64,000 bases of DNA from Leisingera aquimarina DSM 24565 (GTDB lineage Bacteria; Pseudomonadota; Alphaproteobacteria; Rhodobacterales; Rhodobacteraceae), in contig NZ_KI421504.1 of the NCBI RefSeq assembly GCF_000473165.1, forward strand, positions 3,733,070 to 3,797,069. Reading direction: 5' to 3'. Of this stretch, positions 1 through 64,000 are shown piece after piece; within the stretch, counting starts at the first letter, position 1; every line of letters starts with the position of its first letter. The notes beneath the pieces were generated by a model. That model searched no databases, was not told where the DNA came from, and saw nothing but the letters and a program-made list of their open reading frames with translations. Made by a program: the position numbers and the translations under genes.

Positions 1-290
1 GGCAATTCCGGCTGCTGAACGTTCTGGACGACTTCAACCGCGAAGGGTTGGGCATTGAGATCGGCTTTTCACTGCCTGCGGAACGGGTTGTTCGAGCCCT
101 GAACCAGATCATCGAATGGCGTGGTGCCCCTGGGACAATTCGAGCCGGCAACAGCCCGGAATACGTCAGTGGCACCCTCATGGAATGGGCCGAGAACCGG
201 GGCATCACCCTGGCCTGCATCCAGCCCGGAAAGCCCCAGCAGAACGCCTATGTCGAGCGCTGCAACCGGACGGTCCGGCACGAATGGCTT
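1..290 (+). pseudogene. IS3-family transposase OrfB, 5' fragment (integrase core)
   Basis: Reading frame from base 3 gives the rve/DDE integrase core of IS3-group Orf[18 protein letters not shown], then the IIEWRG segment, then [18 protein letters not shown]. The catalytic Glu is present in NAYVERCN. The segment that normally reads CDNGPEY reads AGNSPEY, so the second catalytic Asp is replaced by Gly. The enzyme was therefore probably dead before the reading frame was cut at 290 by the nested IS1111 element. The 5' end is beyond the window. Confidence 0.85.
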
Positions 291-294
291 CTGC

Positions 295-307
295 GGATGG
301 CTCCTGC
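295..307 (+). repeat. IS1111 subterminal inverted repeat (transposase-distal end)
   Basis: GGATGGCTCCTGC; perfect inverse of 1624-1636. It starts 4 nt inside the proposed element end at 291. Confidence 0.85.
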
Positions 308-424
308 ATTGCAAGAGTTTATTGTGACTTCAACGGTGGTCTGTCAGTACAGTCGTCTGTCCGGCCTGTTTGCGCAGCATTTTCAAAATACTGCTGGCCC
401 TGATGTGTTCCGCAAGCGAGGTTC

Positions 425-540
425 CAATCGGGTTAACGAACTCTGAGGTTCACGCCATTCGCCGGAGTGTCCTGGCTCTTGGTTGACTTGTTCCGCGTCA
501 TCACTTCTTTCGTCTTGCATCTCGTGGCGGCGCTGCCGCG
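425..540 (-). ncRNA. Putative bridge/seeker guide RNA of the IS1111 element
   Basis: This is the non-coding flank just downstream of the transposase stop, where IS1111-group elements encode their guide RNA. Read on the minus strand it contains AAGTCAA (489-483) and then CGAATGGC (461-454). The rebuilt empty target, in the same orientation, is AAGTCAAGCCATTCG. The first stretch equals its left 7 nt. The second is the reverse complement of its right 8 nt. That is the left-guide/right-guide order and strand sense described for bridge RNAs. A small hairpin GCGGC/GCCGC (527-539) lies near the presumed 5' end. The RNA ends are not defined by sequence alone. Confidence 0.6.
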
Positions 541-1560
541 TTATGCGACGGGCTGCCGGTAGTTCTGTTTTTTTGTCAGAATTGCCCAGATAACCCGCGC
601 TGACTTGTTGGCCATCGCAATGGTCGCCAGCCGGAATGGTTTTTGTACGAGGATATTAGCGGTCCACCGGTCGGCGCGCTCGGGATGGGTTTTGGCTTGC
701 AAGGCGCGCGACGTCATACCAACGACCAGCAACTTGCGGAGGTACCTGTCGCCCATTTTCGTGATCTTGCCGAGCTTCTCTTTGCCACCGCTGGACTTGT
801 TGCGCGGGGTCAAGCCCAGCCATGCAGCAAGATCCCGACCAGTTCTGAACTGGTGCCCGTCGCCAATTGTCGCGACCATGGCTGACGCTGTAATTGGCCC
901 GACACCCGGTATGCGCGTCAGGCGGCGGCAGTTTGCGTCAAGCAACGCATGTCGTTTGATGAGCTGGGTGTATCCGTCGATCCGCGCATTGAGCCCCAGC
1001 AGCTGATAGCACAGCGTTCCCAGAATACCGTTGGCTAACTCGGGCATGTCCAATTGATCCCCATCCATATGGCTTTGCGAAAAGCGGTTCACGGCTTCTA
1101 CGCCTGCCGGCAGAACATGCCCAAATTCTCGCAGGATGCTAAGGATCGTGTTTACAACCTGAGTTCTCTGCCGGACCACGAGGTCGCGGGTGCGATGCAC
1201 GGTAAGGAATGCCTGTTGGTCCTTCGACTTTATCTCAACAAACCGCATTGATGGCCGCCGGACTGCTTCGCAGATCGTCTCAGCATCAACCGCATCGGTC
1301 TTGCCGCGCTTCACATAAGGTTTGACATAGAACGCTGGCATCAGGCGGACATCGTGCCCGAGCTTGCGCAGCTCACGGCCCCAGTAATGTGCCGATCCGC
1401 ACGCTTCCATGCCAACGGTGCAGCGCGGCAGGGTTTCGAAAAATGTCAGCAGCTTCGCCCGCCTAATTGTCTTCTTGAAAATCACGCGTCCATTCTCGGA
1501 AATTCCGTGAACCTGAAACACATCCTTGGCCAAATCCAGGCCGACTGTTTTAACTGTCAT
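541..1560 (-). CDS. IS110-family (IS1111 group) DEDD transposase
   Basis: The product (339 aa) is an RNA-guided recombinase of the IS110 family. The N-terminal RuvC-like DEDD domain shows VGLDLAKDVFQVHG, GMEACGSAHYWGREL and RGKTDAVDAETI, carrying the acidic metal ligands. The C-terminal Tnp_20 domain shows RIPGVGPITASAMVATIGD and SSGGKEKLGKI, with the conserved Ser region. The ATG at 1560 is preceded by GGAGAGGAG at good spacing; the longer upstream reading is IS and host DNA. Length and motifs are complete and no stop or frameshift is seen, so the enzyme is probably functional. It is the only gene of the element inserted in the IS3 transposase. Confidence 0.93.
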   Translation of the reverse strand: MTVKTVGLDLAKDVFQVHGISENGRVIFKKTIRRAKLLTFFETLPRCTVGMEACGSAHYWGRELRKLGHDVRLMPAFYVKPYVKRGKTDAVDAETICEAVRRPSMRFVEIKSKDQQAFLTVHRTRDLVVRQRTQVVNTILSILREFGHVLPAGVEAVNRFSQSHMDGDQLDMPELANGILGTLCYQLLGLNARIDGYTQLIKRHALLDANCRRLTRIPGVGPITASAMVATIGDGHQFRTGRDLAAWLGLTPRNKSSGGKEKLGKITKMGDRYLRKLLVVGMTSRALQAKTHPERADRWTANILVQKPFRLATIAMANKSARVIWAILTKKQNYRQPVA

Positions 1561-1623
1561 AGGGTGGCTCCTCTCCTGGCAGGCCATGACAACTGCATTA
1601 TGGCGCATTGCGACGCCGGGGGA

Positions 1624-1636
1624 GCAGGAGCCATCC
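1624..1636 (-). repeat. IS1111 subterminal inverted repeat (transposase-proximal end)
   Basis: GCAGGAGCCATCC on the plus strand, the perfect inverse of 295-307. It lies between the transposase start and the proposed element end at 1646. Confidence 0.85.
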
Positions 1637-1646
1637 ACTCCATCCG

Positions 1647-1781
1647 GACTTATACATTTTCGAAAGCATCGAAGAGGTCCAGCAGATTGCCACCGGGTGG
1701 CTCTGGTCCTACAGCCATAAACGCCCGAACATGGGCAACGGCGGGATGACACCTGCACGGAAACTGAAGATGGCCGCGTAA
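1647..1781 (+). pseudogene. IS3-family transposase OrfB, 3' fragment
   Basis: The frame continues from the 5' fragment: DLYIFESIEEVQQIATGWLW, then KRPNMGNGGMTPARKLKMAA and stop TAA at 1779-1781. This is the normal C-terminus of IS3-group OrfB, so nothing is missing between 290 and 1647 except the IS1111 insertion. Confidence 0.85.
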
Positions 1782-1792
1782 AATTCTACGGC

Positions 1793-1821
1793 CAAGCCCC
1801 CGCAAAAACGGGGGATTACCA
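1793..1821 (+). repeat. Candidate right terminal inverted repeat of the IS3 element
   Basis: The stretch contains CCCCCG-caaaaa-CGGGGG followed by GATTACCA. Read inwards from 1821 it begins TGGTAATCCCCCG, the TG...-type tip expected for IS3 elements. The capsid-like reading frame on the minus strand stops inside it. The left repeat is outside the window, so this cannot be confirmed here. Confidence 0.5.
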
Positions 1822-2192
1822 CATCTCAACGATGAGGTCGATGCCGCCCCATTGGCCAATCAACAGCTCACCCCAAGCACCATAGATCAGCGCGGACAGG
1901 CCCGTCCCTGACCCTTTGGTAAGGTCGCTGGGAACATTGTTGCTGAACGCGGCCCGCGTACCGCCGATATTGAAGCCGTCGTTGTCTGCGCTGAGAATTG
2001 CACCACTACCATTTGCCATTTTCTGCGTGGACAGAAGGAGCGCTTTGACTTTGGCATTTGACAGAAAGCCAAGCGAAGTCATGGGCACATTGTGCTGTTC
2101 GACTTCGGCGGTGAGAGCCATGATCTCGGGCATAAACAGCGCACCGCCGTCAGGACCAAACGGAACTGATCCAATGCCCGGCGTGTTGAGAA
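1822..2192 (-). pseudogene. Phage major capsid protein (HK97 family), C-terminal fragment
   Basis: The minus-strand translation VLNTPGIGSVPFGPDGG, LGFLSNAKVKALLLST, LTKGSGTGLSALIYGAW and LLIGQWGGIDLIVEMW matches the C-terminal third of HK97-type major capsid proteins. The gene lacks its N-terminal part, because the fragment is fused at about 2192 to an IS5-type transposase start. It also lacks the last part of the protein, because the IS3 end interrupts it at 1821. No other phage gene is recognisable in the window, so this is a prophage relic. Confidence 0.72.
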
Positions 2193-2322
2193 CGCGGCGT
2201 TGTAGCTGGACCAGCTCGTTGTGCGATCGCGGGAGGGGGATGGTTTGTTCATGCGGACCGTGTAACCGTATGGATTCCTTACGTGAATCCTCAGAAGTCA
2301 GAGTTCTGCAACAACGCCCCTC
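2193..2322 (-). mobile_element. IS5-family (IS903-like) element, 5' end fragment
   Basis: On the minus strand the stretch starts with a terminal-repeat-like GAGGGGCGTTGTTGCAGA (from 2322) and then an ATG reading MNKPSPSRDRTTSWSSYNAA. This is the usual N-terminus of IS903-group transposases (pattern K..T.NW..YN.AL). After about 20 codons the sequence switches to capsid-like coding sequence near 2192, so the rest of the element is deleted. The junction suggests an insertion into the prophage followed by an adjacent deletion. Confidence 0.6.
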
Positions 2323-2326
2323 ACAG

Positions 2327-2698
2327 GGCATCCGGATTCTGGTGGCAGCGAAACCGGTGGCTCGCCATTGGGCTCAAACCAATGGCGCCCAAGGCTCGCT
2401 CCGCAAAGGCCATGACGGCCTGGCTGCGCTCGTGCAGTCAGCGCTAGCGGAAGATCCGTTCACCGGCAGGGTCTTCGTGGTCCGCGCCAAACGGGCGGAG
2501 CCCAGCGGCCTCGTCATGGCATACAAGCGCCTTGAGGAGAGCACGTTCACCCGGTCCGCCATCCGTGACGGGGCGATGACCTTAAACCGTGCCCAATTCG
2601 AGGCGCTGTTTGCCAGGCTGGACTGGCGGCGGGTGCGGCAGCTTCCCGGCCAGCGGCTTGACAGACACCAGCAGGATAAGCCCCAGGAAACGCCCTGA
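2327..2698 (+). pseudogene. IS66-family TnpB (Orf2) remnant
   Basis: The frame reads GIRILVAAKPV, RKGHDGLAALVQSALAEDPF, LVMAYKRLEESTF and MTLNRAQFEALFARLDWRRV, the core of IS66 TnpB/Orf2. Three defects show decay. The start is cut off by the IS5 end. About 14 codons are inserted between AAKPV and RKGHDG, carrying an 8-bp hairpin (GCCATTGG/CCAATGGC). Some ten codons are missing between RAKRA and GLVM, where family members read a longer KxLxWDGxGLV segment. No TnpA or TnpC partner follows; the aryl-CoA ligase gene ends right after it. Confidence 0.72.
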
Positions 2699-2701
2699 CA
2701 G

Positions 2702-4315
2702 CTAGGCCTTCAGCCTGAAACGCTGGATCTTGCCTGTCTCGGTCTTCGGCAATGCTGCGGTAAATACCACTGAACGCGGATACTTGTAAGGCGCGATTTC
2801 CGACTTCACGTGATCCTGCAGCAGCTTGACCAATTCATCCGACCCCGCCTGCTCATCGGCCAGCACTACATGCGCTTGCACGATCTCGCCGCGCGCTTCA
2901 TCCGGGACGCCAATCACCGCGCATTCCGCCACCGCTTCATGCGCCAGCAGGGCGGCCTCCACTTCAGGGCCCGCAATGTTGTAGCCCGCCGAGACGATCA
3001 TGTCGTCGTTGCGGGCGGCAAAATGCAGATACCCGCCGTCATCACGGATAAAACTGTCGCCTGTGATATTCCAACCGTCCTGCACGTATTCAGCCTGCCG
3101 GTCATCAGCTAGGTATCGGCACCCTGTGGGCCCCCTGACTGCCAGCCGCCCGACCTCGCCGTGCTGGGCCTCGTTGCCATCCGCATCCAACACTTTTACC
3201 TGATAGCCGCCTACCGGTTTGCCGGTGCAAGCAGGCCGGTGATCGCTGAACCGGTTGGTAATAAAGATATGCAGCATCTCGGTCGCGCCGATCCCGTCCA
3301 GCATCGGTTTGCCGGTCTTCTGCATCCACTCATCATAGACCGGTGCGGGCAAGGTCTCGCCGGCCGACACCGCCGCGCGCAGCGAGGACAAATCCGCCCC
3401 CTCCTCCATCGCCCGCAGCATAACCCGGTAGGCCGTCGGCGCGGTAAAGCAGACGGTTGCCTTATATTTCTCGATGATCTCAATGAGGTTCGGCGGCGTG
3501 GCATTTTCCAGCAGCGTCGCCGCGGCACCAAACCGCAAGGGGAAGATCGCCAGCCCGCCCAGACCAAAGGTGAAGGCCAGCGGCGGCGAGCCGACAAACA
3601 CATCCTCGGGCTGCACGTCCAAAACGTCGCGCGCGTATCCGTCGGCAATGATCAGCAGGTCGCGGTGGAAATGCATCGTCGCCTTCGGCGATCCCGTAGT
3701 GCCGGAAGTGAAGCCCAGCAGCGCCACGTCATCGCGGCCGGTTTTCACCGCCTCGTAAGTCACAGGTTTTTCCAGCGCCAGCCGGTCCAGCTCCGCATCA
3801 TGGTTGGAGGTGCCGTCAAAGCCTACAACCGTCTTCAGGAACTTCGACTCCTTGGCGCAGGCCACCAATTCGTCCTTCAGTCTAGTGTCGCACAGCGCGT
3901 GGGAAATCTCGGCTTTGTCAATGATCTTGGCCAGCTCGCCCTTGCGCAGCATCGGCATGGTATTAACCACCACCGCACCCGCCTTGGTCGCCGCCAGCCA
4001 GCAGGCCACCATCGCCGGATTGTTGGCGGAGCGGATCAGCACCCGGTTGCCGGGCTTTACGCCCAGATCCTCAGTCAGAACATGCGCCAGCCGGTTGGTC
4101 CAGTCCGCCAGCTCCTTGTAGGTGCGGTAGCGGCCGTTGCCGATCAGCGCGGTCCGGTCGCCGAACCCCTTTTCCACCATCGCATCGGTCAATTCGACCG
4201 CGGCGTTCAGGTACTCGGGGTACTCAAACCCCTCCAACAGAAACTCAGGCCACTGATCCGCCGGCGGCAGGTTGTCCCGGGCAAAGGTGTCCGCATGCGC
4301 GGTTGGTCCCAGCAT
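2702..4315 (-). CDS. Aryl-CoA ligase (2-aminobenzoate/benzoate-CoA ligase family)
   Basis: This ANL-superfamily enzyme (537 aa) should activate an aromatic acid to its CoA thioester with ATP. Visible motifs are the P-loop TSGTTGSPK (203-211), GIGATE (341-346), the adenylate-binding TGD (Asp420) and the C-terminal PKTETGKIQRF with the catalytic Lys529. The SPPLAFTFGLGG segment is typical of the benzoate/2-aminobenzoate ligase branch. The ATG at 4315 follows the acyl-CoA dehydrogenase stop by one base and has GGGGGAA upstream; the longer frame from 4357 overlaps that gene and is less likely. It is the last gene of the aromatic operon. The substrate (anthranilate, salicylate or benzoate) cannot be fixed from sequence alone. 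Confidence 0.88.
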   Translation of the reverse strand: MLGPTAHADTFARDNLPPADQWPEFLLEGFEYPEYLNAAVELTDAMVEKGFGDRTALIGNGRYRTYKELADWTNRLAHVLTEDLGVKPGNRVLIRSANNPAMVACWLAATKAGAVVVNTMPMLRKGELAKIIDKAEISHALCDTRLKDELVACAKESKFLKTVVGFDGTSNHDAELDRLALEKPVTYEAVKTGRDDVALLGFTSGTTGSPKATMHFHRDLLIIADGYARDVLDVQPEDVFVGSPPLAFTFGLGGLAIFPLRFGAAATLLENATPPNLIEIIEKYKATVCFTAPTAYRVMLRAMEEGADLSSLRAAVSAGETLPAPVYDEWMQKTGKPMLDGIGATEMLHIFITNRFSDHRPACTGKPVGGYQVKVLDADGNEAQHGEVGRLAVRGPTGCRYLADDRQAEYVQDGWNITGDSFIRDDGGYLHFAARNDDMIVSAGYNIAGPEVEAALLAHEAVAECAVIGVPDEARGEIVQAHVVLADEQAGSDELVKLLQDHVKSEIAPYKYPRSVVFTAALPKTETGKIQRFRLKA

Positions 4316-4316
4316 C

Positions 4317-5477
4317 TCAGTTCCCCCGCTGAAAGGCGCCAAGAGTCTGGCGGGCAATCACCACCCGCTGCACGTCCGAGGCGCCCTCATAAATCCGCAA
4401 CGCCCGGATTTCGCGGTACAGCTCCTCCACTTTCTGGCCCCGGCGCACGCCGTCGCCGCCATGCAGCTGCACCGCCTTGTCGATCACAGCTTGTGCTTGG
4501 TCAGTGGAAAACAGCTTGGCCATCGCGGCCTCCCGAGTGACCCGCGCGGCGCCTGCATCCTTGGCCCAGGCCGCGCGGTAAACCAGCAGTGCGCTGGCAT
4601 CCACATCCAGAGCCATATCGGCAATGTGCCCCTGCACCATCTGCAAATCAAACAGCGGCGCCCCCTGCACCTGGCGTTCCGTCACCCGCAGCAGCGCCTC
4701 GTCCAGCGCCCGGCGGGCAAACCCCAGCGCTGCCGCCGCCACGGTGGAGCGGAACACATCCAGCACCGACATGGCGATTTTGAAGCCCTGCCCCGGCTGC
4801 CCCAGCAAGGCGGTTTCAGGGACCCGGCAATCCGTGAACCGCAAGGTCGCCAGCGGATGCGGCGCAATGGTTTCCAACCGCTCGACAACCTCGAACCCAG
4901 GCAGGCCTGCGGGCACGACAAAAGCACTCAGCCCCTTTGCCCCTGGCGCCTCGCCAGTACGGGCAAACAGCGTGTAGACATCGGCAATCCCGCCATTAGA
5001 GATCCAGATCTTCTCCCCCTTCAGCACATAATGATCGCCGTCCAGCGTGGCGGTCATGGTGGAATTTGCCACATCCGATCCCGACTGCGGCTCGGTCAGG
5101 GCAAAGGCGGAGATTGCCTTGCCTGCCCGCGTGAGCGGTAGCCATTCCGCCTGCTGCTCCGGTGTGCCGAACAGCGAAATGGCGCCGGTGCCTAAGCCCT
5201 GCATAGCAAAGGCAAAATCCGCCAGCCCGTCATGGCGCGCCAGCGTTTCGCGGATCAGGCACAGGGTGCGCACGTCCAACCGCTCGCCTGCCATGGCGCC
5301 GGAGTGCTGCGTCCAGCCACCCGCGCCCAAAGCTGCAACCAGCGCCCGGCAGGCGGCATCCGTGTCCGCATGATCGATGCCCGCCAGATGCGCCCCGGCC
5401 CAGGCCTCCAGCTCCTCCGCCAGCGCCCGGTGCCGATCCTCAAAGAACGGCCAGTTCAGAAACGACTTGTCCGCCAT
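4317..5477 (-). CDS. Acyl-CoA dehydrogenase
   Basis: A flavin-dependent acyl-CoA dehydrogenase of 386 aa, full family length. FAD- and substrate-binding signatures include [11 protein letters not shown] (125-135), [10 protein letters not shown] (154-163) and the C-terminal [20 protein letters not shown]. The catalytic base is Glu364 in [12 protein letters not shown], the position used by short/medium-chain enzymes. It lies between the crotonase and the ligase; a dispersed repeat occupies the 85-nt gap before it. In such operons it probably oxidises a ring-derived alicyclic or opened acyl-CoA. It is translated just ahead of the ligase, with one base between stop and start. Confidence 0.9.
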
Positions 5478-5500
5478 GGCGCGGCCCTCCCTGTTTCACC

Positions 5501-5530
5501 TTTGTTCAAATACTCCCGCCGGAGGCTCCC
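5501..5530 (-). repeat. Dispersed intergenic repeat, copy 1
   Basis: The minus strand reads GGGAGCCTCCGGCGGGAGTA then TTTGAACAAA. It shares the GC-hairpin plus GGGAGTATTT core with the copies near 20.8, 27.5, 33.2, 53.3 and 63.9 kb. It lies in the gap between the crotonase stop and the acyl-CoA dehydrogenase start. Confidence 0.5.
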
Positions 5531-5562
5531 ATACCCTCCTCCGGCCCGCGGCCAAATGCGGC

Positions 5563-6369
5563 TCAATCGCCCTCGAACACCGGCTTTTCCTTGTTCACAA
5601 AGGCATGAAACGCGCGCTCAAAATCCGCCGTCTGCATGCAGATCGCCTGCGCCTGCGCTTCGGCTTCGATCGCCTGTTCGATCGACATCGACCATTCCTG
5701 CGCCAGCATTGTTTTGGTCATCATGTGGCCGAAGTTCGGACCGGCTGCGATCCGCTCCGCCCAGCCCTGCGCCTCACCCGCCAATTCATCCGCCGCAACC
5801 AGCGTGTTGTGAAAACCCCAGGCATGCCCCTCTTCGGCGCTCATCGACCGGCCGGTATAGAGCAGCTCCGCCGCCCGCCCCTGGCCGATGATCCGCGGCA
5901 GGATCGCGCAGGCACCCATATCGCAGCCCGCCAGACCAACCCTGGTGAACAGGAATGCGGTCCTGGCCTCCGGTGTGGCGATGCGGATGTCTGAGGCCAT
6001 GGCGATAATCGCGCCTGCGCCAACACAGATCCCATCAATCGCCGCAATCACCGGCTTGCCGCAGGTCACCATCGCCTTAACCAGATCGCCGGTCATCCGG
6101 GTAAAGGCCAGAAGCTCCTTCATGCTCATGCGCGTCAGCGGCCCAATAATGTCATGCACATCGCCGCCCGAGCAGAAATTGCCGCCGTTGGAGGCAAAGA
6201 CCACCGCTTTGACGCTGTCGTCATAGTGCAAATCCCGGAACCAGTCGCGCAGCTCGGCGTAACTGCCGAATGTCAGCGGGTTCTTCCGCTCCGGCCGGTC
6301 CAGCGAAACCGTGGCAACCCCCTCCTCGATCCGGCACAGAAAATGCTTCGGCTCCGTGTTCACCTTCAT
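5563..6369 (-). CDS. Enoyl-CoA hydratase/isomerase family protein (crotonase)
   Basis: Crotonase fold, 268 aa. The oxyanion-hole segments are visible as [13 protein letters not shown] and [20 protein letters not shown]. The stretch that holds the second catalytic Glu in classical hydratases reads [16 protein letters not shown], with Asp rather than Glu, a variant common in crotonases of aromatic-CoA pathways. It starts inside the last codons of the MarR gene (4-nt overlap), so the two are co-translated. It likely hydrates or opens a ring-reduced CoA intermediate made by the monooxygenase/reductase. The exact reaction is unknown. Confidence 0.88.
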
Positions 6370-6818
6370 GCCTTACCTCCCTCGTCCAACCGCCGCGCTA
6401 CCGCGTCCAAGCTTTCCGCAATCGCTTGCGCCTCATCTGCTGTCAGCCCATCGAAGGCCGCATTGATCCAGCCTTCATGCGCCTCGGCCTGGTGCGAAAA
6501 CTCCGTCTGGCCGGCCGCCGTCAGTCGCACCAGATTGGCGCGCCGGTCGCCCTCAACCTTCTCGCGCAACACATGGCCGTCCTCGACCAGCCGCTCGACA
6601 ATGCCGGTGACATTGCCGTTCGACACTTTCAGAACGCCCGATAACTCACTCATCTTCAGGCCTTTTTCATGCTGCATCAGCGCCGCCATCACATCAAACC
6701 GCGGCAGCGTGGTTGCAAAATCTCGCCGCAGGTTCTCGCGCACGTCGCTTTCCACCGCCTTGGTGGCCTTCAGCACCTTCAGCCACAGCCGCAGCCGGTC
6801 TTTTGATGTCGTGCTCAA
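6366..6818 (-). CDS. MarR-family transcriptional regulator
   Basis: A winged-helix regulator of 150 aa. The helix-turn-helix lies in [20 protein letters not shown] and the wing in [17 protein letters not shown]. It is embedded in the operon between the SDR and the crotonase, with overlaps at both ends, so it most likely controls the operon in response to a pathway aryl-CoA, as BadR/CouR-type MarR proteins do. The start is TTG at 6818, overlapping the SDR stop, with GGGAGAG just upstream. Overlapping inverted repeats at 9888-9919 are the best candidate operator. Confidence 0.88.
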
Positions 6819-7540
6819 ATCTCTCCCCCCGAAACGCTCATCGCGTGCCCGTTGATCGAGGACGCACCCTCGGATGCCAGAAACACTGCCGTTGCGGCCA
6901 CTTCTTCCGGTGCAATCAGCCGCTGCATCGGATTGCCGCCCACTACCATCGCCAGCGCCTTTTCCCGCGCAATATCATGCCGGGTCATCAGCCCGCTGAT
7001 CGCGCTCTCCGCCATCTCGGTGTCGACAAACCCCGGGCAGATCGCATTGCAGGTGATCCCCCGCTTGGCCACGCTCTGCGCCACCGACCGCACCAGCCCC
7101 AGCACCCCGTGTTTGGAGGCGGCATAGGCCGGAATTTGCGCTCCGCCCTGCAACGACGCAGTGGAGGCGATGGCAATCAGCCGCCCGCCCGGTTCCATGC
7201 CCGCCCGCAGCGCGGCCCGGAAGGTCAGGAACGTACCCGTCATGTTCACCGTCAGAGTCCGCTGCCAATCCTTCAGGTCAACATCCTCAATGCGGGCCGC
7301 AACTCCGGTCCCGGCATTGGCAATAACCACGTCGTAAGGTGCATCGAACAACGCCTCCACCTGCGTTTCATCCGTCACATCCGCTTCCCGGACATCCAGA
7401 TTCAGCCCTTCCGCTGCCGCTTCGAGCGGTGCCTGGCGGCGTCCGGCGATGGTGACATGGTATCCTTCCGCGGCGAAGGCATGGGCAATTGCCTTGCCGA
7501 TGCCAGTACCGCCGCCTGTTACCAGAACCCTGCGTGTCAT
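6815..7540 (-). CDS. Short-chain dehydrogenase/reductase
   Basis: A classical SDR of 241 aa. It has the nucleotide-binding GGGTGIGKA (9-17), NAG (75-77), a catalytic Ser around 126 and the YAASK motif (Tyr139, Lys143), and ends in the usual SVSGGEI. It overlaps the monooxygenase/reductase stop by 4 nt (ATGA) and the MarR start. In the aromatic operon it is the natural candidate for oxidising a 3-hydroxyacyl-CoA or reducing a ring ketone. The substrate is not known. Confidence 0.9.
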
Positions 7541-9831
7541 GCCCGGATCACCTCCGCTTCACGGTCAGCAAGGCGCCAGGCCTGATCCCGCCCCGCGTGA
7601 TAGGGCAGCGGCCAGTTTCCATACCGGTCGCCGATCCGTGCGGCCTCATGCAGCGTCCAATAGGGATCGGCCAGATGCGGGCGGCCGACGCAGACCAGAT
7701 CGGCCCGCCCCGCCATCAGGATCGAATTGGCATGGTCCGCCTCATAGATATTGCCGACCGCCATTGTGGCAATCCCGGCCTCGTTGCGGATGCGGTCGGA
7801 AAACGGCGTCTGGAACATCCGGCCATAGACCGGCTGCGCTTGCGTTGAGGTCTGCCCGGCGGAAACATCAATGATATCCGCACCCGCCGCGGTGAAGGCC
7901 CTGGCAATCTCCACCGCGTCCTCCGGGGTGACGCCGTCATCGCCCACCCAGTCGTTGGCAGATATCCTCACCGACATCGGTTTTCCCTCCGGCCACATCG
8001 CGCGCATGGCCTGGAACACCTCCAACGGATAGCGCAGGCGGTTTTCCAGGCTACCGCCGTACTCATCACCCCGAATGTTCGATTTTGGCGATACAAAGGA
8101 CGAAATCAGGTAGCCGTGCGCCGCATGAAGTTCGATCATATCGAATCCGGCGCGCTCTGCCATCTGCGCAGACGCCACGAATTCGGCCTTGATCCCATCC
8201 ATTTCCGCCCGCGTGATCTCCCGCGGGGCCGGATTGTTGTCCGACCACGGGATGGCCGACGCAGATACCGTTTCCCAATTCCCGTCAGGCAAGGGCGCGT
8301 CCATTTCCTCCCAGCCCAGCTGGGTTGAGCCCTTGCGGCCCGAGTGGCCGATCTGGCAGCAGATCTTAGCGCTGGTCTCGCTATGGACGAAATCCGTCAG
8401 CCGCTTCCACGCCGCCTCATGCTCCGGTGCATAAAGCCCAGGACAGCCCAGCGAGATCCGGCCCTCAGCTGACACACAGGTCATCTCGGTATAGACCAGC
8501 CCCGCCCCGCCCTTGGCGCGCTCGCCATAGTGGATCAGGTGCCAGTCTGTGGGGCACCCCTCCACCGCTTTGTATTGCGCCATGGGGGAGACCACGATGC
8601 GGTTCTGCAGCTCCATCCCGCGCAAACGGTAGGGGGCAAACATCGGCGGCCGCACCGGCGCATTGGCAGGCGCTCCGACCTTGCCCTGAAACCACTTCTC
8701 GGCGCTTTGCAGCCAGTCAGGATCGCGCAGCCGCAGGTTCTCGTGTGAAATCCGTTGCGACCGTGTCAGCAGCGAGTAATTGAACTGCACCGGATCCATG
8801 TCCAGGTAGCGCTCAACCTCCTCGAACCATTCCAGCGAGTTGCGCGCCGCCGACTGCAGCCGCAGCACATCCAGCCGCCGCTCCTCCTGATACCGCTCAA
8901 ACGCGCGCTCCAGCGTCGGCTCGGCACTGACCAGCTCCGCCAGCGCGATGGCGCTGTCAAAGGCCAGCCGCGATCCCGACCCGATGGAGAAATGCGCGGT
9001 GGCCGAGGCATCGCCAAGCAGTACCACGTTCTCGTGGTGCCACTTCTCGCACAGCACCCGCGGGAAATTGATCCACACAGCCGCACCGCGCAAATGCGCA
9101 GCGTTCGACATCAGCCGGTGCCCACCCAGATGACCGGCAAAGATCGCCTCGCAGGTACGGACGGTCTCCTCCTTGCTCATGCCCTTGAACCCCCAGGCCT
9201 CCCAAGTCTCGGCAGAGCATTCGACAATCACCGTCGCGGTGTCCGCATCGAACTGATAGGCGTGGATCCACATCCAGCCGTGCTGTGTCTTCTCAAAGAT
9301 GAAGGTAAAGGCGTCGTCGAACTTCTGATGGGTGCCGAGCCAGATGAACTTGCAAGGCCGCACGTCGATTTCCGGTTCAAAGTGTTCCGCGAACTCATTG
9401 CGAACACTGGAATTCAACCCGTCGCAGCCCACCACCAGATCATAGTCTTTCTGATATTCCACGGCGGATTTGGCCATGGTTTCAAATTGCAGGTCGACCC
9501 CCAGTTCGCGCGCCCGGTCCTGCAGCAGGAGCAGCATCTGCTTACGCCCGATCCCGGCAAACCCGTGCCCGCCGGACACCGTGCGGGTGCCATAGTGCAC
9601 AACCGCAATATCGTCCCAATAGGCAAAGTTTTTGCGGATCATCTCCGCGCTCTTTGGGTCGTTAGCGCTGAGGTTCTCCAGCGCATCATCCGACAGCACC
9701 ACGCCCCAGCCAAAGGTATCATCAGGTTTGTTGCGCTCAATCACCGTGACCTCAGTCTCGGGCTGGCGCAGCTTCATCGAGATAGCAAAGTAAAGACCCG
9801 CAGGCCCTCCTCCCAAACAGGCGACTTTCAT
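7537..9831 (-). CDS. 2-aminobenzoyl-CoA / salicylyl-CoA monooxygenase-reductase fusion
   Basis: A two-domain flavoenzyme of 764 aa. Residues 1 to about 380 form an aromatic-ring FAD monooxygenase: the dinucleotide motif [10 protein letters not shown] at the N-terminus, [12 protein letters not shown], and [18 protein letters not shown]. From about 395 to the end is an Old Yellow Enzyme-type NADH:flavin oxidoreductase ([46 protein letters not shown]). This fusion is the hallmark of 2-aminobenzoyl-CoA monooxygenase/reductase and of enzymes annotated as salicylyl-CoA 5-hydroxylase/oxidoreductase. It hydroxylates, and in the anthranilate case also reduces, the ring. The ATG at 9831 has GAAGGG at good spacing, unlike the ATG at 9837. 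It is the first gene of the operon. Confidence 0.88.
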
Positions 9832-9887
9832 GATCATCCCTTCCCGCTCAGCGCACGTCTCTGAAGGTCAGGATAAGCAGGTCCCAA

Positions 9888-9919
9888 AAAACTTCAAGTA
9901 TAAAGTTTTAAGCTTGAAG
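9888..9919. promoter_or_regulatory. Candidate MarR operator upstream of the aromatic operon
   Basis: Two overlapping inverted repeats lie in an AT-rich patch 57 nt upstream of the operon's first gene. One is AAAACTT (9888-9894) with AAGTTTT (9903-9909). The other is CTTCAAG (9892-9898) with CTTGAAG (9913-9919). Location and symmetry fit a dimeric regulator such as the operon's own MarR protein. Confidence 0.5.
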
Positions 9920-10008
9920 CAAATCGGCACGAAGCTTTAGCACAGCCCCTGCCGGGCCTGCTCAAATTTCCAATGAAATCATCTGCCGGACTCGGGAGGC
10001 CGCGCCGG

Positions 10009-12249
10009 TCAAAGTTCCCGCAGGTATTTCATCACCGCCGGGCGCACCGCCTGATCGCCGCGGTGGCGGGCATCCGAGATGATCTTGCGCAGCTCACCCA
10101 GATCCACCCGCAGCAGCAGCGACTTCACCGGCCCGATGGAGGCCGGGCGCATCGACAGCGTGCGAATACCCATGGCAGCCAGACACACGGCCTCGACCGG
10201 GCGGCCCGCATCCTCGCCGCAGAAGCTCAGCGGCGTGCCTGAGATTGCGCAGCGCTCCACGATCCGCTCGATAAAGCTCAGAAAGCTCACGTTCAGCGTG
10301 TCATAGCGGCGCCGCACCCGTTCATTCTCGCGGTCGGCAGCAAAGAAGAATTGCTTGAGGTCATTGCCGCCGATCGAGATAAAGGCAACCTCGTCAAAGA
10401 ACTTCTGCGGCGCATAGGCCAGCGAGGGTGTTTCCAGCATTGCGCCGATCTCCAGCTCAGCTGGCAGCACATGGCCCAGAATACGCTCGCGCTCGATGGT
10501 CTTGTCCACCTCGGCCTTGGCCGCGCGGTATTCTTCGAATTGGGCAACAAAGGGGAACATGATCGACAGCGGCCGCCCTTCGGCCGAGCGCAACAGCGCC
10601 TGCAACTGCATCCGCATGATGCCAGGCTTGTCCAGCCCCACCCGGATCGCCCGCCAGCCCAGCGCAGGGTTTGGCTCATCCGTAGGTTTCATATAGGGCA
10701 GAACTTTGTCGGAACCGATGTCCAGAGTGCGGAAAATCACCGGTTTGCCATGGGCTGCATCCAGAACCCGCTTGTACAAAGCAACCAATTCCGAGCGCTT
10801 GGGCATCTGATTCCGCACTAGAAATTGCAATTCCGTGCGAAACAGCCCCACACCTTCAGCACCAGAACTATCCAGCGACGGCAGGTCCGCCATCAGACCT
10901 GCATTCATCACCATATTGATGCGCTGACCGTCGGTGGTGACCGCCGGCTTGCTGCGGATTGAGGCATAGCGCTCCTGCGCCTGGGCGTGCATCGCGATCT
11001 TGTCGCGGAAGGCGCCGACAACTGTTTCATCGGGCCGCAGGTGCACCACACCCTGATCGCCATCCACCATGATGTGGTCGCCGTTCAGCGCCTCGGTGGT
11101 GACCCGCTTGGCATTCACTACCAGCGGAATGGCCAGTGCCCGCGCGACAATCGCGGCGTGAGATCCGACCGAGCCCTCCTCCAGCACGATGCCCCGCAGG
11201 CCGCGGCCATACTCCAGAAGATCCCCCGGACCTATGTTGCGGGCGATCAGGATGGGGTTATCCGGCAACTCGGCACCAGTGTCTGCCCCCTGCCCGGTCA
11301 GAATCCGCAGCAAGCGGTTCGAGAGATCATCCAGGTCGCTCAGACGTTCGCGCAGGTAGGCGTCCTGAACCTGGCTCATCCGGGCGCGGGCCTGGGATTG
11401 CTCTTTTTCCACTGCGGCTTCGGCGCTCAGACCGCGGGCGATGTCTTCTTCCATCCGCCGCATCCAGCCTTTGGAATTGGCAAACATACGATAGGCCTCA
11501 AGAACCTGCAGCTGGTCTTTGTCTCCGTTGCGGGAGACTTCCAGCATTTTGTCAACGCCGACCCGCAGTTCCTCGACTGCGCTGTTCATCCGCTCCAGCT
11601 CACGTTGGGGATCGTCGGCAATCGGATTGGTCACGATCACCCGCGGCTCGTGCAGCCAGACGTGGCCTTCTGCCGCGCCTTCCTGGGCGGAGGTGCCGTG
11701 GATCAGAACCGGCTGCTGGTGCAACGGCGACAGGGCCGCGCCTTCGCCGACGAAGGCGCCCAGCTCGGTCATCTCCGCGATGACCATCGCCACCACTTCC
11801 AGCGCATAGACCGCATCGGCTGAAAACTCGCGCCCCTCCTTGGACTGAACCACCAAGACGCCCAGCATCTCGCCCAGCCGCTGCACCGGCACCCCAAGGA
11901 AAGAGGAAAACCGCTCCTCCCCGGTCTCGGGCATATAGCGGAACCCTTTGGCATTGGGCGCATCCGGGGTGTTCACCACCTTGCCGTATTTCGCCACCCG
12001 GCCCACCAGGCCCTCGCCGATGCGCATCCGGGTCTGGTGCACCGATTCGCGGTTCAGACCCTGGGTCGCACACAGCTCCAGCGTTTCCTCGTCGCGGAAC
12101 AGATAGACCGAGCACACCTCGGTTCCCATGCTGTCGGCGATCAGATGGGTGATTTTGTCGAGCCGCGCCTGGCCGGCATCATCGCCCGCCATCGCCTCGC
12201 GCAAGCGAACCAGAAGCTTCCTGCTTTCGGATTCTGTCGTGTCAGCCAT
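10009..12249 (-). CDS. ptsP: PtsP, PEP-protein phosphotransferase (EI-Ntr)
   Basis: First enzyme of the nitrogen-related phosphotransferase chain (746 aa). It takes phosphate from PEP and passes it to NPr. Domains: GAF about 15-165, EI N-terminal helical/phosphohistidine region about 175-390 with active His364 in EEGSVGSHAAIVAR, and the PEP-binding barrel about 400-740 (SGAEGVGLFRTELQF, SIMFPFVAQFEEY, IGGNDLKQFFFAADR, LSFCGEDAGRP). The chosen ATG at 12249 has GGGAGAGGG upstream; the ORF extends to 12282 but lacks such a site. It sits downstream of lysC, separated from it by a hairpin, a pairing often seen in alphaproteobacteria. Confidence 0.94.
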   Translation of the reverse strand: MADTTESESRKLLVRLREAMAGDDAGQARLDKITHLIADSMGTEVCSVYLFRDEETLELCATQGLNRESVHQTRMRIGEGLVGRVAKYGKVVNTPDAPNAKGFRYMPETGEERFSSFLGVPVQRLGEMLGVLVVQSKEGREFSADAVYALEVVAMVIAEMTELGAFVGEGAALSPLHQQPVLIHGTSAQEGAAEGHVWLHEPRVIVTNPIADDPQRELERMNSAVEELRVGVDKMLEVSRNGDKDQLQVLEAYRMFANSKGWMRRMEEDIARGLSAEAAVEKEQSQARARMSQVQDAYLRERLSDLDDLSNRLLRILTGQGADTGAELPDNPILIARNIGPGDLLEYGRGLRGIVLEEGSVGSHAAIVARALAIPLVVNAKRVTTEALNGDHIMVDGDQGVVHLRPDETVVGAFRDKIAMHAQAQERYASIRSKPAVTTDGQRINMVMNAGLMADLPSLDSSGAEGVGLFRTELQFLVRNQMPKRSELVALYKRVLDAAHGKPVIFRTLDIGSDKVLPYMKPTDEPNPALGWRAIRVGLDKPGIMRMQLQALLRSAEGRPLSIMFPFVAQFEEYRAAKAEVDKTIERERILGHVLPAELEIGAMLETPSLAYAPQKFFDEVAFISIGGNDLKQFFFAADRENERVRRRYDTLNVSFLSFIERIVERCAISGTPLSFCGEDAGRPVEAVCLAAMGIRTLSMRPASIGPVKSLLLRVDLGELRKIISDARHRGDQAVRPAVMKYLREL

Positions 12250-12464
12250 TGCCACCCTCTCCCGAGGCCATTTCTCGCGCACCGCCGCCCTGACTGATCT
12301 CCGCAGAACGGATACCCCTCAGAGCAGTACGCCAGTGCTCTCTCCTCCACCCACTTGTCCCACCCCAGCGGAAAAAGTCCAAGTGTTTTTGCAGCATTGC
12401 CCGCAATCAGAGCAACCTGTCACGGCATTGCGCAAAATACCGCCAGCAGCAGGCCAGACACAAC

Positions 12465-12487
12465 AAAGGCGCCGGATCGGCGCCTTT
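12465..12487 (-). terminator. Hairpin downstream of lysC
   Basis: AAAGGCGCC (12465-12473) pairs with GGCGCCTTT (12479-12487) across a 5-nt loop. On the minus strand it is followed by GTTGTG, a weak T-rich tail. It lies 34 nt past the lysC stop. Confidence 0.6.
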
Positions 12488-12520
12488 GCAACTTACAGAT
12501 AACTGTTTCCCGTTGGGCGC

Positions 12521-13759
12521 TTAGCCGACTTTTTCCAGCTCAAAAGCATCATGCAGCGCCTGTACGGCCAGCTCCATGTATTTGCGGTCGATCAGCACCG
12601 ATATCTTGATTTCGGAAGTTGTGATCACCTTGATGTTGACGCCCTCATCCGACAGCACTTTGAACATCTTGGCGGCCACGCCGGACTGCGAACGCATGCC
12701 GATGCCAACCACAGAAACCTTGGCCACATCCTTGTCGGCCAAGAGTTCGGCATAGTTCAGCTCGCCCTTTTCCTTGATTGCCAGCAACGCCTGCTCAGCG
12801 CGCGCCACCTGGTCAGTCGGGCAGGAGAAGGTCATGTCGGTGCGGCCCTCGTCCGAGATATCCTGCACGATCATATCGACATTCACCCCCGCATCGCTGA
12901 GCGTGGTAAAGATGGTCGCCGCGATGCCGGGGCGGTCGGCCACCGACTGCACGGTCAGCTTGGCCTCGTCACGGGAATAGGCCACACCGGCCACAACATT
13001 GGATTCCATGATTTCCTCCTCGGCACAGACCAGGGTACCGGCCTCGTCACTTTGTTCCTCGAAACTGGACAGCACGCGCAGCTTCACTTTATAGCGCATC
13101 GCCAGTTCAACCGAACGGGTCTGCAGCACTTTCGCGCCCAGCGACGCCAGCTCCAGCATTTCCTCAAACGCGATCTTGTCCAGTTTGCGCGCCTTGTCGC
13201 AGATCCGCGGGTCAGTGGTATAAACACCGTCCACATCGGTGTAAATATCGCAGCGCTCAGCCTCAAACGCTGCGGCAAAGGCCACCGCGGTGGTGTCCGA
13301 ACCGCCCCGGCCCAGCGTGGTAATGCGGCCTTCGGGGCTGATGCCCTGGAAGCCGGCCACAACCGCCACTTTCATGCCTTCATCAAACTTGGCGCGAATG
13401 TTTTCCGGCGGGATCTCCTCGATCCGCGCCTGGCTGTGCGCCGAGGTGGTCTTGAGCGGCACTTGCCAGCCCTGCCAACTGCGGGCGGGAACATCCATTT
13501 CCTGCAGCGTCAGCGCCATCAAGCCGGCGGTCACGTTCTCGCCCGAGGACACAATCGCATCATATTCGCGCGCGTCATACAGCGGCGAGGTCTCATCAAC
13601 CCAGCCGACCAGCTCGTTGGTCTTGCCGGACATCGCCGACACGATGACGATCACGTCATAGCCCTTGGCCACTTCAACGCCGACGCGTTTGGCAGCGCGG
13701 CGGATACGGTCCAGGTTGGCGACAGACGTGCCGCCGAATTTCATCACAAGTACGGGCAT
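12521..13759 (-). CDS. lysC: Aspartate kinase
   Basis: Catalyses phosphorylation of L-aspartate, the first step towards lysine, threonine and methionine. The 412-aa protein starts MPVLVMKFGGTS (kinase motif KFGGTS at 7-12) and has GRGGSDTTAVA and YTDVDGVYTTDPR in the amino-acid kinase domain. It ends with two ACT domains (about 265-335 and 345-408; GVNVDMIVQDIS, GVNIKVITTSEIKISV) for feedback control. It is a single monofunctional enzyme of normal length. The start has no overlap with a neighbour, and 179 nt of non-coding DNA lie upstream towards trkH. Confidence 0.96.
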   Translation of the reverse strand: MPVLVMKFGGTSVANLDRIRRAAKRVGVEVAKGYDVIVIVSAMSGKTNELVGWVDETSPLYDAREYDAIVSSGENVTAGLMALTLQEMDVPARSWQGWQVPLKTTSAHSQARIEEIPPENIRAKFDEGMKVAVVAGFQGISPEGRITTLGRGGSDTTAVAFAAAFEAERCDIYTDVDGVYTTDPRICDKARKLDKIAFEEMLELASLGAKVLQTRSVELAMRYKVKLRVLSSFEEQSDEAGTLVCAEEEIMESNVVAGVAYSRDEAKLTVQSVADRPGIAATIFTTLSDAGVNVDMIVQDISDEGRTDMTFSCPTDQVARAEQALLAIKEKGELNYAELLADKDVAKVSVVGIGMRSQSGVAAKMFKVLSDEGVNIKVITTSEIKISVLIDRKYMELAVQALHDAFELEKVG

Positions 13760-13938
13760 ATGGAGCGGGTCTCCCTGCGCTTGCGGGTTTCAGTCCCGTG
13801 CCTCATATGCGAGCGGTCCCTGGAGAGCAAGAGCATGCATTCCCATCGGGCAAGGAAGCTGCGGTTCAGGCTGCCGTTTCAGCGCGGCAAACCGCCACAA
13901 GGATCAGGCGGCGCAATATTTGCCAATCCGCCGGGTGA

Positions 13939-15387
13939 TCAGCTGCGCCAGAAGCGGACAGTCAGCATCGCGTAGACCGCCATCAGCTCCAGCCGCCCGA
14001 TCAGCATCGCCGCGCTCAGGATCCATTTTGCCGGATCATTGAGGGTGGAGAAATTTCCTGCAGGCCCGATGATGTCTCCCAGGCCGGGACCGATATTCGC
14101 CAGGGCGGTGGCCGCACCGGACACCGCGGTTTCAAAATCCAGGCCCGTCAGCGCCAGCGCCCAGGCCACCATGCCCAGTGTCACAATGAAGAACATGAAG
14201 AAAGATATCACCGAGCTGAGCACCTCAGCGTCCACCGGGCGCCCCTCGTAGCGGGTAAAGAACACCCCATGCGGCGAACGGATGCGCTGGATCTGCGTTC
14301 TGACCGAGGCCAGCAGCAGCTGGTAGCGGAAGATCTTGACGGAACAGGCGGTCGATCCCGCACAGCCGCCGATCAGCCCGGTGAAAAAGAAGATCATCAC
14401 CAGAAAGCTGCCCCATTGCATGTAATCCGCACTGGCATAACCGGTGCCGGACATGATCGATGTGATGTTGAACAAGGCCGAGCGCAGCGCCTCTTCACCG
14501 CTGTGCGGATTGGCGTAATACAGAACTCCGGCTGCAACCGCGACCAGAATGCCCAGCGTCATCATGAAGCCGCGGATCTGGCTGTCCCGCAGCATCGGCG
14601 CGCCATGGCCGTTGATCAGCTGCACATAACGCACGAACGGCAGTGCTGCGAGGATCATGAAAACCGCCGCCGCATATTCCACCGGCCCGGCAAAGGCCCC
14701 GAAAGAGGCATCGTAATTGGCAAAGCCGCCGGTGGCGATGGTGGTCATCGAATGCACAAGCGCATCAAACGGCCCCATGCCCATCACCATGTAGACCAGC
14801 ATGCAGGCCATGGTCAGCGACACGTAGATCAACGAGATCTGCTTGGCGATCGCCTGCGCCCGCGGCAGGATTTTGCCAAAAGTGTCAAAGCTTTCCGATT
14901 TAAAGATCTGCATGCCGCCGACCCGCAGCTCGGGCAGGAAAACCATTGCCACAACAATGATGCCGATACCGCCCAGCCATTGCAGGATACCGCGCCACAA
15001 CAGCAAGCCGCGGGGCAGCCCGTCGAGGCCGGAAATCACCGTCGACCCGGTGGTGGTGAGCCCTGACATCGCCTCAAAAAACGCATCGACAAACCGCAGC
15101 TCGGTTGCCCCCAGCATCAGCGGGATCGCCCCGAACAGCGGCAGCGCCAGCCACACGGTGGTGGTCAGCAGGAAGGTCTGGCGGATCGTCAGCCCTTCCT
15201 TGACGCCATTGGCGCAGCTTAAGGCCAGCAGCCCGCCGACCAGAATGGTGAACACCGCACTTTCCAGAAACACATGCCATTCGCCGCGGCCATCCAGCAG
15301 GTCGACCAGCAGCGGGAACAGCATCATGGCTCCCAAGATGACGACCAAAAGGCCAATGACATATCCAACCGGGCGCAGATCCAACAT
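13939..15387 (-). CDS. trkH: TrkH-family potassium uptake protein
   Basis: Inner-membrane K+ translocating subunit of the Trk system (482 aa, about ten hydrophobic segments). Four pore-loop Gly motifs can be seen: GLTTTGSTV, TTIATGGFAN, SIMSGTGYASAD and ANIGPGLG, the selectivity-filter repeats of the SKT superfamily. GLIGGCAGSTACSVKIFR follows the third. It needs the cytoplasmic TrkA gating protein, which is not encoded in this window. It stands alone on the minus strand between a phasin-like gene and lysC. Confidence 0.93.
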   Translation of the reverse strand: MLDLRPVGYVIGLLVVILGAMMLFPLLVDLLDGRGEWHVFLESAVFTILVGGLLALSCANGVKEGLTIRQTFLLTTTVWLALPLFGAIPLMLGATELRFVDAFFEAMSGLTTTGSTVISGLDGLPRGLLLWRGILQWLGGIGIIVVAMVFLPELRVGGMQIFKSESFDTFGKILPRAQAIAKQISLIYVSLTMACMLVYMVMGMGPFDALVHSMTTIATGGFANYDASFGAFAGPVEYAAAVFMILAALPFVRYVQLINGHGAPMLRDSQIRGFMMTLGILVAVAAGVLYYANPHSGEEALRSALFNITSIMSGTGYASADYMQWGSFLVMIFFFTGLIGGCAGSTACSVKIFRYQLLLASVRTQIQRIRSPHGVFFTRYEGRPVDAEVLSSVISFFMFFIVTLGMVAWALALTGLDFETAVSGAATALANIGPGLGDIIGPAGNFSTLNDPAKWILSAAMLIGRLELMAVYAMLTVRFWRS

Positions 15388-15434
15388 GCGGGGCAGCGTT
15401 GGACCTGCGCGCGCTAAGTGTCAAGCCTGCGACG

Positions 15435-16226
15435 CTATTCCTTGCTCTCACCGGCTTTGCCTGCGTTGCGCGCGGGCATCTTCCGCGGCTTGGACGGCTT
15501 GCGCGGGCGTTTTCCTGGCGCCGCCTTCACTGATTGCGCTGGTTTGGCGGCCAGAGGCTCTGTTTCCGGAACGGGCGTTTTCACAGCGAATGACTTTGTC
15601 ACCGCCGCCACTGCGGCAGACTGCGTCGTGTTTTGTTGTTTTTCCGGGCTGCGGCGGCTGGCGGCGGATCCCCGGAATACTGCAGCTGGCTCCGCAGCCG
15701 CATCTGTGTCCGGCTTTCCAGTTGCGCTTGCCTTTGCCTGATTTGCTTTCACCGCCACCGGCTTTGACACTTCCGGCGTCGCAACTGCAGCCTCGGCTGG
15801 CACGGTTTTTTCACCAGCGGCCTTTCCTGCAGCAGCCCGCGCGGCCGGCCTTTGTTCCGCGGTCTTACGCACTGCCGGTTTTCTGGCAATCGCCTTCCTT
15901 TTAGCAGCAGGCTTTGCGTCTGATTGCCCGGCGGGCGGTTGCGTGCCTTTCACTGCGGGCGAAACCAATGTGCTTTCTTTCACAGGCGCTGCCGGTTGCG
16001 CATTCTGCGGCGTTGCAGTTTTCTGCCATGCCGGCTGCGGCACCGCAAGGCCAAGGATTGTCCGCTGCAATTCAAACAAGGAATGCGCGGCCCGCATCTG
16101 CCCCATCGGCGTCGCAATCACTGCTTCGGTCATTTGCCGCCACAGCTTCAGCTGCGTGCCTGCCGTATAGCCTGCCCATTCATGCGCCAAGGCTGAGAAT
16201 GCGCCATGCTGGTGAAAACTGCTCAT
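15435..16226 (-). CDS. Phasin-like protein with histone H1-like Lys/Ala/Pro tail
   Basis: A 263-aa protein in two parts. Residues 1-65 (HEWAGYTAGTQLKLWRQMTE, then a SLFELQRTILGL helix) are amphipathic and resemble a short phasin-type helix. Residues 70-263 are low-complexity and rich in Ala, Lys and Pro (KPAAKRKAIARKPAVRKTAE and similar), very basic at the C-terminus, as in AlgP/histone H1-like domains. Phasins PhaF and PhaM combine polymer-granule binding with such a DNA-binding tail, so a granule-nucleoid linking role is plausible. A CTGC-N3-GCAG site lies about 200 nt upstream. AAGGAG precedes the ATG at 6 nt. The assignment to PHB metabolism is inference. Confidence 0.55.
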   Translation of the reverse strand: MSSFHQHGAFSALAHEWAGYTAGTQLKLWRQMTEAVIATPMGQMRAAHSLFELQRTILGLAVPQPAWQKTATPQNAQPAAPVKESTLVSPAVKGTQPPAGQSDAKPAAKRKAIARKPAVRKTAEQRPAARAAAGKAAGEKTVPAEAAVATPEVSKPVAVKANQAKASATGKPDTDAAAEPAAVFRGSAASRRSPEKQQNTTQSAAVAAVTKSFAVKTPVPETEPLAAKPAQSVKAAPGKRPRKPSKPRKMPARNAGKAGESKE

Positions 16227-16427
16227 CAGATACTCCTTACTTCATGCACCGGTTTTACCCTGCCTGTTCGTGTTGCGGCCGGGCAAAAGAAGGAGAGGCG
16301 CGGCACCGGAGCTGATCCGGGCCTGCAGCAGCGGCAATCGGGTGTAAGTTCCCTGCCCCATGCGCAACGGCTCCCCACAACACCTGGAGAATCCTCCAGG
16401 CGACAGCCTGGATATTACCATGCTTCG

Positions 16428-16438
16428 CTGCACAGCAG
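16428..16438. promoter_or_regulatory. Candidate PhaR-type site (CTGC-N3-GCAG)
   Basis: CTGCACAGCAG lies upstream of the phasin-like gene, within further TGC/GCA-rich sequence. PhaR repressors of Rhodobacteraceae bind TGC-rich sites of this form near phasin genes. A motif this short can occur by chance. Confidence 0.35.
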
Positions 16439-16518
16439 CACAAAAAATGCGGCAACGCAGAAATTACAGGAGGTCAGCCGTGTGCCTGCCTTCAAACCGG
16501 GCACGTCAGCCCGGCAAG

Positions 16519-17622
<1,104 letters not shown>

Positions 17623-17732
17623 CGGCGTTTCCCCCAGTGATACGGCCCATATAGGGTGCGGCAGGCCACCCTCATATACTGTTACGCGGCAATTTTCAAA
17701 ACGGATCCGCCATTTGCGGCAGAACCGGCGCC

Positions 17733-18587
17733 TTAACGGACCCCAAGCACCTCCGCAAGGGTCCGCAGGCGGCGTGAACGCGACTTGTAATGCGCAGTGA
17801 CCAGCACATAGGGCCGCGGCATTTCCAGCACCGGCCCGTCCAGCCGGTGCAGCCTGCCCGCCCGGATTTCACCGGCCACGACCTGCGTCGGCAACAGCGC
17901 AATTCCCAGCCCCGCCTGCACCAGCGCCACCACCGATGGCACAGACTGCCCGATGACCGCCACCGCCGTGTCTTCGCGCGCAATCCCGTGCTGGCCGAAA
18001 TACTGCCGCCAGCCCGGCACGGAGGAGACCGTCTCGCCCCAGCTGACTTCCACCAGCGGCGCCGTCCGCATGTCCATCTGCGGGCCCATGCCGACCGGCA
18101 CCATTTGATCCGTGAACAGGGCTTGCGTCCGGTGCTCCGGATGCTCGCCGCCATAGGTCAGCCGCGCATCAATACCCTCCGCCTCCAAGTCGATCCGGTC
18201 ATCCTCGATCCTGAGCCGCAGCGGCACATCGGGCCGCAGCCTGGCAAAGGCCTTCAGCCGCTCCGGCAGCCACAGCTGCGCCAGCGCTGGCGTTGCCGAA
18301 ATCACCAGCGGGCGCCGGGCGCCGCCTTCGGTCAGTGCTTCCGTGAAACTGGCAATCTCCGCCAGCGACATCGCCGCCTTCTGGTAGTAGTCACGCCCGG
18401 CATCCGTGAGCCGCACCTGGTTTGCGCGGCGGGTGAACAGCTTCAGCCCCAGCCACTCCTCCAGGTTCTTCACCTGCATCGACACCGCTGCCGAACTGAC
18501 ACCCAGCTCCGCCCCGGCAGCCGAAAAGCTCCCGGTGCGGGCAGCGCACTCAAAGGCGCGAAGGGCATTGAGGGGCGGCAGTTTCAT
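17733..18587 (-). CDS. LysR-family regulator (GcvA type)
   Basis: A 284-aa regulator. The N-terminal winged helix reads LNALRAFECAARTGSFSAAG, then SSAAVSMQVKNLEEWLG, followed by an effector-binding domain. The PPLNALRAFE start is typical of the GcvA branch. The ATG at 18587 begins MKLPPLN; the longer frame to 18677 runs through the promoter region. It diverges from the oxygenase/M24 pair starting at 18698, with a 110-nt intergenic region holding an inverted repeat, so it very likely controls that pair. Confidence 0.9.
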   Translation of the reverse strand: MKLPPLNALRAFECAARTGSFSAAGAELGVSSAAVSMQVKNLEEWLGLKLFTRRANQVRLTDAGRDYYQKAAMSLAEIASFTEALTEGGARRPLVISATPALAQLWLPERLKAFARLRPDVPLRLRIEDDRIDLEAEGIDARLTYGGEHPEHRTQALFTDQMVPVGMGPQMDMRTAPLVEVSWGETVSSVPGWRQYFGQHGIAREDTAVAVIGQSVPSVVALVQAGLGIALLPTQVVAGEIRAGRLHRLDGPVLEMPRPYVLVTAHYKSRSRRLRTLAEVLGVR

Positions 18588-18603
18588 GACAGCACAGTGC
18601 AAG

Positions 18604-18630
18604 AAAATCTTATGCTCGCCAAGATATTTT
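18604..18630. promoter_or_regulatory. Candidate LysR operator
   Basis: AAAATCTT (18604-18611) and AAGATATTTT (18621-18630) form an imperfect inverted repeat with ATCTT-N9-AAGAT at its core. This is a LysR-like T-N11-A layout, between the divergent regulator and oxygenase genes. Confidence 0.5.
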
Positions 18631-18697
18631 GTAGTGGTCAGAACCCCGCCCGGAGCGCAGTCTTGGGAAAAGCTCAAAAGACCCTAAGGAACACCCC

Positions 18698-19486
18698 ATG
18701 CGCGACATTCTTGATCTCGACCGTTACCCGCTCGACCGCCCGGGCACCCCGGAATGGCAAACGCTAGTGGACCGCTGCCGCGCCGAGCTGGCCGAGGGCG
18801 GCATGTTCAGCCTGGAGGGGCTGATGAACCCGGAAGTGGCCCAGGGCGCCGCCGATGCGCTGAAGGGCAAGTTTCAGACCGAAAGCTTCCACCACAAGCG
18901 CTGGCACAATATCTATTTCAAGGACAGCGTCGAAGGCCTGGCCCCGGACCACCCTGCCCTGCAAAAGGTCGAGACCTCGAACTTCACCCTCTGCGCCGAC
19001 CAGTTCCAAGGCTCACCGGTGCTGCGCCTGTACGACTGGCCTCCCTTTGCGCAGTTCCTGGCCGCCACAATGGACAAACCTGCGCTTTACACCATGGACG
19101 ACCCGCTGGCGCGGCTGAACATCATGTCCTATGGCGCCGAGCAGGCGTTGAACTGGCACTTCGACCGGTCTGAATTCACCACCACCATGCTACTGCAGGC
19201 GCCGGATGAAGGCGGGGAGTTCATTTACAGCCCGGAGTTGCGCACGGATAACGATCCGAATTTTAGCGGTGTCGAGCGGCTGCTGGCCGGCGCGGACCCG
19301 AACATGCGCTCAATTACCCTGGCGCCGGGCACGCTGAATATCTTCCGCGGCAAAAACTCTCCCCACCGCGTCGGCACCGTCAAAGGGGACAAGACGCGGG
19401 TGATCGCCGTCTTCACCTTCTACGAAAACCCGGGCGTGCGGTTCTCAGACGAGGAAAATATCGGCTTTTATGGCCGTGCGTCATGA
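18698..19486 (+). CDS. Fe(II)/2-oxoglutarate oxygenase, HalD/BesD-like, with intact HxD
   Basis: A 262-aa protein of the double-stranded beta-helix non-haem iron oxygenase type. The proposed iron ligands are His154 and Asp156 in LNWHFDRSEFT, and His223 in KNSPHRVG. Arg234 is a candidate 2-oxoglutarate ligand. Layout and length resemble the HalD/BesD group of free-amino-acid enzymes. The Asp is retained where halogenases have Gly or Ala, so a hydroxylase is predicted. AAGGA precedes the ATG. It overlaps the M24 gene by 4 nt and diverges from a LysR regulator. The substrate is unknown. Confidence 0.7.
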   Translation: MRDILDLDRYPLDRPGTPEWQTLVDRCRAELAEGGMFSLEGLMNPEVAQGAADALKGKFQTESFHHKRWHNIYFKDSVEGLAPDHPALQKVETSNFTLCADQFQGSPVLRLYDWPPFAQFLAATMDKPALYTMDDPLARLNIMSYGAEQALNWHFDRSEFTTTMLLQAPDEGGEFIYSPELRTDNDPNFSGVERLLAGADPNMRSITLAPGTLNIFRGKNSPHRVGTVKGDKTRVIAVFTFYENPGVRFSDEENIGFYGRAS

Positions 19487-20733
19487 CGGAACTGGCCATC
19501 TTCAAGGACGAACGCAAACGCACCTTCCTGAATGCCTCAGGCGCCGACAAACCGCTGAAGTCACCGCTGGGCCAGGACGTTCTGGACCGCGCCCGAGCGT
19601 ACCGCTTGCAGCGGCTGCGCGATGAAATGGCGCGTCAGGACGTGGCGGGCCTCTTGCTCTATGACCCGGTCAACATCCGCTATGCGTTTGATTGTTCCAA
19701 CATGTCGATCTGGACCGCCCACAACCCGATCCGCTACGCGCTGATCCTGAACGACGGCCCTGGCATCATGTTCGAATTCAAGGGCTGCGAGCATCTGAAC
19801 GACGGGCTGCCCGGCATTGACGAGATCCGCAACGCCATCGGCTGGATGTTCATGTGCGCCGGCGACAAGGCCGCGGACCGCCTTGCCCCCTGGGCCGCAG
19901 AGATCGCGGATCAGATCAAGCAACACGGTGGCGGAAACCTGCGCCTCGGCGTCGACCGGATGGAGCCCGAGGGCGTGCATGCCCTGTCGGAGCACGGCAT
20001 CCAAGTCATCGATGGCGGCCAAATCACCGAGACCGCCCGCGCCATCAAATCGGCGGATGAAATCGAGCTGATGCGCTGGACCATCCGCGTCTGCGAGGCC
20101 GGCATGGCGCGGATTTATGAGCATTCGGTGCCCGGCGTGACCGAACAGGAGCTTTGGGCGCATCTACATTTCGAGAATGCGCGCTCAGGCGGCGAATGGC
20201 TGGAAACCAAGCTTCTCACCTGCGGCCCCAACACCAACCCCTGGTACAGGGAATGCTCGCAGCGCGAATGCCATCTAGGGGAAATGATCAGTTTCGATAC
20301 CGACATGATCGGCCCCTACGGCTACTGCGCCGATCTCTCGCGCAGCTGGACCTGCGGCTATCAGCCGATGAACGATACCCAGAAACGTCTGTATGCGGCT
20401 GCGCGGGAGCAGATCGACCACAACATGGCGCTCTTGCAGCCCGGCCTCAGCTTTGCCGAGTTCAACGCCAGGAGCTGGCAAATCCCGGAGCCTTATCAGC
20501 CCTACCGGTATTCACTGGCGGCCCATGGTGTCGGCATGGCCGATGAATGGCCGGTGGTGCCGCTGCATGTGGACTTCGACGGCGCCCACGGCGGCGGGTT
20601 CGAAGAAAACATGGTGATCTGCATCGAAAGCCTGATCGGCGAAAAGGGATCCGAGTCGATCAAGCTGGAAACCCAGGTGCTGGTCACCGCGGATGGCCCG
20701 GTGCGGCTCGACAGTTTCCCCTGGGAAATGTGA
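19483..20733 (+). CDS. M24-family metalloprotein, DddP-like
   Basis: A 416-aa pita-bread-fold protein close to DddP, the Roseobacter DMSP lyase, and to creatinase/prolidase relatives. Metal ligands at DddP spacing are Asp272 and Asp274 (SFDTDMIG), Asp284 (ADLSRSW), His348 (HGVGMADEW), Glu382 (ICIES) and Glu396 (KLETQ). The Asp and Tyr proposed as catalytic in DddP are also kept (Asp354, Tyr343). It lacks the longer N-terminus of DddP and is translationally coupled to a 2-oxoglutarate oxygenase. It is therefore probably a paralogue acting on a related small zwitterion; lyase, hydrolase and peptidase activity cannot be told apart by sequence. Confidence 0.75.
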   Translation: MTELAIFKDERKRTFLNASGADKPLKSPLGQDVLDRARAYRLQRLRDEMARQDVAGLLLYDPVNIRYAFDCSNMSIWTAHNPIRYALILNDGPGIMFEFKGCEHLNDGLPGIDEIRNAIGWMFMCAGDKAADRLAPWAAEIADQIKQHGGGNLRLGVDRMEPEGVHALSEHGIQVIDGGQITETARAIKSADEIELMRWTIRVCEAGMARIYEHSVPGVTEQELWAHLHFENARSGGEWLETKLLTCGPNTNPWYRECSQRECHLGEMISFDTDMIGPYGYCADLSRSWTCGYQPMNDTQKRLYAAAREQIDHNMALLQPGLSFAEFNARSWQIPEPYQPYRYSLAAHGVGMADEWPVVPLHVDFDGAHGGGFEENMVICIESLIGEKGSESIKLETQVLVTADGPVRLDSFPWEM

Positions 20734-20739
20734 AAAAAG

Positions 20740-20762
20740 AGAGGGGGCAGACAGCCCCCTCT
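20740..20762. terminator. Bidirectional terminator between the M24 gene and metZ
   Basis: AGAGGGGGC (20740-20748), loop AGACA, GCCCCCTCT (20754-20762). It has an A-run on the left and TTAAA on the right, just after the M24 stop and ahead of the convergent metZ end. Confidence 0.75.
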
Positions 20763-20773
20763 TAAACCTACGG

Positions 20774-20819
20774 CTCAATTCACCCCCGAGAGTATTTTCG
20801 GCCAGAAAGAAGCGGCTTT
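20774..20819 (+). repeat. Dispersed intergenic repeat, copy 2
   Basis: CTCAATTCACCCCCGAGAGT, then ATTTTCGGCCAGAAAGAAGC and GGCTTT. It is nearly identical over about 45 nt to the inverse copy at 53307-53350. Both lie between convergent gene ends. Confidence 0.65.
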
Positions 20820-20830
20820 CCGGCAGCCTC

Positions 20831-22021
20831 TCAGGCCTGCGAGGCTTCCAGCGCCGCCGCCAGGTCGGCGATCAGATCATCTGCATCCTCCAGTCCGACC
20901 GAGAAGCGCACCAGGCCCGGGGTGATACCCAACTCGTCCTTCAGCTCGTCAGTCAGCCGCTGGTGGGTGGTGGTCGCCGGATGGGTAGCGATGGACTTGG
21001 CGTCGCCCAGGTTGTTGGAAATCACCGGGATGGTCATCGCATTCAGGAACTTGAACGCCGCCTCTTTGCCGCCCTTCAGATCCAGCGACAGCACAGTGCC
21101 GCCCTTGCCGCCCAGCTGGCTCTGCACCAGCGCGTTCTGCGCATGATCTTTCAGCCCCGGATAGATGGTGCGCTCCAGCGCCGGATGGCAGTTCAGCGCC
21201 TCGGCAATCTTCAGCGCGGTTTCGGCCTGGGCATTGACCCGCAGCGACAGGGTTTCCAGGCCCTTCAGCATCACCCAGGCATTGAACGGGCTGAGCGAGC
21301 CGCCGGTGTGTTTCATATAGGGTTCCAGCGTGCCGCGGATGTAGTCCTTGGTGCCCAGCACTACCCCGCCCAGCGCCCGGCCCTGGCCGTCGATGTGCTT
21401 GGTGGCAGAATAAATCACCACATCGGCGCCCTGTTTGATCGCATTCGAGAACACCGGGGTCGAGAACACGTTGTCCACCACCACCGTGGCGCCAACCGAA
21501 TGGGCGATCTCCGCAACCGCGGCGATGTCGATCACCTCCAGCGTCGGATTCGACATGCTTTCAAAGAACACGGCCTTGGTATCCGGGCGCATAGCTGCCC
21601 GCCAGGCCTCCAGATCGGTGCCGTCGATGAACGTCACCTCGACCCCGAAGCGGCCCAGCACATCCGCCAGGATATAGCTGCAGGAGCCGAACAGCGCCTT
21701 GGCCGACACGATGTGATCCCCTGCCTTCACCAGCGAGGTCAGCGCGCCGTTGACCGCCGCCATGCCGGAGGCGGTGGCAAAGGCATCCTCGGCCCCTTCC
21801 AGCGCCGCGATGCGCTTTTCGAACATATCGACAGTGGGGTTGCCGTAGCGGGCATAGATGAACTCATCCGGGCCAGTCTCGATAAACCGCGCCTCAGCCT
21901 GCTCGGCGCTGTCGTAGACAAAGCCCTGGGTCAGGAAGATCGCCTCGCTCACCTCGTTGTACTGGCTGCGGCGGGTGCCTGCGTGAACCAGCTTGGTACG
22001 GCTGTTCCAGTTGTCGCTCAT
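20831..22021 (-). CDS. metZ: O-succinylhomoserine sulfhydrylase
   Basis: PLP enzyme of the Cys/Met metabolism family (396 aa) that makes homocysteine from O-succinylhomoserine and sulfide. The PLP Lys is Lys208 in VVIYSATKHIDGQG. Other landmarks are YARYGNPT, ATASGMAAVN, SNPTLEVIDI and SVGLEDADDLIADL. The ATG at 22021 begins MSDNWNSRTKLVHAG; the longer frame runs through the leader. A SAM-II riboswitch and an intrinsic terminator lie in the leader, so expression should drop when SAM is plentiful. O-acetylhomoserine enzymes are close relatives, but sequence and context favour MetZ. Confidence 0.92.
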   Translation of the reverse strand: MSDNWNSRTKLVHAGTRRSQYNEVSEAIFLTQGFVYDSAEQAEARFIETGPDEFIYARYGNPTVDMFEKRIAALEGAEDAFATASGMAAVNGALTSLVKAGDHIVSAKALFGSCSYILADVLGRFGVEVTFIDGTDLEAWRAAMRPDTKAVFFESMSNPTLEVIDIAAVAEIAHSVGATVVVDNVFSTPVFSNAIKQGADVVIYSATKHIDGQGRALGGVVLGTKDYIRGTLEPYMKHTGGSLSPFNAWVMLKGLETLSLRVNAQAETALKIAEALNCHPALERTIYPGLKDHAQNALVQSQLGGKGGTVLSLDLKGGKEAAFKFLNAMTIPVISNNLGDAKSIATHPATTTHQRLTDELKDELGITPGLVRFSVGLEDADDLIADLAAALEASQA

Positions 22022-22049
22022 CTTCTGTCTCCTCGCGCCAATCGCGCAT

Positions 22050-22082
22050 AAAAAAACCCCAATCGGCCAAGCGAAAGGGGGT
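22050..22082 (-). terminator. Intrinsic terminator in the metZ leader
   Basis: On the minus strand ACCCC (22082-22078) pairs with GGGGT (22060-22056), directly followed by a run of Ts. It lies between the SAM-II aptamer and the metZ start, so it can act as the attenuator read-out. Confidence 0.65.
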
Positions 22083-22094
22083 CCTTCACGTCCT

Positions 22095-22152
22095 GACCTC
22101 TTTAGCGGGAATGTTTTACGTGGCCCGCAATCCGGTAACAAATCACGCACGC
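22095..22152 (-). promoter_or_regulatory. SAM-II riboswitch
   Basis: The minus-strand RNA contains CGTGATTTG, TTACCGGATTGC, GGGCCACGTAAAAC and CCCGCTAAAGAGG in order. These match the conserved SAM-II pattern: P1 halves CGTG/CACG, the ATTTG loop, ACCGG.TTGC, and the 3' CGCTAAA pseudoknot strand. It is placed upstream of metZ, a usual target in alphaproteobacteria. Confidence 0.88.
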
Positions 22153-22617
22153 CCAAGGCGGCAACCCTCAGGATTTATACGGCCTAAAGAAAACAATACA
22201 CTGATCATTTCCCTAGAAGGATCTTTGCCACGACCCTAACGCCTCTCCTCCCTCCCCGCTTGGGCATGCCTGAAAGCTGAATTTCAAGCCTTGCGGCATG
22301 CTTTGGCGAACTTGGCTGCCTGGGGCCATTTGGATGGTCCAGGCACCGGGAAGGATTACGCGGGAATACAGCAGAAAAGCCCGGTCATGCAAGGCCGAAT
22401 ACGGCCTGCAAGGCCGGATGACTTGCCCAGCAAACGGTCTGAACCTCCATGTTGGAGCCCGCATCCTCGGCCTGGGTTGCAGGGCTGGCCGTTCCTTGAC
22501 CGGCAGCGGGACAGCCCAGATGTCCGACGTAATCACAGGGTCGTGCTTGCTGCAAGTAGTGTCAGACAGCTTGCCGGTGGAACACCCAACTCCACCGGCC
22601 TCAGCCTCGGAATACCC
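22153..22617. other. Gene-free stretch upstream of the metZ leader
   Basis: About 465 nt with only short, unconvincing reading frames on both strands. It should hold the metZ promoter next to the riboswitch (a TATAAA lies at 22174-22179 on the minus strand). At the other end is an inverted repeat after the permease gene. Nothing else is recognised. Confidence 0.5.
22573..22599 (-). terminator. Hairpin downstream of the NCS1 permease
   Basis: GCCGGTGGA (22573-22581) and TCCACCGGC (22591-22599) form a perfect 9-bp stem 19 nt past the permease stop. There is no clear T-run. Confidence 0.45.
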
Positions 22618-24060
22618 TCAGGCTTTTGCCTGATGCCTGGCAAAGAAGTTGAAGGCCAGTCCGCCGAGGATTGCGCCAATCACCCAATTGAAGCCGGACA
22701 AGAACGCGAACCACGGAACCCAGACAGTCGCGACCGAGAAGATGGCCGCCGCCGCAAAGGCTTTGACCGCGGCATTGTTCCAGCCGTTGTCATAGTGGTA
22801 GATGCCGCCCTCCATGTTGTAGAGGTCGTCTTCGTTCAGCTGCTCCTGCCGGTGCAGATAGTAGTCGACGATCATAATGCCGAAGATCGGCGCCAGCGTC
22901 GCGCCGAGCGTGTTGACGAAGCCGCTGATGCCGAACTGGCTGATGAAACTGCTCCAGAAGCCGCCGATGACCAGCGCAAACAGCGAGGTGATCAGACCAG
23001 CCTTGCGGAAGCTGATCCTTTCGGGGGCCAGATTGGCAATACCATTCACCGCCGGGATGAAATTGGCGACCAGATTGATGCCGACAGTCGCCGCAAAGAA
23101 AGTGATTGCGGCAATGATACCCAGCAGCACACTGTCGGTCCGCTCAACGATCTCGGTCGGATTGATGATCTCTTCACCAAAGACGACAGCCGCACCGCCG
23201 GTGGTCAGCAAGGCCAGGGCCGAGAACAGAATCATGTTGAACGGCAACCCGGCAAAGTTGCCCAAGACCATGGCCCGCTTGTCCTTGGCATACCGCGAGA
23301 AGTCGCTGAAGTTGATCATCACGGCGGCAAAATAGGCCACCATGGTGCCGACTATGGCAATAAACCCTTTGAGTTCGCTCCAATAGGTGCCTTCGGGGTT
23401 GGCAAAGATCGTGGCCGTGGCGGTGAGCAACTGACCGTCCGAACGCTGCCAAAGCACAATGACGAGGCCGATCATCACCAGATACACGAAGGGGCCCGCG
23501 ATATTGAGAAAGGTTTCCACCCAGCTCATGCCGCGCCAGAAGATGAGGATATGAAAACCCCAGACGACCACGAAGGAGAGCCAGTCGATACTGGTAAGGC
23601 CGAGAATTTCGGTGCCGCCAGCGGCACCGGTGAGCGAGCGGATCAGCAGCGCCAGCGCGGTTGAGGCGAAGTAGACTTGGACCCCGTACCAGAACACCGC
23701 CACCGTTGCGCGCAGAATGGCCGGCAGTTTGGCCCCTTGGGTCCCCATGCTGGCGCGCGCCAGAACCGGATAGGGTATGCCGTATTTCTCGCCCGCTGCA
23801 CCGGAGAGATTCACCATCCACATCACGAACAGCCCGGCGCAGATCAGGGCCGCAAAGGCAGTCCAGCCGCCGACGCCATAGGAAATGAACAGCGACGCCA
23901 CCAGCGAATAGCCGAACAGCGACTGCACGTCATTGGCCCAGATGTTGAAGATGGCGAACCATCCCCATGTTTTTTCGTCGCTGCCAACGGGGTTAAGCGC
24001 ATTGCCTTCGGGGTCGAGTGTCCCCCCGTGTGCGATATGCACATCGTCTGTTGCAGTCAT
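22618..24060 (-). CDS. NCS1-family nucleobase/cytosine-type permease
   Basis: A cytoplasmic-membrane symporter of 480 aa with about twelve hydrophobic segments. Family features are WGWFAIFNIWANDVQS near the N-terminus, GIPYPVLARASMGTQGA, INFSDFSRYAKDKRAM and FGIMIVDYYLHRQEQL near the C-terminus. NCS1 carriers import cytosine, allantoin, hydantoins or related bases with Na+ or H+. The ATG at 24060 is preceded by GGGAGGAAAA. No catabolic gene adjoins it; it diverges from a GntR regulator. The substrate is not predictable from the sequence alone. Confidence 0.9.
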   Translation of the reverse strand: MTATDDVHIAHGGTLDPEGNALNPVGSDEKTWGWFAIFNIWANDVQSLFGYSLVASLFISYGVGGWTAFAALICAGLFVMWMVNLSGAAGEKYGIPYPVLARASMGTQGAKLPAILRATVAVFWYGVQVYFASTALALLIRSLTGAAGGTEILGLTSIDWLSFVVVWGFHILIFWRGMSWVETFLNIAGPFVYLVMIGLVIVLWQRSDGQLLTATATIFANPEGTYWSELKGFIAIVGTMVAYFAAVMINFSDFSRYAKDKRAMVLGNFAGLPFNMILFSALALLTTGGAAVVFGEEIINPTEIVERTDSVLLGIIAAITFFAATVGINLVANFIPAVNGIANLAPERISFRKAGLITSLFALVIGGFWSSFISQFGISGFVNTLGATLAPIFGIMIVDYYLHRQEQLNEDDLYNMEGGIYHYDNGWNNAAVKAFAAAAIFSVATVWVPWFAFLSGFNWVIGAILGGLAFNFFARHQAKA

Positions 24061-24136
24061 TTTTTCCTCCCTGATGCTGTTCCGCGGCTGGCGGCTTCGT
24101 GCCCCTCCCAAACAGCGCGGCAATCTAAACTTGCAA

Positions 24137-24148
24137 CTAACATGTTAG
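24137..24148. promoter_or_regulatory. Candidate GntR operator
   Basis: A perfect 12-bp palindrome CTAACATGTTAG between the divergent permease and regulator genes, with a partial second half-site CTGTTAG at 24169-24175. FadR/FCD-type GntR proteins bind short palindromes of this size. Confidence 0.55.
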
Positions 24149-24231
24149 CAGGTATTCTATGTGGCAGTCTGTTAGGAATTTCAGATAGCACCTTATTGAA
24201 ACCGGAGGTAATGCCCGCTAAGGACAGCCGG

Positions 24232-24888
24232 ATGACCCAGTCTCAAGATGTTCAGCTTTTGGCGGTGAAGGCGCAAAAAGCCCTGTCGGCGGCGCTGCGC
24301 AACGGGCAGCTGCGCGACGGGCAGTTTCTGTCGATGTCTCAGCTTGTTACCATGCTCGGCTTCCCGCTGTCCGCGGTCCGCGAAGCGGTAAAGCACGCCA
24401 GCTCGCAAGGCCTGCTGATCACTTTGCCGAAGCGCGGGATCCAGGTGATGGAGGCGCGCCCCGAAACGATCCGCGACTGCCTCGACTTCCGGATGGTGCT
24501 GGACCAGGAGGGAGCACGGCGGCGGATATCCAGCGATGATCTGACCGGCCTGGATGCACTTCGGGACCGGCATCAGGCCTTTCGCGACGCCGCGCGGCGG
24601 AGCGAGGCCAGCAGCACACCGGAGGGCGCCATAGAAGTTGACCTCTCGCTGCATGACTTCCTGGCCGCTGGACTTGGCAATCCCCAGCTGGCGGCCGCGT
24701 ATGCAGCCAACCGGATGCGGACTGCCATTATCCAGAACGCCCGCCCTTTCCTCCAGGACCGGATCCTATCGGCTATGGAGGAACATCTCGCCATAATAGA
24801 CGCCCTTGAACGCCACGAAGCTGACGCGGCAACCAGCGCAATCCAGCATCACTATGCGCAGACCCTGCGATGGTGGGGCGTCACCTGA
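24232..24888 (+). CDS. GntR-family regulator (FCD type)
   Basis: A 218-aa regulator. The N-terminal winged helix reads DGQFLSMSQLVTMLGFPLSA, VREAVKHASSQGLL and PKRGIQVME. It is followed by an all-helical FCD effector domain with LHDFLAAGLGNPQLAA and a C-terminal HH. The ATG at 24232 has AAGGA at 8 nt; the ATG at 24211 is only 2 nt from a GGAGG and would give seven more residues. It diverges from the NCS1 permease and probably responds to that carrier's substrate. Confidence 0.85.
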   Translation: MTQSQDVQLLAVKAQKALSAALRNGQLRDGQFLSMSQLVTMLGFPLSAVREAVKHASSQGLLITLPKRGIQVMEARPETIRDCLDFRMVLDQEGARRRISSDDLTGLDALRDRHQAFRDAARRSEASSTPEGAIEVDLSLHDFLAAGLGNPQLAAAYAANRMRTAIIQNARPFLQDRILSAMEEHLAIIDALERHEADAATSAIQHHYAQTLRWWGVT

Positions 24889-25127
24889 TCTTCAGCACCC
24901 GGCTCGCCCTGGAAACGGCTGCCGCGAAGCGTCGAAGGTTATGCGTTTCGGACGCGCAGCAAGCAAGATGGCTTTCGCCGCAATGCGATGCCCGGGCACG
25001 CCGGATGTTACAGGCTCCAGTCAAGCCGCCCGGGCCAAAACGGTCACAGCCGAGTGAGGGCAGACGCCTCTTGCCCACCCGGCGCCCGCCGTGTTCCTGT
25101 GGCCGGGTAACCTGACGGAGGAAACAG

Positions 25128-25811
25128 ATGCAGGATCCGGTCCAGCTCCACTACTGGCCCACGCCGAACGGCTGGAAAATCTCCATCGCGCTGGAGGAGA
25201 TGGGCCTGCCCTATGAGACCACGCTGATCGACATCACCAAGGGCGATCAGTTCGCACCGGATTTCCTGAAGATCTCTCCCAACAACCGGATGCCCGCGAT
25301 TATCGACCCGGACGGGCCGGACGGCGCGCCGGTCCCGCTGTTCGAAAGCGGCGCCATCCTGCAATACCTCGCCCGCAAGACCGGGCGGTTCTATGGCGCG
25401 GATGAACGCGCGCGGCTGATGGTGGATCAATGGCTGATGTGGCAGATGGGCGGCGTCGGCCCGATGGCGGGCCAGGCACATCACTTCCTGAAATACGCTG
25501 CCCAGGATCTGCCCTATGCCAAGGACCGCTACCGCAGCGAAGTGGCCCGCCTTTATCGCGTGCTGGACCGGCAGCTGGCGGAGAATGACTATGTGGCCGG
25601 AGCAGGCTATACGATTGCCGACATGGCGATCTGGCCCTGGGCCTCACTGTGGGAAGGCCAGCAGCAAACACTGGAAGACAAGCCGCATCTGGCCCGCTGG
25701 CTGGATCTGATGTGGTCCCGTCCCGGCGTGATCGCTGGCCGCGCGCTGCATGCGGACTTGCGCAGCGACCGGTCGGATACCAAGGCCCAGCAGGTGCTGT
25801 TTGGCAATTAA
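25128..25811 (+). CDS. Glutathione S-transferase, Nu-class-like (YfcG/YghU type)
   Basis: A 227-aa GST. The thioredoxin-like N-terminal domain has the Nu-class start YWPTPNGWKISIALEEMGLP and the glutathione-binding FESGAILQYLARKTGRF. The all-helical C-terminal domain ends with YTIADMAIWPWASLWEG. Nu-class proteins reduce disulfides with glutathione. GGAGGAAACAG precedes the ATG. It is a single gene, with a hairpin following. It is unrelated in sequence subgroup to the GST at 47.2 kb. Confidence 0.9.
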   Translation: MQDPVQLHYWPTPNGWKISIALEEMGLPYETTLIDITKGDQFAPDFLKISPNNRMPAIIDPDGPDGAPVPLFESGAILQYLARKTGRFYGADERARLMVDQWLMWQMGGVGPMAGQAHHFLKYAAQDLPYAKDRYRSEVARLYRVLDRQLAENDYVAGAGYTIADMAIWPWASLWEGQQQTLEDKPHLARWLDLMWSRPGVIAGRALHADLRSDRSDTKAQQVLFGN

Positions 25812-25823
25812 CGTTAGCCGGAT

Positions 25824-25851
25824 GCGCACCTGCAGCGCACCGCAGGTGCGC
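25824..25851 (+). terminator. Hairpin after the GST gene
   Basis: GCGCACCTGC (25824-25833) and GCAGGTGCGC (25842-25851), a perfect 10-bp stem 13 nt past the GST stop, without a T-run. Confidence 0.5.
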
Positions 25852-25926
25852 TGCCCGGCCCAAGGCTTTACATCTCATCTCTGATGAGGTGCCAAGGCGC
25901 GGGAGCCCTCCGCTGACGGCCGCCGA

Positions 25927-26538
25927 TTACTCCGCCGGGCCAGCTTCTTCCTCCAGCCCGAATTTCTGCAGCAGCTGCCCTTGAGCCATAAAAAATGCGA
26001 ACATCGCCACCGGCAGGCCGAAGGTCTTGAAATAGACCCAGGTCTCGGTGCTCTGGGTCCGCCAAATCAACTCATTCGCCACCGCCAAGCCAAAGAAGAA
26101 CGCGCACATCCGCCGGGTCAGGATCATCCACCCCTCCTGCTTCAAGGGCATCAGCTCCTCCATCACCACCTTCAGCCAGCTCTGCCCACGCAACAGGCCG
26201 ATGCCCAGCAAGCCGCCGAACAAGAGATACAGCATCGTCGGCTTCATCTTGATGAAGCGGTCGTCGTTGAACCACACCGACATGCCGCCGAACAGCACCA
26301 CCAGCACCAGGGTCGCAAATTGCATCCGCGACAGATGCCCGGTCAGCTTCCACAAGGCCAGCGTGGACGCCACCATCAGCGGAATGAACGCTGCGGTGAT
26401 GACGATGAAGCCCTGATACTCGCTGCCACCGATCAGAAACACCTCATCCTTCAGCTTCAGATAGCCGATGAAGAACAGGACGACCGGGCCCAGTTCCAAC
26501 AGCATCTTCAGGGTCGGGTTGATCTTCTTTGCGGCCAT
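25927..26538 (-). CDS. yciB: Inner membrane protein YciB / IspZ (septation protein A family)
   Basis: A 203-aa integral membrane protein with five or six hydrophobic segments. Family signatures are INPTLKMLLELGPVVLFF near the start, LFGGMSVWFNDDRFIKMKPT in the middle and ANELIWRTQSTETWVYFKTF near the end. YciB family members affect envelope integrity and septation. It follows the EamA transporter on the minus strand with a 29-nt gap, in the ftsY-EamA-yciB order common in Rhodobacteraceae. The ATG at 26538 begins MAAKKINPT. Confidence 0.93.
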   Translation of the reverse strand: MAAKKINPTLKMLLELGPVVLFFIGYLKLKDEVFLIGGSEYQGFIVITAAFIPLMVASTLALWKLTGHLSRMQFATLVLVVLFGGMSVWFNDDRFIKMKPTMLYLLFGGLLGIGLLRGQSWLKVVMEELMPLKQEGWMILTRRMCAFFFGLAVANELIWRTQSTETWVYFKTFGLPVAMFAFFMAQGQLLQKFGLEEEAGPAE

Positions 26539-26567
26539 GGGGCCTCCTGTCAGTTCTGCGCGCGGTC

Positions 26568-27470
26568 TCAGCCGCCCATTTCCACTATCACGGCGCCCAG
26601 CGCGATCAAAGCCATCAAGGCAATCCGGCGCGGCCCCACAGTTTCCTTCAGCACCAGCCAGCCGATCAGGGCTGCAAAGACTGTGGAGGTCTCGCGCAGC
26701 ACCGCCGCCTCCCCCACTTTGTCCAGCCTTGTGGCCAGCATGATCGCGCCAAAGGACGCAAAGGCGACCAGCCCGCCAAAGACCCCCCGGACCATCAGCG
26801 GCCCCGGCGCCGGCCGCGCGGGCATGGTCCGCCAACGGGTGAAGGCAATCACCGGAAACACCAGCCCGTCGATCATGAAGAACCACGCGAGGAAGGTGAA
26901 CGGATCCGCCGTCGCCCGGATGCCATAGGCGTCATATGTGGTGTAGGCGGCCACAAACAACCCGGTGACCACCGCCAGCCCCAGTGCAATTCCCAGCGTG
27001 TCGCGGTTCACCGTCAAATAGCGGTAGTTGTACCCCGCCAGTCCGAAGATCCCCGCCAGCAGCACCGCCACCCCCAGCCATTGCACCGGGGTGAATACCT
27101 CGCCGAACAGGAAGAAGGAGCCGATCACCGTGAACAGCGGCCCGGTGCCCCGCACCACCGGGTAGACCACGGTGTAGCTGCCCTTGGTATAGGCCAGCGC
27201 CTGGAACAGCTTGTAGAAGACGTGGATCCCCCAGGCGACAGCGAAAATCAGCCACATATGCGGCTCCGGCCAGGGCACCACGAACAGCGCAAAAGGCGCC
27301 GCCATCACGCAGTAGGAAAAGTCGATCGCTCCGCGCGACAGCCAGGGATCATGGCGCCCCTTTTGCAGCGCGCCAAAGACCGCATGCAGGAAAGCCGCCC
27401 AGATGGCCAGAAACAGCGCGGCTTGATGCCCCGCTTCGGTGCCCTCCAGGGAGATCAGCCAATCGCTCAA
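26568..27470 (-). CDS. EamA/DMT-family transporter
   Basis: A 300-aa membrane protein with about ten hydrophobic segments and two EamA halves (first ends near VQWLGVAVLLAGIFGLAGYN, second near RIALMALIALGAVIVEMGG). The likely start is TTG at 27470 with AAAGG upstream; no ATG lies nearby in frame. DMT carriers export or import small metabolites; the substrate is unknown. It lies between ftsY and yciB, all on the minus strand. Confidence 0.85.
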   Translation of the reverse strand: MSDWLISLEGTEAGHQAALFLAIWAAFLHAVFGALQKGRHDPWLSRGAIDFSYCVMAAPFALFVVPWPEPHMWLIFAVAWGIHVFYKLFQALAYTKGSYTVVYPVVRGTGPLFTVIGSFFLFGEVFTPVQWLGVAVLLAGIFGLAGYNYRYLTVNRDTLGIALGLAVVTGLFVAAYTTYDAYGIRATADPFTFLAWFFMIDGLVFPVIAFTRWRTMPARPAPGPLMVRGVFGGLVAFASFGAIMLATRLDKVGEAAVLRETSTVFAALIGWLVLKETVGPRRIALMALIALGAVIVEMGG

Positions 27471-27499
27471 ATCAAATGCCTTTGCGCGGGAGGAGAGCG

Positions 27500-27545
27500 C
27501 CGGGGGCTGCCTGCCCCCGGGGATATTTTTAGCCAGATGAAGACA
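27500..27545 (+). repeat. Dispersed intergenic repeat, copy 3, with hairpin
   Basis: A GC hairpin CCGGGGGC-TGCCT-GCCCCCGG (27500-27520) is followed by GGATATTTTTAGCCAGATGA AGAC. The tail matches the TATTT...GCCAGAAAGAAG core of the other copies. It fills the gap between the ftsY stop and the EamA start and could end minus- or plus-strand transcripts. Confidence 0.6.
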
Positions 27546-27548
27546 GGA

Positions 27549-28724
27549 TCAGGTCTTTTCCAGGCCGGTCAGGGCTGCGGCAAATTCTTCCGGATCAAAC
27601 GGCGCCAGATCGTCGATCTGCTCGCCCACCCCGATGGCGTGAATAGGCAGGCCGAATTTGTCGGCCAAAGCTACCAGCACGCCGCCCTTGGCGGTGCCAT
27701 CGAGCTTGGTCATCACCAGGCCGGAAACATCCGCCAGCTTCTGGAAGGTACCCACCTGTGACAGCGCGTTCTGCCCGGTGGTCGCATCCAGCACCAGCAG
27801 GGTGTTATGCGGCGCGGTCTCATCCTTCTTGCGGATCACGCGAACGATTTTCGACAGCTCTTCCATCAGATCCGCACGGTTCTGCAGACGGCCCGCGGTG
27901 TCGATCATCAAGAGATCTGCGCCCTCTTCCTGCGCCTTGGTCATGGCATCGAACGCCAGCGAGGCCGGGTCGGAGCCTTCGGGTGCTGTCAGCACCGGCA
28001 CCCCGGCCCGGTCGCCCCAGACCTGCAACTGCTCCACTGCGGCAGCGCGGAATGTATCGCCTGCGGCAATGACCACCTTCTTGCCCGCGCCTTTGAACTG
28101 GCTGGCCAGCTTGCCGATGGTGGTGGTCTTGCCGGAGCCATTGACCCCCACAACCAGCACCACCTGCGGGCGCTTTGCATAGATCGGCAGCGGCTTCGCC
28201 ACCGGTTCCATGATGCGGGCGACTTCCTGTGCCAGAAGCTCCTTGATCTCACGGCTGGAGACCTTCTTGCCCATCCGCCCCTCGGCCAGGTTGGCAGTCA
28301 CCCGCAGCGCCGTGTCCACGCCCATGTCGGCGGCGATAAGCAGCTCTTCCAGCTGCTCCAGCATGTCGTCATCCAGCGCCCGGCGCGGCTCGGCGGCGGC
28401 GGTGCGGCCCATCAGACGGCCCAGCAAGCCCGGCGATTTTTTCTCAGGCTCCGGTGCAGTCTGCGGCGCGGGGGCAGGCTCGGGCGCCGCCAACGGCTGC
28501 GGCGCAGGCGCGGTTTCAGGTTCGGGCGCAGGCTCCGGATCGGCAACAGCTTCCGGCTGCGGAACAGGTGCCGGGGCGGGCTGCTCCGGCGTCACTGCCG
28601 GGGCCTTTGCCAGGGCTTCAGCCGCACCGCTCTCGGCCCCCTCCTCGACAATTGCATCGAGCCCCTGCTCGAGCTTGGAGGAGGATTTGAACAGCCGTTC
28701 CTTGAGCTTTGAGAAAAACGCCAT
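27549..28724 (-). CDS. ftsY: Signal recognition particle receptor FtsY
   Basis: Membrane-associated SRP receptor GTPase (391 aa). After a basic start and a long Pro/Ala/Glu-rich acidic A-domain (about 40-95) comes the NG domain from about 115. The G1 loop is GVNGSGKTT (193-201), with GDTFRAAAVEQLQ, DTAGRLQ (275-281) and TKLDGTAKGG (339-348). The acidic linker is the usual membrane-docking, poorly conserved part. It heads the EamA-yciB cluster on the minus strand. Confidence 0.96.
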   Translation of the reverse strand: MAFFSKLKERLFKSSSKLEQGLDAIVEEGAESGAAEALAKAPAVTPEQPAPAPVPQPEAVADPEPAPEPETAPAPQPLAAPEPAPAPQTAPEPEKKSPGLLGRLMGRTAAAEPRRALDDDMLEQLEELLIAADMGVDTALRVTANLAEGRMGKKVSSREIKELLAQEVARIMEPVAKPLPIYAKRPQVVLVVGVNGSGKTTTIGKLASQFKGAGKKVVIAAGDTFRAAAVEQLQVWGDRAGVPVLTAPEGSDPASLAFDAMTKAQEEGADLLMIDTAGRLQNRADLMEELSKIVRVIRKKDETAPHNTLLVLDATTGQNALSQVGTFQKLADVSGLVMTKLDGTAKGGVLVALADKFGLPIHAIGVGEQIDDLAPFDPEEFAAALTGLEKT

Positions 28725-28801
28725 CTTGGTCTCCGCAAAAGGGTTTGTACCTCACCTAATGCGGATTTACCCGGAGTGCAAAGCGCAAGGCACCGCCGGG
28801 T

Positions 28802-29437
28802 TCAGGAAAATGCAGCGAGAAACCCGGCTTGCGCTCCCCAGTACAGCACCCAGACAGCATATGGCGTGATCCGCCGCAGCGGGTGCTCCTCGCTCAGAAC
28901 AAAGGTTTCCGCTGCCAGGATCATGTCCGACAGCATAAAGGCACAGGCGGCAGCAAAGACCCAAGTGCCAAACGGCAGGGTCAGCGCTGCCGCCCCCATG
29001 CCGAGAATGATCGGGATATAGGCCAGCACCGGCGCTTTCAGCGCCCCCGCCCGCGGCGCCAGAACGCGTATCATGATCAGGCCCAGCACCAGCAGCACGG
29101 CGGCAACCGCTGCAGCCGGCATTTGCATGACCCGCACAGGGTCGCTGTCCGGGCGGGTCAGGAACAGCGCCGCATAAGCCAGATGCCCTGCGGCAAAGGC
29201 CCCCACCCCCGCCATAAAGGCGCTTTCGCCGTTGCGCGACAGGAACAGATCGCCCAGCGCGCAAAGGCCAAGCGCCAGCACCAGCAGCAGCGGCGCCCCC
29301 GCCAGCCCGCCGCCAAGAGCCAGAAGCGCAACCGCCGCGGTTTTTGCCAGGCTGCGCAGAATACCGGGCGACTGCACGGTCAAAAACAAATACCCGGCGG
29401 CGCAGAGCACGGCCCCTGCTGCAGTCCATTGCATCAT
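28802..29437 (-). CDS. YhhN-family membrane protein (lysoplasmalogenase-like)
   Basis: A 211-aa protein with about seven to eight hydrophobic segments. YhhN/TMEM86 features are ALGLCALGDLFLSRNG, FMAGVGAFAAGHLAYAALF and AFMLSDMILAAETF. The eukaryotic relative TMEM86B hydrolyses lysoplasmalogens; the bacterial role is not settled. It starts at ATG 29437, with GTG at 29440 just before. The neighbours are ftsY downstream and a divergent small exported protein. Confidence 0.85.
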   Translation of the reverse strand: MMQWTAAGAVLCAAGYLFLTVQSPGILRSLAKTAAVALLALGGGLAGAPLLLVLALGLCALGDLFLSRNGESAFMAGVGAFAAGHLAYAALFLTRPDSDPVRVMQMPAAAVAAVLLVLGLIMIRVLAPRAGALKAPVLAYIPIILGMGAAALTLPFGTWVFAAACAFMLSDMILAAETFVLSEEHPLRRITPYAVWVLYWGAQAGFLAAFS

Positions 29438-29599
29438 CACGTTCCTGCCCCCTGCCCGTTTGCGCCAGTTGGCCGCAAGACACCCGCCGGGTCAAAGGTG
29501 ACCAAACGGGAGCTTGGCAGCGCCGCTCCGCTTTGCGGCCTGTTTGCGCCCGTTGTGTTTCCCTTGGCCGGGACCCGGACACTCTGGCACAGTGAGCCC

Positions 29600-29998
29600 A
29601 TGCGCTGTTTGATGATGATTCCCCTGATTGCCGCCCTGAATGGGCCGCTGCAGGCTGCCGAGCCGCTGAACGCCGAGCAATTCGACCGCTACACCCAGGG
29701 CCGCACCCTGTTTTACGGTTTCGGCGGCAGCATGTACGGGGTGGAGCGCTACCTGCCCGGACGGCGGGTGATCTGGTCTTTTCTGGACGGCAGATGCCAG
29801 GAGGGCATCTGGTACGAGGACGCAGGCCGGATCTGTTTTATCTATGAAAACAGGGGCGATCCGCAGTGCTGGAGCTTTGAGCTCACCCCCGGCGGGCTGA
29901 CCGCCCGGTTTGAGGATGACCCAGCCTCGACCGAATTGTACGAGGCCGAAGACATCGGCGAGGAAATGCTGTGCTACGGCCCTGACGTCGGGGTCTGA
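29600..29998 (+). CDS. Small exported protein of unknown function
   Basis: 132 aa. Residues 1-20 (MRCLMMIPLIAALNGPLQAA) form a Sec signal peptide ending in AxA. The mature part has aromatic and Cys-rich stretches (RTLFYGFGGSMYGVERYLPG, WSFLDGRCQEGIWYEDAG, RGDPQCWSFELTP), suggesting a disulfide-bonded beta-rich periplasmic protein. I do not recognise a named family with certainty; similar small proteins occur in other Roseobacters. It points towards xseA, whose stop lies 30 nt away on the other strand. Confidence 0.6.
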   Translation: MRCLMMIPLIAALNGPLQAAEPLNAEQFDRYTQGRTLFYGFGGSMYGVERYLPGRRVIWSFLDGRCQEGIWYEDAGRICFIYENRGDPQCWSFELTPGGLTARFEDDPASTELYEAEDIGEEMLCYGPDVGV

Positions 29999-30027
29999 GG
30001 CCGACTGCGGCGCAATGAGTATTCAGG

Positions 30028-31521
30028 CTAGAACAGCGAACCCTGGCCGCCGCCGGGCGGTTTCGGCGCGGCGGTCTTGGCGGCTGAGTCAGCAGTGCCC
30101 TCCTCCAGATCCAGCGTGCCGTCGGCAAATTCGATCTGCAGCGGGCCGGCCTTGGCTGCTGCATCCCTGGTGGTGAGGATCTCCGCGCCCGAACGCACCA
30201 CCGCATAGCCGCGCTCAAGCGTAGCCTTGTAGCTGAGGATCTCCAGTTGGCGGCCTGCGGCGGAGAGGCTTTGGCGCTGACGGTCAAGACGCAGCGATTG
30301 CGCGGCATCCAGGCGTTGCGAAAGACGGCCCAACGCGTCGTTGCGGGCTGTGATCTCGCGCTGGATCGGGCGCAGGGTCAGACGGGAGGACAGGTTTTGC
30401 AACCGGTCGCGGCGCCCTTGCACCAGTTGGCGCAGGGTGGAAGGGCGCAAGCTGGCGGCAGTTTCACTCAGATGCACTCGGCGGCGCTGCACACCGCTGA
30501 TCAACGCGCCCGGTAACCGGTCGGATATCCGGTCGAGCCGCTGGCGCGGGGTTTCCAGCAGGGTATCGGGCTTGGGCAATGCACGGGCCAGATCGTTCAG
30601 CCGCTGGCGTCCCAGCTGAACCGCCTGCCCCGCGGCACGGGTGAGCCGCGCCCCCTGGGTCTCGGCCCAGGCCATCAGTTCCAGCCGTACCGGCACCGCC
30701 AGTTCCGCCGCCGCCGTCGGGGTCGGCGCCCGGCGGTCAGAGACAAAATCAATCAGCGTCGTATCCGTCTCATGCCCCACGGCTGAGATCAGTGGGATCT
30801 GCGAGGCGGCGGCAGCCCGCGACACAATCTCCTCGTTGAACCCCCACAGGTCCTCGATCGAACCGCCGCCGCGGGCGACGATGATCAGATCGGGCCGCGG
30901 CAGCGCGCCGCCCGGCGTCAGCCGGTTGAATCCTTCGATGGCGCGCGCCACTTCCGGCGCGCAGTTCTGGCCCTGCACCGCAACCGGCCAGACCAGCACT
31001 TTGCGCGGGAACCGGTCGCGAAGGCGGTGCAGAATATCACGGATCACCGCGCCTGAGGGCGACGTCACCACCCCGATGATCTGTGGCAGATATGGCAGCG
31101 GCTTTTTGCGCTCGGAGGCAAACAGCCCCTCTGCCTCCAGCTGTTTCTTGCGTTTCTCCAGCAGCGCCATCAGCGCGCCCTGGCCCGCAACCGCGACTTC
31201 ATCCACATTCATGTTGTATTTGGATTGGGCGCCGAATGCCGTCAGCCGGCCGGTAACGACAACCTCCAGCCCCTCCTCAGGCACCACCGACAGACCCGCC
31301 ACTTGCCCTTTCCAAGTGGTGCAGGCCAGCACCGAGCGGTCGTCCTTGATGTCATAATACAAATGGCCGGAGCGCGCCTTGAACACCCGGCCCACCTCGC
31401 CCTTCACCCGGATGCGGCCGAAGGTGCCCTCCAGCGTGCGCTTCACCTCGCCGGAGATTTCCGAGACGGTGAATTCGGGCGCGTTCTGCCCCGGTTGCGG
31501 GTCGTCAAACAGGTCGGACAT
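30028..31521 (-). CDS. xseA: Exodeoxyribonuclease VII large subunit
   Basis: Large subunit of the single-strand exonuclease ExoVII (497 aa). The N-terminal OB-fold domain includes GTFGRIRVKGEVGR and HLYYDIKDDRS. The catalytic region follows with IGVVTSPSGAVIRDILHRL, ARGGGSIEDLWGFNEE, SAVGHETDTTLIDFVSDRRA and PTPTAAAEL. Then come long helical segments and the C-terminal LERGYAVVRSG. The ATG at 31521 begins MSDLFDDP. It diverges from purD. The XseB partner is not in the window. Confidence 0.95.
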   Translation of the reverse strand: MSDLFDDPQPGQNAPEFTVSEISGEVKRTLEGTFGRIRVKGEVGRVFKARSGHLYYDIKDDRSVLACTTWKGQVAGLSVVPEEGLEVVVTGRLTAFGAQSKYNMNVDEVAVAGQGALMALLEKRKKQLEAEGLFASERKKPLPYLPQIIGVVTSPSGAVIRDILHRLRDRFPRKVLVWPVAVQGQNCAPEVARAIEGFNRLTPGGALPRPDLIIVARGGGSIEDLWGFNEEIVSRAAAASQIPLISAVGHETDTTLIDFVSDRRAPTPTAAAELAVPVRLELMAWAETQGARLTRAAGQAVQLGRQRLNDLARALPKPDTLLETPRQRLDRISDRLPGALISGVQRRRVHLSETAASLRPSTLRQLVQGRRDRLQNLSSRLTLRPIQREITARNDALGRLSQRLDAAQSLRLDRQRQSLSAAGRQLEILSYKATLERGYAVVRSGAEILTTRDAAAKAGPLQIEFADGTLDLEEGTADSAAKTAAPKPPGGGQGSLF

Positions 31522-31656
31522 TGCGGGGCTGCTCTCCTGCGGCTTGAGGCTGGTCTTGTTTTGAATTCGCGCGCAGCATAGAACCCGCCGCAAGCAAGGC
31601 AAGCCCCGGACAGGACCGGGGCGCCTCTCGGCTCAGGCAGATCGGAGAAGACGCAG

Positions 31657-32922
31657 ATGAACATCCTTATCCTTGGCAGCGGCGGGCGCGAACATGCATT
31701 GGCCTGGGCGGTGATGCAGAACCCCAAATGCGACAAGCTGATCGTGGCGCCGGGCAATGCCGGCATCGCGCAGATCGCCGATTGCGCATCGTTTGATATC
31801 GAGGATGGCGGCGCGGTAGCCGGGTTTGCCGAGGAAAACGCCATTGATTTCGTGATCATCGGCCCGGAGGCGCCGCTGGCCGCAGGAGTGGCCGACCGCC
31901 TGCGCGAGGCAGGCCTGCTGGTCTTCGGCCCGTCGGAAGCGGCGGCGAAGCTGGAAGCCTCCAAGAGCTTTACCAAAGAGGTCTGCGACGCAGCCAAAGC
32001 GCCCACCGCCGCTTATGGCCATTTCACCAAGGCAGAGGCTGCCAAGGCGCATGTGCGCGAACACGGCGCGCCCACTGTGGTAAAGGCCGACGGTCTGGCG
32101 GCCGGCAAGGGCGTGATCATCGCCATGACCGAAGAAGAGGCCATCGCCGCCATCGACGATATGTTCGGCGGCGCCTTTGGCGGGGCCGGCGCCGAGGTGG
32201 TGATCGAGGAATTCATGGAAGGCGAAGAGGCCTCACTGTTTGTGCTGGTCGATGGCGAGGATGTGCTGGCGATCGGTTCTGCCCAGGACCACAAACGGGT
32301 AGGCGAAGGCGACACCGGCCCCAACACCGGCGGCATGGGCGCCTATTCCCCGGCGCCGGTGCTGTCGGCAGAGGTTGAGGCCCGCGCGATGGAAGAAATC
32401 GTGAAGCCCACCATGCGGGTGATGGCTGAGCGCGGCATGCCTTATCAGGGCGTGCTCTATGCGGGCCTGATGGTCAAGGACGGGCAGCCGCGGCTGGTGG
32501 AATACAACGTCCGCTTTGGCGATCCGGAATGCCAGGTGCTGATGATGCGGCTTGGCGCGCAGGCGCTGGACCTGATGCATGCCGCGGCTGAAGGCCGTCT
32601 GGGCGAGGCGCAGGTGAACTGGGGCGACGATCATGCAATCACGGTGGTGATGGCGGCTGAGGGCTATCCCGGGTCTTACCAAAAAGGCTCGGAAATCAAG
32701 GGGCTGAAGGCCCTGCCCGAGGATAGCAGCAACATGGTCTTCCACGCCGGCACCAAAGCGGAAAACGGCAAGGTTCTGGCAGCCGGCGGCCGGGTTTTGA
32801 ACGTGACCGCCCGCGGTGAAACCCTGCAAGAGGCCCGCGACCGCGTTTATGCAATGGTGGACGGGGTAGATTGGCCGCAGGGTTTCTTCCGCCGCGACAT
32901 CGGCTGGCGCGCGCTGGGTTGA
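31657..32922 (+). CDS. purD: Phosphoribosylamine-glycine ligase
   Basis: Second step of purine synthesis: 5-phosphoribosylamine plus glycine plus ATP gives GAR. The 421-aa ATP-grasp enzyme starts MNILILGSGGREHALAW and contains GPEAPLAAGVADRL, VVKADGLAAGKGVI, the family signature RFGDPECQVLM and DGVDWPQGFFRRDIGWRAL at the end. Length is normal for the family. It diverges from xseA, and a GC hairpin follows 71 nt past its stop. Confidence 0.96.
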   Translation: MNILILGSGGREHALAWAVMQNPKCDKLIVAPGNAGIAQIADCASFDIEDGGAVAGFAEENAIDFVIIGPEAPLAAGVADRLREAGLLVFGPSEAAAKLEASKSFTKEVCDAAKAPTAAYGHFTKAEAAKAHVREHGAPTVVKADGLAAGKGVIIAMTEEEAIAAIDDMFGGAFGGAGAEVVIEEFMEGEEASLFVLVDGEDVLAIGSAQDHKRVGEGDTGPNTGGMGAYSPAPVLSAEVEARAMEEIVKPTMRVMAERGMPYQGVLYAGLMVKDGQPRLVEYNVRFGDPECQVLMMRLGAQALDLMHAAAEGRLGEAQVNWGDDHAITVVMAAEGYPGSYQKGSEIKGLKALPEDSSNMVFHAGTKAENGKVLAAGGRVLNVTARGETLQEARDRVYAMVDGVDWPQGFFRRDIGWRALG

Positions 32923-32993
32923 GCGTCTGTCCCGGCGGCGGCTCTCCCGTCTGTTTCCAGTCAATCGCAGATTGACAGTCTTAGTTGGGCGTG

Positions 32994-33015
32994 GCCGGGC
33001 GCAAATGCGCCCGGC
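32994..33015 (+). terminator. Hairpin downstream of purD
   Basis: GCCGGGCGC (32994-33002), loop AAAT, GCGCCCGGC (33007-33015). A strong GC stem without a T-run. Confidence 0.5.
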
Positions 33016-33225
33016 GCGGCGGCATTGCCCGGCCGGCCATTGTTCCACCAGCCGGCGGTATCCCTAGCCAGTGCATTGCGGTATTCTGGACTTCAATCAG
33101 AAGCGAGATGCAGTGACACGATGAGAACTGTCCAAGGCGGCAAAGGTCAGCACCTGCAGGGAAGCTGCCATTCCCTCCCAACAGCCTCACATACCGTCTG
33201 CACGGCTTGCCTTCTGCTATTGGCC

Positions 33226-33250
33226 AGCCGGGAGTATTTCCGGCCCACCC
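33226..33250 (+). repeat. Dispersed intergenic repeat, partial copy 4
   Basis: GCCGGGAGTATTTCCGGCCC: the GC plus GGGAGTATTT core without the AGAAAGAAG tail. It lies 17 nt upstream of the GNAT start. Confidence 0.4.
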
Positions 33251-33266
33251 TCAGGGAGACCCAGCT

Positions 33267-33734
33267 ATGAATTTGCCCCGCCGGATCAATGCTGACGATC
33301 CGCGGCTTGCCGACGTGCTGGCCCTGATCCGGCGCAGCTTTGCCTATATGGACGGGCGCATTGATCCGCCCTCTTCCATGCACCGGCTGACGGTGGATCG
33401 AATGAAAGATCACTGTGAGGCCGGCGGCGAGATCTGGGCTGCCGGCAGCCCGCCTGTGGCCTGCATATTTCTGACACCAAAGGCGGACTGCCTGTATCTG
33501 GGCAAACTGGCAGTCGATCAGGCGTACCGCGGGTCAGGCCTGGCAAGGCAGTTGGTGGATCTGGCGGCACGGCGCACCAGCGATCTTGGCCTGCCTGCGC
33601 TTGAGCTGCAGACGAGGATCGAACTGGTGGAAAACCACCGTGCATTCGCCCGGCTGGGATTCGTCAAGACCGCAGAAAGCTCCCATCCCGGTCACAACAG
33701 GGTGACGGACATCACCATGCGCATGACGCTTTAG
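33267..33734 (+). CDS. GNAT-family N-acetyltransferase
   Basis: 155 aa. The acetyl-CoA binding core is visible as LYLGKLAVDQAYRGSGLARQ (motif A, Q/R-x-x-G-x-G/A type), followed by LVDLAARRT and the beta strand with LELQTRIELVENHRAFARLG and the final FVKTAE. The substrate cannot be predicted. The ATG at 33267 is in a gene-poor patch, and the longer frame to 33207 would run through the repeat. Its end lies 62 nt from the convergent DUF1217 gene. Confidence 0.85.
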   Translation: MNLPRRINADDPRLADVLALIRRSFAYMDGRIDPPSSMHRLTVDRMKDHCEAGGEIWAAGSPPVACIFLTPKADCLYLGKLAVDQAYRGSGLARQLVDLAARRTSDLGLPALELQTRIELVENHRAFARLGFVKTAESSHPGHNRVTDITMRMTL

Positions 33735-33796
33735 CGCCAGACCTCAAAGCCGGGCAGTGCCTGGGCCGTTCATAAGGCCAAGACTCATCCGCTAGG

Positions 33797-35560
33797 TCAG
33801 AACAGCGACAAAATCGGATCGCTGACGCCTGTGTTCAAAGGTGCGTTGAGATCCGCCAGCATCAGGAACCTGTTGCGGAATTCATCCAGTTTTCCGGCTT
33901 CGAGAAAATCTGCAGGATGGGTGGTTCCAAATGCAGCAAACGAACGCTCCTTCATTTCCTCCACCTGCCTGTCCACATCCAGCTGGCCGAAACCAGACGG
34001 CAGCGCCAACGCGCTTTCAAAAACCGTTTTCAGCGGCGGCGAACCGATAATGCCGTACCAATGGGCGTTTTCGCTGCCGCCTGCGTCAGCAACGGTCTGC
34101 AGCTCGCGCTCAAAGGCCAGCGCCAGGCGCATGTTCTGATCGCTCTCGCCGATCTCAATTTCAAACTGGCGGGTGGTGTAAAGCTCTGAAAGTTGCTCGG
34201 CAAAGCCTTCGGGATACTCCCGGCTGGTTTCTCCCTCGTTGAAAGAAAAGGCATGCGCCATGGCTTTCAGGCCCGAGTCATAATGCAAGTTTGCATATGA
34301 CGTGCTGGACGACAGGTCAGATTCAAAGACGCGAATCACTGTGTCAAACTCCAAACTCCGTTTGCTTTGCCCAAAAATGTCCAGCGTCGCATTGAACAAG
34401 CTTATATCAAAGACCAGCTCCCTTGGATCGGAGAAGGTGCCCAATTTGTCCGTGATCTCATTGGAAAACACCTGCATCTTGCTGACATGATCCGGCCAGC
34501 CGTTCTGGAACGCATCAGCAAAGTCATAGTAGGCAGCATTTTCCGGCTGGTTCACATAGGAGTTCGGGTCTGACAGGTCGGATTCCAGAATCTGACGCAG
34601 CTCGGCCTCGTCCCTGCCAAGAAGGCCGAATGTGTCCAGCGCATGCTCCAGCACCTCCGAGTTTGACAACAGCTCATCCGGGTCGGTCATTTCATTGATA
34701 TCCGGCCAGCCGAATGCAAAGGCCTCTGAAACCGCAAGATACCTTGTGTCCTCCAGCTGGTTCACAAAGGAATCTGGATCGGTTGTATCCGATTCGAGAA
34801 CGCGCCGCAGAAAAACGGGGTTGGAGCTTTCCAGATCGAAGGTTTCAATGACGGCTTGCAGAAGATTCTTATCCTCCAGCAGATCATCCGCGCTTGCCAG
34901 GCCTTCGGCATGGTCATTGAACTCCCCGACCAGCGCCTGAATGCTGTTTTCATACACCGGCGGTGCATTGAAACTGAATTGCCGGGCAAACTCGGCATAT
35001 TTCGGATTGCTCAGCCTGTTTACAAAGGAGGCCGGGTCTTCCAGGTCGGATTCCAGAACTTTCTGCAAAAAGAACGGGTTGTTCTCAAACCCCTCCATTC
35101 CGACATTGCCGAGCGCCTTGCGCAGCAGGGTGCCGTTTGCCAGCAAATCATCCGGCGAGGCGACGCTGGCAAATTCAGCGCCACCCTTGGCAGAGGGAAG
35201 CGTTGGTCCATCCGGATTGTTGAAACCAAAGGTGGCCGCCAGCGCCTGATACCGGACGTCGTTGAGCCGGTTCACAAAAGATCCCGAGTCGCTGACGTCG
35301 GATTCAAGCACTTTCTTGATGAACGCCCTGTTGCCGATATCCTCGTCCAGGCCAAAGGCGCCCAGCGTCACGGTCAGCAGATTGTAGTCATCCAGCAGCT
35401 CGTCCGATGTCTGAATGCTGGTGATTTTTTGATTGAAGTCCTGCACCGTCCGGTCGATGACCGGCGATTTCTCATAAATTTCCTGCTGCTGGTCGCGGGT
35501 CCGCTGCAGGAAGGTCCACCCGCTGATACCGGTGCCCAACACATAGGGTGTAAAGCTCAC
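33797..35560 (-). CDS. DUF1217-family protein with five tandem repeats
   Basis: 587 aa, starting at GTG 35560 (GGAG at about 9 nt). The protein is built from about 70-90-residue units of the pattern LL...L..FGL......F..KVLESD..D..SFVN.L.D.RY..LA.AF.F. The ESD marks are at residues 86, 170, 256, 326 and 413. The last 150 residues differ (YTTRQFEIEIGESDQNMRLA, then GIIGSPPLKTVFE, the conserved C-terminal part of DUF1217). DUF1217 genes in Rhodobacteraceae are often found with flagellar genes, but none are here. No signal peptide is seen, so an unusual secretion route or a cytoplasmic role is open. Confidence 0.8.
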   Translation of the reverse strand: MSFTPYVLGTGISGWTFLQRTRDQQQEIYEKSPVIDRTVQDFNQKITSIQTSDELLDDYNLLTVTLGAFGLDEDIGNRAFIKKVLESDVSDSGSFVNRLNDVRYQALAATFGFNNPDGPTLPSAKGGAEFASVASPDDLLANGTLLRKALGNVGMEGFENNPFFLQKVLESDLEDPASFVNRLSNPKYAEFARQFSFNAPPVYENSIQALVGEFNDHAEGLASADDLLEDKNLLQAVIETFDLESSNPVFLRRVLESDTTDPDSFVNQLEDTRYLAVSEAFAFGWPDINEMTDPDELLSNSEVLEHALDTFGLLGRDEAELRQILESDLSDPNSYVNQPENAAYYDFADAFQNGWPDHVSKMQVFSNEITDKLGTFSDPRELVFDISLFNATLDIFGQSKRSLEFDTVIRVFESDLSSSTSYANLHYDSGLKAMAHAFSFNEGETSREYPEGFAEQLSELYTTRQFEIEIGESDQNMRLALAFERELQTVADAGGSENAHWYGIIGSPPLKTVFESALALPSGFGQLDVDRQVEEMKERSFAAFGTTHPADFLEAGKLDEFRNRFLMLADLNAPLNTGVSDPILSLF

Positions 35561-35786
35561 GCGCCTGTCTCCTGTAAAACCGGCCCAGACAGATAGCCGC
35601 CTGGCGCCGTTCGTCAGGGGCAACATAACTAAAGGTGATGAATAAATATGAAACACCGCGCAAAAACCGGGTTGGACGCGGTGCAGCAAGCCTGTCTTTC
35701 CGGGCGGCAGAGGCGGCAAGCATTCCCGCCTGCTCCAGCCCACTCTTGCAGATGCGCTTCCCAGTTGGGCGCGGCGCGGGCAGCGC

Positions 35787-36592
35787 CTAGCGGCAGGCCA
35801 GTACGGCCTGCAGACGCGTTCCCTGACCGAAAGGGCCGATGTCCTGGCTGGCGATCCTGCCGTCCTGCAGACGGGATGCGATGATCCTGCGCCAATCACC
35901 GCTGACCGTCACCAGCTCCGGTCCCTGCCCGCAATTGCGGATGCCGGAGGTGATGAAGCCCTGGCCGATCCGGTGATTGGTCAGCCCGGCTTGGCTGGCT
36001 GTTTCAGTCAGCGCGCCGTCCTTGAACCGCCAGATGCGCAGGGTTTTCGCCAGGTGCGGCCGGTCGACATAGGCTACCTCCACATACCCGTCGCCATCCA
36101 GATCCGCGGCGCCAATTGGGGCCAGCCAGCGGTTGCGGGTGCCAATATGCGGAGTAGCGGCAATTTTCTCCCCACGCGCGTCATAAATGGCCAGCTGGGC
36201 ACCCTGCGCCACATCGGTTTCGACCACCAGGACTTCGGGGCTGTCATCGCCGTCCACATCCGCCAGCCGCGGCGCGGTGTCCTCGAACACATGATCCTGC
36301 GGCAGGCGGATTAGAATTTTGGACTTCCGGTGGACCGTCTTGTTAGTAAGCCCGACCTCATCCGTGCCTTCTACGGTCAGCACCAGCGTCCCGTATTCCA
36401 CATCATCACCCAGCACACCGTGCCCGTAGCGGGTGGTGGGATCGCCGTAACGCGCCGAGACCACCCTGTCCTCAGCCGCCAGTGCAGAAGGGCCAGCCAA
36501 GGCCAGCCCCAGGCACAACGCCCGCCATGCGCGGCGGGCGGAACGGGGCCGGGCGCGCATCCTCAGACGCCGCGCCGCTGCCCCCGCGGTCA

Positions 36593-36593
<1 letters not shown>
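35787..36593 (-). CDS. Exported FG-GAP/VCBS-repeat protein
   Basis: 268 aa. A long Arg-rich n-region (RRLRMRARPRSARRAWRA) precedes a hydrophobic stretch and a probable cleavage after ALAA (about residue 40). Two calcium-binding FG-GAP-like units follow: LADVDGDDSPEVLVVE and AADLDGDGYVEVAYVD, with WRFKDGALTETASQ after. It is a beta-propeller-like periplasmic protein of unknown role. Its ATG overlaps the ferredoxin stop (TGATG), so the two are translated together, an odd pairing of exported and cytoplasmic proteins. Confidence 0.8.
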
Positions 36594-37044
<451 letters not shown>

Positions 37045-37094
37045 ACGTCGGATATTTTTCAACTGCAGAGCCGTTTTCCTCATGCCAGCTCCCG

Positions 37095-37528
37095 CCCTCG
37101 CTCCAACCTCTGCCTCGGCCTGCGCAGCAGACGGGCACAGTTCACAGCCCTGGCCGCGCCCGCCGCACTGCCTGCCCGCCGCCCGGCTGCCCGGCTGCAG
37201 GAACCGCTCCAGGACGCCCGCATCACCGTCGCCGGGCTGGTGATCCTGCGCCAGCGCCCCGGCACCGCCAAGGGGTGATCTTTGTCACGCTTGAGGATGA
37301 AACCGGCATCGCCAACGTCATCGTCAGGCGTAAGATTTACGAGGCTTTCCACCGTGCGGTGATCTCCGGCCGGCTCTTGCGCGTCACCGGCCGGCTGCAG
37401 CGGGCGCATTCCGTCCCCATGTGATTGCCGGGACGGTTGAGGACATTTCGCCGATGCTTGACCTGTTGCTGGCGGAACAAGGCCGCCGGGATGATCCCGC
37501 CTTTGCGCAAGGGCCGGAACTGGGCTAA
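37095..37528 (+). pseudogene. dnaE2: dnaE2 (error-prone DNA polymerase III alpha), 3' remnant
   Basis: Three pieces of the DnaE2 C-terminus lie in order but in different frames. The first is ARITVAGLVILRQRPGTAKG (frame of 37024). The second is GVIFVTLEDETGIANVIVRR with ISGRLLRVTGRLQR (after a lost G at about 37275). The third is HVIAGTVEDISPMLDLLLAE through to GPELG and a TAA at 37526 (after a second shift near 37420). The OB-fold tail is all that is left; the polymerase core and the usual upstream imuA and imuB genes are absent. The LexA box at 37030 is probably the old operon promoter. Confidence 0.85.
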
Positions 37529-37601
37529 CCTGCCGTCAAAGCACCGGCGCCCGGAACTGACATGCGCGCCGGCAGAGGCACAGTGACAAAGGCACGCGGG
37601 C

Positions 37602-38123
37602 ATGACGCCGAGCATTTTCGATATCAGCCGCCGGCTTTGGCCCGGGCTGCTGCTGGCACTGCTGGCGGCCTGTGTCCAGCCGTCGACCGGCGGCGACGTT
37701 TCCCGCGCCGGCCGCTATGCCCCGCCCGGCGCGGCGCCCGGCACCTGCTGGAGCACGCACACCTCCCCCGCGGTGATCGAGACCGTCACCAGCCAGATCC
37801 TGGCAGAACCGGCGCTAACCGGCAGCAACGGCCAGATCATCCGCCCCGCCGCCTTCCGCACCGAGACCCGCCAGCAAATCGTAAAACCGCGGCAGAAACG
37901 CTGGATCGAAATCCCCTGCCCCGCAATGATGACGCCGGACTTTATCCGGACAATCCAACGCGCCTTGGCCGCCCGCGCGATCTACCGCGGCCCCCTTCAC
38001 GGACAGATGGACGCCGCCACCCGCAAGGCTGTGCAACGCTATCAGGCACCGCTGGGGCTGGACAGCGGCACCCTGACACTCACCTCCGCCCGCAAGCTGG
38101 GACTGGTCGCCGTGGAGGGCTGA
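37602..38123 (+). CDS. Peptidoglycan-binding lipoprotein
   Basis: 173 aa. The N-terminus has a lipobox LLALLAAC with lipidated Cys24. The C-terminal 60 residues form a PG_binding_1-type helical domain (FIRTIQRALAARAIYRGPLH, then MDAATRKAVQRYQAPLGL). In between is a conserved Roseobacter stretch containing CWSTHTSPAVIETVTSQI and KRWIEIPCPAMM. It is likely anchored to the outer or inner membrane and bound to the cell wall. The start chosen is ATG 37602. Confidence 0.82.
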   Translation: MTPSIFDISRRLWPGLLLALLAACVQPSTGGDVSRAGRYAPPGAAPGTCWSTHTSPAVIETVTSQILAEPALTGSNGQIIRPAAFRTETRQQIVKPRQKRWIEIPCPAMMTPDFIRTIQRALAARAIYRGPLHGQMDAATRKAVQRYQAPLGLDSGTLTLTSARKLGLVAVEG

Positions 38124-38211
38124 ACCAACCGGTTCAGCTCCCCGGTTCCCCGGTGTCCATGCCTCTGCTAAGGTCCGCCGGACTGGGCACCAGACGCAAA
38201 GAGATTTGGCC

Positions 38212-38880
38212 ATGCTGACAACCCGCCTGCCCGATACCGGCTTTCTCTCCGGCGCCTCCGGTCCGCTCAGGCGCATGCTGGAAAGCCAGGCCGCAGAAGT
38301 AAAGCTGCACCAGGGCGAAGTTCTGTTTGAACAGGGCGATGCAGGCGACGCGCTTTATGCAATTGCCGAGGGGGCGCTGGAGTTTTCGGTGCTGTCTGCT
38401 TCGGGGCGCAAACTGTCGCTCGACATGATGCGCCCCGGCGCGGTGTTCGGCGAGATCACCCTGTTCGATCCGGGGGAGCGCACCGCTACCGCCATCGCCG
38501 CCGAACCCAGCCGGGTGCTGCGGCTGCGCAGCGGCGATGTGCTGGCACAGATCCGCCAGCATCCGGATCTGGCTGCCGACCTGTTGCGGCTGGCGGGGCA
38601 GCGGATGCGCTGGATGAACACCCAGCTGAACGAACAGGTCTTTCTGCCGATGCCGGTGCGGCTGGCCCGCAAGCTGCTGTATCTCGCACCGGAAGGCCGC
38701 GACGGCCGCGTCGCGCTGTCGCAAGCGGAGCTGGCTGAATTCGTCGGTGCCACCCGCGAGGCGGTTTCAAAAACCCTGGCCGCCTGGAAGCGCAACGGCC
38801 TGGTCAGCATCAGCCGCGGCGGCGTGCAGATCCTGGACCGGGACGAGCTGGCGGTGCTGGCCGAGCCGGACTCGATCTAA
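38212..38880 (+). CDS. Crp/Fnr-family transcriptional regulator
   Basis: 222 aa. The cyclic-nucleotide-binding-like domain reads LHQGEVLFEQGDAGDALYAI and MMRPGAVFGEITLFDPGERT. The C-terminal winged helix has LSQAELAEFVGATREAVSKT and LAAWKRNGLV. No Cys cluster of the FNR type is present near the N-terminus, so it is Crp-like and the ligand is unknown. The ATG at 38212 has AAAGAGA upstream. An inverted repeat follows the gene, but no divergent target gene is evident. Confidence 0.9.
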   Translation: MLTTRLPDTGFLSGASGPLRRMLESQAAEVKLHQGEVLFEQGDAGDALYAIAEGALEFSVLSASGRKLSLDMMRPGAVFGEITLFDPGERTATAIAAEPSRVLRLRSGDVLAQIRQHPDLAADLLRLAGQRMRWMNTQLNEQVFLPMPVRLARKLLYLAPEGRDGRVALSQAELAEFVGATREAVSKTLAAWKRNGLVSISRGGVQILDRDELAVLAEPDSI

Positions 38881-38927
38881 GGGCGCTTGCCCGCGGAAAT
38901 CTGTTCTAAACCTGCAAGAAAATTCCT

Positions 38928-38951
38928 GTTCTGTAATCCGGGTTACAGAAC
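38928..38951. repeat. Perfect inverted repeat downstream of the Crp-family gene
   Basis: GTTCTGTAA (38928-38936), 6-nt spacer, TTACAGAAC (38943-38951). A further CTGTTCT half lies at 38901. It is AT-richer than the surroundings and has no T-run, so an operator is as likely as a terminator. Confidence 0.5.
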
Positions 38952-39024
38952 GCGCGCTCGCAGCTGGCGATAACCGGATACAGACAGCCATTATCCGTTC
39001 CATCCCAATGGCTGCCTGTCCCCA

Positions 39025-39056
39025 AAGAGCCATGTGCCCGCCAGCGCATGGCTCTT
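39025..39056 (+). terminator. Hairpin upstream of the methyltransferase gene
   Basis: AAGAGCCATG (39025-39034), 12-nt loop, CATGGCTCTT (39047-39056), then CCCTTTTCC. Another 8-bp stem CAGCCATT/AATGGCTG (38985-39014) lies just before it. It may end the Crp-family transcript. Confidence 0.5.
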
Positions 39057-39142
39057 CCCTTTTCCGGCTCCCGCCCCGGCCCCGGGACCTCACGAAATAT
39101 TTCACTTAGCCTTCCTGGAACCGGGCCGGTACTGTGCCCCGC

Positions 39143-39655
39143 ATGGCATATGACTACGACAAGCTTTACCGCGAAACACCTGAGGCGCTCGGCGCGCCCT
39201 CCACGGTCTTCACCGCCTTTTTCAACGGGCTGCCCACCAAGAGATTAAAGGTTCTGGACGCCGGCTGCGGCCAGGGGCGGGACGCGTTGTTCATCGCCCG
39301 CTTGGGCCACCGGGTGACCGGCGTGGACCTGTCCCCGCATGGCATCCAGGGCATGCTGGCCACCGCCGCGCAGGAAGGCTTGGACATCACCGGCATTGCC
39401 GCCGACCTCACCGCTTGGGAGCCGCAGGAGGACTATGACATCCTGCTGTTCGACCGGACCCTGCACATGCTGGCCGCGCCGGACCGGCGGGCGGTCCTGG
39501 CCCGCAGCCTGCCGCATCTGCGTCCGGGCGGCTGGGTTCTGATTTCCGATGAAAAAGGCAACCTAGAGGATTTCCGCCGGATTTTTGCCGCAGAACCGGG
39601 TGCCTGGCACACCGAACAGGACAGTCGCGGTGTGTTGTTCATGAAACGCGCATAG
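39143..39655 (+). CDS. Class I SAM-dependent methyltransferase (TehB-like)
   Basis: 170 aa. SAM-binding motif I is VLDAGCGQGRDALFIARLGH, followed by VTGVDLSPHGIQGM (acidic residue of motif II). LLFDRTLHMLAAPDR and LRPGGWVLISDEKGNLEDF are the later strands. It starts MAYDYDKLYRETPEALG, as small TehB/UbiE-type enzymes do. The substrate is unknown. It converges with degP across a bidirectional terminator. Confidence 0.85.
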   Translation: MAYDYDKLYRETPEALGAPSTVFTAFFNGLPTKRLKVLDAGCGQGRDALFIARLGHRVTGVDLSPHGIQGMLATAAQEGLDITGIAADLTAWEPQEDYDILLFDRTLHMLAAPDRRAVLARSLPHLRPGGWVLISDEKGNLEDFRRIFAAEPGAWHTEQDSRGVLFMKRA

Positions 39656-39673
39656 CCCCCCTGCGGAAGCAAA

Positions 39674-39699
39674 AAAGGCCGGGAGAATGCCCGGCCTTT
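39674..39699. terminator. Bidirectional terminator between the methyltransferase and degP
   Basis: AAAGGCCGGG (39674-39683), loop AGAATG, CCCGGCCTTT (39690-39699), with A-run before and T-rich sequence after. Confidence 0.85.
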
Positions 39700-39730
39700 A
39701 ATTGTTCTTTCTTACTCTGCCTGACGGCTC

Positions 39731-41224
39731 TTACTCCGCCAGGTTCAGCGCCACAAAGCGCGGCTCGCCGCCGCGGCGCACCAGCAGCAGCAACGACTTG
39801 CGGCCCGCCTCCTTGGCTTCGGCAACGCGGGTCTCCAGCTCGCTGATCGAGGTGACTTTTTCCTGGCCCGCCTCGGTGATCACATCGCCGGCGCGCAAGC
39901 CTTTTTCCCAGGCCTCCGACGTCTCATCCACTGAAAGAATCGCCAGCCCTTCGACATCTTCGCCTACACTAAGCTCACCGCGCATCTGGTCAGTCAGAAC
40001 TCCGACCGACAGGCCCAGCAGTTCCTTTTCCGTCTGGCTGGATCCACCATCACCGTTCTGCTGGCTGGACGGCCCGCGTTCGGCATCCTCGCGGCGGCCC
40101 AAGGTCACCCGCAGGGTTTCAGTCTTGCCTTCGCGGTAAACCACCAGCCGCACGGTCTTGCCGACCTCTGCATTGCCGACCTGGCGCACCAGGCCGCGGG
40201 TGTCCTTCACCTCGCCGCCGTCAAAACTAACGATCACATCGCCCGCCAGCACACCGGCCTCTTTGGCGGGGCCTTCTGGGACATCCGTCACCAGCGCGCC
40301 ATGCGCCTTGTCCAAGCCGATCGCCTCAGCCAGATCCGCATCCACATCCTGGATCTTCACACCCAGCCAGCCGCGGCGGGTCTCGCCGAACTGTTTCAGC
40401 TGGTCGACCACCTTGACCACCACATTGGACGCCATAGAGAAACCGATGCCGATGGAACCGCCATTGGGCGACAGGATCGCAGTGTTCACGCCGACCACAT
40501 CGCCATCCATATTGAACAGCGGCCCACCTGAGTTGCCCCGGTTGATCGCCGCATCGGTCTGGATGTAGTCGTCATAAGAGCCTGAAAGCTCGCGGTTGCG
40601 CGCCGACACGATGCCTGCGGAAACCGAGAACCCCTGCCCCAGCGGATTGCCCATGGCGACCACCCAGTCGCCGACGCGCGCCGTGTCGCTGTCACCGAAC
40701 TTGACGAATTTCAGCGGCGCCGGCGCCTGCACCTTCAACAGCGCGATATCGGTGTTAGGATCGGTGCCGATCACCTTGGCCGGCAAAAGCTCCTTGGGCT
40801 GGCCGTCGCCGGGAAAGAACTCGATCTCAATCTCATCGGCCCCTTCGATCACGTGGTTGTTGGTAACGATATAGCCGTCCTCGGAAATCACAAATCCCGA
40901 GCCCAGCGCCGAGGACCGGCGCGGGCGGTTGCCATTGCCATTGCCGTTGCGGTCCTGGAATTCGCGGAAGAAATCTTCAAACGGCGAGCCTTCGGGCACG
41001 ATGCCCCGCGGGCCGGTGCGGCCTTCGACCACAGTGGTGGTGGTTATGTTGACCACCGCCGGGCTGACCTGATCGGCCAGCGGCGCCAGGCTCTCGGGGC
41101 GCGCCATCGCGACCACTGCCTGCATCAGCAGGACGGCCATGCTCAGCACCGCAAGCCAGATCATGCGCATCATCGCGCTGCTGCCGCCTGCCCGGCCGGA
41201 AATTGCAATTGCCTGTGGCTGCAC
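39731..41224 (-). CDS. degP: Do/DegP-family serine protease
   Basis: Periplasmic or membrane-anchored HtrA protease of 497 aa. Residues about 20-42 form a signal peptide or anchor (MIWLAVLSMAVLLMQAVVAM). The catalytic triad is His124 (TNNHVIEG), Asp159 (NTDIALL) and Ser232 (GNSGGPL). Two PDZ domains follow, one after LGVKIQDVDADLAEAIGL, the second near the C-terminus. A Gly/Asn-rich linker lies before the protease core. The start is GTG 41224 with AAGGAG at 7 nt. It follows hflK-hflC-DUF2065 on the same strand, a quality-control cluster. Confidence 0.93.
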   Translation of the reverse strand: MQPQAIAISGRAGGSSAMMRMIWLAVLSMAVLLMQAVVAMARPESLAPLADQVSPAVVNITTTTVVEGRTGPRGIVPEGSPFEDFFREFQDRNGNGNGNRPRRSSALGSGFVISEDGYIVTNNHVIEGADEIEIEFFPGDGQPKELLPAKVIGTDPNTDIALLKVQAPAPLKFVKFGDSDTARVGDWVVAMGNPLGQGFSVSAGIVSARNRELSGSYDDYIQTDAAINRGNSGGPLFNMDGDVVGVNTAILSPNGGSIGIGFSMASNVVVKVVDQLKQFGETRRGWLGVKIQDVDADLAEAIGLDKAHGALVTDVPEGPAKEAGVLAGDVIVSFDGGEVKDTRGLVRQVGNAEVGKTVRLVVYREGKTETLRVTLGRREDAERGPSSQQNGDGGSSQTEKELLGLSVGVLTDQMRGELSVGEDVEGLAILSVDETSEAWEKGLRAGDVITEAGQEKVTSISELETRVAEAKEAGRKSLLLLVRRGGEPRFVALNLAE

Positions 41225-41463
41225 GGATCTACTCCTTGTCACTTCTAAGTCACTTCTAATTCTTCTTGTCCGCCCCTGACCGGCGCCAACACCGGAACAG
41301 CCGGGCGGAGTCTTATGGACCCAATGTAGGAACTTCCGCCCGCCCCGCAACAAATGTTGCAAGGAATAAAGCCGCTGTGACCGGGTTTTCAGCCCGCAAC
41401 AGCGGGGGCGCGTCCTGCTGCAGGCATCCTAGCAGGGAAAAATTACGTTTTCGCTGAAAATCT

Positions 41464-41473
41464 GGGGGGGGGG
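41464..41473 (+). other. Poly-G tract
   Basis: Ten consecutive Gs in the 259-nt gap between the DUF2065 and degP genes. It is non-coding and a possible slippage or assembly-sensitive site. Confidence 0.6.
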
Positions 41474-41483
41474 AAACGGCGCC

Positions 41484-41678
41484 TCAGATGCCAAACCTGA
41501 ACGCCAGCCAGACCAGGATCAAACCCAGCGCCAGCGCCGCCAGCCCCGCATTGCGGCGCTGCTCCTCGCTCAAGGCCCGCAGCATTTCCAGCAGCCGCTC
41601 CACAAGCGAAGGGGCCAGTGCGTACACCAGCCCCTCTGCAATCAGTACCAGCCCAAGAGCCAGGAGGATGAACCCCAT
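41484..41678 (-). CDS. DUF2065-family small membrane protein
   Basis: 64 aa with two hydrophobic segments: FILLALGLVLIAEGLVYALA at the start and LAALALGLILVWLAFRFGI at the end, around EEQRRNAG. This small family usually follows hflC, as here, and its start overlaps the hflC stop (TAATG). The function is unknown; it may belong with the HflKC complex. Confidence 0.88.
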   Translation of the reverse strand: MGFILLALGLVLIAEGLVYALAPSLVERLLEMLRALSEEQRRNAGLAALALGLILVWLAFRFGI

Positions 41679-42559
41679 TACTGCCCAGCCGGCTTGCCGT
41701 CCGAGGATTTCAGGTAGTTGAAAAACTCGTTGTCCGGCGACAGCACCATGGTGGAATTCCCTGCCAGCAGAGAATTCGCATAGGCGTTGAGGCTGCGGTA
41801 GAATTCAAAGAACTCCGGGTCCGCACCATAAGCCTGGGCAAAGATCGCGTTGCGTTCGGCATCTGATTCACCGCGGATGATCTCCGCCTCGCGCTGCGCT
41901 TCCGACACCAGCTCGACCACGGTCCGGTCGGCCTGCGCCCGGATCCGCTGTGCGGCTTCGTTACCGCGGGCGCGCTCGTCGGTGGCTTCGCGCACCCGCT
42001 CGGCCCGCATCCGCTCAAACGTCGCGTCCAAGTTCTCGGACGGCAGGTCGGTGCGTTTCAGCCGCACGTCGATGATGGCAATTCCCAGCGCACGCGCATC
42101 GGCAATGGCGCCGTTGCGGATCCGCAGCATCAGCGCCGCCCGGTCGGAACTCAGGATATCGTTGGAGCTGACCGAGCCGAGGATCTCGCGGGTTTGCGCC
42201 CGCAGGATCGAATCCAGCCGGTTTTCCGCAGTGGCGATACCGCCGGCACCAACCGCCTGACGGAACCGGTTAACATCCACAATCCGGTAGCGCGCAAAGG
42301 CGTCAACCACCAGACGGCGGTCATCCGACGGGGTGATTTCCAGCGGGTCGATATCGCGGCTCAGGATGCGGTCGTCATAGCGCACCACCTCCTGGATCAG
42401 CGGGATCTTGAACGCCAGGCCCGGATCTTCCTTGACCGAGACCACCCGGCCGAACTGCAGCACCAGCGCCTTTTCACGCTCGTCCACAATGAACAGCGAC
42501 GACAGCGCGGTGATGGCAGCGATCACCAGCACCGGCAGCAAAAGAGTTGTCTTACGCAT
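41678..42559 (-). CDS. hflC: HflC, SPFH-domain regulator of FtsH
   Basis: 293 aa. One N-terminal membrane segment (LLLPVLVIAAITALSSLFIV) is followed by a prohibitin/SPFH domain (EREKALVLQFGRVV; RDIDPLEITPSDDRRLVVDA) and a helical coiled region with ARGNEAAQRIRAQADRTVVE. With HflK it forms the periplasm-facing cage around FtsH. The start overlaps the hflK stop (TGATG). Confidence 0.95.
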   Translation of the reverse strand: MRKTTLLLPVLVIAAITALSSLFIVDEREKALVLQFGRVVSVKEDPGLAFKIPLIQEVVRYDDRILSRDIDPLEITPSDDRRLVVDAFARYRIVDVNRFRQAVGAGGIATAENRLDSILRAQTREILGSVSSNDILSSDRAALMLRIRNGAIADARALGIAIIDVRLKRTDLPSENLDATFERMRAERVREATDERARGNEAAQRIRAQADRTVVELVSEAQREAEIIRGESDAERNAIFAQAYGADPEFFEFYRSLNAYANSLLAGNSTMVLSPDNEFFNYLKSSDGKPAGQ

Positions 42560-43713
42560 CAGTTGCTTCCTCCGCGGCGCAGTTCATTCAGCGGCAGGTA
42601 AGGCACGACGCCCTGGCCTTCGCCGGATTGCTCATCGAGGATGATCTTGTCGACCCGGCCCAGAACCTGTTCCATGGTTTCCAGATACAGGCGCTTACGG
42701 GTGACTTCGGGAGCTTTGGAATACTCCGCCAGAACCGCCGAGAACCGGCTGGCCTCACCCTGGGCTTCGTTGACCACACGGGCGCGGTAGCCTTCGGCGC
42801 GTTCCAGCAGCTCCGCAGCCTGGCCGCGAGCTTCAGCCAGCGCATTGTTGGCATAGGCGTCCGCTTCGTTCTGACGCCGGTCGCGTTCCTGTTCCGCAGC
42901 CTGAACATCACGGAAGGCCGCAATCACTGACGCGGGCGGGTCGGCCTTGTCAAAGTTGACGCGGATGATGTTGATACCGCTGTCATAGTCGTCCAGCGTG
43001 AATTGGATCAGCTCCTGCAGCCGCGAGGCAATCGCACCCCGGTCCCGGTTCAGGATCGGCGCCAGTTCGGACTGGGCGATAATCTCGCGCATCGCCGATT
43101 CCGACACCGCCCGGATGGTGGTGCGGGCGTCGCGCAGGTTGAACAGGAACTTCGCCGGATCGTTGATGTTCCAGACCACCTGGAAATCGATGTCCACAAT
43201 ATTCTCGTCCCCGGTCAGCATCAGCCCGGCTTCCGAGCCGCGGCCGCCGCCAACACCGATGTCTTCGGTCTGTTCACGGGTCACCGGCAGAATTTCCTTG
43301 GTCACCAGCGGCCAGGGCGCAAAGTTCAGGCCCGGCTGCCCGGTCGAGGAATACTCCCCCAGGAACAGCTCAACCGACTGTTCTTCCGGCTTCACGGTGT
43401 AAAAGCTGGCAAAGCCCCACAGCACAGCTGCCGCAACAACGGCCAGCCCCAATGTGCCCTTGGTGAACAGCGGCCCGTTGCCGCCAGAGCCGCCGCCCCG
43501 GCCGCCCCGTCCGCCGGAACCGCCGCGCCCGCCCATCAGGACGCGCAGCTGCTCCTGGCCTTTCTTCACCAGTTCGTCAATCTCGGGGATCTGGGGGTCC
43601 TCCGGCTTGCGGCCGCCGCCGCCGCCATTGTTGCCGCCGTTATTGCCCCGGTTGCCTCCTCCGCCGCCAGAGGAGCCACCGCCCCCCCATGGGCCACCGC
43701 TATTGCCCGCCAT
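42559..43713 (-). CDS. hflK: HflK, SPFH-domain regulator of FtsH
   Basis: 384 aa. A very Gly/Asn-rich N-terminus (residues 1-80, including GGRGGSGGRGGRGGGSGG) precedes a membrane segment (LGLAVVAAAVLWGFASFYTV) and the SPFH domain (FNLRDARTTIRAVSESAMRE; NIIRVNFDKADPPASVIAAF). A C-terminal helical part follows. It is the first gene of hflK-hflC-DUF2065; degP follows after a 259-nt gap. Confidence 0.95.
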   Translation of the reverse strand: MAGNSGGPWGGGGSSGGGGGNRGNNGGNNGGGGGRKPEDPQIPEIDELVKKGQEQLRVLMGGRGGSGGRGGRGGGSGGNGPLFTKGTLGLAVVAAAVLWGFASFYTVKPEEQSVELFLGEYSSTGQPGLNFAPWPLVTKEILPVTREQTEDIGVGGGRGSEAGLMLTGDENIVDIDFQVVWNINDPAKFLFNLRDARTTIRAVSESAMREIIAQSELAPILNRDRGAIASRLQELIQFTLDDYDSGINIIRVNFDKADPPASVIAAFRDVQAAEQERDRRQNEADAYANNALAEARGQAAELLERAEGYRARVVNEAQGEASRFSAVLAEYSKAPEVTRKRLYLETMEQVLGRVDKIILDEQSGEGQGVVPYLPLNELRRGGSN

Positions 43714-43794
43714 TTGTCTCCTATCCGTTTGCTGCCGCCCATGAATGTTTCACAATGGGCGGCATGAGGTCTAAATTGTTGCCGGTCCGCCCGA

Positions 43795-45150
43795 TCAGGT
43801 CGTGCGCACCGGAGTCTTCAGCGTTACCAACTCTTCCGACATTGTCGGGTGGACCGCAACCGTGCGGTCGAAATCTTCCTTGGTTGCCCCCATCTTTACG
43901 GCAATTCCGGCCAGCTGGATCATCTCTCCGGCACCCGGTGCGACAATGTGGCAGCCCAGCACCTTGCGCGTGGCTTTTGACACCACCAGCTTCATCAGCA
44001 CTTTCTGGGCCCGGCCCGCAAAGGCCTGCTGCATCGGCTTGAAGGAGGCCGCATAAACCTCGATCGCTTCCTGCTTGACCGCGTCTTCTTCGCTCAGGCC
44101 CACAGTGCCCATTTCCGGCTGGGTGAAGATCGCCGTCGGGATCAGCTCGTGGTCGGGGCTGGTCGGGTTGCCTTTGAACACTGTTTCGACAAAGGCCATG
44201 CCTTCGCGGATCGCCACCGGCGTCAGATTCACCCGGTCGGTCACATCACCCACCGCAAAGACTGACGGCACGCCGGTCTGGCTGTAGGCATCGACCATGA
44301 TGGCGCCGCCCTTGCCGCGCTCGACGCCGATGTTTTCAAGCCCCAGATTGTCCGCATTGGGCGCGCGGCCCGTGGCATACATCACCTTGTCGAACACATG
44401 TTCATTGCCGTGCGTATCAGTCACCCGGATCTTGCCGCCCTCGGCGCGCATTTCCGTGACATTGGTGTTCAGCTGCAGGTCCACGCCGGCCTCCACCATG
44501 CCTTCTGCGATCACGCCGCGCGCTTCCTCGTCAAAGCCGCGCAGGATCTGCGGGCCGCGGTAGAATTGCGTGGTCCTGACGCCCAAGCCATTCATGATGC
44601 CCGCAAATTCAGACGCGATATAACCGCCGCCGACAATCAGCAGGCTTTCGGGCAGCGTATCCAGGTGGAAAATCTCGTTCGAGGTGATCGCCAGCTCCGA
44701 GCCCGGAAATTCCGGCACGGTCGGCCAGCCGCCGGTCGCGACCAGAATATGCTTGGCCGTCTTGCGAGTGCCATCGGCCAGCTCAACGGTGTGCGCATCG
44801 GCCAGCTTGGCGCGCTGGTCAAAGCTCTCAACACCGTTGTTCTTCAATATGTTGCGGTAAATGCCTTCCAGCCGGTCCAGCTCGCTGTGCAGCTTGCCCT
44901 TGAAAGTATCCCAGTTGAAGGCGCCTGCCTTGATATCCCAACCATAGGCCCGGGCGTCCTCAACCATGCCGGAATATTCCGAGGCAAAAACCATCAGCTT
45001 CTTCGGCACGCAGCCGCGGATCACACAAGTGCCGCCATAGCGGTCCTCTTCGGCCAGCGCCACCTTGACGCCTTCCTGTGCCGCAACGCGCGCGGCGCGC
45101 ACCCCGCCCGAGCCGCCGCCGATGACAAACAGATCGTAATCAAAGCTCAT
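43795..45150 (-). CDS. gor: Glutathione-disulfide reductase
   Basis: FAD/NADPH enzyme of 451 aa that keeps glutathione reduced. The FAD motif is VIGGGSGGVRAARVAA. The redox-active disulfide is Cys42/Cys47 (GGTCVIRGCVPKK). The second nucleotide motif is LIVGGGYIASEFAGI. The C-terminal interface holds the catalytic His (TVAVHPTMSEELVTL). The ATG at 45150 begins MSFDYDLF. It lies downstream of rpiA on the same strand with a 185-nt gap containing a hairpin. Confidence 0.95.
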   Translation of the reverse strand: MSFDYDLFVIGGGSGGVRAARVAAQEGVKVALAEEDRYGGTCVIRGCVPKKLMVFASEYSGMVEDARAYGWDIKAGAFNWDTFKGKLHSELDRLEGIYRNILKNNGVESFDQRAKLADAHTVELADGTRKTAKHILVATGGWPTVPEFPGSELAITSNEIFHLDTLPESLLIVGGGYIASEFAGIMNGLGVRTTQFYRGPQILRGFDEEARGVIAEGMVEAGVDLQLNTNVTEMRAEGGKIRVTDTHGNEHVFDKVMYATGRAPNADNLGLENIGVERGKGGAIMVDAYSQTGVPSVFAVGDVTDRVNLTPVAIREGMAFVETVFKGNPTSPDHELIPTAIFTQPEMGTVGLSEEDAVKQEAIEVYAASFKPMQQAFAGRAQKVLMKLVVSKATRKVLGCHIVAPGAGEMIQLAGIAVKMGATKEDFDRTVAVHPTMSEELVTLKTPVRTT

Positions 45151-45305
45151 GAATTTCCGCCCTTTGCATGTCTTGTGCAGGTGTATCCCATAACGGACCA
45201 CCAAACGCCATATGCCCAAGTGGGCGTTATTCAGCCGCTTTCAACCTTTTGCTGCACAAACACGCGGGGTTGTGAGGCAGAAAACCATCATTGCGGTTAA
45301 GGCGC

Positions 45306-45327
45306 TGCCCGGCCTGCCGGCCGGGCA
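45306..45327 (-). terminator. Hairpin between rpiA and gor
   Basis: TGCCCGGCC (45306-45314), TGCC, GGCCGGGCA (45319-45327), a perfect 9-bp stem 9 nt past the rpiA stop, without a T-run. It suggests that gor also has its own promoter. Confidence 0.45.
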
Positions 45328-45335
45328 AAGACCGA

Positions 45336-46124
45336 TCAATCCTGCAGATCGGTGAACAGGTTGTCGTTCTCGACAAAGTCCAGCTTGTCCTTCTCAACCG
45401 TGCCTTCGTTGATATCGCGCACCTCGACCCTTCCGTCGCCGAAACCGATCACCACTGTGTCGCAGATGTCGATGAACAGCCCGTTCTCGATCACCCCGGG
45501 GATCTGGTTCATCACCAGCGCCAGCTGGCGGGCATTGCCGATACGTTTCAGATGCAGATCAAGAATGTAATTGCCCTCGTCGGTCACAAACGGCGCATCA
45601 CCGTTCATCCGCAGCGTCGTGGTGCGGCCCATCACATCCATCGACACCAGGGTCTCCTCAATCAGCGCCTGGCTGCTCTGCCAGCCGAATGGCAGCACCT
45701 CAACCGGCAGCGGGAAGGCACCCAGGGTCTCAACCGACTTGCTGGCATCCGCAATCACCACCATCTGGTCCGAGGCGGTGGCCACGATCTTCTCCTGCAG
45801 ATGCGCGCCGCCGCCGCCCTTGATCAGGTTCAGATCGGCGTCGAATTCATCCGCGCCGTCGATGGTCATGTCCAGCCATTTGGCCTCGTCCAGCGACACC
45901 ACATTGATGCCCACGTCCCGTGCCAGCGCGGCGGTGCGGCTGGAGGTCGGCACTGCAGTGATCTTCAGCCCGTCGCGGCTCACCATCTCGCCCAGGCAGC
46001 GCACCAGCCAGGCGGCGGTGGAGCCGGTGCCAAGACCAACCCGCATACCATCCTCAACCATTTCAGCCGCCCGTTTGGCAGCAACAAATTTCGCCTTGTC
46101 GATGGGCGACAGCTCTCCGGTCAT
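45336..46124 (-). CDS. rpiA: Ribose-5-phosphate isomerase A
   Basis: Interconverts ribose-5-phosphate and ribulose-5-phosphate (262 aa). RpiA motifs: VGLGTGSTAAWLVRCLGE, MTIDGADEFDADLNLIKGGG with the catalytic Asp/Glu region, and ILDLHLKRIGNARQL. The C-terminus after about residue 230 (VEVRDINEGTVEKDKLDF) is longer than in E. coli but usual in Rhodobacteraceae. The ATG at 46124 begins MTGELSPIDKAKF. Confidence 0.95.
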   Translation of the reverse strand: MTGELSPIDKAKFVAAKRAAEMVEDGMRVGLGTGSTAAWLVRCLGEMVSRDGLKITAVPTSSRTAALARDVGINVVSLDEAKWLDMTIDGADEFDADLNLIKGGGGAHLQEKIVATASDQMVVIADASKSVETLGAFPLPVEVLPFGWQSSQALIEETLVSMDVMGRTTTLRMNGDAPFVTDEGNYILDLHLKRIGNARQLALVMNQIPGVIENGLFIDICDTVVIGFGDGRVEVRDINEGTVEKDKLDFVENDNLFTDLQD

Positions 46125-46267
46125 CAGGTGACTCCATGAATACGCGTTTGCTGCGGTTATAAGCGGTTTGCCGCCTCTGTGCGAGGGGGCTTGCAGCGGA
46201 TTCCGGCGCCGCGGCTGGAAATGCGCGGCGGCCGGGCTATTGGTTTTCAACTCGGGGGATCAAAACC

Positions 46268-47044
46268 ATGCTGCAATTCGACGAAGACACCGCCCGCGTG
46301 CTGGAAGATGCCTATCAGGGCGCTGATGTGTCGCAGCGGCGGCGGACCAGTTTCGACGCGCTGACGCCCGAGCCCGGCGACCGCATCCTGGATCTGGGCT
46401 GCGGCAACGGGCTGCTGACGCTGGAACTGGCCCGCGCTGTCGGCCCCGCAGGCCATGTGACCGGGTTGGACGCCAGCCCCGACATGCTGGCCGCCGCCCG
46501 CAACCGCCTGGAGGGGCGCGCCAATACCACTCTGGCCGAGGGCGATGCTGCCCGGCTGCCGTTTGAACCGGAAAGCTTTGACAAAGCCGTTTCGCTGCAA
46601 GTGTTCGAGTATTTGACCGACCGCCGCCCGGCTCTGCGCGCCTTGCATAAGGCGTTGAAGCCCGGCGGGCGGCTGGTGGTTGGTGACATGCATTGGGACA
46701 CCCTGGCCTGGCACAGCGACAATACCACCCGCATGAACCGGATGCTGGAGGCCTGGAGCCGCCACATGGCCGTGCGCGATCTGCCTGCAAAACTGCCGTT
46801 CGAAATGCGCAGCTGCGGGTTCGAAGTCCAGCAAGTGAAGCCGCTTGCCGTCTGCGACACCACCCTGCGCCCGGACGGGCTGGCAGCGATGATGATCCAG
46901 CTGATCCGCGCCTTTGCGGTGGACATCGGCTCCACCGACCCCGACGATGCCGCCGCCTGGGCACAAGAACAGCAGGAACTGGCCGCCGAGGGCAGATTCT
47001 TCATGTCGCTCACCCATTTTGTCTGCACCGCCCGGCGGCAATAG
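46268..47044 (+). CDS. Class I SAM-dependent methyltransferase (UbiE/Coq5-like)
   Basis: 258 aa. Motif I is ILDLGCGNGLLTLELARAVG, followed by VTGLDASPDMLAAARNRLEG, EGDAARLPFEPESFDKAVSL and LHKALKPGGRLVVGD. The C-terminal 100 residues are a helical lid with MRSCGFEVQQVKPL. It is probably a small-molecule methyltransferase; the substrate is unknown. It diverges from rpiA. Confidence 0.87.
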   Translation: MLQFDEDTARVLEDAYQGADVSQRRRTSFDALTPEPGDRILDLGCGNGLLTLELARAVGPAGHVTGLDASPDMLAAARNRLEGRANTTLAEGDAARLPFEPESFDKAVSLQVFEYLTDRRPALRALHKALKPGGRLVVGDMHWDTLAWHSDNTTRMNRMLEAWSRHMAVRDLPAKLPFEMRSCGFEVQQVKPLAVCDTTLRPDGLAAMMIQLIRAFAVDIGSTDPDDAAAWAQEQQELAAEGRFFMSLTHFVCTARRQ

Positions 47045-47175
47045 CCACCTGAAGCGCAGACAGGACCCCCCCTCCGGCGCGCCGGCAGCGAAACATGCAT
47101 CACAAAGGCGGGTTTCCTATTGGAAACGCCGGAAACGAACACGTATTCCGGGCGTCTGCGTCATAATATTGCGTC

Positions 47176-47883
47176 ATGAAACCCGAATACCGCCTGCACT
47201 ACGCCCCCGACAATGCTTCACTGGTCATCCGGCTGGTGCTGGAGGAGCTTGGCCAGCCGTTTGACACCGCTCTCGTCGACCGCAAGGCAAAGGCACAGCG
47301 CAGCGCCGAATACCTGGCGCTTAATCCGAGCGGGCTGATCCCGGTGCTTGAAACACCCGATGGCCCGGTGTTTGAAACCGCCGCCATCCTGCTGTGGCTG
47401 TCCGGCCGGCATGGGGCGATGGCCCCGGCAGCAGGGTCCGCGGATTACGCGCCATTCCTGAAATGGCTGTTCTTTGCCTCCAACACCTTGCATGCTGATC
47501 TGCGGATGCTGTTCTATCCGCAAAAATACATCGGTGATGACCGCGCCCAGCAGGCCCAGCTGCAGTCCGTCATCCGTCAGCGGCTGCATCAGCATCTGAC
47601 CAGTCTCGACCGCGCCGCCGCAGAACGGCCTGCCTGGCTCGGCGCGCCGCAACCGTCGGTGCTGGACTACTACCTGGCCTGCCAGATGCGCTGGATGGGG
47701 CTTTACCCTGCCGATGCGGACAGATCCTGGTTCCGTACCGGAGACTACCCCAGCCTGCAGCGCCTCTGCGCCGGGCTCGAACACCGCCCCGCCGTTGCCA
47801 AAGCGTGCGAGGCCGAGGGCCTCGGCGCCACCCCGTTCACATTCCCGGCCTACGCCAATCCCCCAGAAGGATCAGCCACCTGA
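47176..47883 (+). CDS. Glutathione S-transferase family protein
   Basis: 235 aa. The N-terminal thioredoxin fold reads YRLHYAPDNASLVIRLVLEE, with NPSGLIPVLETPDGPVFETA as the glutathione site. The C-terminal helical domain includes QPSVLDYYLACQMRWMG. Residue Ser16 in DNASLV is a candidate for thiol activation (beta/zeta-like). It is translationally coupled to sdaA: its TGA overlaps the sdaA ATG (TGATG). Confidence 0.88.
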   Translation: MKPEYRLHYAPDNASLVIRLVLEELGQPFDTALVDRKAKAQRSAEYLALNPSGLIPVLETPDGPVFETAAILLWLSGRHGAMAPAAGSADYAPFLKWLFFASNTLHADLRMLFYPQKYIGDDRAQQAQLQSVIRQRLHQHLTSLDRAAAERPAWLGAPQPSVLDYYLACQMRWMGLYPADADRSWFRTGDYPSLQRLCAGLEHRPAVAKACEAEGLGATPFTFPAYANPPEGSAT

Positions 47884-49256
47884 TGTTCCTCTCCGTTTTC
47901 GACATGTTCAAAGTGGGCATCGGCCCGTCCTCCTCGCACACCATGGGGCCGATGGTCGCCGCCGCGCGCTTCCTCGACCTGATGCGCGCCTCGCCGTTTG
48001 AATTCCACGGTCTGCGCGCCTCGCTGCACGGCTCGCTTGCCTTCACCGGCGTCGGCCACGCCACCGACCGCGCCACCATCCTCGGCCTCGGCGGCTTTGT
48101 CGCCCATGACTATGATGACGCCAAGGCCGAGGCCTTCCTGGCGGAGCTAGACAAGACCCATACCATGCACCCCGAGGGGCTGGGCGAACTGCGCTTCGAC
48201 CCCAAGGCCGACATGATCTTCGACTATGATCATGCGCTGCCGGGCCATTCCAACGGTATGATCCTGATGGCCACTGACGCCCAGGGCGACGTGATCCTGA
48301 AACAGGTCTACTACTCGATCGGCGGCGGCTTTGTCGTCACCGAGGAAGAACTGGCCCAGGGCAAGGCAACCGACGAAGGCGACCCGGTCCCCTTCCCGTT
48401 CAAGTCCGCCGCCGAGATGCTGGAAATGGCGAAATCCAGCGGCAAATCCGTCGCGGACATGAAGCGCGCCAATGAGATCGCCCGCGGCTGCGAGGACAGC
48501 CTCGCCAAGGGCACCGCCCGCATCTGGCAGGTGATGAACGACTGCATCAACCGCGGGCTGGAGCGCGATGGCATCCTGCCCGGCGGCCTCAACGTGCGCC
48601 GCCGCGCCAAGGGCATCCATGACGCGCTGATGGCCGAACGCGGCATGAACCTGACAGCGCCGCACACCATCAACGACTGGATGAGCGTCTATGCGATGGC
48701 GGTGAACGAGGAAAACGCGGCCGGCGGCCAGGTCGTGACCGCCCCCACCAATGGCGCGGCCGGCACCCTGCCTGCAGTGATCCGCTATTACCTCGACCAT
48801 GTACCAGGTGCGTCCGAGACCCATGTGGAGGATTTCCTGCTGACCGCCGCCGCGATTGCCGGCCTAGTCAAATACAACGCATCGATCTCGGGCGCCGAAG
48901 CCGGCTGCCAGGCCGAGGTCGGCTCGGCCGCCGCCATGTCCGCAGCGGGCCTCTGCGCCGTGATGGGCGGCACGCCTGAACAGGTCGAGAACGCCGCCGA
49001 AATCGCACTGGAGCATCACCTCGGCATGACCTGCGATCCGGTGAAGGGCCTGGTGCAGGTCCCCTGCATTGAGCGCAACGGCCTGGCAGCGATCAAGGCC
49101 GTCTCCGCCGCATCCCTCGCTCTGCGCGGCGACGGCCAGCACTTTGTGCCGCTGGATGCCTGCATCGAGACCATGCGCCAGACCGGCGCCGACATGCATG
49201 ACAAGTATAAGGAAACCTCGCTCGGCGGCCTGGCGGTGAACGTGCCGAACTGCTGA
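47883..49256 (+). CDS. sdaA: L-serine ammonia-lyase (iron-sulfur)
   Basis: Deaminates L-serine to pyruvate and ammonia using a [4Fe-4S] cluster. The single-chain type of 457 aa starts [20 protein letters not shown] in the beta domain. The alpha domain has [20 protein letters not shown], and the cluster Cys lie in [16 protein letters not shown] and [19 protein letters not shown]. It shares a transcript with the upstream GST and is followed by a large compound hairpin. Confidence 0.95.
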
Positions 49257-49280
49257 ATTGGGTAAACTAACGCAACACAA

Positions 49281-49344
49281 GGCCCGTGCCTGACCTTGGG
49301 AGGGCGCAAAAGCGCCTTCCCGCGGGGAAGGTCAGGCGCGGGCC
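49281..49344. repeat. Compound hairpin after sdaA
   Basis: The outer arms 49281-49297 (GGCCCGTGCCTGACCTT) and 49328-49344 pair over 17 nt with one G-T. Inside, GGGAGGGCGC (49298-49307) pairs with GCGCCTTCCC (49312-49321) around an AAAA loop. It can terminate or stabilise the sdaA mRNA. The layout resembles REP-type palindromic units. Confidence 0.6.
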
Positions 49345-49441
49345 GTGCCGCTGCGCGACACGGCCCAAACAGACACTGCGTTCCGTCTTTTGCCAGCAAC
49401 TCCCGCTTGCGCCGCACATCTCGCAGGCCTAGCGTGGCGCC

Positions 49442-50356
49442 ATGACACAGGACCGCCCCCTCCTCGGCATTGCCCTGATGCTGGGTTTCTGCATGGTGAT
49501 CCCGCTTGGCGACGCTATCGCCAAACTGCTGACCAACCGGGTGCCGGTCGCACAAATCGTCTTCATCCGTTTTGCCGCCCAGGCCGCACTCCTGCTGCCC
49601 CTGGCGCTGGCCATGCGGCTGCCGCTCAGCCTGTCGCGCCGGGTGGCGCCGCTGCTGTTCCTGCGGACCCTGCTGCAAATGGGCGGCATCGCCGCGATGT
49701 TCACCGCCTTCCGCTACTTGCCCTTGGCCGACGCGGTGGCGATTGCCTTTGTGATGCCCTTCCTGATGCTGCTCCTTGGCAAATACGTGCTGAAGGAACA
49801 GGTCGGCCTGCGCCGCCTCGGCGCCTGCGTTGTCGGCTTCGCCGGCACCCTGCTGGTGATCCAGCCCAGCTTTGCCGCCGTCGGCTGGAACGCGCTCTGG
49901 CCGCTGTTGGTGGCGGTGATCTTTGCCCTCTTTATGCTGGTCACCCGCAAGATCGCCAAGGAAACTGACCCGATCTCGCTGCAGGCCGTGGCCGGCGCCA
50001 TGGGCACGGTGCTGCTCGCGCCGGTGTTCCTGATCGGCGATGCCATCAGCCTGCCTGCCCTCTCCGCCAGCCCGCCGCCGCAAGACACCTGGAGCCTGCT
50101 GGCCGCCGCGGGCGCCCTTGGCACCGTGGCGCATCTGATGATGACCTGGAGCCTGCGCTTTGCCCCCACCTCCACCCTTGCCTCGATGCAATACCTGGAA
50201 ATCCCGGTGGCGGTATTCTTCGGCTGGCTGATCTTTGCGGAACTCCCGAACATGCTGGCAGCCTTCGGCATCCTCCTGACCATCAGCGCGGGCCTTTATG
50301 CAGTGATGCGCGAGCGCAAGGCCTCTGAAACTGAAGAACGCATCAACCCCGCCTGA
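49442..50356 (+). CDS. EamA/DMT-family transporter
   Basis: 304 aa with about ten hydrophobic segments in two EamA halves. The first includes LRTLLQMGGIAAMFTAFRYL and LADAVAIAFVMPFLMLLLGK, and the second STLASMQYLEIPVAVFFGWL and the terminal LLTISAGLYAVMRERK. This branch resembles RhaT/RarD-like carriers; the substrate is unknown. Its 3' end overlaps the convergent thiamine pyrophosphokinase gene by 14 nt. Confidence 0.88.
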   Translation: MTQDRPLLGIALMLGFCMVIPLGDAIAKLLTNRVPVAQIVFIRFAAQAALLLPLALAMRLPLSLSRRVAPLLFLRTLLQMGGIAAMFTAFRYLPLADAVAIAFVMPFLMLLLGKYVLKEQVGLRRLGACVVGFAGTLLVIQPSFAAVGWNALWPLLVAVIFALFMLVTRKIAKETDPISLQAVAGAMGTVLLAPVFLIGDAISLPALSASPPPQDTWSLLAAAGALGTVAHLMMTWSLRFAPTSTLASMQYLEIPVAVFFGWLIFAELPNMLAAFGILLTISAGLYAVMRERKASETEERINPA

Positions 50357-51005
50357 CCGCAGCCATCACATCCGGCAGCAGCCGCCGCGGCACAATCGCC
50401 AGCAGCCCCGGCCCCTCCGGCACCAGCCGCACCGGCCCCAAGGCCCGGTTCGACGTGCCGATCCGCCCCATCGGCGACATCTGCAGGCCGTCAATGGGCC
50501 ACTCCAGCCCGTCGGACCGCCCCGTCACCGCCTGCATCGGAAAGAGCGAAATCACCTCCCCCGCCTCCGCAGGCAGTTCAACTGCATGGGTCAGGTGGAA
50601 AATCACCTCGGTCCCGCCAATCAGCACACACGGCGTGTCATGCCCCTGCACCAGCGTGTTGAACGCCGCCAGCTGATGATCCACCCGCGCGCCCAGAAAC
50701 CCCACCGCCAGCACCACCGGCGCTGCAACAGACCGCAAGGCCTTATCGAAATCGGTGCTGTCCTGCTCCGCCACCGGAAACAAGTTGCCCGGCGGCAGCT
50801 GCGCGCGCGCATCCTCTGCCAGCGAGTCGAAATCACCGATCACCGCGCTTGGCACATGCCCCGCGGCCAGTGCCGCAGCAGCCCCGCCATCGGCCGCCAC
50901 AAGCACCGGCGCCAGTGCCAGCGCCTCCTCCAGATCGCCGGATCCAAGCTCACCGCCGCCAACCAGGGTGATTGGTTCCGATACATCAACAATCAGACGG
51001 TTCAT
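50343..51005 (-). CDS. Thiamine pyrophosphokinase
   Basis: Converts thiamine to thiamine diphosphate (220 aa). The N-terminal catalytic domain has [28 protein letters not shown] and EQDSTDFDKALR, carrying the conserved Asp residues, and VGFLGARVDHQLAAFNTL. The C-terminal half is the TPK beta domain (HAVELPAEAGEVISLFPMQA; RALGPVRLVPEGPGLL). The start is ATG 51005, with an alternative ATG at 51014. No thiamine riboswitch is seen upstream. It diverges from the acidic-repeat gene. Confidence 0.9.
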   Translation of the reverse strand: MNRLIVDVSEPITLVGGGELGSGDLEEALALAPVLVAADGGAAAALAAGHVPSAVIGDFDSLAEDARAQLPPGNLFPVAEQDSTDFDKALRSVAAPVVLAVGFLGARVDHQLAAFNTLVQGHDTPCVLIGGTEVIFHLTHAVELPAEAGEVISLFPMQAVTGRSDGLEWPIDGLQMSPMGRIGTSNRALGPVRLVPEGPGLLAIVPRRLLPDVMAAVRRG

Positions 51006-51112
51006 GGGGCGCATTCCTGGCAGTTTCGGAAACAAGTCACAATGTGAACACAAAATGATACGATCAATTGCACGGATTCGAGCAAAATTGGTCCTTCAAG
51101 CCAATATGGTAA

Positions 51113-53245
51113 ATGACAACTGATGTGACGAAGACGAGCGAGCTGATGGTACATAACAACAAAGTCTTGACCGTATCCTATGGAACCTTTTCCTGCACTT
51201 TGGAAGGGTTTGAGGATTCCTTCGGCACAATGAAGGCCATTGCCGAGTATTTCCGCGACCTGGCCTCCGATGACCGCTACTTTGGCGCCGAACCGCCTCA
51301 GCCTGACGCCGACATGCTGGCACGGATCGCCCAGCGCGAGATCGCCCGCCAGGTTGAGGCCCGCACCAGCGACGGCGGCATTCACCTGCGCGCCGCCACC
51401 CCGGCGCTTGGTGCCGCTACAGCTGAAGCCCCTGCTCCGGCACCAGCCGCGGAACCGGTTGCAGCACAACCCGCCCCGGCAGAGAAACCAGCAGAACCTG
51501 CCGTGCCCGAAGCCGCCGCAGAGGAAACCGCAGCGGCAGACACGATTGCTGCCGAAGCCTCCAATTCCGCCGCCGAAGCCGTCGCAGAGGAAGCCCAGGC
51601 CGCAGCAACAGAGATCGAGGAAGCCGCGGCAAAGACTGAGGCCGAAGCAGAAGAAACTGCGGACGTCATCACCGAAGCCGAAGCCGAAGCCGAAGCCGAA
51701 GCCGAAGCCGAAGCCGAAGCCGAAGCCGAAGCCGAAGAAACCATCGCCGCTGTGCTGGGAACCGCAAGCGAAGAAGAACCGGCCCCCGCCGTTGAACTGC
51801 TCGAAGTTACCGAAGCCGAGACCGGGCTCACCGAAGCGGAGGCGGAAGCAGAAGCAGAAGAACATCTGAACGAGGCAGAACCGGTCGAGGCAGAAGCCCC
51901 GGCTGCCGCCCCCGCCGCCGACAGCATCGCCGCCAAACTGCAGCGCATCCGTGCGGTGGTGGCACAGACCCCGGACGAAGACTTCACTGAAGACGAACAT
52001 GCCGACGACGTGCTGGAAAGCGCCGCCGAGGACATCTCCAACGCGCTGCTGGAGGATGACGGCGACGGCGCACCGGACTTCGCAGATGAAGGCGACGATG
52101 CAATCGCCAAGGCACTGGACCGCCTGGACCTGAACACCGGGGCCGCCGGCTCTGCAAGCGGTGACCCGGCACAAGGCAGCGACAGCCTGTTTGCCGGCCT
52201 GCAGGATGAAGACATCGCGCCGGCTGCTGCGGACTCCGCAGAAACCACAGACACCCGCAGCCCCGAAAACCTCCTGGCCGGCAGCACCGAGGACGAAGCG
52301 GCCGCTGCCAAACCTGCCCCGGCCCGTCCGGCGCGCGTGCGCATTACCAAGGTGAAACGCGCCGACTTTGACAAGGCCGTCGCGTCCGGTCGGCTGGAGG
52401 AGACCAAAGCCAGCGAAGCCCCCGCGCACGGGCAGCCGCCGCTGTCGGAGGAAGACGAAGCCGACCTGATGCGCGAACTGGCAGAGGTGGAGGCAGAAAT
52501 TCTGGCCGCTTCCGAGGGTCAGAACGCCGCCGGAACGCCCGCCGCCGCCGGGGAGTCCCCGGCCCAGGCCACAGCAGCCAGCCTGGCGGACAGCGATGTC
52601 TCCCGGCTGATGGCCGCCGCCGACGAAAAACTCGAGGATCCGGACACCGCCTCTTCCCGCGAGGCCTACAGCCAGCTGCGCGGCGCTGTCGCCGCTACCA
52701 AGGCCGAAGGCTCCGCAGGCGGCACCGCCGGCAGCGATGGCGCCAAGCCTTACCGCGAAGACCTGGCCAGCGTGGTCCGCCCGCGCCGCCCGGAACCCCG
52801 TTCGAACGCCTCGGAACGCCCGGCCAGCCCGGCCTCCCGCCCGGCTCCGCTGAAACTGGTGGCTGAACAGCGCATTGACGAAGGCAGCACTCCGCAGCAG
52901 CCGGTGCGCCCGCGCCGGGTCTCGGCTGCGGTTCTGGGCGATGAGAGCGACGGCGGCAGCAGCGGTTTTGCCTCCTACGCCGCCGAACGCGGCGCCGCAG
53001 AACTGCAGGAGCTGCTGGAAGCGGCAGCCGCCTACATGAGCTTTGTCGAAGGCCGCGACCACTTCTCGCGCCCGCAACTGATGAGCAAGGTGCGCAGCGC
53101 CGGCAGCAGCGACTTCAACCGCGAAGACGGGCTGCGGTCTTTCGGCCAGCTCTTGCGCGACGGCAAGATCGAACGCTCCGGCAACGGCCAGTTCACCGCC
53201 TCCGGCGACATCGGCTTCAAGCCCGGCAAACGCGCCGCGGGCTGA
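51113..53245 (+). CDS. Large acidic Glu/Ala-rich protein of unknown function
   Basis: 710 aa with conserved ends and a low-complexity middle. Residues 1-85 contain NNKVLTVSYGTFSCTLEGFE, then DSFGTMKAIAEYFRDLASDD, a motif conserved in alphaproteobacterial relatives. Residues about 95-270 are Glu/Ala/Pro-rich with an (EA)n run coded by ten GAAGCC units. A basic patch VRITKVKRADFDKAV lies near 405. The C-terminus has LQELLEAAAAYMSFVEGRDH and FGQLLRDGKIERSGNGQF, a small winged-helix-like end. No signal peptide or membrane segment is seen. I do not know its function; homologues carry vague names. A strong terminator follows. Confidence 0.75.
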   Translation: MTTDVTKTSELMVHNNKVLTVSYGTFSCTLEGFEDSFGTMKAIAEYFRDLASDDRYFGAEPPQPDADMLARIAQREIARQVEARTSDGGIHLRAATPALGAATAEAPAPAPAAEPVAAQPAPAEKPAEPAVPEAAAEETAAADTIAAEASNSAAEAVAEEAQAAATEIEEAAAKTEAEAEETADVITEAEAEAEAEAEAEAEAEAEAEETIAAVLGTASEEEPAPAVELLEVTEAETGLTEAEAEAEAEEHLNEAEPVEAEAPAAAPAADSIAAKLQRIRAVVAQTPDEDFTEDEHADDVLESAAEDISNALLEDDGDGAPDFADEGDDAIAKALDRLDLNTGAAGSASGDPAQGSDSLFAGLQDEDIAPAAADSAETTDTRSPENLLAGSTEDEAAAAKPAPARPARVRITKVKRADFDKAVASGRLEETKASEAPAHGQPPLSEEDEADLMRELAEVEAEILAASEGQNAAGTPAAAGESPAQATAASLADSDVSRLMAAADEKLEDPDTASSREAYSQLRGAVAATKAEGSAGGTAGSDGAKPYREDLASVVRPRRPEPRSNASERPASPASRPAPLKLVAEQRIDEGSTPQQPVRPRRVSAAVLGDESDGGSSGFASYAAERGAAELQELLEAAAAYMSFVEGRDHFSRPQLMSKVRSAGSSDFNREDGLRSFGQLLRDGKIERSGNGQFTASGDIGFKPGKRAAG
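51674..51733 (+). repeat. Hexanucleotide microsatellite (GAAGCC) x 10
   Basis: Ten perfect copies in a row, encoding Glu-Ala dipeptides in frame inside the acidic protein. Loss or gain of a unit would change protein length by two residues without a frameshift. Confidence 0.95.
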
Positions 53246-53264
53246 TCCCGGGCAGGACTAACAG

Positions 53265-53292
53265 AAAAGGCGGCCCCGCGAGGCCGCCTTTT
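53265..53292 (+). terminator. Rho-independent terminator after the acidic-protein gene
   Basis: AAAAGGCGGCC (53265-53275), loop CCGCGA, GGCCGCCTTTT (53282-53292) plus a further T, 20 nt past the stop. Confidence 0.9.
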
Positions 53293-53306
53293 TCATTTCC
53301 AGAACC

Positions 53307-53350
53307 AAAGCCGCTTCTTTCTGGTCTCAAATACCTCGGGGTGAATTGAC
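53307..53350 (-). repeat. Dispersed intergenic repeat, copy 5
   Basis: The minus strand reads GTCAATTCACCCCGAGGTAT, then TTGAGACCAGAAAGAAGCGG CTTT. It is nearly identical to the copy at 20774-20819 and lies between convergent gene ends. Confidence 0.65.
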
Positions 53351-53379
53351 CGCCAGGTCAAGAGGGGCAGCGCCCATCC

Positions 53380-53616
53380 TTATTTCTGATCCGCGTCGGG
53401 ATCTTCCTTGCCGACGCCGCGGAACACAAACTTGAACGGCAGCACCCAGACTACCCCCAGCGCCACATAAATCAGCAGCTCCAGCCACAGTGGCGGCCGA
53501 TCCAGCCAGTTCATCACCGTGACCGCAGCCACGATGTAAACCGGCATCCCGACCAGCAGGATCACCAGCGCCCAGCGCCGCCGGGCCTTGTAGCTCAGAC
53601 CATTTCCCTCAGCCAT
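53380..53616 (-). CDS. DUF2842-family small membrane protein
   Basis: 78 aa with two membrane segments (WALVILLVGMPVYIVAAVTV and LELLIYVALGVVWVLPFKFV). The end PFKFVFRGVGKEDPDA is the typical close of DUF2842. Its ATG overlaps the purA stop (TGATG), so it is coupled to purA, a pairing frequent in Rhodobacteraceae. Function unknown. Confidence 0.88.
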   Translation of the reverse strand: MAEGNGLSYKARRRWALVILLVGMPVYIVAAVTVMNWLDRPPLWLELLIYVALGVVWVLPFKFVFRGVGKEDPDADQK

Positions 53617-54929
53617 CAGTCGGCAAAGGGATCGGTCACCAGAATGGTGTCGTCCCGCTCCGGGCTGGTGGACAGCAGGGCTACCGGGCATTCGATCAGC
53701 TCTTCCACGCGTTTCACGTATTTGATCGCATTGGCCGGCAGGTCATTCCAGCTGCGCGCGCCTTCGGTGCTCTCGCTCCAGCCGGGCATTTCCTCGTAGA
53801 CCGGCGTGCAGCGAGCCTGGCTGTCGGCAGCTGTCGGCAGGTAATCCAGGCGTTCGCCGTCCAGATCATAGCCCACACAGATCTTCAGGGTCTCGAACCC
53901 GTCCAGCACATCCAGCTTGGTCAGCGAAATACCGTTGATGCCGGAGGTGGCGCAGGTCTGGCGCACCAGGCAGGCATCAAACCAGCCGCAGCGGCGCTGG
54001 CGGCCGGTGGTGGTGCCGAACTCATGGCCGCGGGTGCCCAGCCGGTCGCCATCCGCATCCGGCTTGCCGTCCGCATCCAGCAGTTCAGTCGGGAACGGGC
54101 CTTCGCCCACACGGGTGGTATAGGCCTTCACAATGCCCAGCACATAGTCGATCGAACCCGGCCCGATGCCCACGCCGGTTGCCGCCTGGCCCGCAATCAC
54201 GTTCGACGAGGTCACAAACGGATAGGTTCCGAAATCAATGTCCAAAAGCGCGCCCTGTGCACCCTCAAACAGGATCCGCTTGCCCGCCTTGCGCTTCTCG
54301 TTCAGCACTTTCCAGACCGGTGCGGCATAGGGCAGGATTTTCGGTGCGATCTCTTTCAGCTGCTCAATGAGTGCATCACGGTCAACTGCCTCAACACCCA
54401 GTCCCTTGCGCAGCGGATCATGATGCTGCAGCGCGCGGTCAACGCGGGCAATCAGCGTCGCCTCATCGGCCAGATCGGCCACACGGATCGCACGGCGGCC
54501 CACTTTGTCCTCGTAACACGGGCCAATGCCGCGGCCGGTGGTGCCGATCTTGGTGCCTTTCGAGGCTGCCTCTTCGCGCGCCCGGTCCAATTCGCCATGC
54601 AGCGGCAGGATCAGCGGTGTGTTTTCCGCAACCATCAGGGTTTCCGGAGTGATCTCAACACCCTGCGCCTGAACCGTGGCGATCTCTTTCATCAGGTGCC
54701 AGGGGTCCAGCACCACACCATTGCCGATGACCGACAGCTTGCCGCCTCGCACCACGCCCGAAGGCAGCGCGTGCAGCTTGTAGACCTTGCCGTCAATGAC
54801 CAGCGTATGGCCGGCGTTGTGGCCGCCCTGGAAGCGCGCGATGACGTCTGCACGCTCGCTCAGCCAATCCACGATCTTGCCTTTCCCTTCGTCGCCCCAC
54901 TGGGCGCCGACTACGACGACATTGGCCAT
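53616..54929 (-). CDS. purA: Adenylosuccinate synthetase
   Basis: GTP-dependent first committed step of AMP synthesis (437 aa). It starts [20 protein letters not shown] (phosphate loop and catalytic Asp13), then [12 protein letters not shown] with the catalytic His, [40 protein letters not shown] and the IMP/GTP segment [17 protein letters not shown]. Full length. ATG 54929. It is followed directly by the DUF2842 gene. Confidence 0.97.
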
Positions 54930-55570
54930 ATCCGGTCCTTTACAGTCTTGGTTCAAACCCACGCTCATATAGCGATGCTGCGCAAGCAGTGGAACCGCAA
55001 ATTCGCCGCAGTTGGCGCTAATTCACAGGGCACAGCGCCTTCCCCGCCCGGAATCAAGCCGCAGGCGCCGGGCGAACGTCTGCCCGCCCCTCCGGGCTGG
55101 CGCTTTCGAGAGGGCGGTTCGCCCTTGCCGGCTTGTTCGGACGTTGCATGGATAAATTGCCATACACAGCCGTTGCAGCGCCACCCCGCGGGCAGGCGCC
55201 CGCCCTCAGCATCAAGCCAACAACGCGGCACACCGCAGGGTGTTGCGCAACTAGCGCACGCCCCTTTCACGCCATCCTCACGCCCCTATGCCAGACAGCG
55301 AGCTGATCGAGATCACCCGCCATGGCGCCGCGCGCGGCGCCATGATACAAGGCCCAGGCATCTGTGAGGCTGCCTGGGCAATACCCGTAGACCGGCCCTG
55401 ATAAAAATGGGGGTCGCTCAGGAAATCCTGTCCGAGCAGGTCCCGAGAGGGTCTGTCCAATTCCACCCGGCGCCGCCGCCATCCTTATCCGGATCAGCGC
55501 TCAAACAGGCGAAGAAAGACACGTCACACCGCCCAACCGGATGGCCCCGCCGGCAGAACCTGCTGCGCGG
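54930..55570. other. Gene-free stretch upstream of purA and downstream of the nitrile hydratase operon
   Basis: 641 nt without a convincing gene. Short frames exist on the minus strand (for example 55278-55466), but none shows a domain or a good start. A perfect 24-bp palindrome lies at 55321-55344 and a 10-bp palindrome GTTGCGCAAC near 55240. It may be decayed DNA. Confidence 0.5.
55321..55344. repeat. Perfect 24-bp palindrome
   Basis: CATGGCGCCGCG followed at once by its exact reverse complement, with no spacer, inside the gene-free stretch. The function is unknown. Confidence 0.8.
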
Positions 55571-55903
55571 TCAATCGCTTAGCCGGACCGGCGCGCCATG
55601 CGGGGTCGACAGATAGGCCGCCTCCCAGCGGCTGCGCATCACCTCCGCCTCGGCAGGCGACGCCGCGCCCTCCTCGGCCAGAAACATCTCCAGCGTTTCC
55701 AGCCAGGCGCGAAAGTAATCCTCTCCGCCATCCAGCTCGCGGCTAAGGCCGTGGCGCCGCAAAGTGGCCGAGAACCGCTCCACCCACGCGCTCCATGTAA
55801 ACCGTCCGGCTTCATTCAGATGCACCGTCAGCGCAAAGACCTGCGCATGCCAAGGCTCGGAAAAGACCGGCTCCGGCGCAGCCGCCTCGGGACAGCTGCT
55901 CAT
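55571..55903 (-). CDS. Nitrile hydratase accessory protein (activator)
   Basis: 110 aa, related to the N-terminal half of the NHase beta subunit (FSEPWHAQVFALTVHLNEAG, then FTWSAWVERFSATLRR and DYFRAWLETLEMFLAEEG). Such P14K/NHase-activator proteins deliver cobalt or exchange subunits to mature the alpha subunit. It overlaps the beta-subunit stop by 4 nt and is the last gene of the operon. Confidence 0.85.
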   Translation of the reverse strand: MSSCPEAAAPEPVFSEPWHAQVFALTVHLNEAGRFTWSAWVERFSATLRRHGLSRELDGGEDYFRAWLETLEMFLAEEGAASPAEAEVMRSRWEAAYLSTPHGAPVRLSD

Positions 55904-56577
55904 AACGGCTCCAGATAGCTTTGCCACAGGTCCAAGACCACTTCGTCTTCGGGATGTTCGGCGTGCGCCCACAGCGTGCGCGCGGCAAAGCGCACTGCAT
56001 AAAGCGGCTCCGGCGCTTCGCCCAAACCATGCGCGCTGCTGTCCGGCAGCACATGGGTGCCATGCAGCCACAGGATATAGCCATGCGCCCCGGCGGCGTA
56101 CTGCGGCAGCCGGGTGTGGCCGCCATCCACCAGCGCGCTGTCAGCAGGGATTCGCACCCGCACCGCCTGCCCCGGATGAAACCTCGGCTTCGGCCCGCCC
56201 TCGCGGCTTGCCGGTCCGCCCTTGGCCAGCGCAGCGGCAACAGCATCGGCCTTCAAGGCCCGCTCCGCCAGCGCATGCAGTCCCGCAGCGCCCTGCCCTT
56301 GCAGGTCTTCGCGCGTCAGCACGCCCTTCTCAACCAGCAGATCCGCCAGCGCCGAGATCCATTTCTCGTAATAGGAAAACCGTGTGTAATCTTTGGGCGA
56401 CAGCCGCTCGCGGGCATGGCGGGAGGTGTCGATGTTCCACTGCCCCAGCGCGCCGCAGGCCAGCGTCACCGCCAGGGCGCGGGCGTGCCAGTTCTCGGCA
56501 AAGACCGGCGCGTCTTCGGCTTCAGGCACAACCGGTCCGTCGCCGAATCGTCCACCCATGTCATGCACCCGGGTCAT
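55900..56577 (-). CDS. nthB: Nitrile hydratase beta subunit
   Basis: 225 aa. It starts with the conserved [16 protein letters not shown], then [20 protein letters not shown] and [20 protein letters not shown] in the helical domain. The C-terminal SH3-like domain has [22 protein letters not shown] and [12 protein letters not shown]. With the alpha subunit it hydrates nitriles to amides. It overlaps the alpha-subunit stop by 4 nt. Confidence 0.93.
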
Positions 56578-57188
56578 GACGGCACCTTTGCCAGACTCGT
56601 GCCGATCATACTGTCGCGGGTCACCAGCGCGGCCAGGTCTTCCTCGTTCAGATCCTCGGTGCCTTCAGGGCGCATCGGCAGCACCAGATAACGGACCTCC
56701 GCCGTCGAATCCCAGACCCGCACAGACGTCCCTTCGGGCAGGGTCACGCCAAATTCCGCCAGAACTTTACGCGGCTCACGCACCGCACGGGCACGGTAGG
56801 CGTCGGATTTGTACCAGCCCGGCGGAATACCCAAAAGCGGCCAAGGGTAACAGCTGCACAGGGTGCAAACGACCATATTGTGCTGCAGGGCCGTGTTCTC
56901 CACCACCACCATATGTTCACCCTGACGGCCATAGAAGCCAAGCTCTACCAGTACCGGATCAGCATCCGCCAGCAGCGCCGCCTTGAACTCCGGATCGCTC
57001 CAGGCGCGGGCAACAACGCGGGCGCCGTTCTGCGGGCCGATCCTGTTCTGATAGGTATCAATGATCTCCTCCAGCGCGGCGGGATCAATCAACCCCTTCT
57101 GGATGAGAATCGTTTCCAGCGCCTTCACCCGCAAGGCGGGATCGGGCGGCAAAAGGGCGTGCGGGTGGTCCGGATGATCATGGGGCAT
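56574..57188 (-). CDS. nthA: Nitrile hydratase alpha subunit, cobalt type
   Basis: 204 aa. The metal site [12 protein letters not shown] has Cys108, Cys111 and Cys113. The Thr between the first two Cys marks the cobalt type (iron enzymes have Ser there). Flanking motifs are [20 protein letters not shown] and [23 protein letters not shown] 57188 begins [10 protein letters not shown], a His-rich start. First gene of alpha-beta-activator; no amidase, aldoxime dehydratase or cobalt transporter adjoins. Confidence 0.95.
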
Positions 57189-57358
57189 GAAGAAACTCTG
57201 CCCTGCCGCAAGTGCTTGCGTCCAGTCACAATGCACCGCACAGGACCTCTGACCGCACGTTACGCACCTGCCCCCTGAAGAAGCAAACTCCGCCCTTGCC
57301 CCCCCGGTCATTCTTGCCTATTTACCGCCCGATACTCAGCCAACCGCCGCAGGGGCCC

Positions 57359-57721
57359 ATGGAAAACGTTGTTCTCATCATCCATCTTCTTTTGGCTCTC
57401 GGCCTTATTGCCGTGGTTCTGCTGCAGCGCTCCGAAGGCGGCGGCCTTGGCATGGGCGGTGGCGGCGGCGGTGCTGTCTCCGGCCGCGCGGCAGCCACCG
57501 CGCTTGGCCGGCTGACCTGGATCCTGGCCATTGCCTTCATCTGCACCTCGATCACCCTGACCATCATGGCCGCGCAGAAATCCGCAGGCGCCTCGGTCAC
57601 CGACCGTCTGGCTGTGCCGCAGGCCGAAGAGCAGGGCGATGCGCCGGCCGCACCGCTGGGCAGCGATCTGCTGCCTCCAAGCGAAGGCGACAACGCTCCG
57701 CTGGTTCCCAGCGCAGACTGA
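57359..57721 (+). CDS. secG: Protein translocase subunit SecG
   Basis: 120 aa with two membrane segments: VVLIIHLLLALGLIAVVLLQ at the start and LGRLTWILAIAFICTSITLT after the cytoplasmic RSEGGGLGMGGGGGGAVSGR loop typical of SecG. The C-terminal tail of about 40 residues is polar and poorly conserved. It is part of SecYEG in the inner membrane and precedes pyrG, a common order in alphaproteobacteria. Confidence 0.93.
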   Translation: MENVVLIIHLLLALGLIAVVLLQRSEGGGLGMGGGGGGAVSGRAAATALGRLTWILAIAFICTSITLTIMAAQKSAGASVTDRLAVPQAEEQGDAPAAPLGSDLLPPSEGDNAPLVPSAD

Positions 57722-57893
57722 CACACTACACCTTGAGAGGGTTTTAGGAACCGCAACAGCATCTTGCGGTTCCCTTGCGTTGTTTGCGCGAATCCTTTAT
57801 ATATGAAGTCCCGTGATGCTGCGGTTTTTGGGGTGATTCCAATCACCGCCGGGCAGCTGAAATCTGACTTCTCACGGGGGCAGCCGAATACAT

Positions 57894-59537
57894 ATGGCGC
57901 GTTTTATCTTCATCACCGGCGGTGTTGTTTCATCCTTGGGCAAAGGCCTGGCTTCGGCCGCGCTTGGCGCCCTTCTGCAGGCGCGGGGCTACTCGGTCCG
58001 CCTGCGCAAGCTGGACCCCTATCTGAACGTCGATCCTGGCACCATGAGCCCGTTTGAACACGGCGAAGTCTTTGTCACGGACGATGGCGCCGAGACCGAC
58101 CTGGACCTGGGCCACTACGAACGGTTCACCGGGGTGCCTGCGCGCAAGAGCGACTCGATCTCGTCAGGCCGGATCTATACCAACGTGCTGGAGAAAGAGC
58201 GCCGCGGCGACTACCTGGGCAAGACCATCCAGGTCATTCCGCATGTCACCAACGAGATCAAAGACTTCATCTCCATCGGCGAGGATGAGGTCGACTTCAT
58301 GCTGTGTGAAATCGGCGGCACCGTCGGCGACATCGAAGGGCTGCCCTTCTTTGAAGCCATCCGCCAGTTCGCCCAGGACAAGCCGCGCGGCCAGTGCTTG
58401 TTCATGCACCTGACCCTGCTGCCCTATATCAAGGCGTCCGGCGAGCTGAAGACCAAACCGACCCAGCACTCGGTCAAGGAGCTGCGCTCGATCGGGCTGG
58501 CACCGGACATTCTGGTCTGCCGTTCCGAAGGGCCGATCCCGAAGAAAGAGCGCGAAAAGCTGGCTCTGTTCTGCAACGTGCGCCCCGACAGCGTGATTGC
58601 CGCGCAGGATCTGAAATCCATCTACGAGGCGCCGCTGGCCTATCACCGCGAAGGCATGGATCAGGCGGTTCTGGATGCCTTCGGCATCTCCCCTGCCCCC
58701 AAGCCGAACCTGGCCCGCTGGGAAGATGTGGCAGACCGCATCTACAACCCCGAAGGCGAAGTGAAGGTGGCCATTGTCGGCAAATACACCCAGCTGGAAG
58801 ACGCCTATAAATCCATCGCCGAGGCGCTGACCCACGGCGGCATGTCAAACCGGGTGAAGGTGAAGATCGAATGGGTCGATGCCGAGCTGTTCGACAAGGA
58901 AGACGCCGCTCCCTATCTACAGGGCTACCATGCAATCCTGGTGCCCGGCGGCTTTGGCGAGCGCGGCACCGAGGGCAAGATCAAGGCAGCGCAGTATGCG
59001 CGGGAAAACGACGTCCCCTACCTGGGCATCTGCCTTGGCATGCAGATGGCCGTGATCGAGGCCGCCCGCAATGTGGCGGGCATCACCGAGGCCGGTTCGG
59101 AAGAATTCGACCACGAGGCCGGCAAGAAACGGTTCGAGCCGGTGGTCTATCACCTGAAGGAATGGGTACAGGGCAACCACAAGGTCAGCCGCAAGGCGGA
59201 TGACGACAAGGGCGGCACAATGCGTCTGGGCGCCTATGACGCGGCGCTGGCCGAAGGGTCCAAAGTGGCCGGCGCCTATGGCAGCACCCATATCGAAGAA
59301 CGCCATCGCCACCGCTATGAGGTGGACATCAAATACCGCGAGAAGCTGGAAGAATGCGGGCTGAACTTCTCGGGCATGTCGCCGGACGGCCGCCTGCCGG
59401 AAATTGTGGAATGGAAAGACCATCCGTGGTTCATCGGCGTGCAATTCCACCCGGAACTGAAATCCAAGCCCTTTGCGCCGCACCCGTTGTTTGACGATTT
59501 CGTCCGCGCCGCCAAGGAGACTTCGCGGCTGGTCTGA
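57894..59537 (+). CDS. pyrG: CTP synthase
   Basis: Makes CTP from UTP, ATP and glutamine (547 aa). The synthetase domain starts [20 protein letters not shown] and includes [20 protein letters not shown] and [20 protein letters not shown]. The class I glutamine amidotransferase domain has the nucleophile Cys in [12 protein letters not shown], and the His-Glu pair in [12 protein letters not shown]. Full length. A strong terminator follows. secG lies upstream on the same strand. Confidence 0.97.
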
Positions 59538-59609
59538 GGTTTTGTGCGGCAGGCGGGTCTTCTCCCGCCCGTCGCTTGGCTCATGACACATGAGCCGCGC
59601 CCGTTGGGC

Positions 59610-59632
59610 CCTGCGCCGCTTCGCGGCGCAGG
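59610..59632. repeat. GC hairpin after pyrG
   Basis: CCTGCGCCGC (59610-59619), loop TTC, GCGGCGCAGG (59623-59632), just before the T-tailed terminator. It is the first of two stacked stems. Confidence 0.6.
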
Positions 59633-59643
59633 GAGAATACGGA

Positions 59644-59670
59644 AAAAGGCGGGCCAATGGCCCGCCTTTT
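59644..59670. terminator. Bidirectional terminator between pyrG and the DUF983 gene
   Basis: AAAAGGCGGGCC (59644-59655), AAT, GGCCCGCCTTTT (59659-59670), a perfect 12-bp stem between convergent genes. Confidence 0.9.
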
Positions 59671-59699
59671 ACATTTTTATTGATTGGTTTCAGGCCGGG

Positions 59700-60080
59700 T
59701 TAGAACCCGTGCATCCGCTTGGCCCATTGATAGGCCACTACCAGCCCCTTCATCCGCGGCAGCATCACCAGCGAGGCCCCCACCGTGATCACCGACATGA
59801 TGATTGCCAGTGTCCAGGGATCCGGCCGCAGCTGGGTGTAGACGATGTGCAGCGCAAAACCGAGGATGTGGCCGACCACCAGGATGGTCAGATAGGCCGG
59901 GCCGTCATCGGCGCGCTGGTGGTGCAGCTCCTGGGCGCATTCGCTGCAGCTGTCGTTCACCTTGAGATAGCTGTGCAAGAGCTTGCCCTCACCGCAATTC
60001 GGGCAGCGCAGCCGCAGCCCCTTCAGCAAGGCAGGTTTCATTTCCCGCTGATCCTGTTGCAAAACATCCATCCCAGTCAT
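59700..60080 (-). CDS. DUF983-family zinc-ribbon membrane protein
   Basis: 126 aa. It starts with GLRLRCPNCGEGKLL and NDSCSECAQEL, two Cys pairs forming a zinc ribbon. Two membrane segments follow (YLTILVVGHILGFALHIVYT and LAIIMSVITVGASLVMLPRM). The ATG at 60080 is preceded by AAGGAG. It diverges from a MocR regulator and may be its target. Function unknown. Confidence 0.9.
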   Translation of the reverse strand: MTGMDVLQQDQREMKPALLKGLRLRCPNCGEGKLLHSYLKVNDSCSECAQELHHQRADDGPAYLTILVVGHILGFALHIVYTQLRPDPWTLAIIMSVITVGASLVMLPRMKGLVVAYQWAKRMHGF

Positions 60081-60126
60081 CGCACGTCTCCTTGGGGTTT
60101 GCGGCCAGATACCGCGATTCCAAGAA

Positions 60127-60149
60127 TGATTGCAATCAATTTGCAATCA
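60127..60149. promoter_or_regulatory. Candidate MocR operator
   Basis: TGATTGCAATCA (60127-60138) is a perfect palindrome and is followed by a second TTGCAATCA (60141-60149), giving direct repeats with an 11-nt period. It lies between the divergent DUF983 and MocR genes. MocR proteins typically bind direct or mixed repeats near their own start. Confidence 0.6.
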
Positions 60150-60225
60150 TATATATTGTATTTATTGACGCGGTCAGCCATTGAACCAATCAATTACGGA
60201 ACAATCACCCCTGGAGATTCTGCAG

Positions 60226-61596
60226 ATGAAGCAGTGGACCCCGGCCCGTCTGGCCAATGCAAAGCCCCGCTATCTGGAACTGGCCGAGGCGATCAAATCC
60301 GACATCGACACCGGCGTGCTGGCACCCGGCGACCGGCTGCCGCCGCAGCGGCGGGTGGCGCAGGATCTGGGGGTGGATTTCTCAACCGTGTCACGCGGTT
60401 ACGCCGAAGCAGTGCGGCGCGGCTACATCGAAAGCTTTGTCGGCCGCGGCACCTTTGTGAAGGCACCGGACGCGCTGCCGGAACGCCCCGATCCGCGGCG
60501 GGCGCTGGAAGAAGACCCGATGATGAACATGCCACCGGAGCCGGACGACCCGGCCTTGCTGGCGCGGATGCAAAAGGGGTTGGAGCATGTCTCAGCCAAT
60601 CTGCTGCCGCTGTTGCGCTATCAATCGGTGACCGGCAGCCCGCAGGACCGGGCCATTGCGGCGGATTGGATGCAGGCAAACGGCCTGCCGTGCGCGCCGG
60701 AGCGGCTGGCAATCACCCCAGGTTCCCATGCCAGCCTTTATGCGATCCTCACGGTGCTGTGCGAGCCTGGTTCAACCATCTTGTGCGAGGATGTGACCTA
60801 TCCCGGGTTGCGGTCGATTGCGGCCCGGCTGGGGATCCGGCTGATCGGACTGGCGGGGGACCAGGGCGGCATCCTGCCGGATGCGCTGGAGAAGGCGGTC
60901 ACCGATCACTGGCCGGCAGCGTTGTACCTGAACCCGACCCTGCAGAACCCGACCACCCGGACCATGCCCAGCCACCGGCGGCAGGAGGTGGCGGCAGTGC
61001 TGCAAAAACATGACCTGCCGCTGATCGAAGACGACGCCTATTGCTTCGTTGCCGAGGATGCGCCTGCCGCCATCAGCAGCCTGATCCCGGATCTGAGCTG
61101 GCATATCGCGGGCCTCTCCAAATGTTTCGGCGCCGGGTTGCGGCTGGCCTATACGACCGTGCCCAAGCGCGGCCTGATGGGGCAGTTTTCACAAGCGCTG
61201 CGGTCGATGCATGTAATGGTATCGCCGCTGAACCTGGCGCTGCTGGGCCGCTGGATCGAGGATGGCACTGCAACGGAAATCCAAAGTTTTGTCCGCAAGG
61301 CGGCGGCGCAGCGGCAAGCCTTGGCGGCGGAGGTGCTGCAGGAGTGCTTTACCGATGCGGACCCGCTGGCATTCAACCTTTGGCTCACCCTGCCGCGCGG
61401 CACCAGCCGGGCCGAGGTGATGGGCCGTATGGCAGGCCGTCAGATCGGAATCATGCCAAGCGATGCCTTTACCGTGACCGGGCTGCCGGAGGAAGCAGTG
61501 CGCGTCTGCCTGGGCGGCCCCATTGCATTGGGCGAATTGCACGAGGATCTTATTGCCCTGAATGATGCGGTCACCCGCAAGGACTGGCTGGGCTGA
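60226..61596 (+). CDS. MocR-family regulator (GntR HTH plus aminotransferase-like domain)
   Basis: 456 aa. Residues 1-80 are a GntR-type winged helix (YLELAEAIKSDIDTGVLAPG, then RLPPQRRVAQDLGVDFSTVS). After a linker rich in Pro and acidic residues, a fold-type I PLP domain follows with YLNPTLQNPT, LIEDDAYCF and the PLP Lys in AGLSKCFGAGLRLAY. The ATG at 60226 has GGAG at 9 nt; a TTG at 60181 would add 15 residues. It likely senses PLP or an amino compound. A promoter palindrome lies upstream. Confidence 0.9.
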   Translation: MKQWTPARLANAKPRYLELAEAIKSDIDTGVLAPGDRLPPQRRVAQDLGVDFSTVSRGYAEAVRRGYIESFVGRGTFVKAPDALPERPDPRRALEEDPMMNMPPEPDDPALLARMQKGLEHVSANLLPLLRYQSVTGSPQDRAIAADWMQANGLPCAPERLAITPGSHASLYAILTVLCEPGSTILCEDVTYPGLRSIAARLGIRLIGLAGDQGGILPDALEKAVTDHWPAALYLNPTLQNPTTRTMPSHRRQEVAAVLQKHDLPLIEDDAYCFVAEDAPAAISSLIPDLSWHIAGLSKCFGAGLRLAYTTVPKRGLMGQFSQALRSMHVMVSPLNLALLGRWIEDGTATEIQSFVRKAAAQRQALAAEVLQECFTDADPLAFNLWLTLPRGTSRAEVMGRMAGRQIGIMPSDAFTVTGLPEEAVRVCLGGPIALGELHEDLIALNDAVTRKDWLG

Positions 61597-61638
61597 GCTG
61601 CGGCTGATAAGATCCCGGCGCAACGCAAGAGGCCCTGT

Positions 61639-61971
61639 ATGATCCGCGCATTCCGAAATCTCATTGAACGCCAGCTGGCCAAAGCGCAGGCTGAGGGGCA
61701 GCTGCAGGGGCTGGAAGGTGAAGGCAAGCCCTTGCCCGACCGCAGCAGCGAGGCGCATGTGGATGCGGGGCTGGCGGCAGGGATGCGGATCATGGCTCAG
61801 GCCGGCGTGGTGCCGGAGGAGTTCACACTGAAGGACCAGCTGGCCGCAGCGCGCAGGGAATATGCAGGATTGGCAGATCCAGAGGCGCGCAAGGCGGCGA
61901 TGGCGCGGATCTCGGATCTGGAAATGCGCTATAACATGGCGCGGGATGCGCGGAAATCCTTCTTCCGTTAG
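61639..61971 (+). CDS. DUF1992-family protein (DnaJC28-like conserved domain)
   Basis: 110 aa. It contains the family pattern IERQLAKAQAEGQLQGLEGE, GKPLPD and the helical stretch AARREYAGLADPEARKAAMA. The domain is shared with the C-terminal part of DNAJC28. The role in bacteria is unknown. It stands between the MocR and aldolase genes on the plus strand. Confidence 0.87.
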   Translation: MIRAFRNLIERQLAKAQAEGQLQGLEGEGKPLPDRSSEAHVDAGLAAGMRIMAQAGVVPEEFTLKDQLAAARREYAGLADPEARKAAMARISDLEMRYNMARDARKSFFR

Positions 61972-62051
61972 CGCAACACCCCGTTGTTTCCCAGCAGATT
62001 CGCGCTATAGACAGCGCCAAGACAGACCATTCCCAAGAAGAGTGACGCATT

Positions 62052-62954
62052 ATGGCAAAAGACGCTTCCGTACAGCAGGCACAACTCGACCGCATCGCCA
62101 CCGGCAATGGCTTCATTGCGGCGCTGGACCAATCCGGCGGCTCGACCCCGAAGGCGCTGGCGCTTTATGGCGTGACCGAAGACGCCTACTCCGGCGATGA
62201 CGAGATGTTCGCCGAGATTCACAAGATGCGCACCCGCATCATCACCTCGCCGAGCTTCGGCAAGGAGCGCATCCTGGGCGCGATCCTGTTCGAGAAGACC
62301 ATGGATGGCGAGATCGACGGCAAGCCAACCGCGGACTTCCTGTGGGGCGATTGCGGCGTGGTGCCGTTTCTGAAGGTCGACAAGGGCCTGGCGGATGAGG
62401 CGGCCGGCGTGCAGATGATGAAGCCGATGCCGGAGCTGGACGCGCTGCTGGCGCGCGCCTGCACCAAGGGTATCTTCGGCACCAAGATGCGGTCTGTGGT
62501 CAAGGACGCCAATGCCGAGGGCATCAAGGCGGTTGTCGCCCAGCAGTTCGAAGTCGGGCAGCAAATCGTCGCGGCCGGGCTGGTGCCGATCATCGAGCCG
62601 GAAGTGGACATCAATTCCGCGACCAAAGCCGAAGCCGAAGACATCCTGAAGGCGGAGGTCAAGGCGCAGCTGGACGCCCTGCCCGCGGACTGCAAGGTGG
62701 CGTTGAAACTGACCATCCCGTCCAAGGCAGGCCTGTATGATGATCTGGCGGATCACGCCAATGTGGTGCGGGTAGTGGCACTGTCGGGCGGCTACACCAC
62801 CGATGACGCCTGCGCCCGCCTGTCGCAGAACGCCAAGATGATCGCCTCCTTCAGCCGCGCCCTGACCGAAGGGCTGAACGTGGCTATGAGCGATGCGGAT
62901 TATGATGCCGCTCTGGGCGCGAATATCTCCAAGATCTACGACGCGTCGCTGTAA
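62052..62954 (+). CDS. Fructose-bisphosphate aldolase, class I
   Basis: 300 aa. It starts with [18 protein letters not shown], the class I substrate-phosphate region, followed by [27 protein letters not shown] and [33 protein letters not shown] carries the candidate Schiff-base Lys. The short bacterial class I type needs no metal. It splits fructose-1,6-bisphosphate into triose phosphates. A T-tailed terminator follows 25 nt after the stop. Confidence 0.92.
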
Positions 62955-62978
62955 GCCGTCCGCAGATCTGTTGATTTG

Positions 62979-63007
62979 AAAGCCGCGCCTGTACAGGGCG
63001 CGGCTTT
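62979..63007 (+). terminator. Rho-independent terminator after the aldolase gene
   Basis: AAAGCCGCGCC (62979-62989), loop TGTACAG, GGCGCGGCTTT (62997-63007) with three more Ts. Confidence 0.92.
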
Positions 63008-63048
63008 TTTATGGCCGGAAGGTCAGAGGCCCGGATCAAAAGCCAGGA

Positions 63049-63315
63049 TCAGAGACCGGAGCGCCCGGCGCAGCAGACCGCCAGCACCAGTCCGGCGCCG
63101 CTGAAGAAGGGCAGCCAGAAAAACCGCAATGCAGTCAGGGTGAACCAGCCGGGCTGATCCTCCGCGGCCTGGCCCGCGCCGCCGAGCCAGGCCCAGAACA
63201 CCAGCGCCGAGGCGGAGATCATCACCCCGCTGAAGGCGAGCAGCCAGCGTACCGAGCTAGGCATCGCGGCCTCTGCCGCTGCGGGCCTGCGGCTGGCGGC
63301 GAGCCATCCGCTCAC
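63049..63315 (-). CDS. Small membrane protein of unknown function
   Basis: 88 aa. Two hydrophobic segments are seen: VRWLLAFSGVMISASALVFW and LRFFWLPFFSGAGLVLAVCC. No named family is recognised. It overlaps the stop of the upstream small gene by 4 nt, so the two form a unit. It converges with the aldolase gene. Confidence 0.6.
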   Translation of the reverse strand: MSGWLAASRRPAAAEAAMPSSVRWLLAFSGVMISASALVFWAWLGGAGQAAEDQPGWFTLTALRFFWLPFFSGAGLVLAVCCAGRSGL

Positions 63316-63509
63316 GCCGCTTCGGTCAGCGACGGGCGCAGGCCGGTATAGCTGACTTTGTTTTCATTGACCGCAAGATAGCGCCGCGCCTCCTCGCGGT
63401 CCCCGAAGCACAGGGCCTCGTCATAAAAATAGGTGATCCGGTCCCCGGTCCGGGACAGCAGGCCGCCGCTTTCAAACAAGATGAACCATTTTTTCTGCAC
63501 CAGTTGCAT
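63312..63509 (-). CDS. Small protein of unknown function
   Basis: 65 aa, starting at ATG 63509 with AAGGAG at 8 nt. The sequence (QKKWFILFESGGLLSRTGDR, ITYFYDEALCFGDREEARRY) is soluble and ends SYTGLRPSLTEAA. No family is recognised. It is coupled to the membrane protein gene downstream. Confidence 0.6.
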   Translation of the reverse strand: MQLVQKKWFILFESGGLLSRTGDRITYFYDEALCFGDREEARRYLAVNENKVSYTGLRPSLTEAA

Positions 63510-64000
63510 CAGCCTCACTCCTTTCTGAAGTCCGGTCTTGAGACAGCGTCTGCCTCAGCCGGGTCTACTGCAGGTCTTCAGAGCGCAAGCAGCCATCCGG
63601 TGCCCGTGCGGGCCTCCCGGCAGCAGATTTCCAAATACTGGATTGGCCTCTCTCGCGCCCTGCTAAAGGCAGAATTCGCCCGCAGGTATTGCCAAAAGGT
63701 TAACAGGTGTTTCTGTTGATTTTACGCGGCATTTTTCTGCCGGCAGGCGGCGGTTTCCCGCTGGCATCGGCGGATTTTCGGAAAAATTGGCGAAATTCCG
63801 CTGTTGCGGTTTTTGACGGCAGGCAGGCAGCGAAGCGCCCGTTCCGGGCGCTGCTTCCGGCGGGGATATTTACAGCCAGAAGAAGCTGTTGGAATTCCGG
63901 TTCAGCACCACGCGGGCGGCGGTACAGGGGCGGAAAAGAAACCGTCCTGGCAGGGTTCAGCCGAAATCTGGCGGGCGTTTTTGCAGCTGCGCCGCGACGG
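63510..64000. other. Gene-free end of the window
   Basis: About 490 nt without a supported gene. It holds the promoter region of the two small genes and a copy of the dispersed repeat. A gene may start or end beyond the window. Confidence 0.6.
63857..63887 (+). repeat. Dispersed intergenic repeat, copy 6
   Basis: CCGGCGGGGATATTTACAGC then CAGAAGAAGC. It shares the GGGATATTT..GCCAGAAGAAG core with the copies at 20.8, 27.5 and 53.3 kb. Confidence 0.55.

Follow-up and report, generated by a model that had tools for sequence, protein, structure and literature searches.

The window, by which is meant the whole 64,000-nt stretch analysed (G000:C1:3733070-3797069; genome of 5.34 Mb), opens inside an IS3-family transposase gene that is split in two by an IS1111-family insertion element on the opposite strand (Table 1). 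The interrupted gene carries rve domains, and an uninterrupted copy of it elsewhere in the genome (L018) scores as IS3 family. The inserted element shows the features expected of an IS1111 member: a DEDD transposase with PF01548 and PF02371 in the size range of about 330-350 aa (here 339 aa), the C-terminal motif GL-P----S(t)G, which reads GLTPRNKSSG, subterminal inverted repeats of 11-13 bp (here 13 bp and perfect), a longer non-coding region 3' of the transposase (251 bases, 540 to 290) and, from the comparison with empty sites, no target-site duplication. The 7 and 3 bp extensions of the family are also found if the repeat, counted by eye, is taken as 15 bp with one mismatch. Among the traits of the IS110 group (IS621-type), an upstream RNA and a guide order with the bottom strand first were not seen, as the covarying RNA is downstream and the order is reversed. 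Domains and family traits agree with the IS1111 assignment made in a first-pass annotation of this DNA, and the element belongs to the IS1111 elements with a downstream guide RNA, a type already published.

A promoter scan of positions 280-1700 found no promoter, and a search of window positions 1-2000 against Rfam with E up to 1 gave no match. The sole Rfam match at gathering score in the whole window is a SAM_alpha riboswitch (RF00521) at 22081-22160 on the minus strand (48.1 bits, gathering score 36), outside the IS1111 element.

Table 1. Features of the IS1111-family element and its insertion site, in window coordinates
Feature	Position	Strand	Basis or remarks
IS1111-family element	290..1645	-	1356 bp; empty sites, relatives at several sites, 7/3 extensions
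Transposase, 339 aa	541..1560	-	PF01548 and PF02371, both above cut-off; NCBIfam NF033542 'IS110 family RNA-guided transposase'
Left subterminal inverted repeat GGATGGCTCCTGC	1624..1636	-	
Right subterminal inverted repeat GCAGGAGCCATCC	295..307	-	
Interrupted IS3-family transposase gene, 5' part	3..289	+	rve; start precedes the window
Interrupted IS3-family transposase gene, 3' part	1646..1781	+	
Right target half AGCCATTCG	281..289		transposase strand, read 289 down to 281
Left target half AAGTCC	1646..1651		transposase strand, read 1651 down to 1646
Predicted guide RNA	401..503	-	helices 503-499/405-401, 477-471/421-415, 466-464/425-423, 451-448/441-438
Putative right-half (top-strand) guide, RNA CGAATGGC	454..461	-	read 461-454; covariation with right flank
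Putative left-half (bottom-strand) guide, RNA TTAACCCG	429..436	-	read 436-429; covariation with left flank
AAGTCAA, constant scaffold word, rejected as left guide	483..489	-	

Insertion sites and copies in the genome

Excision of 291-1646, as proposed in the first-pass annotation, rebuilds CGAATGGCTTGACTT, and the sequence words that it quoted are all present where it had placed them. The same IS3-family gene is found uninterrupted seven times in the genome, reading CGAATGGCTT followed by GACCT (L024) or by GG[CT]C (L018-L023); L024 is identical to the rebuilt site at 14 of 15 bases, and the other six have CGAATGGCTTG in common and then diverge. Since these seven copies match the rebuilt site, the junction is genuine and free of a target duplication, both as had been claimed. 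The ends are more likely to be at 290 and 1645 than where they had been proposed, a shift of one base that leaves the length unchanged; this placement is favoured by the family's 7/3 end rule and by relatives found inserted at several sites. The single base at the end of the element is ambiguous, being C in the filled IS3 copies and A in the empty ones.

The genome holds four near-identical copies of the element with the same guides, distributed over two different sites. In a comparison of 1361 bases, two of the copies are identical, one has 2 differences and one has 9. Three copies (L001, L002 and L003) have 2.71 kb in common (99.5% and 99.0% identity to L001) and differ outside it, and this shared unit has the same bounds as the uninterrupted IS3 copy L018. 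For these three, a single insertion multiplied by the IS3 element is a better reading than three separate hits. The IS3-family element with its IS1111 passenger covers 330-3040 of L001, with 1-1820 as its part in the window, and recurs in L002 and L003.

The fourth copy (L004, on contig C5) is located in a dispersed repeat whose sequence is unrelated to the IS3 site, where the right flank retains AAGCCATTCGTG and the left flank is CCCCAAACC. Element-free relatives of this site are L227, from the same genome (95% over 56 bases), L207, from a second genome of the genus (92% over 59 bases), and, more weakly, L214 (E 0.16). Both L227 and L207 read CCCCAAACC-GGCCGTTGG, and the filled site has AGCCATTCG where they have GGCCGTTGG; the lengths are those expected of a clean insertion, but their right half is a different one and the exact empty form is absent among them. 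Copies with identical guides at unrelated targets had been named beforehand as evidence against a guide, and L004 comes part of the way, combining the same guides and right half with another left half.

About 110 bases past the L004 copy (L004 2978-3220) there is a piece of another IS1111 relative, in opposite orientation and matching window 671-913 at 74%. A more distant IS1111 relative (54% protein identity) is present in two similar copies, L009 (G000:C1:1675504) and L008 (C1:1854309), which are situated ~180 kb apart and show the same pattern of matches.

Covariation of the non-coding end with the flanks

Relatives of the element were collected from 21 genomes of the genus (15 with a match), from 295 genomes of the family (76 with a match at E 1e-60) plus 20 regions, from GTDB contigs (the best 80 loci of 551 relatives) and from viral contigs (25 loci). 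Out of 165 long transposase hits 101 were kept, with an identity of 54% or higher, both repeats present and flanks of sufficient length, and 64 were dropped; 85 of the kept elements were unique, and after removal of L124, L133 and L180, in which the right end or flank was wrongly anchored, 82 were used, own ones included, most of them from Rhodobacterales-type genomes. A plasmid search matched 467 records, in 8 of which the match spans 80% or more of the element, and was excluded from the counts. Elements with at least 65% transposase identity are referred to as the window's clade (n=39, two own included) and those below 65% as the sister clade (n=43). Covariation was calculated for each RNA column and flank position against 1000 shuffles of the flanks among the elements.

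This comparison revealed two diagonals, one in which window 461-454 follows the right flank as its antiparallel complement (summed z 30.6 for the best five positions) and one in which window 436-429 follows the left flank in the same sense (summed z 35.9, likewise for the best five), against highest wrong-orientation sums of 12.6 (right) and 13.5 (left). With a slip of one base permitted, the fit amounts to 6.61 of 8 on the right (5.09 in shuffles) and to 3.26 of 5 on the left (2.52 in shuffles), values reached by 0 of 500 shuffles in either case. Without slip, the observed means of both guides lie above all 500 within-RNA-cluster shuffles at three thresholds, although for the right guide the margin is small at the tightest one (5.60 vs a shuffle maximum of 5.50). 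On a quick maximum-likelihood tree the supported independent pairs agree by about 24 to 2.5 for the right guide and about 34 to 4 for the left, sums that differ from counts of events as one guide change affects several positions. Little or no covariation was found for the right columns R9 and R7 and the left column L-15, the outermost guide base, 436, shows no signal, and in 37 of the 82 elements the right fit is just 4 to 6 of 8. Varying in step with the right flank across the 82 elements, the right guide at 454-461, already proposed in the first-pass annotation, is judged real, and the same kind of evidence indicates that the true left guide is the stretch at 436-429, 3' of it.

For the fold, 39 of 42 representatives were aligned (L060, L184 and L145 were left out) and RNAalifold proposed 19 pairs, 12 of them with compensatory changes; the helix coordinates in Table 1 were converted by hand. 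The cells of the fold are paired in 97.4% of cases against 87.1% in shuffles, and 106 are changed on both sides against 38.2, with 0 of 500 shuffles as high; versions slid along the alignment score far lower, but the structure was derived from that same alignment, which favours the unslid one. The covarying RNA is located in the non-coding end 3' of the transposase, where a guide RNA had been expected. Both putative guides are in one loop around a small hairpin in the predicted fold, the right guide on the 5' side between helices 3 and 4 and the left guide on the 3' side. As to a separate donor-binding loop that pairs with the ends of the element, a trait of the IS621-type bridge RNA, no diagonal with the element ends beyond the left junction was among the best, a weak test since the ends vary little, and a candidate pairing of RNA ACTCC (468-464) with the left end ATGGAGT was dropped, being absent among the best diagonals.

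Fit of the window copy and alternative readings

The right half of the target fits the guide at 8 of 8 positions both at the IS3 site and at the repeat site, and of the five bases in the left half 2 fit at the IS3 site and 4 at the repeat site (L004). Among the 82 elements the left fit is 4 or 5 in 55 cases and 2 or fewer in 15. The claim that the guides predict the target of this copy holds in this way only in part. As the IS3 site fits mainly the right guide, the likeliest reading of the window copy is an off-target insertion, fully matched on the right and poorly on the left, which would later have been multiplied by the IS3 element.

The explanation proposed for the locus as a whole, to which a probability of roughly 0.93 is given, is that an RNA from the non-coding end 3' of the transposase would guide the IS1111 element to its target, that a full right fit together with a poor left fit would have led to insertion into the IS3-family transposase gene, and that the IS3 element would then have multiplied with its IS1111 passenger. 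It is the comparison of copies and relatives that brings out the ends, both putative guides, the covarying fold, the two different sites and the shared IS3 unit. Transcription of the RNA, its binding by the transposase, a circular intermediate and recombination would take place as in the published family. The off-target reading and the hitchhiking in the IS3 element are what we infer from the fits and the shared unit, and the window copy would illustrate how a half-fitting insertion possibly spreads inside another element.

A rather unlikely reading, but one that deserves attention, is that the IS3 site fitted well at the time of insertion and that flank or guide has drifted since, in which case the window copy would not be off-target. 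The IS3 flank is indeed variable, with GTATAAGTC in the filled copies and GTAGAG followed by GCC, ACC or GTC in the empty ones; however, neither version fits the left guide well, and the better left fit of L004 at its repeat site was obtained with the same guides.

The full target with at most one mismatch occurs at 15 places in the own genome, none of them exact (12 in a reversed control), and the repeat-type target pattern at 32 places vs 21 in the reversed control. A repeat family may be the preferred target of these elements, one of the sites being in a dispersed repeat. The joined flanks of the 82 elements form a loose consensus, approximately gCCCAtAGC joined to GGACATTCGc.

Very improbable is the layout of the first-pass annotation itself, in which AAGTCAA would be the left guide and CGAATGGC the right guide, arranged in IS110 order and covering 15 contiguous bases. 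Both words are exact and at the right place, and in 5000 dinucleotide-preserving shuffles of the non-coding end some right-side 8-mer match arose by chance in 4.4%, some left-side 7-mer match in 7.6% and both together in 0.36%. Yet 37 of the 39 elements in the window's clade have AAGTCAA unchanged (the other 2 have GAGTCAA) in spite of 27 different left 5-mers, and the match of this word to the junction 7-mers, on average 1.95 of 7, is at the level of shuffled flanks (1.97), with 7 of 7 in the window copy only; the stretch that strongly covaries with the left flank is another one. The nearest relative, L101 (87%), also has AAGTCAA, though its right guide and right flank differ. On these grounds AAGTCAA is put down as scaffold sequence that resembles this IS3 flank by coincidence, and with it the contiguous 15-nt match and the order bottom then top have to be given up. 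Given the corrected order, top then bottom, the element is no exception to IS1111, as it would be under the earlier assignment. Guides assigned from one insertion alone can be misleading: in this case an exact match of 7 nt adjoining the true guide was constant RNA, and comparing relatives yields the correct pair. Still more remote is the reading that there is no guide and that the right match and the similar sites stem from common descent of the copies: three of the four own copies probably go back to a single insertion and related flanks are common to related elements, but the fourth copy keeps the right half in unrelated sequence and the signal persists in within-RNA-cluster shuffles and in independent tree pairs.

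Known systems and the sister clade

Guide RNAs from the downstream non-coding region of IS1111 elements, natural redirection between relatives and the 7- and 3-bp extensions of the family are described by Siddiquee et al. 2024 (PMC11187229), who report seekRNA for ISEc11, ISKpn4, ISPst6 and ISPa11 and give the order as top-strand guide first in IS1111 and the reverse in IS110. Like these four elements (PMC11187229), the window element has a downstream non-coding region, subterminal repeats, 7/3 extensions and no duplication, and the predicted right (top-strand) guide is 5' of the left (bottom-strand) one; unlike them it has another target and other, putative guides. For IS110, Durrant et al. 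2024 (PMC11208160) report that guides and targets covary; they also describe bridge RNAs in the right end of IS1111 elements and mention possible donor-binding nucleotides in IS1111 multi-loops. As in the IS621-type bridge RNA, two guides would pair with opposite strands of two target halves, whereas in IS621 the RNA is encoded upstream of the gene and has the bottom-strand guide ahead of the top-strand one (PMC11208160). The transposase is homologous to the IS621 recombinase, but only residues 212-328 (C-terminal) match the solved IS621 and ISCro4 chains.

The nearest transposase among the fetched loci, which for GTDB were the best 80 of 551, is that of L101 in the MAG Rhodobacteraceae DT_103 (JABSSD010000113.1), 87% identical. 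L101 has the same RNA scaffold with AAGTCAACC, but its right guide and right flank are different ones (7 of 9 positions pair, counted by eye), and its left end is lost at the contig edge. A search of open-licence papers gave no title on this element or clade. With their naturally changed guides, the 82 elements amount to a natural test of the IS1111 rule.

It is conceivable, as a tentative and clade-specific suggestion, that in the sister clade the left guide reads across the boundary into the element and so recognises the occupied site, the flank together with the element end. If true, the RNA would share in end recognition and excision, a matter that the 2024 paper leaves open (PMC11187229). 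In 37 of the 43 sister-clade elements the junction base of the left guide (RNA column at window 430) is the same as the first base of the element itself, and in the 26 where element base and target base differ, the guide base agrees with the element in 20, with the target in 3 and with neither in 3. On a maximum-likelihood tree 5 of 5 supported pairs differing in state A agree. The corresponding base in the window's clade equals the element base in 1 of 39 elements and the target base in 11 of 39.
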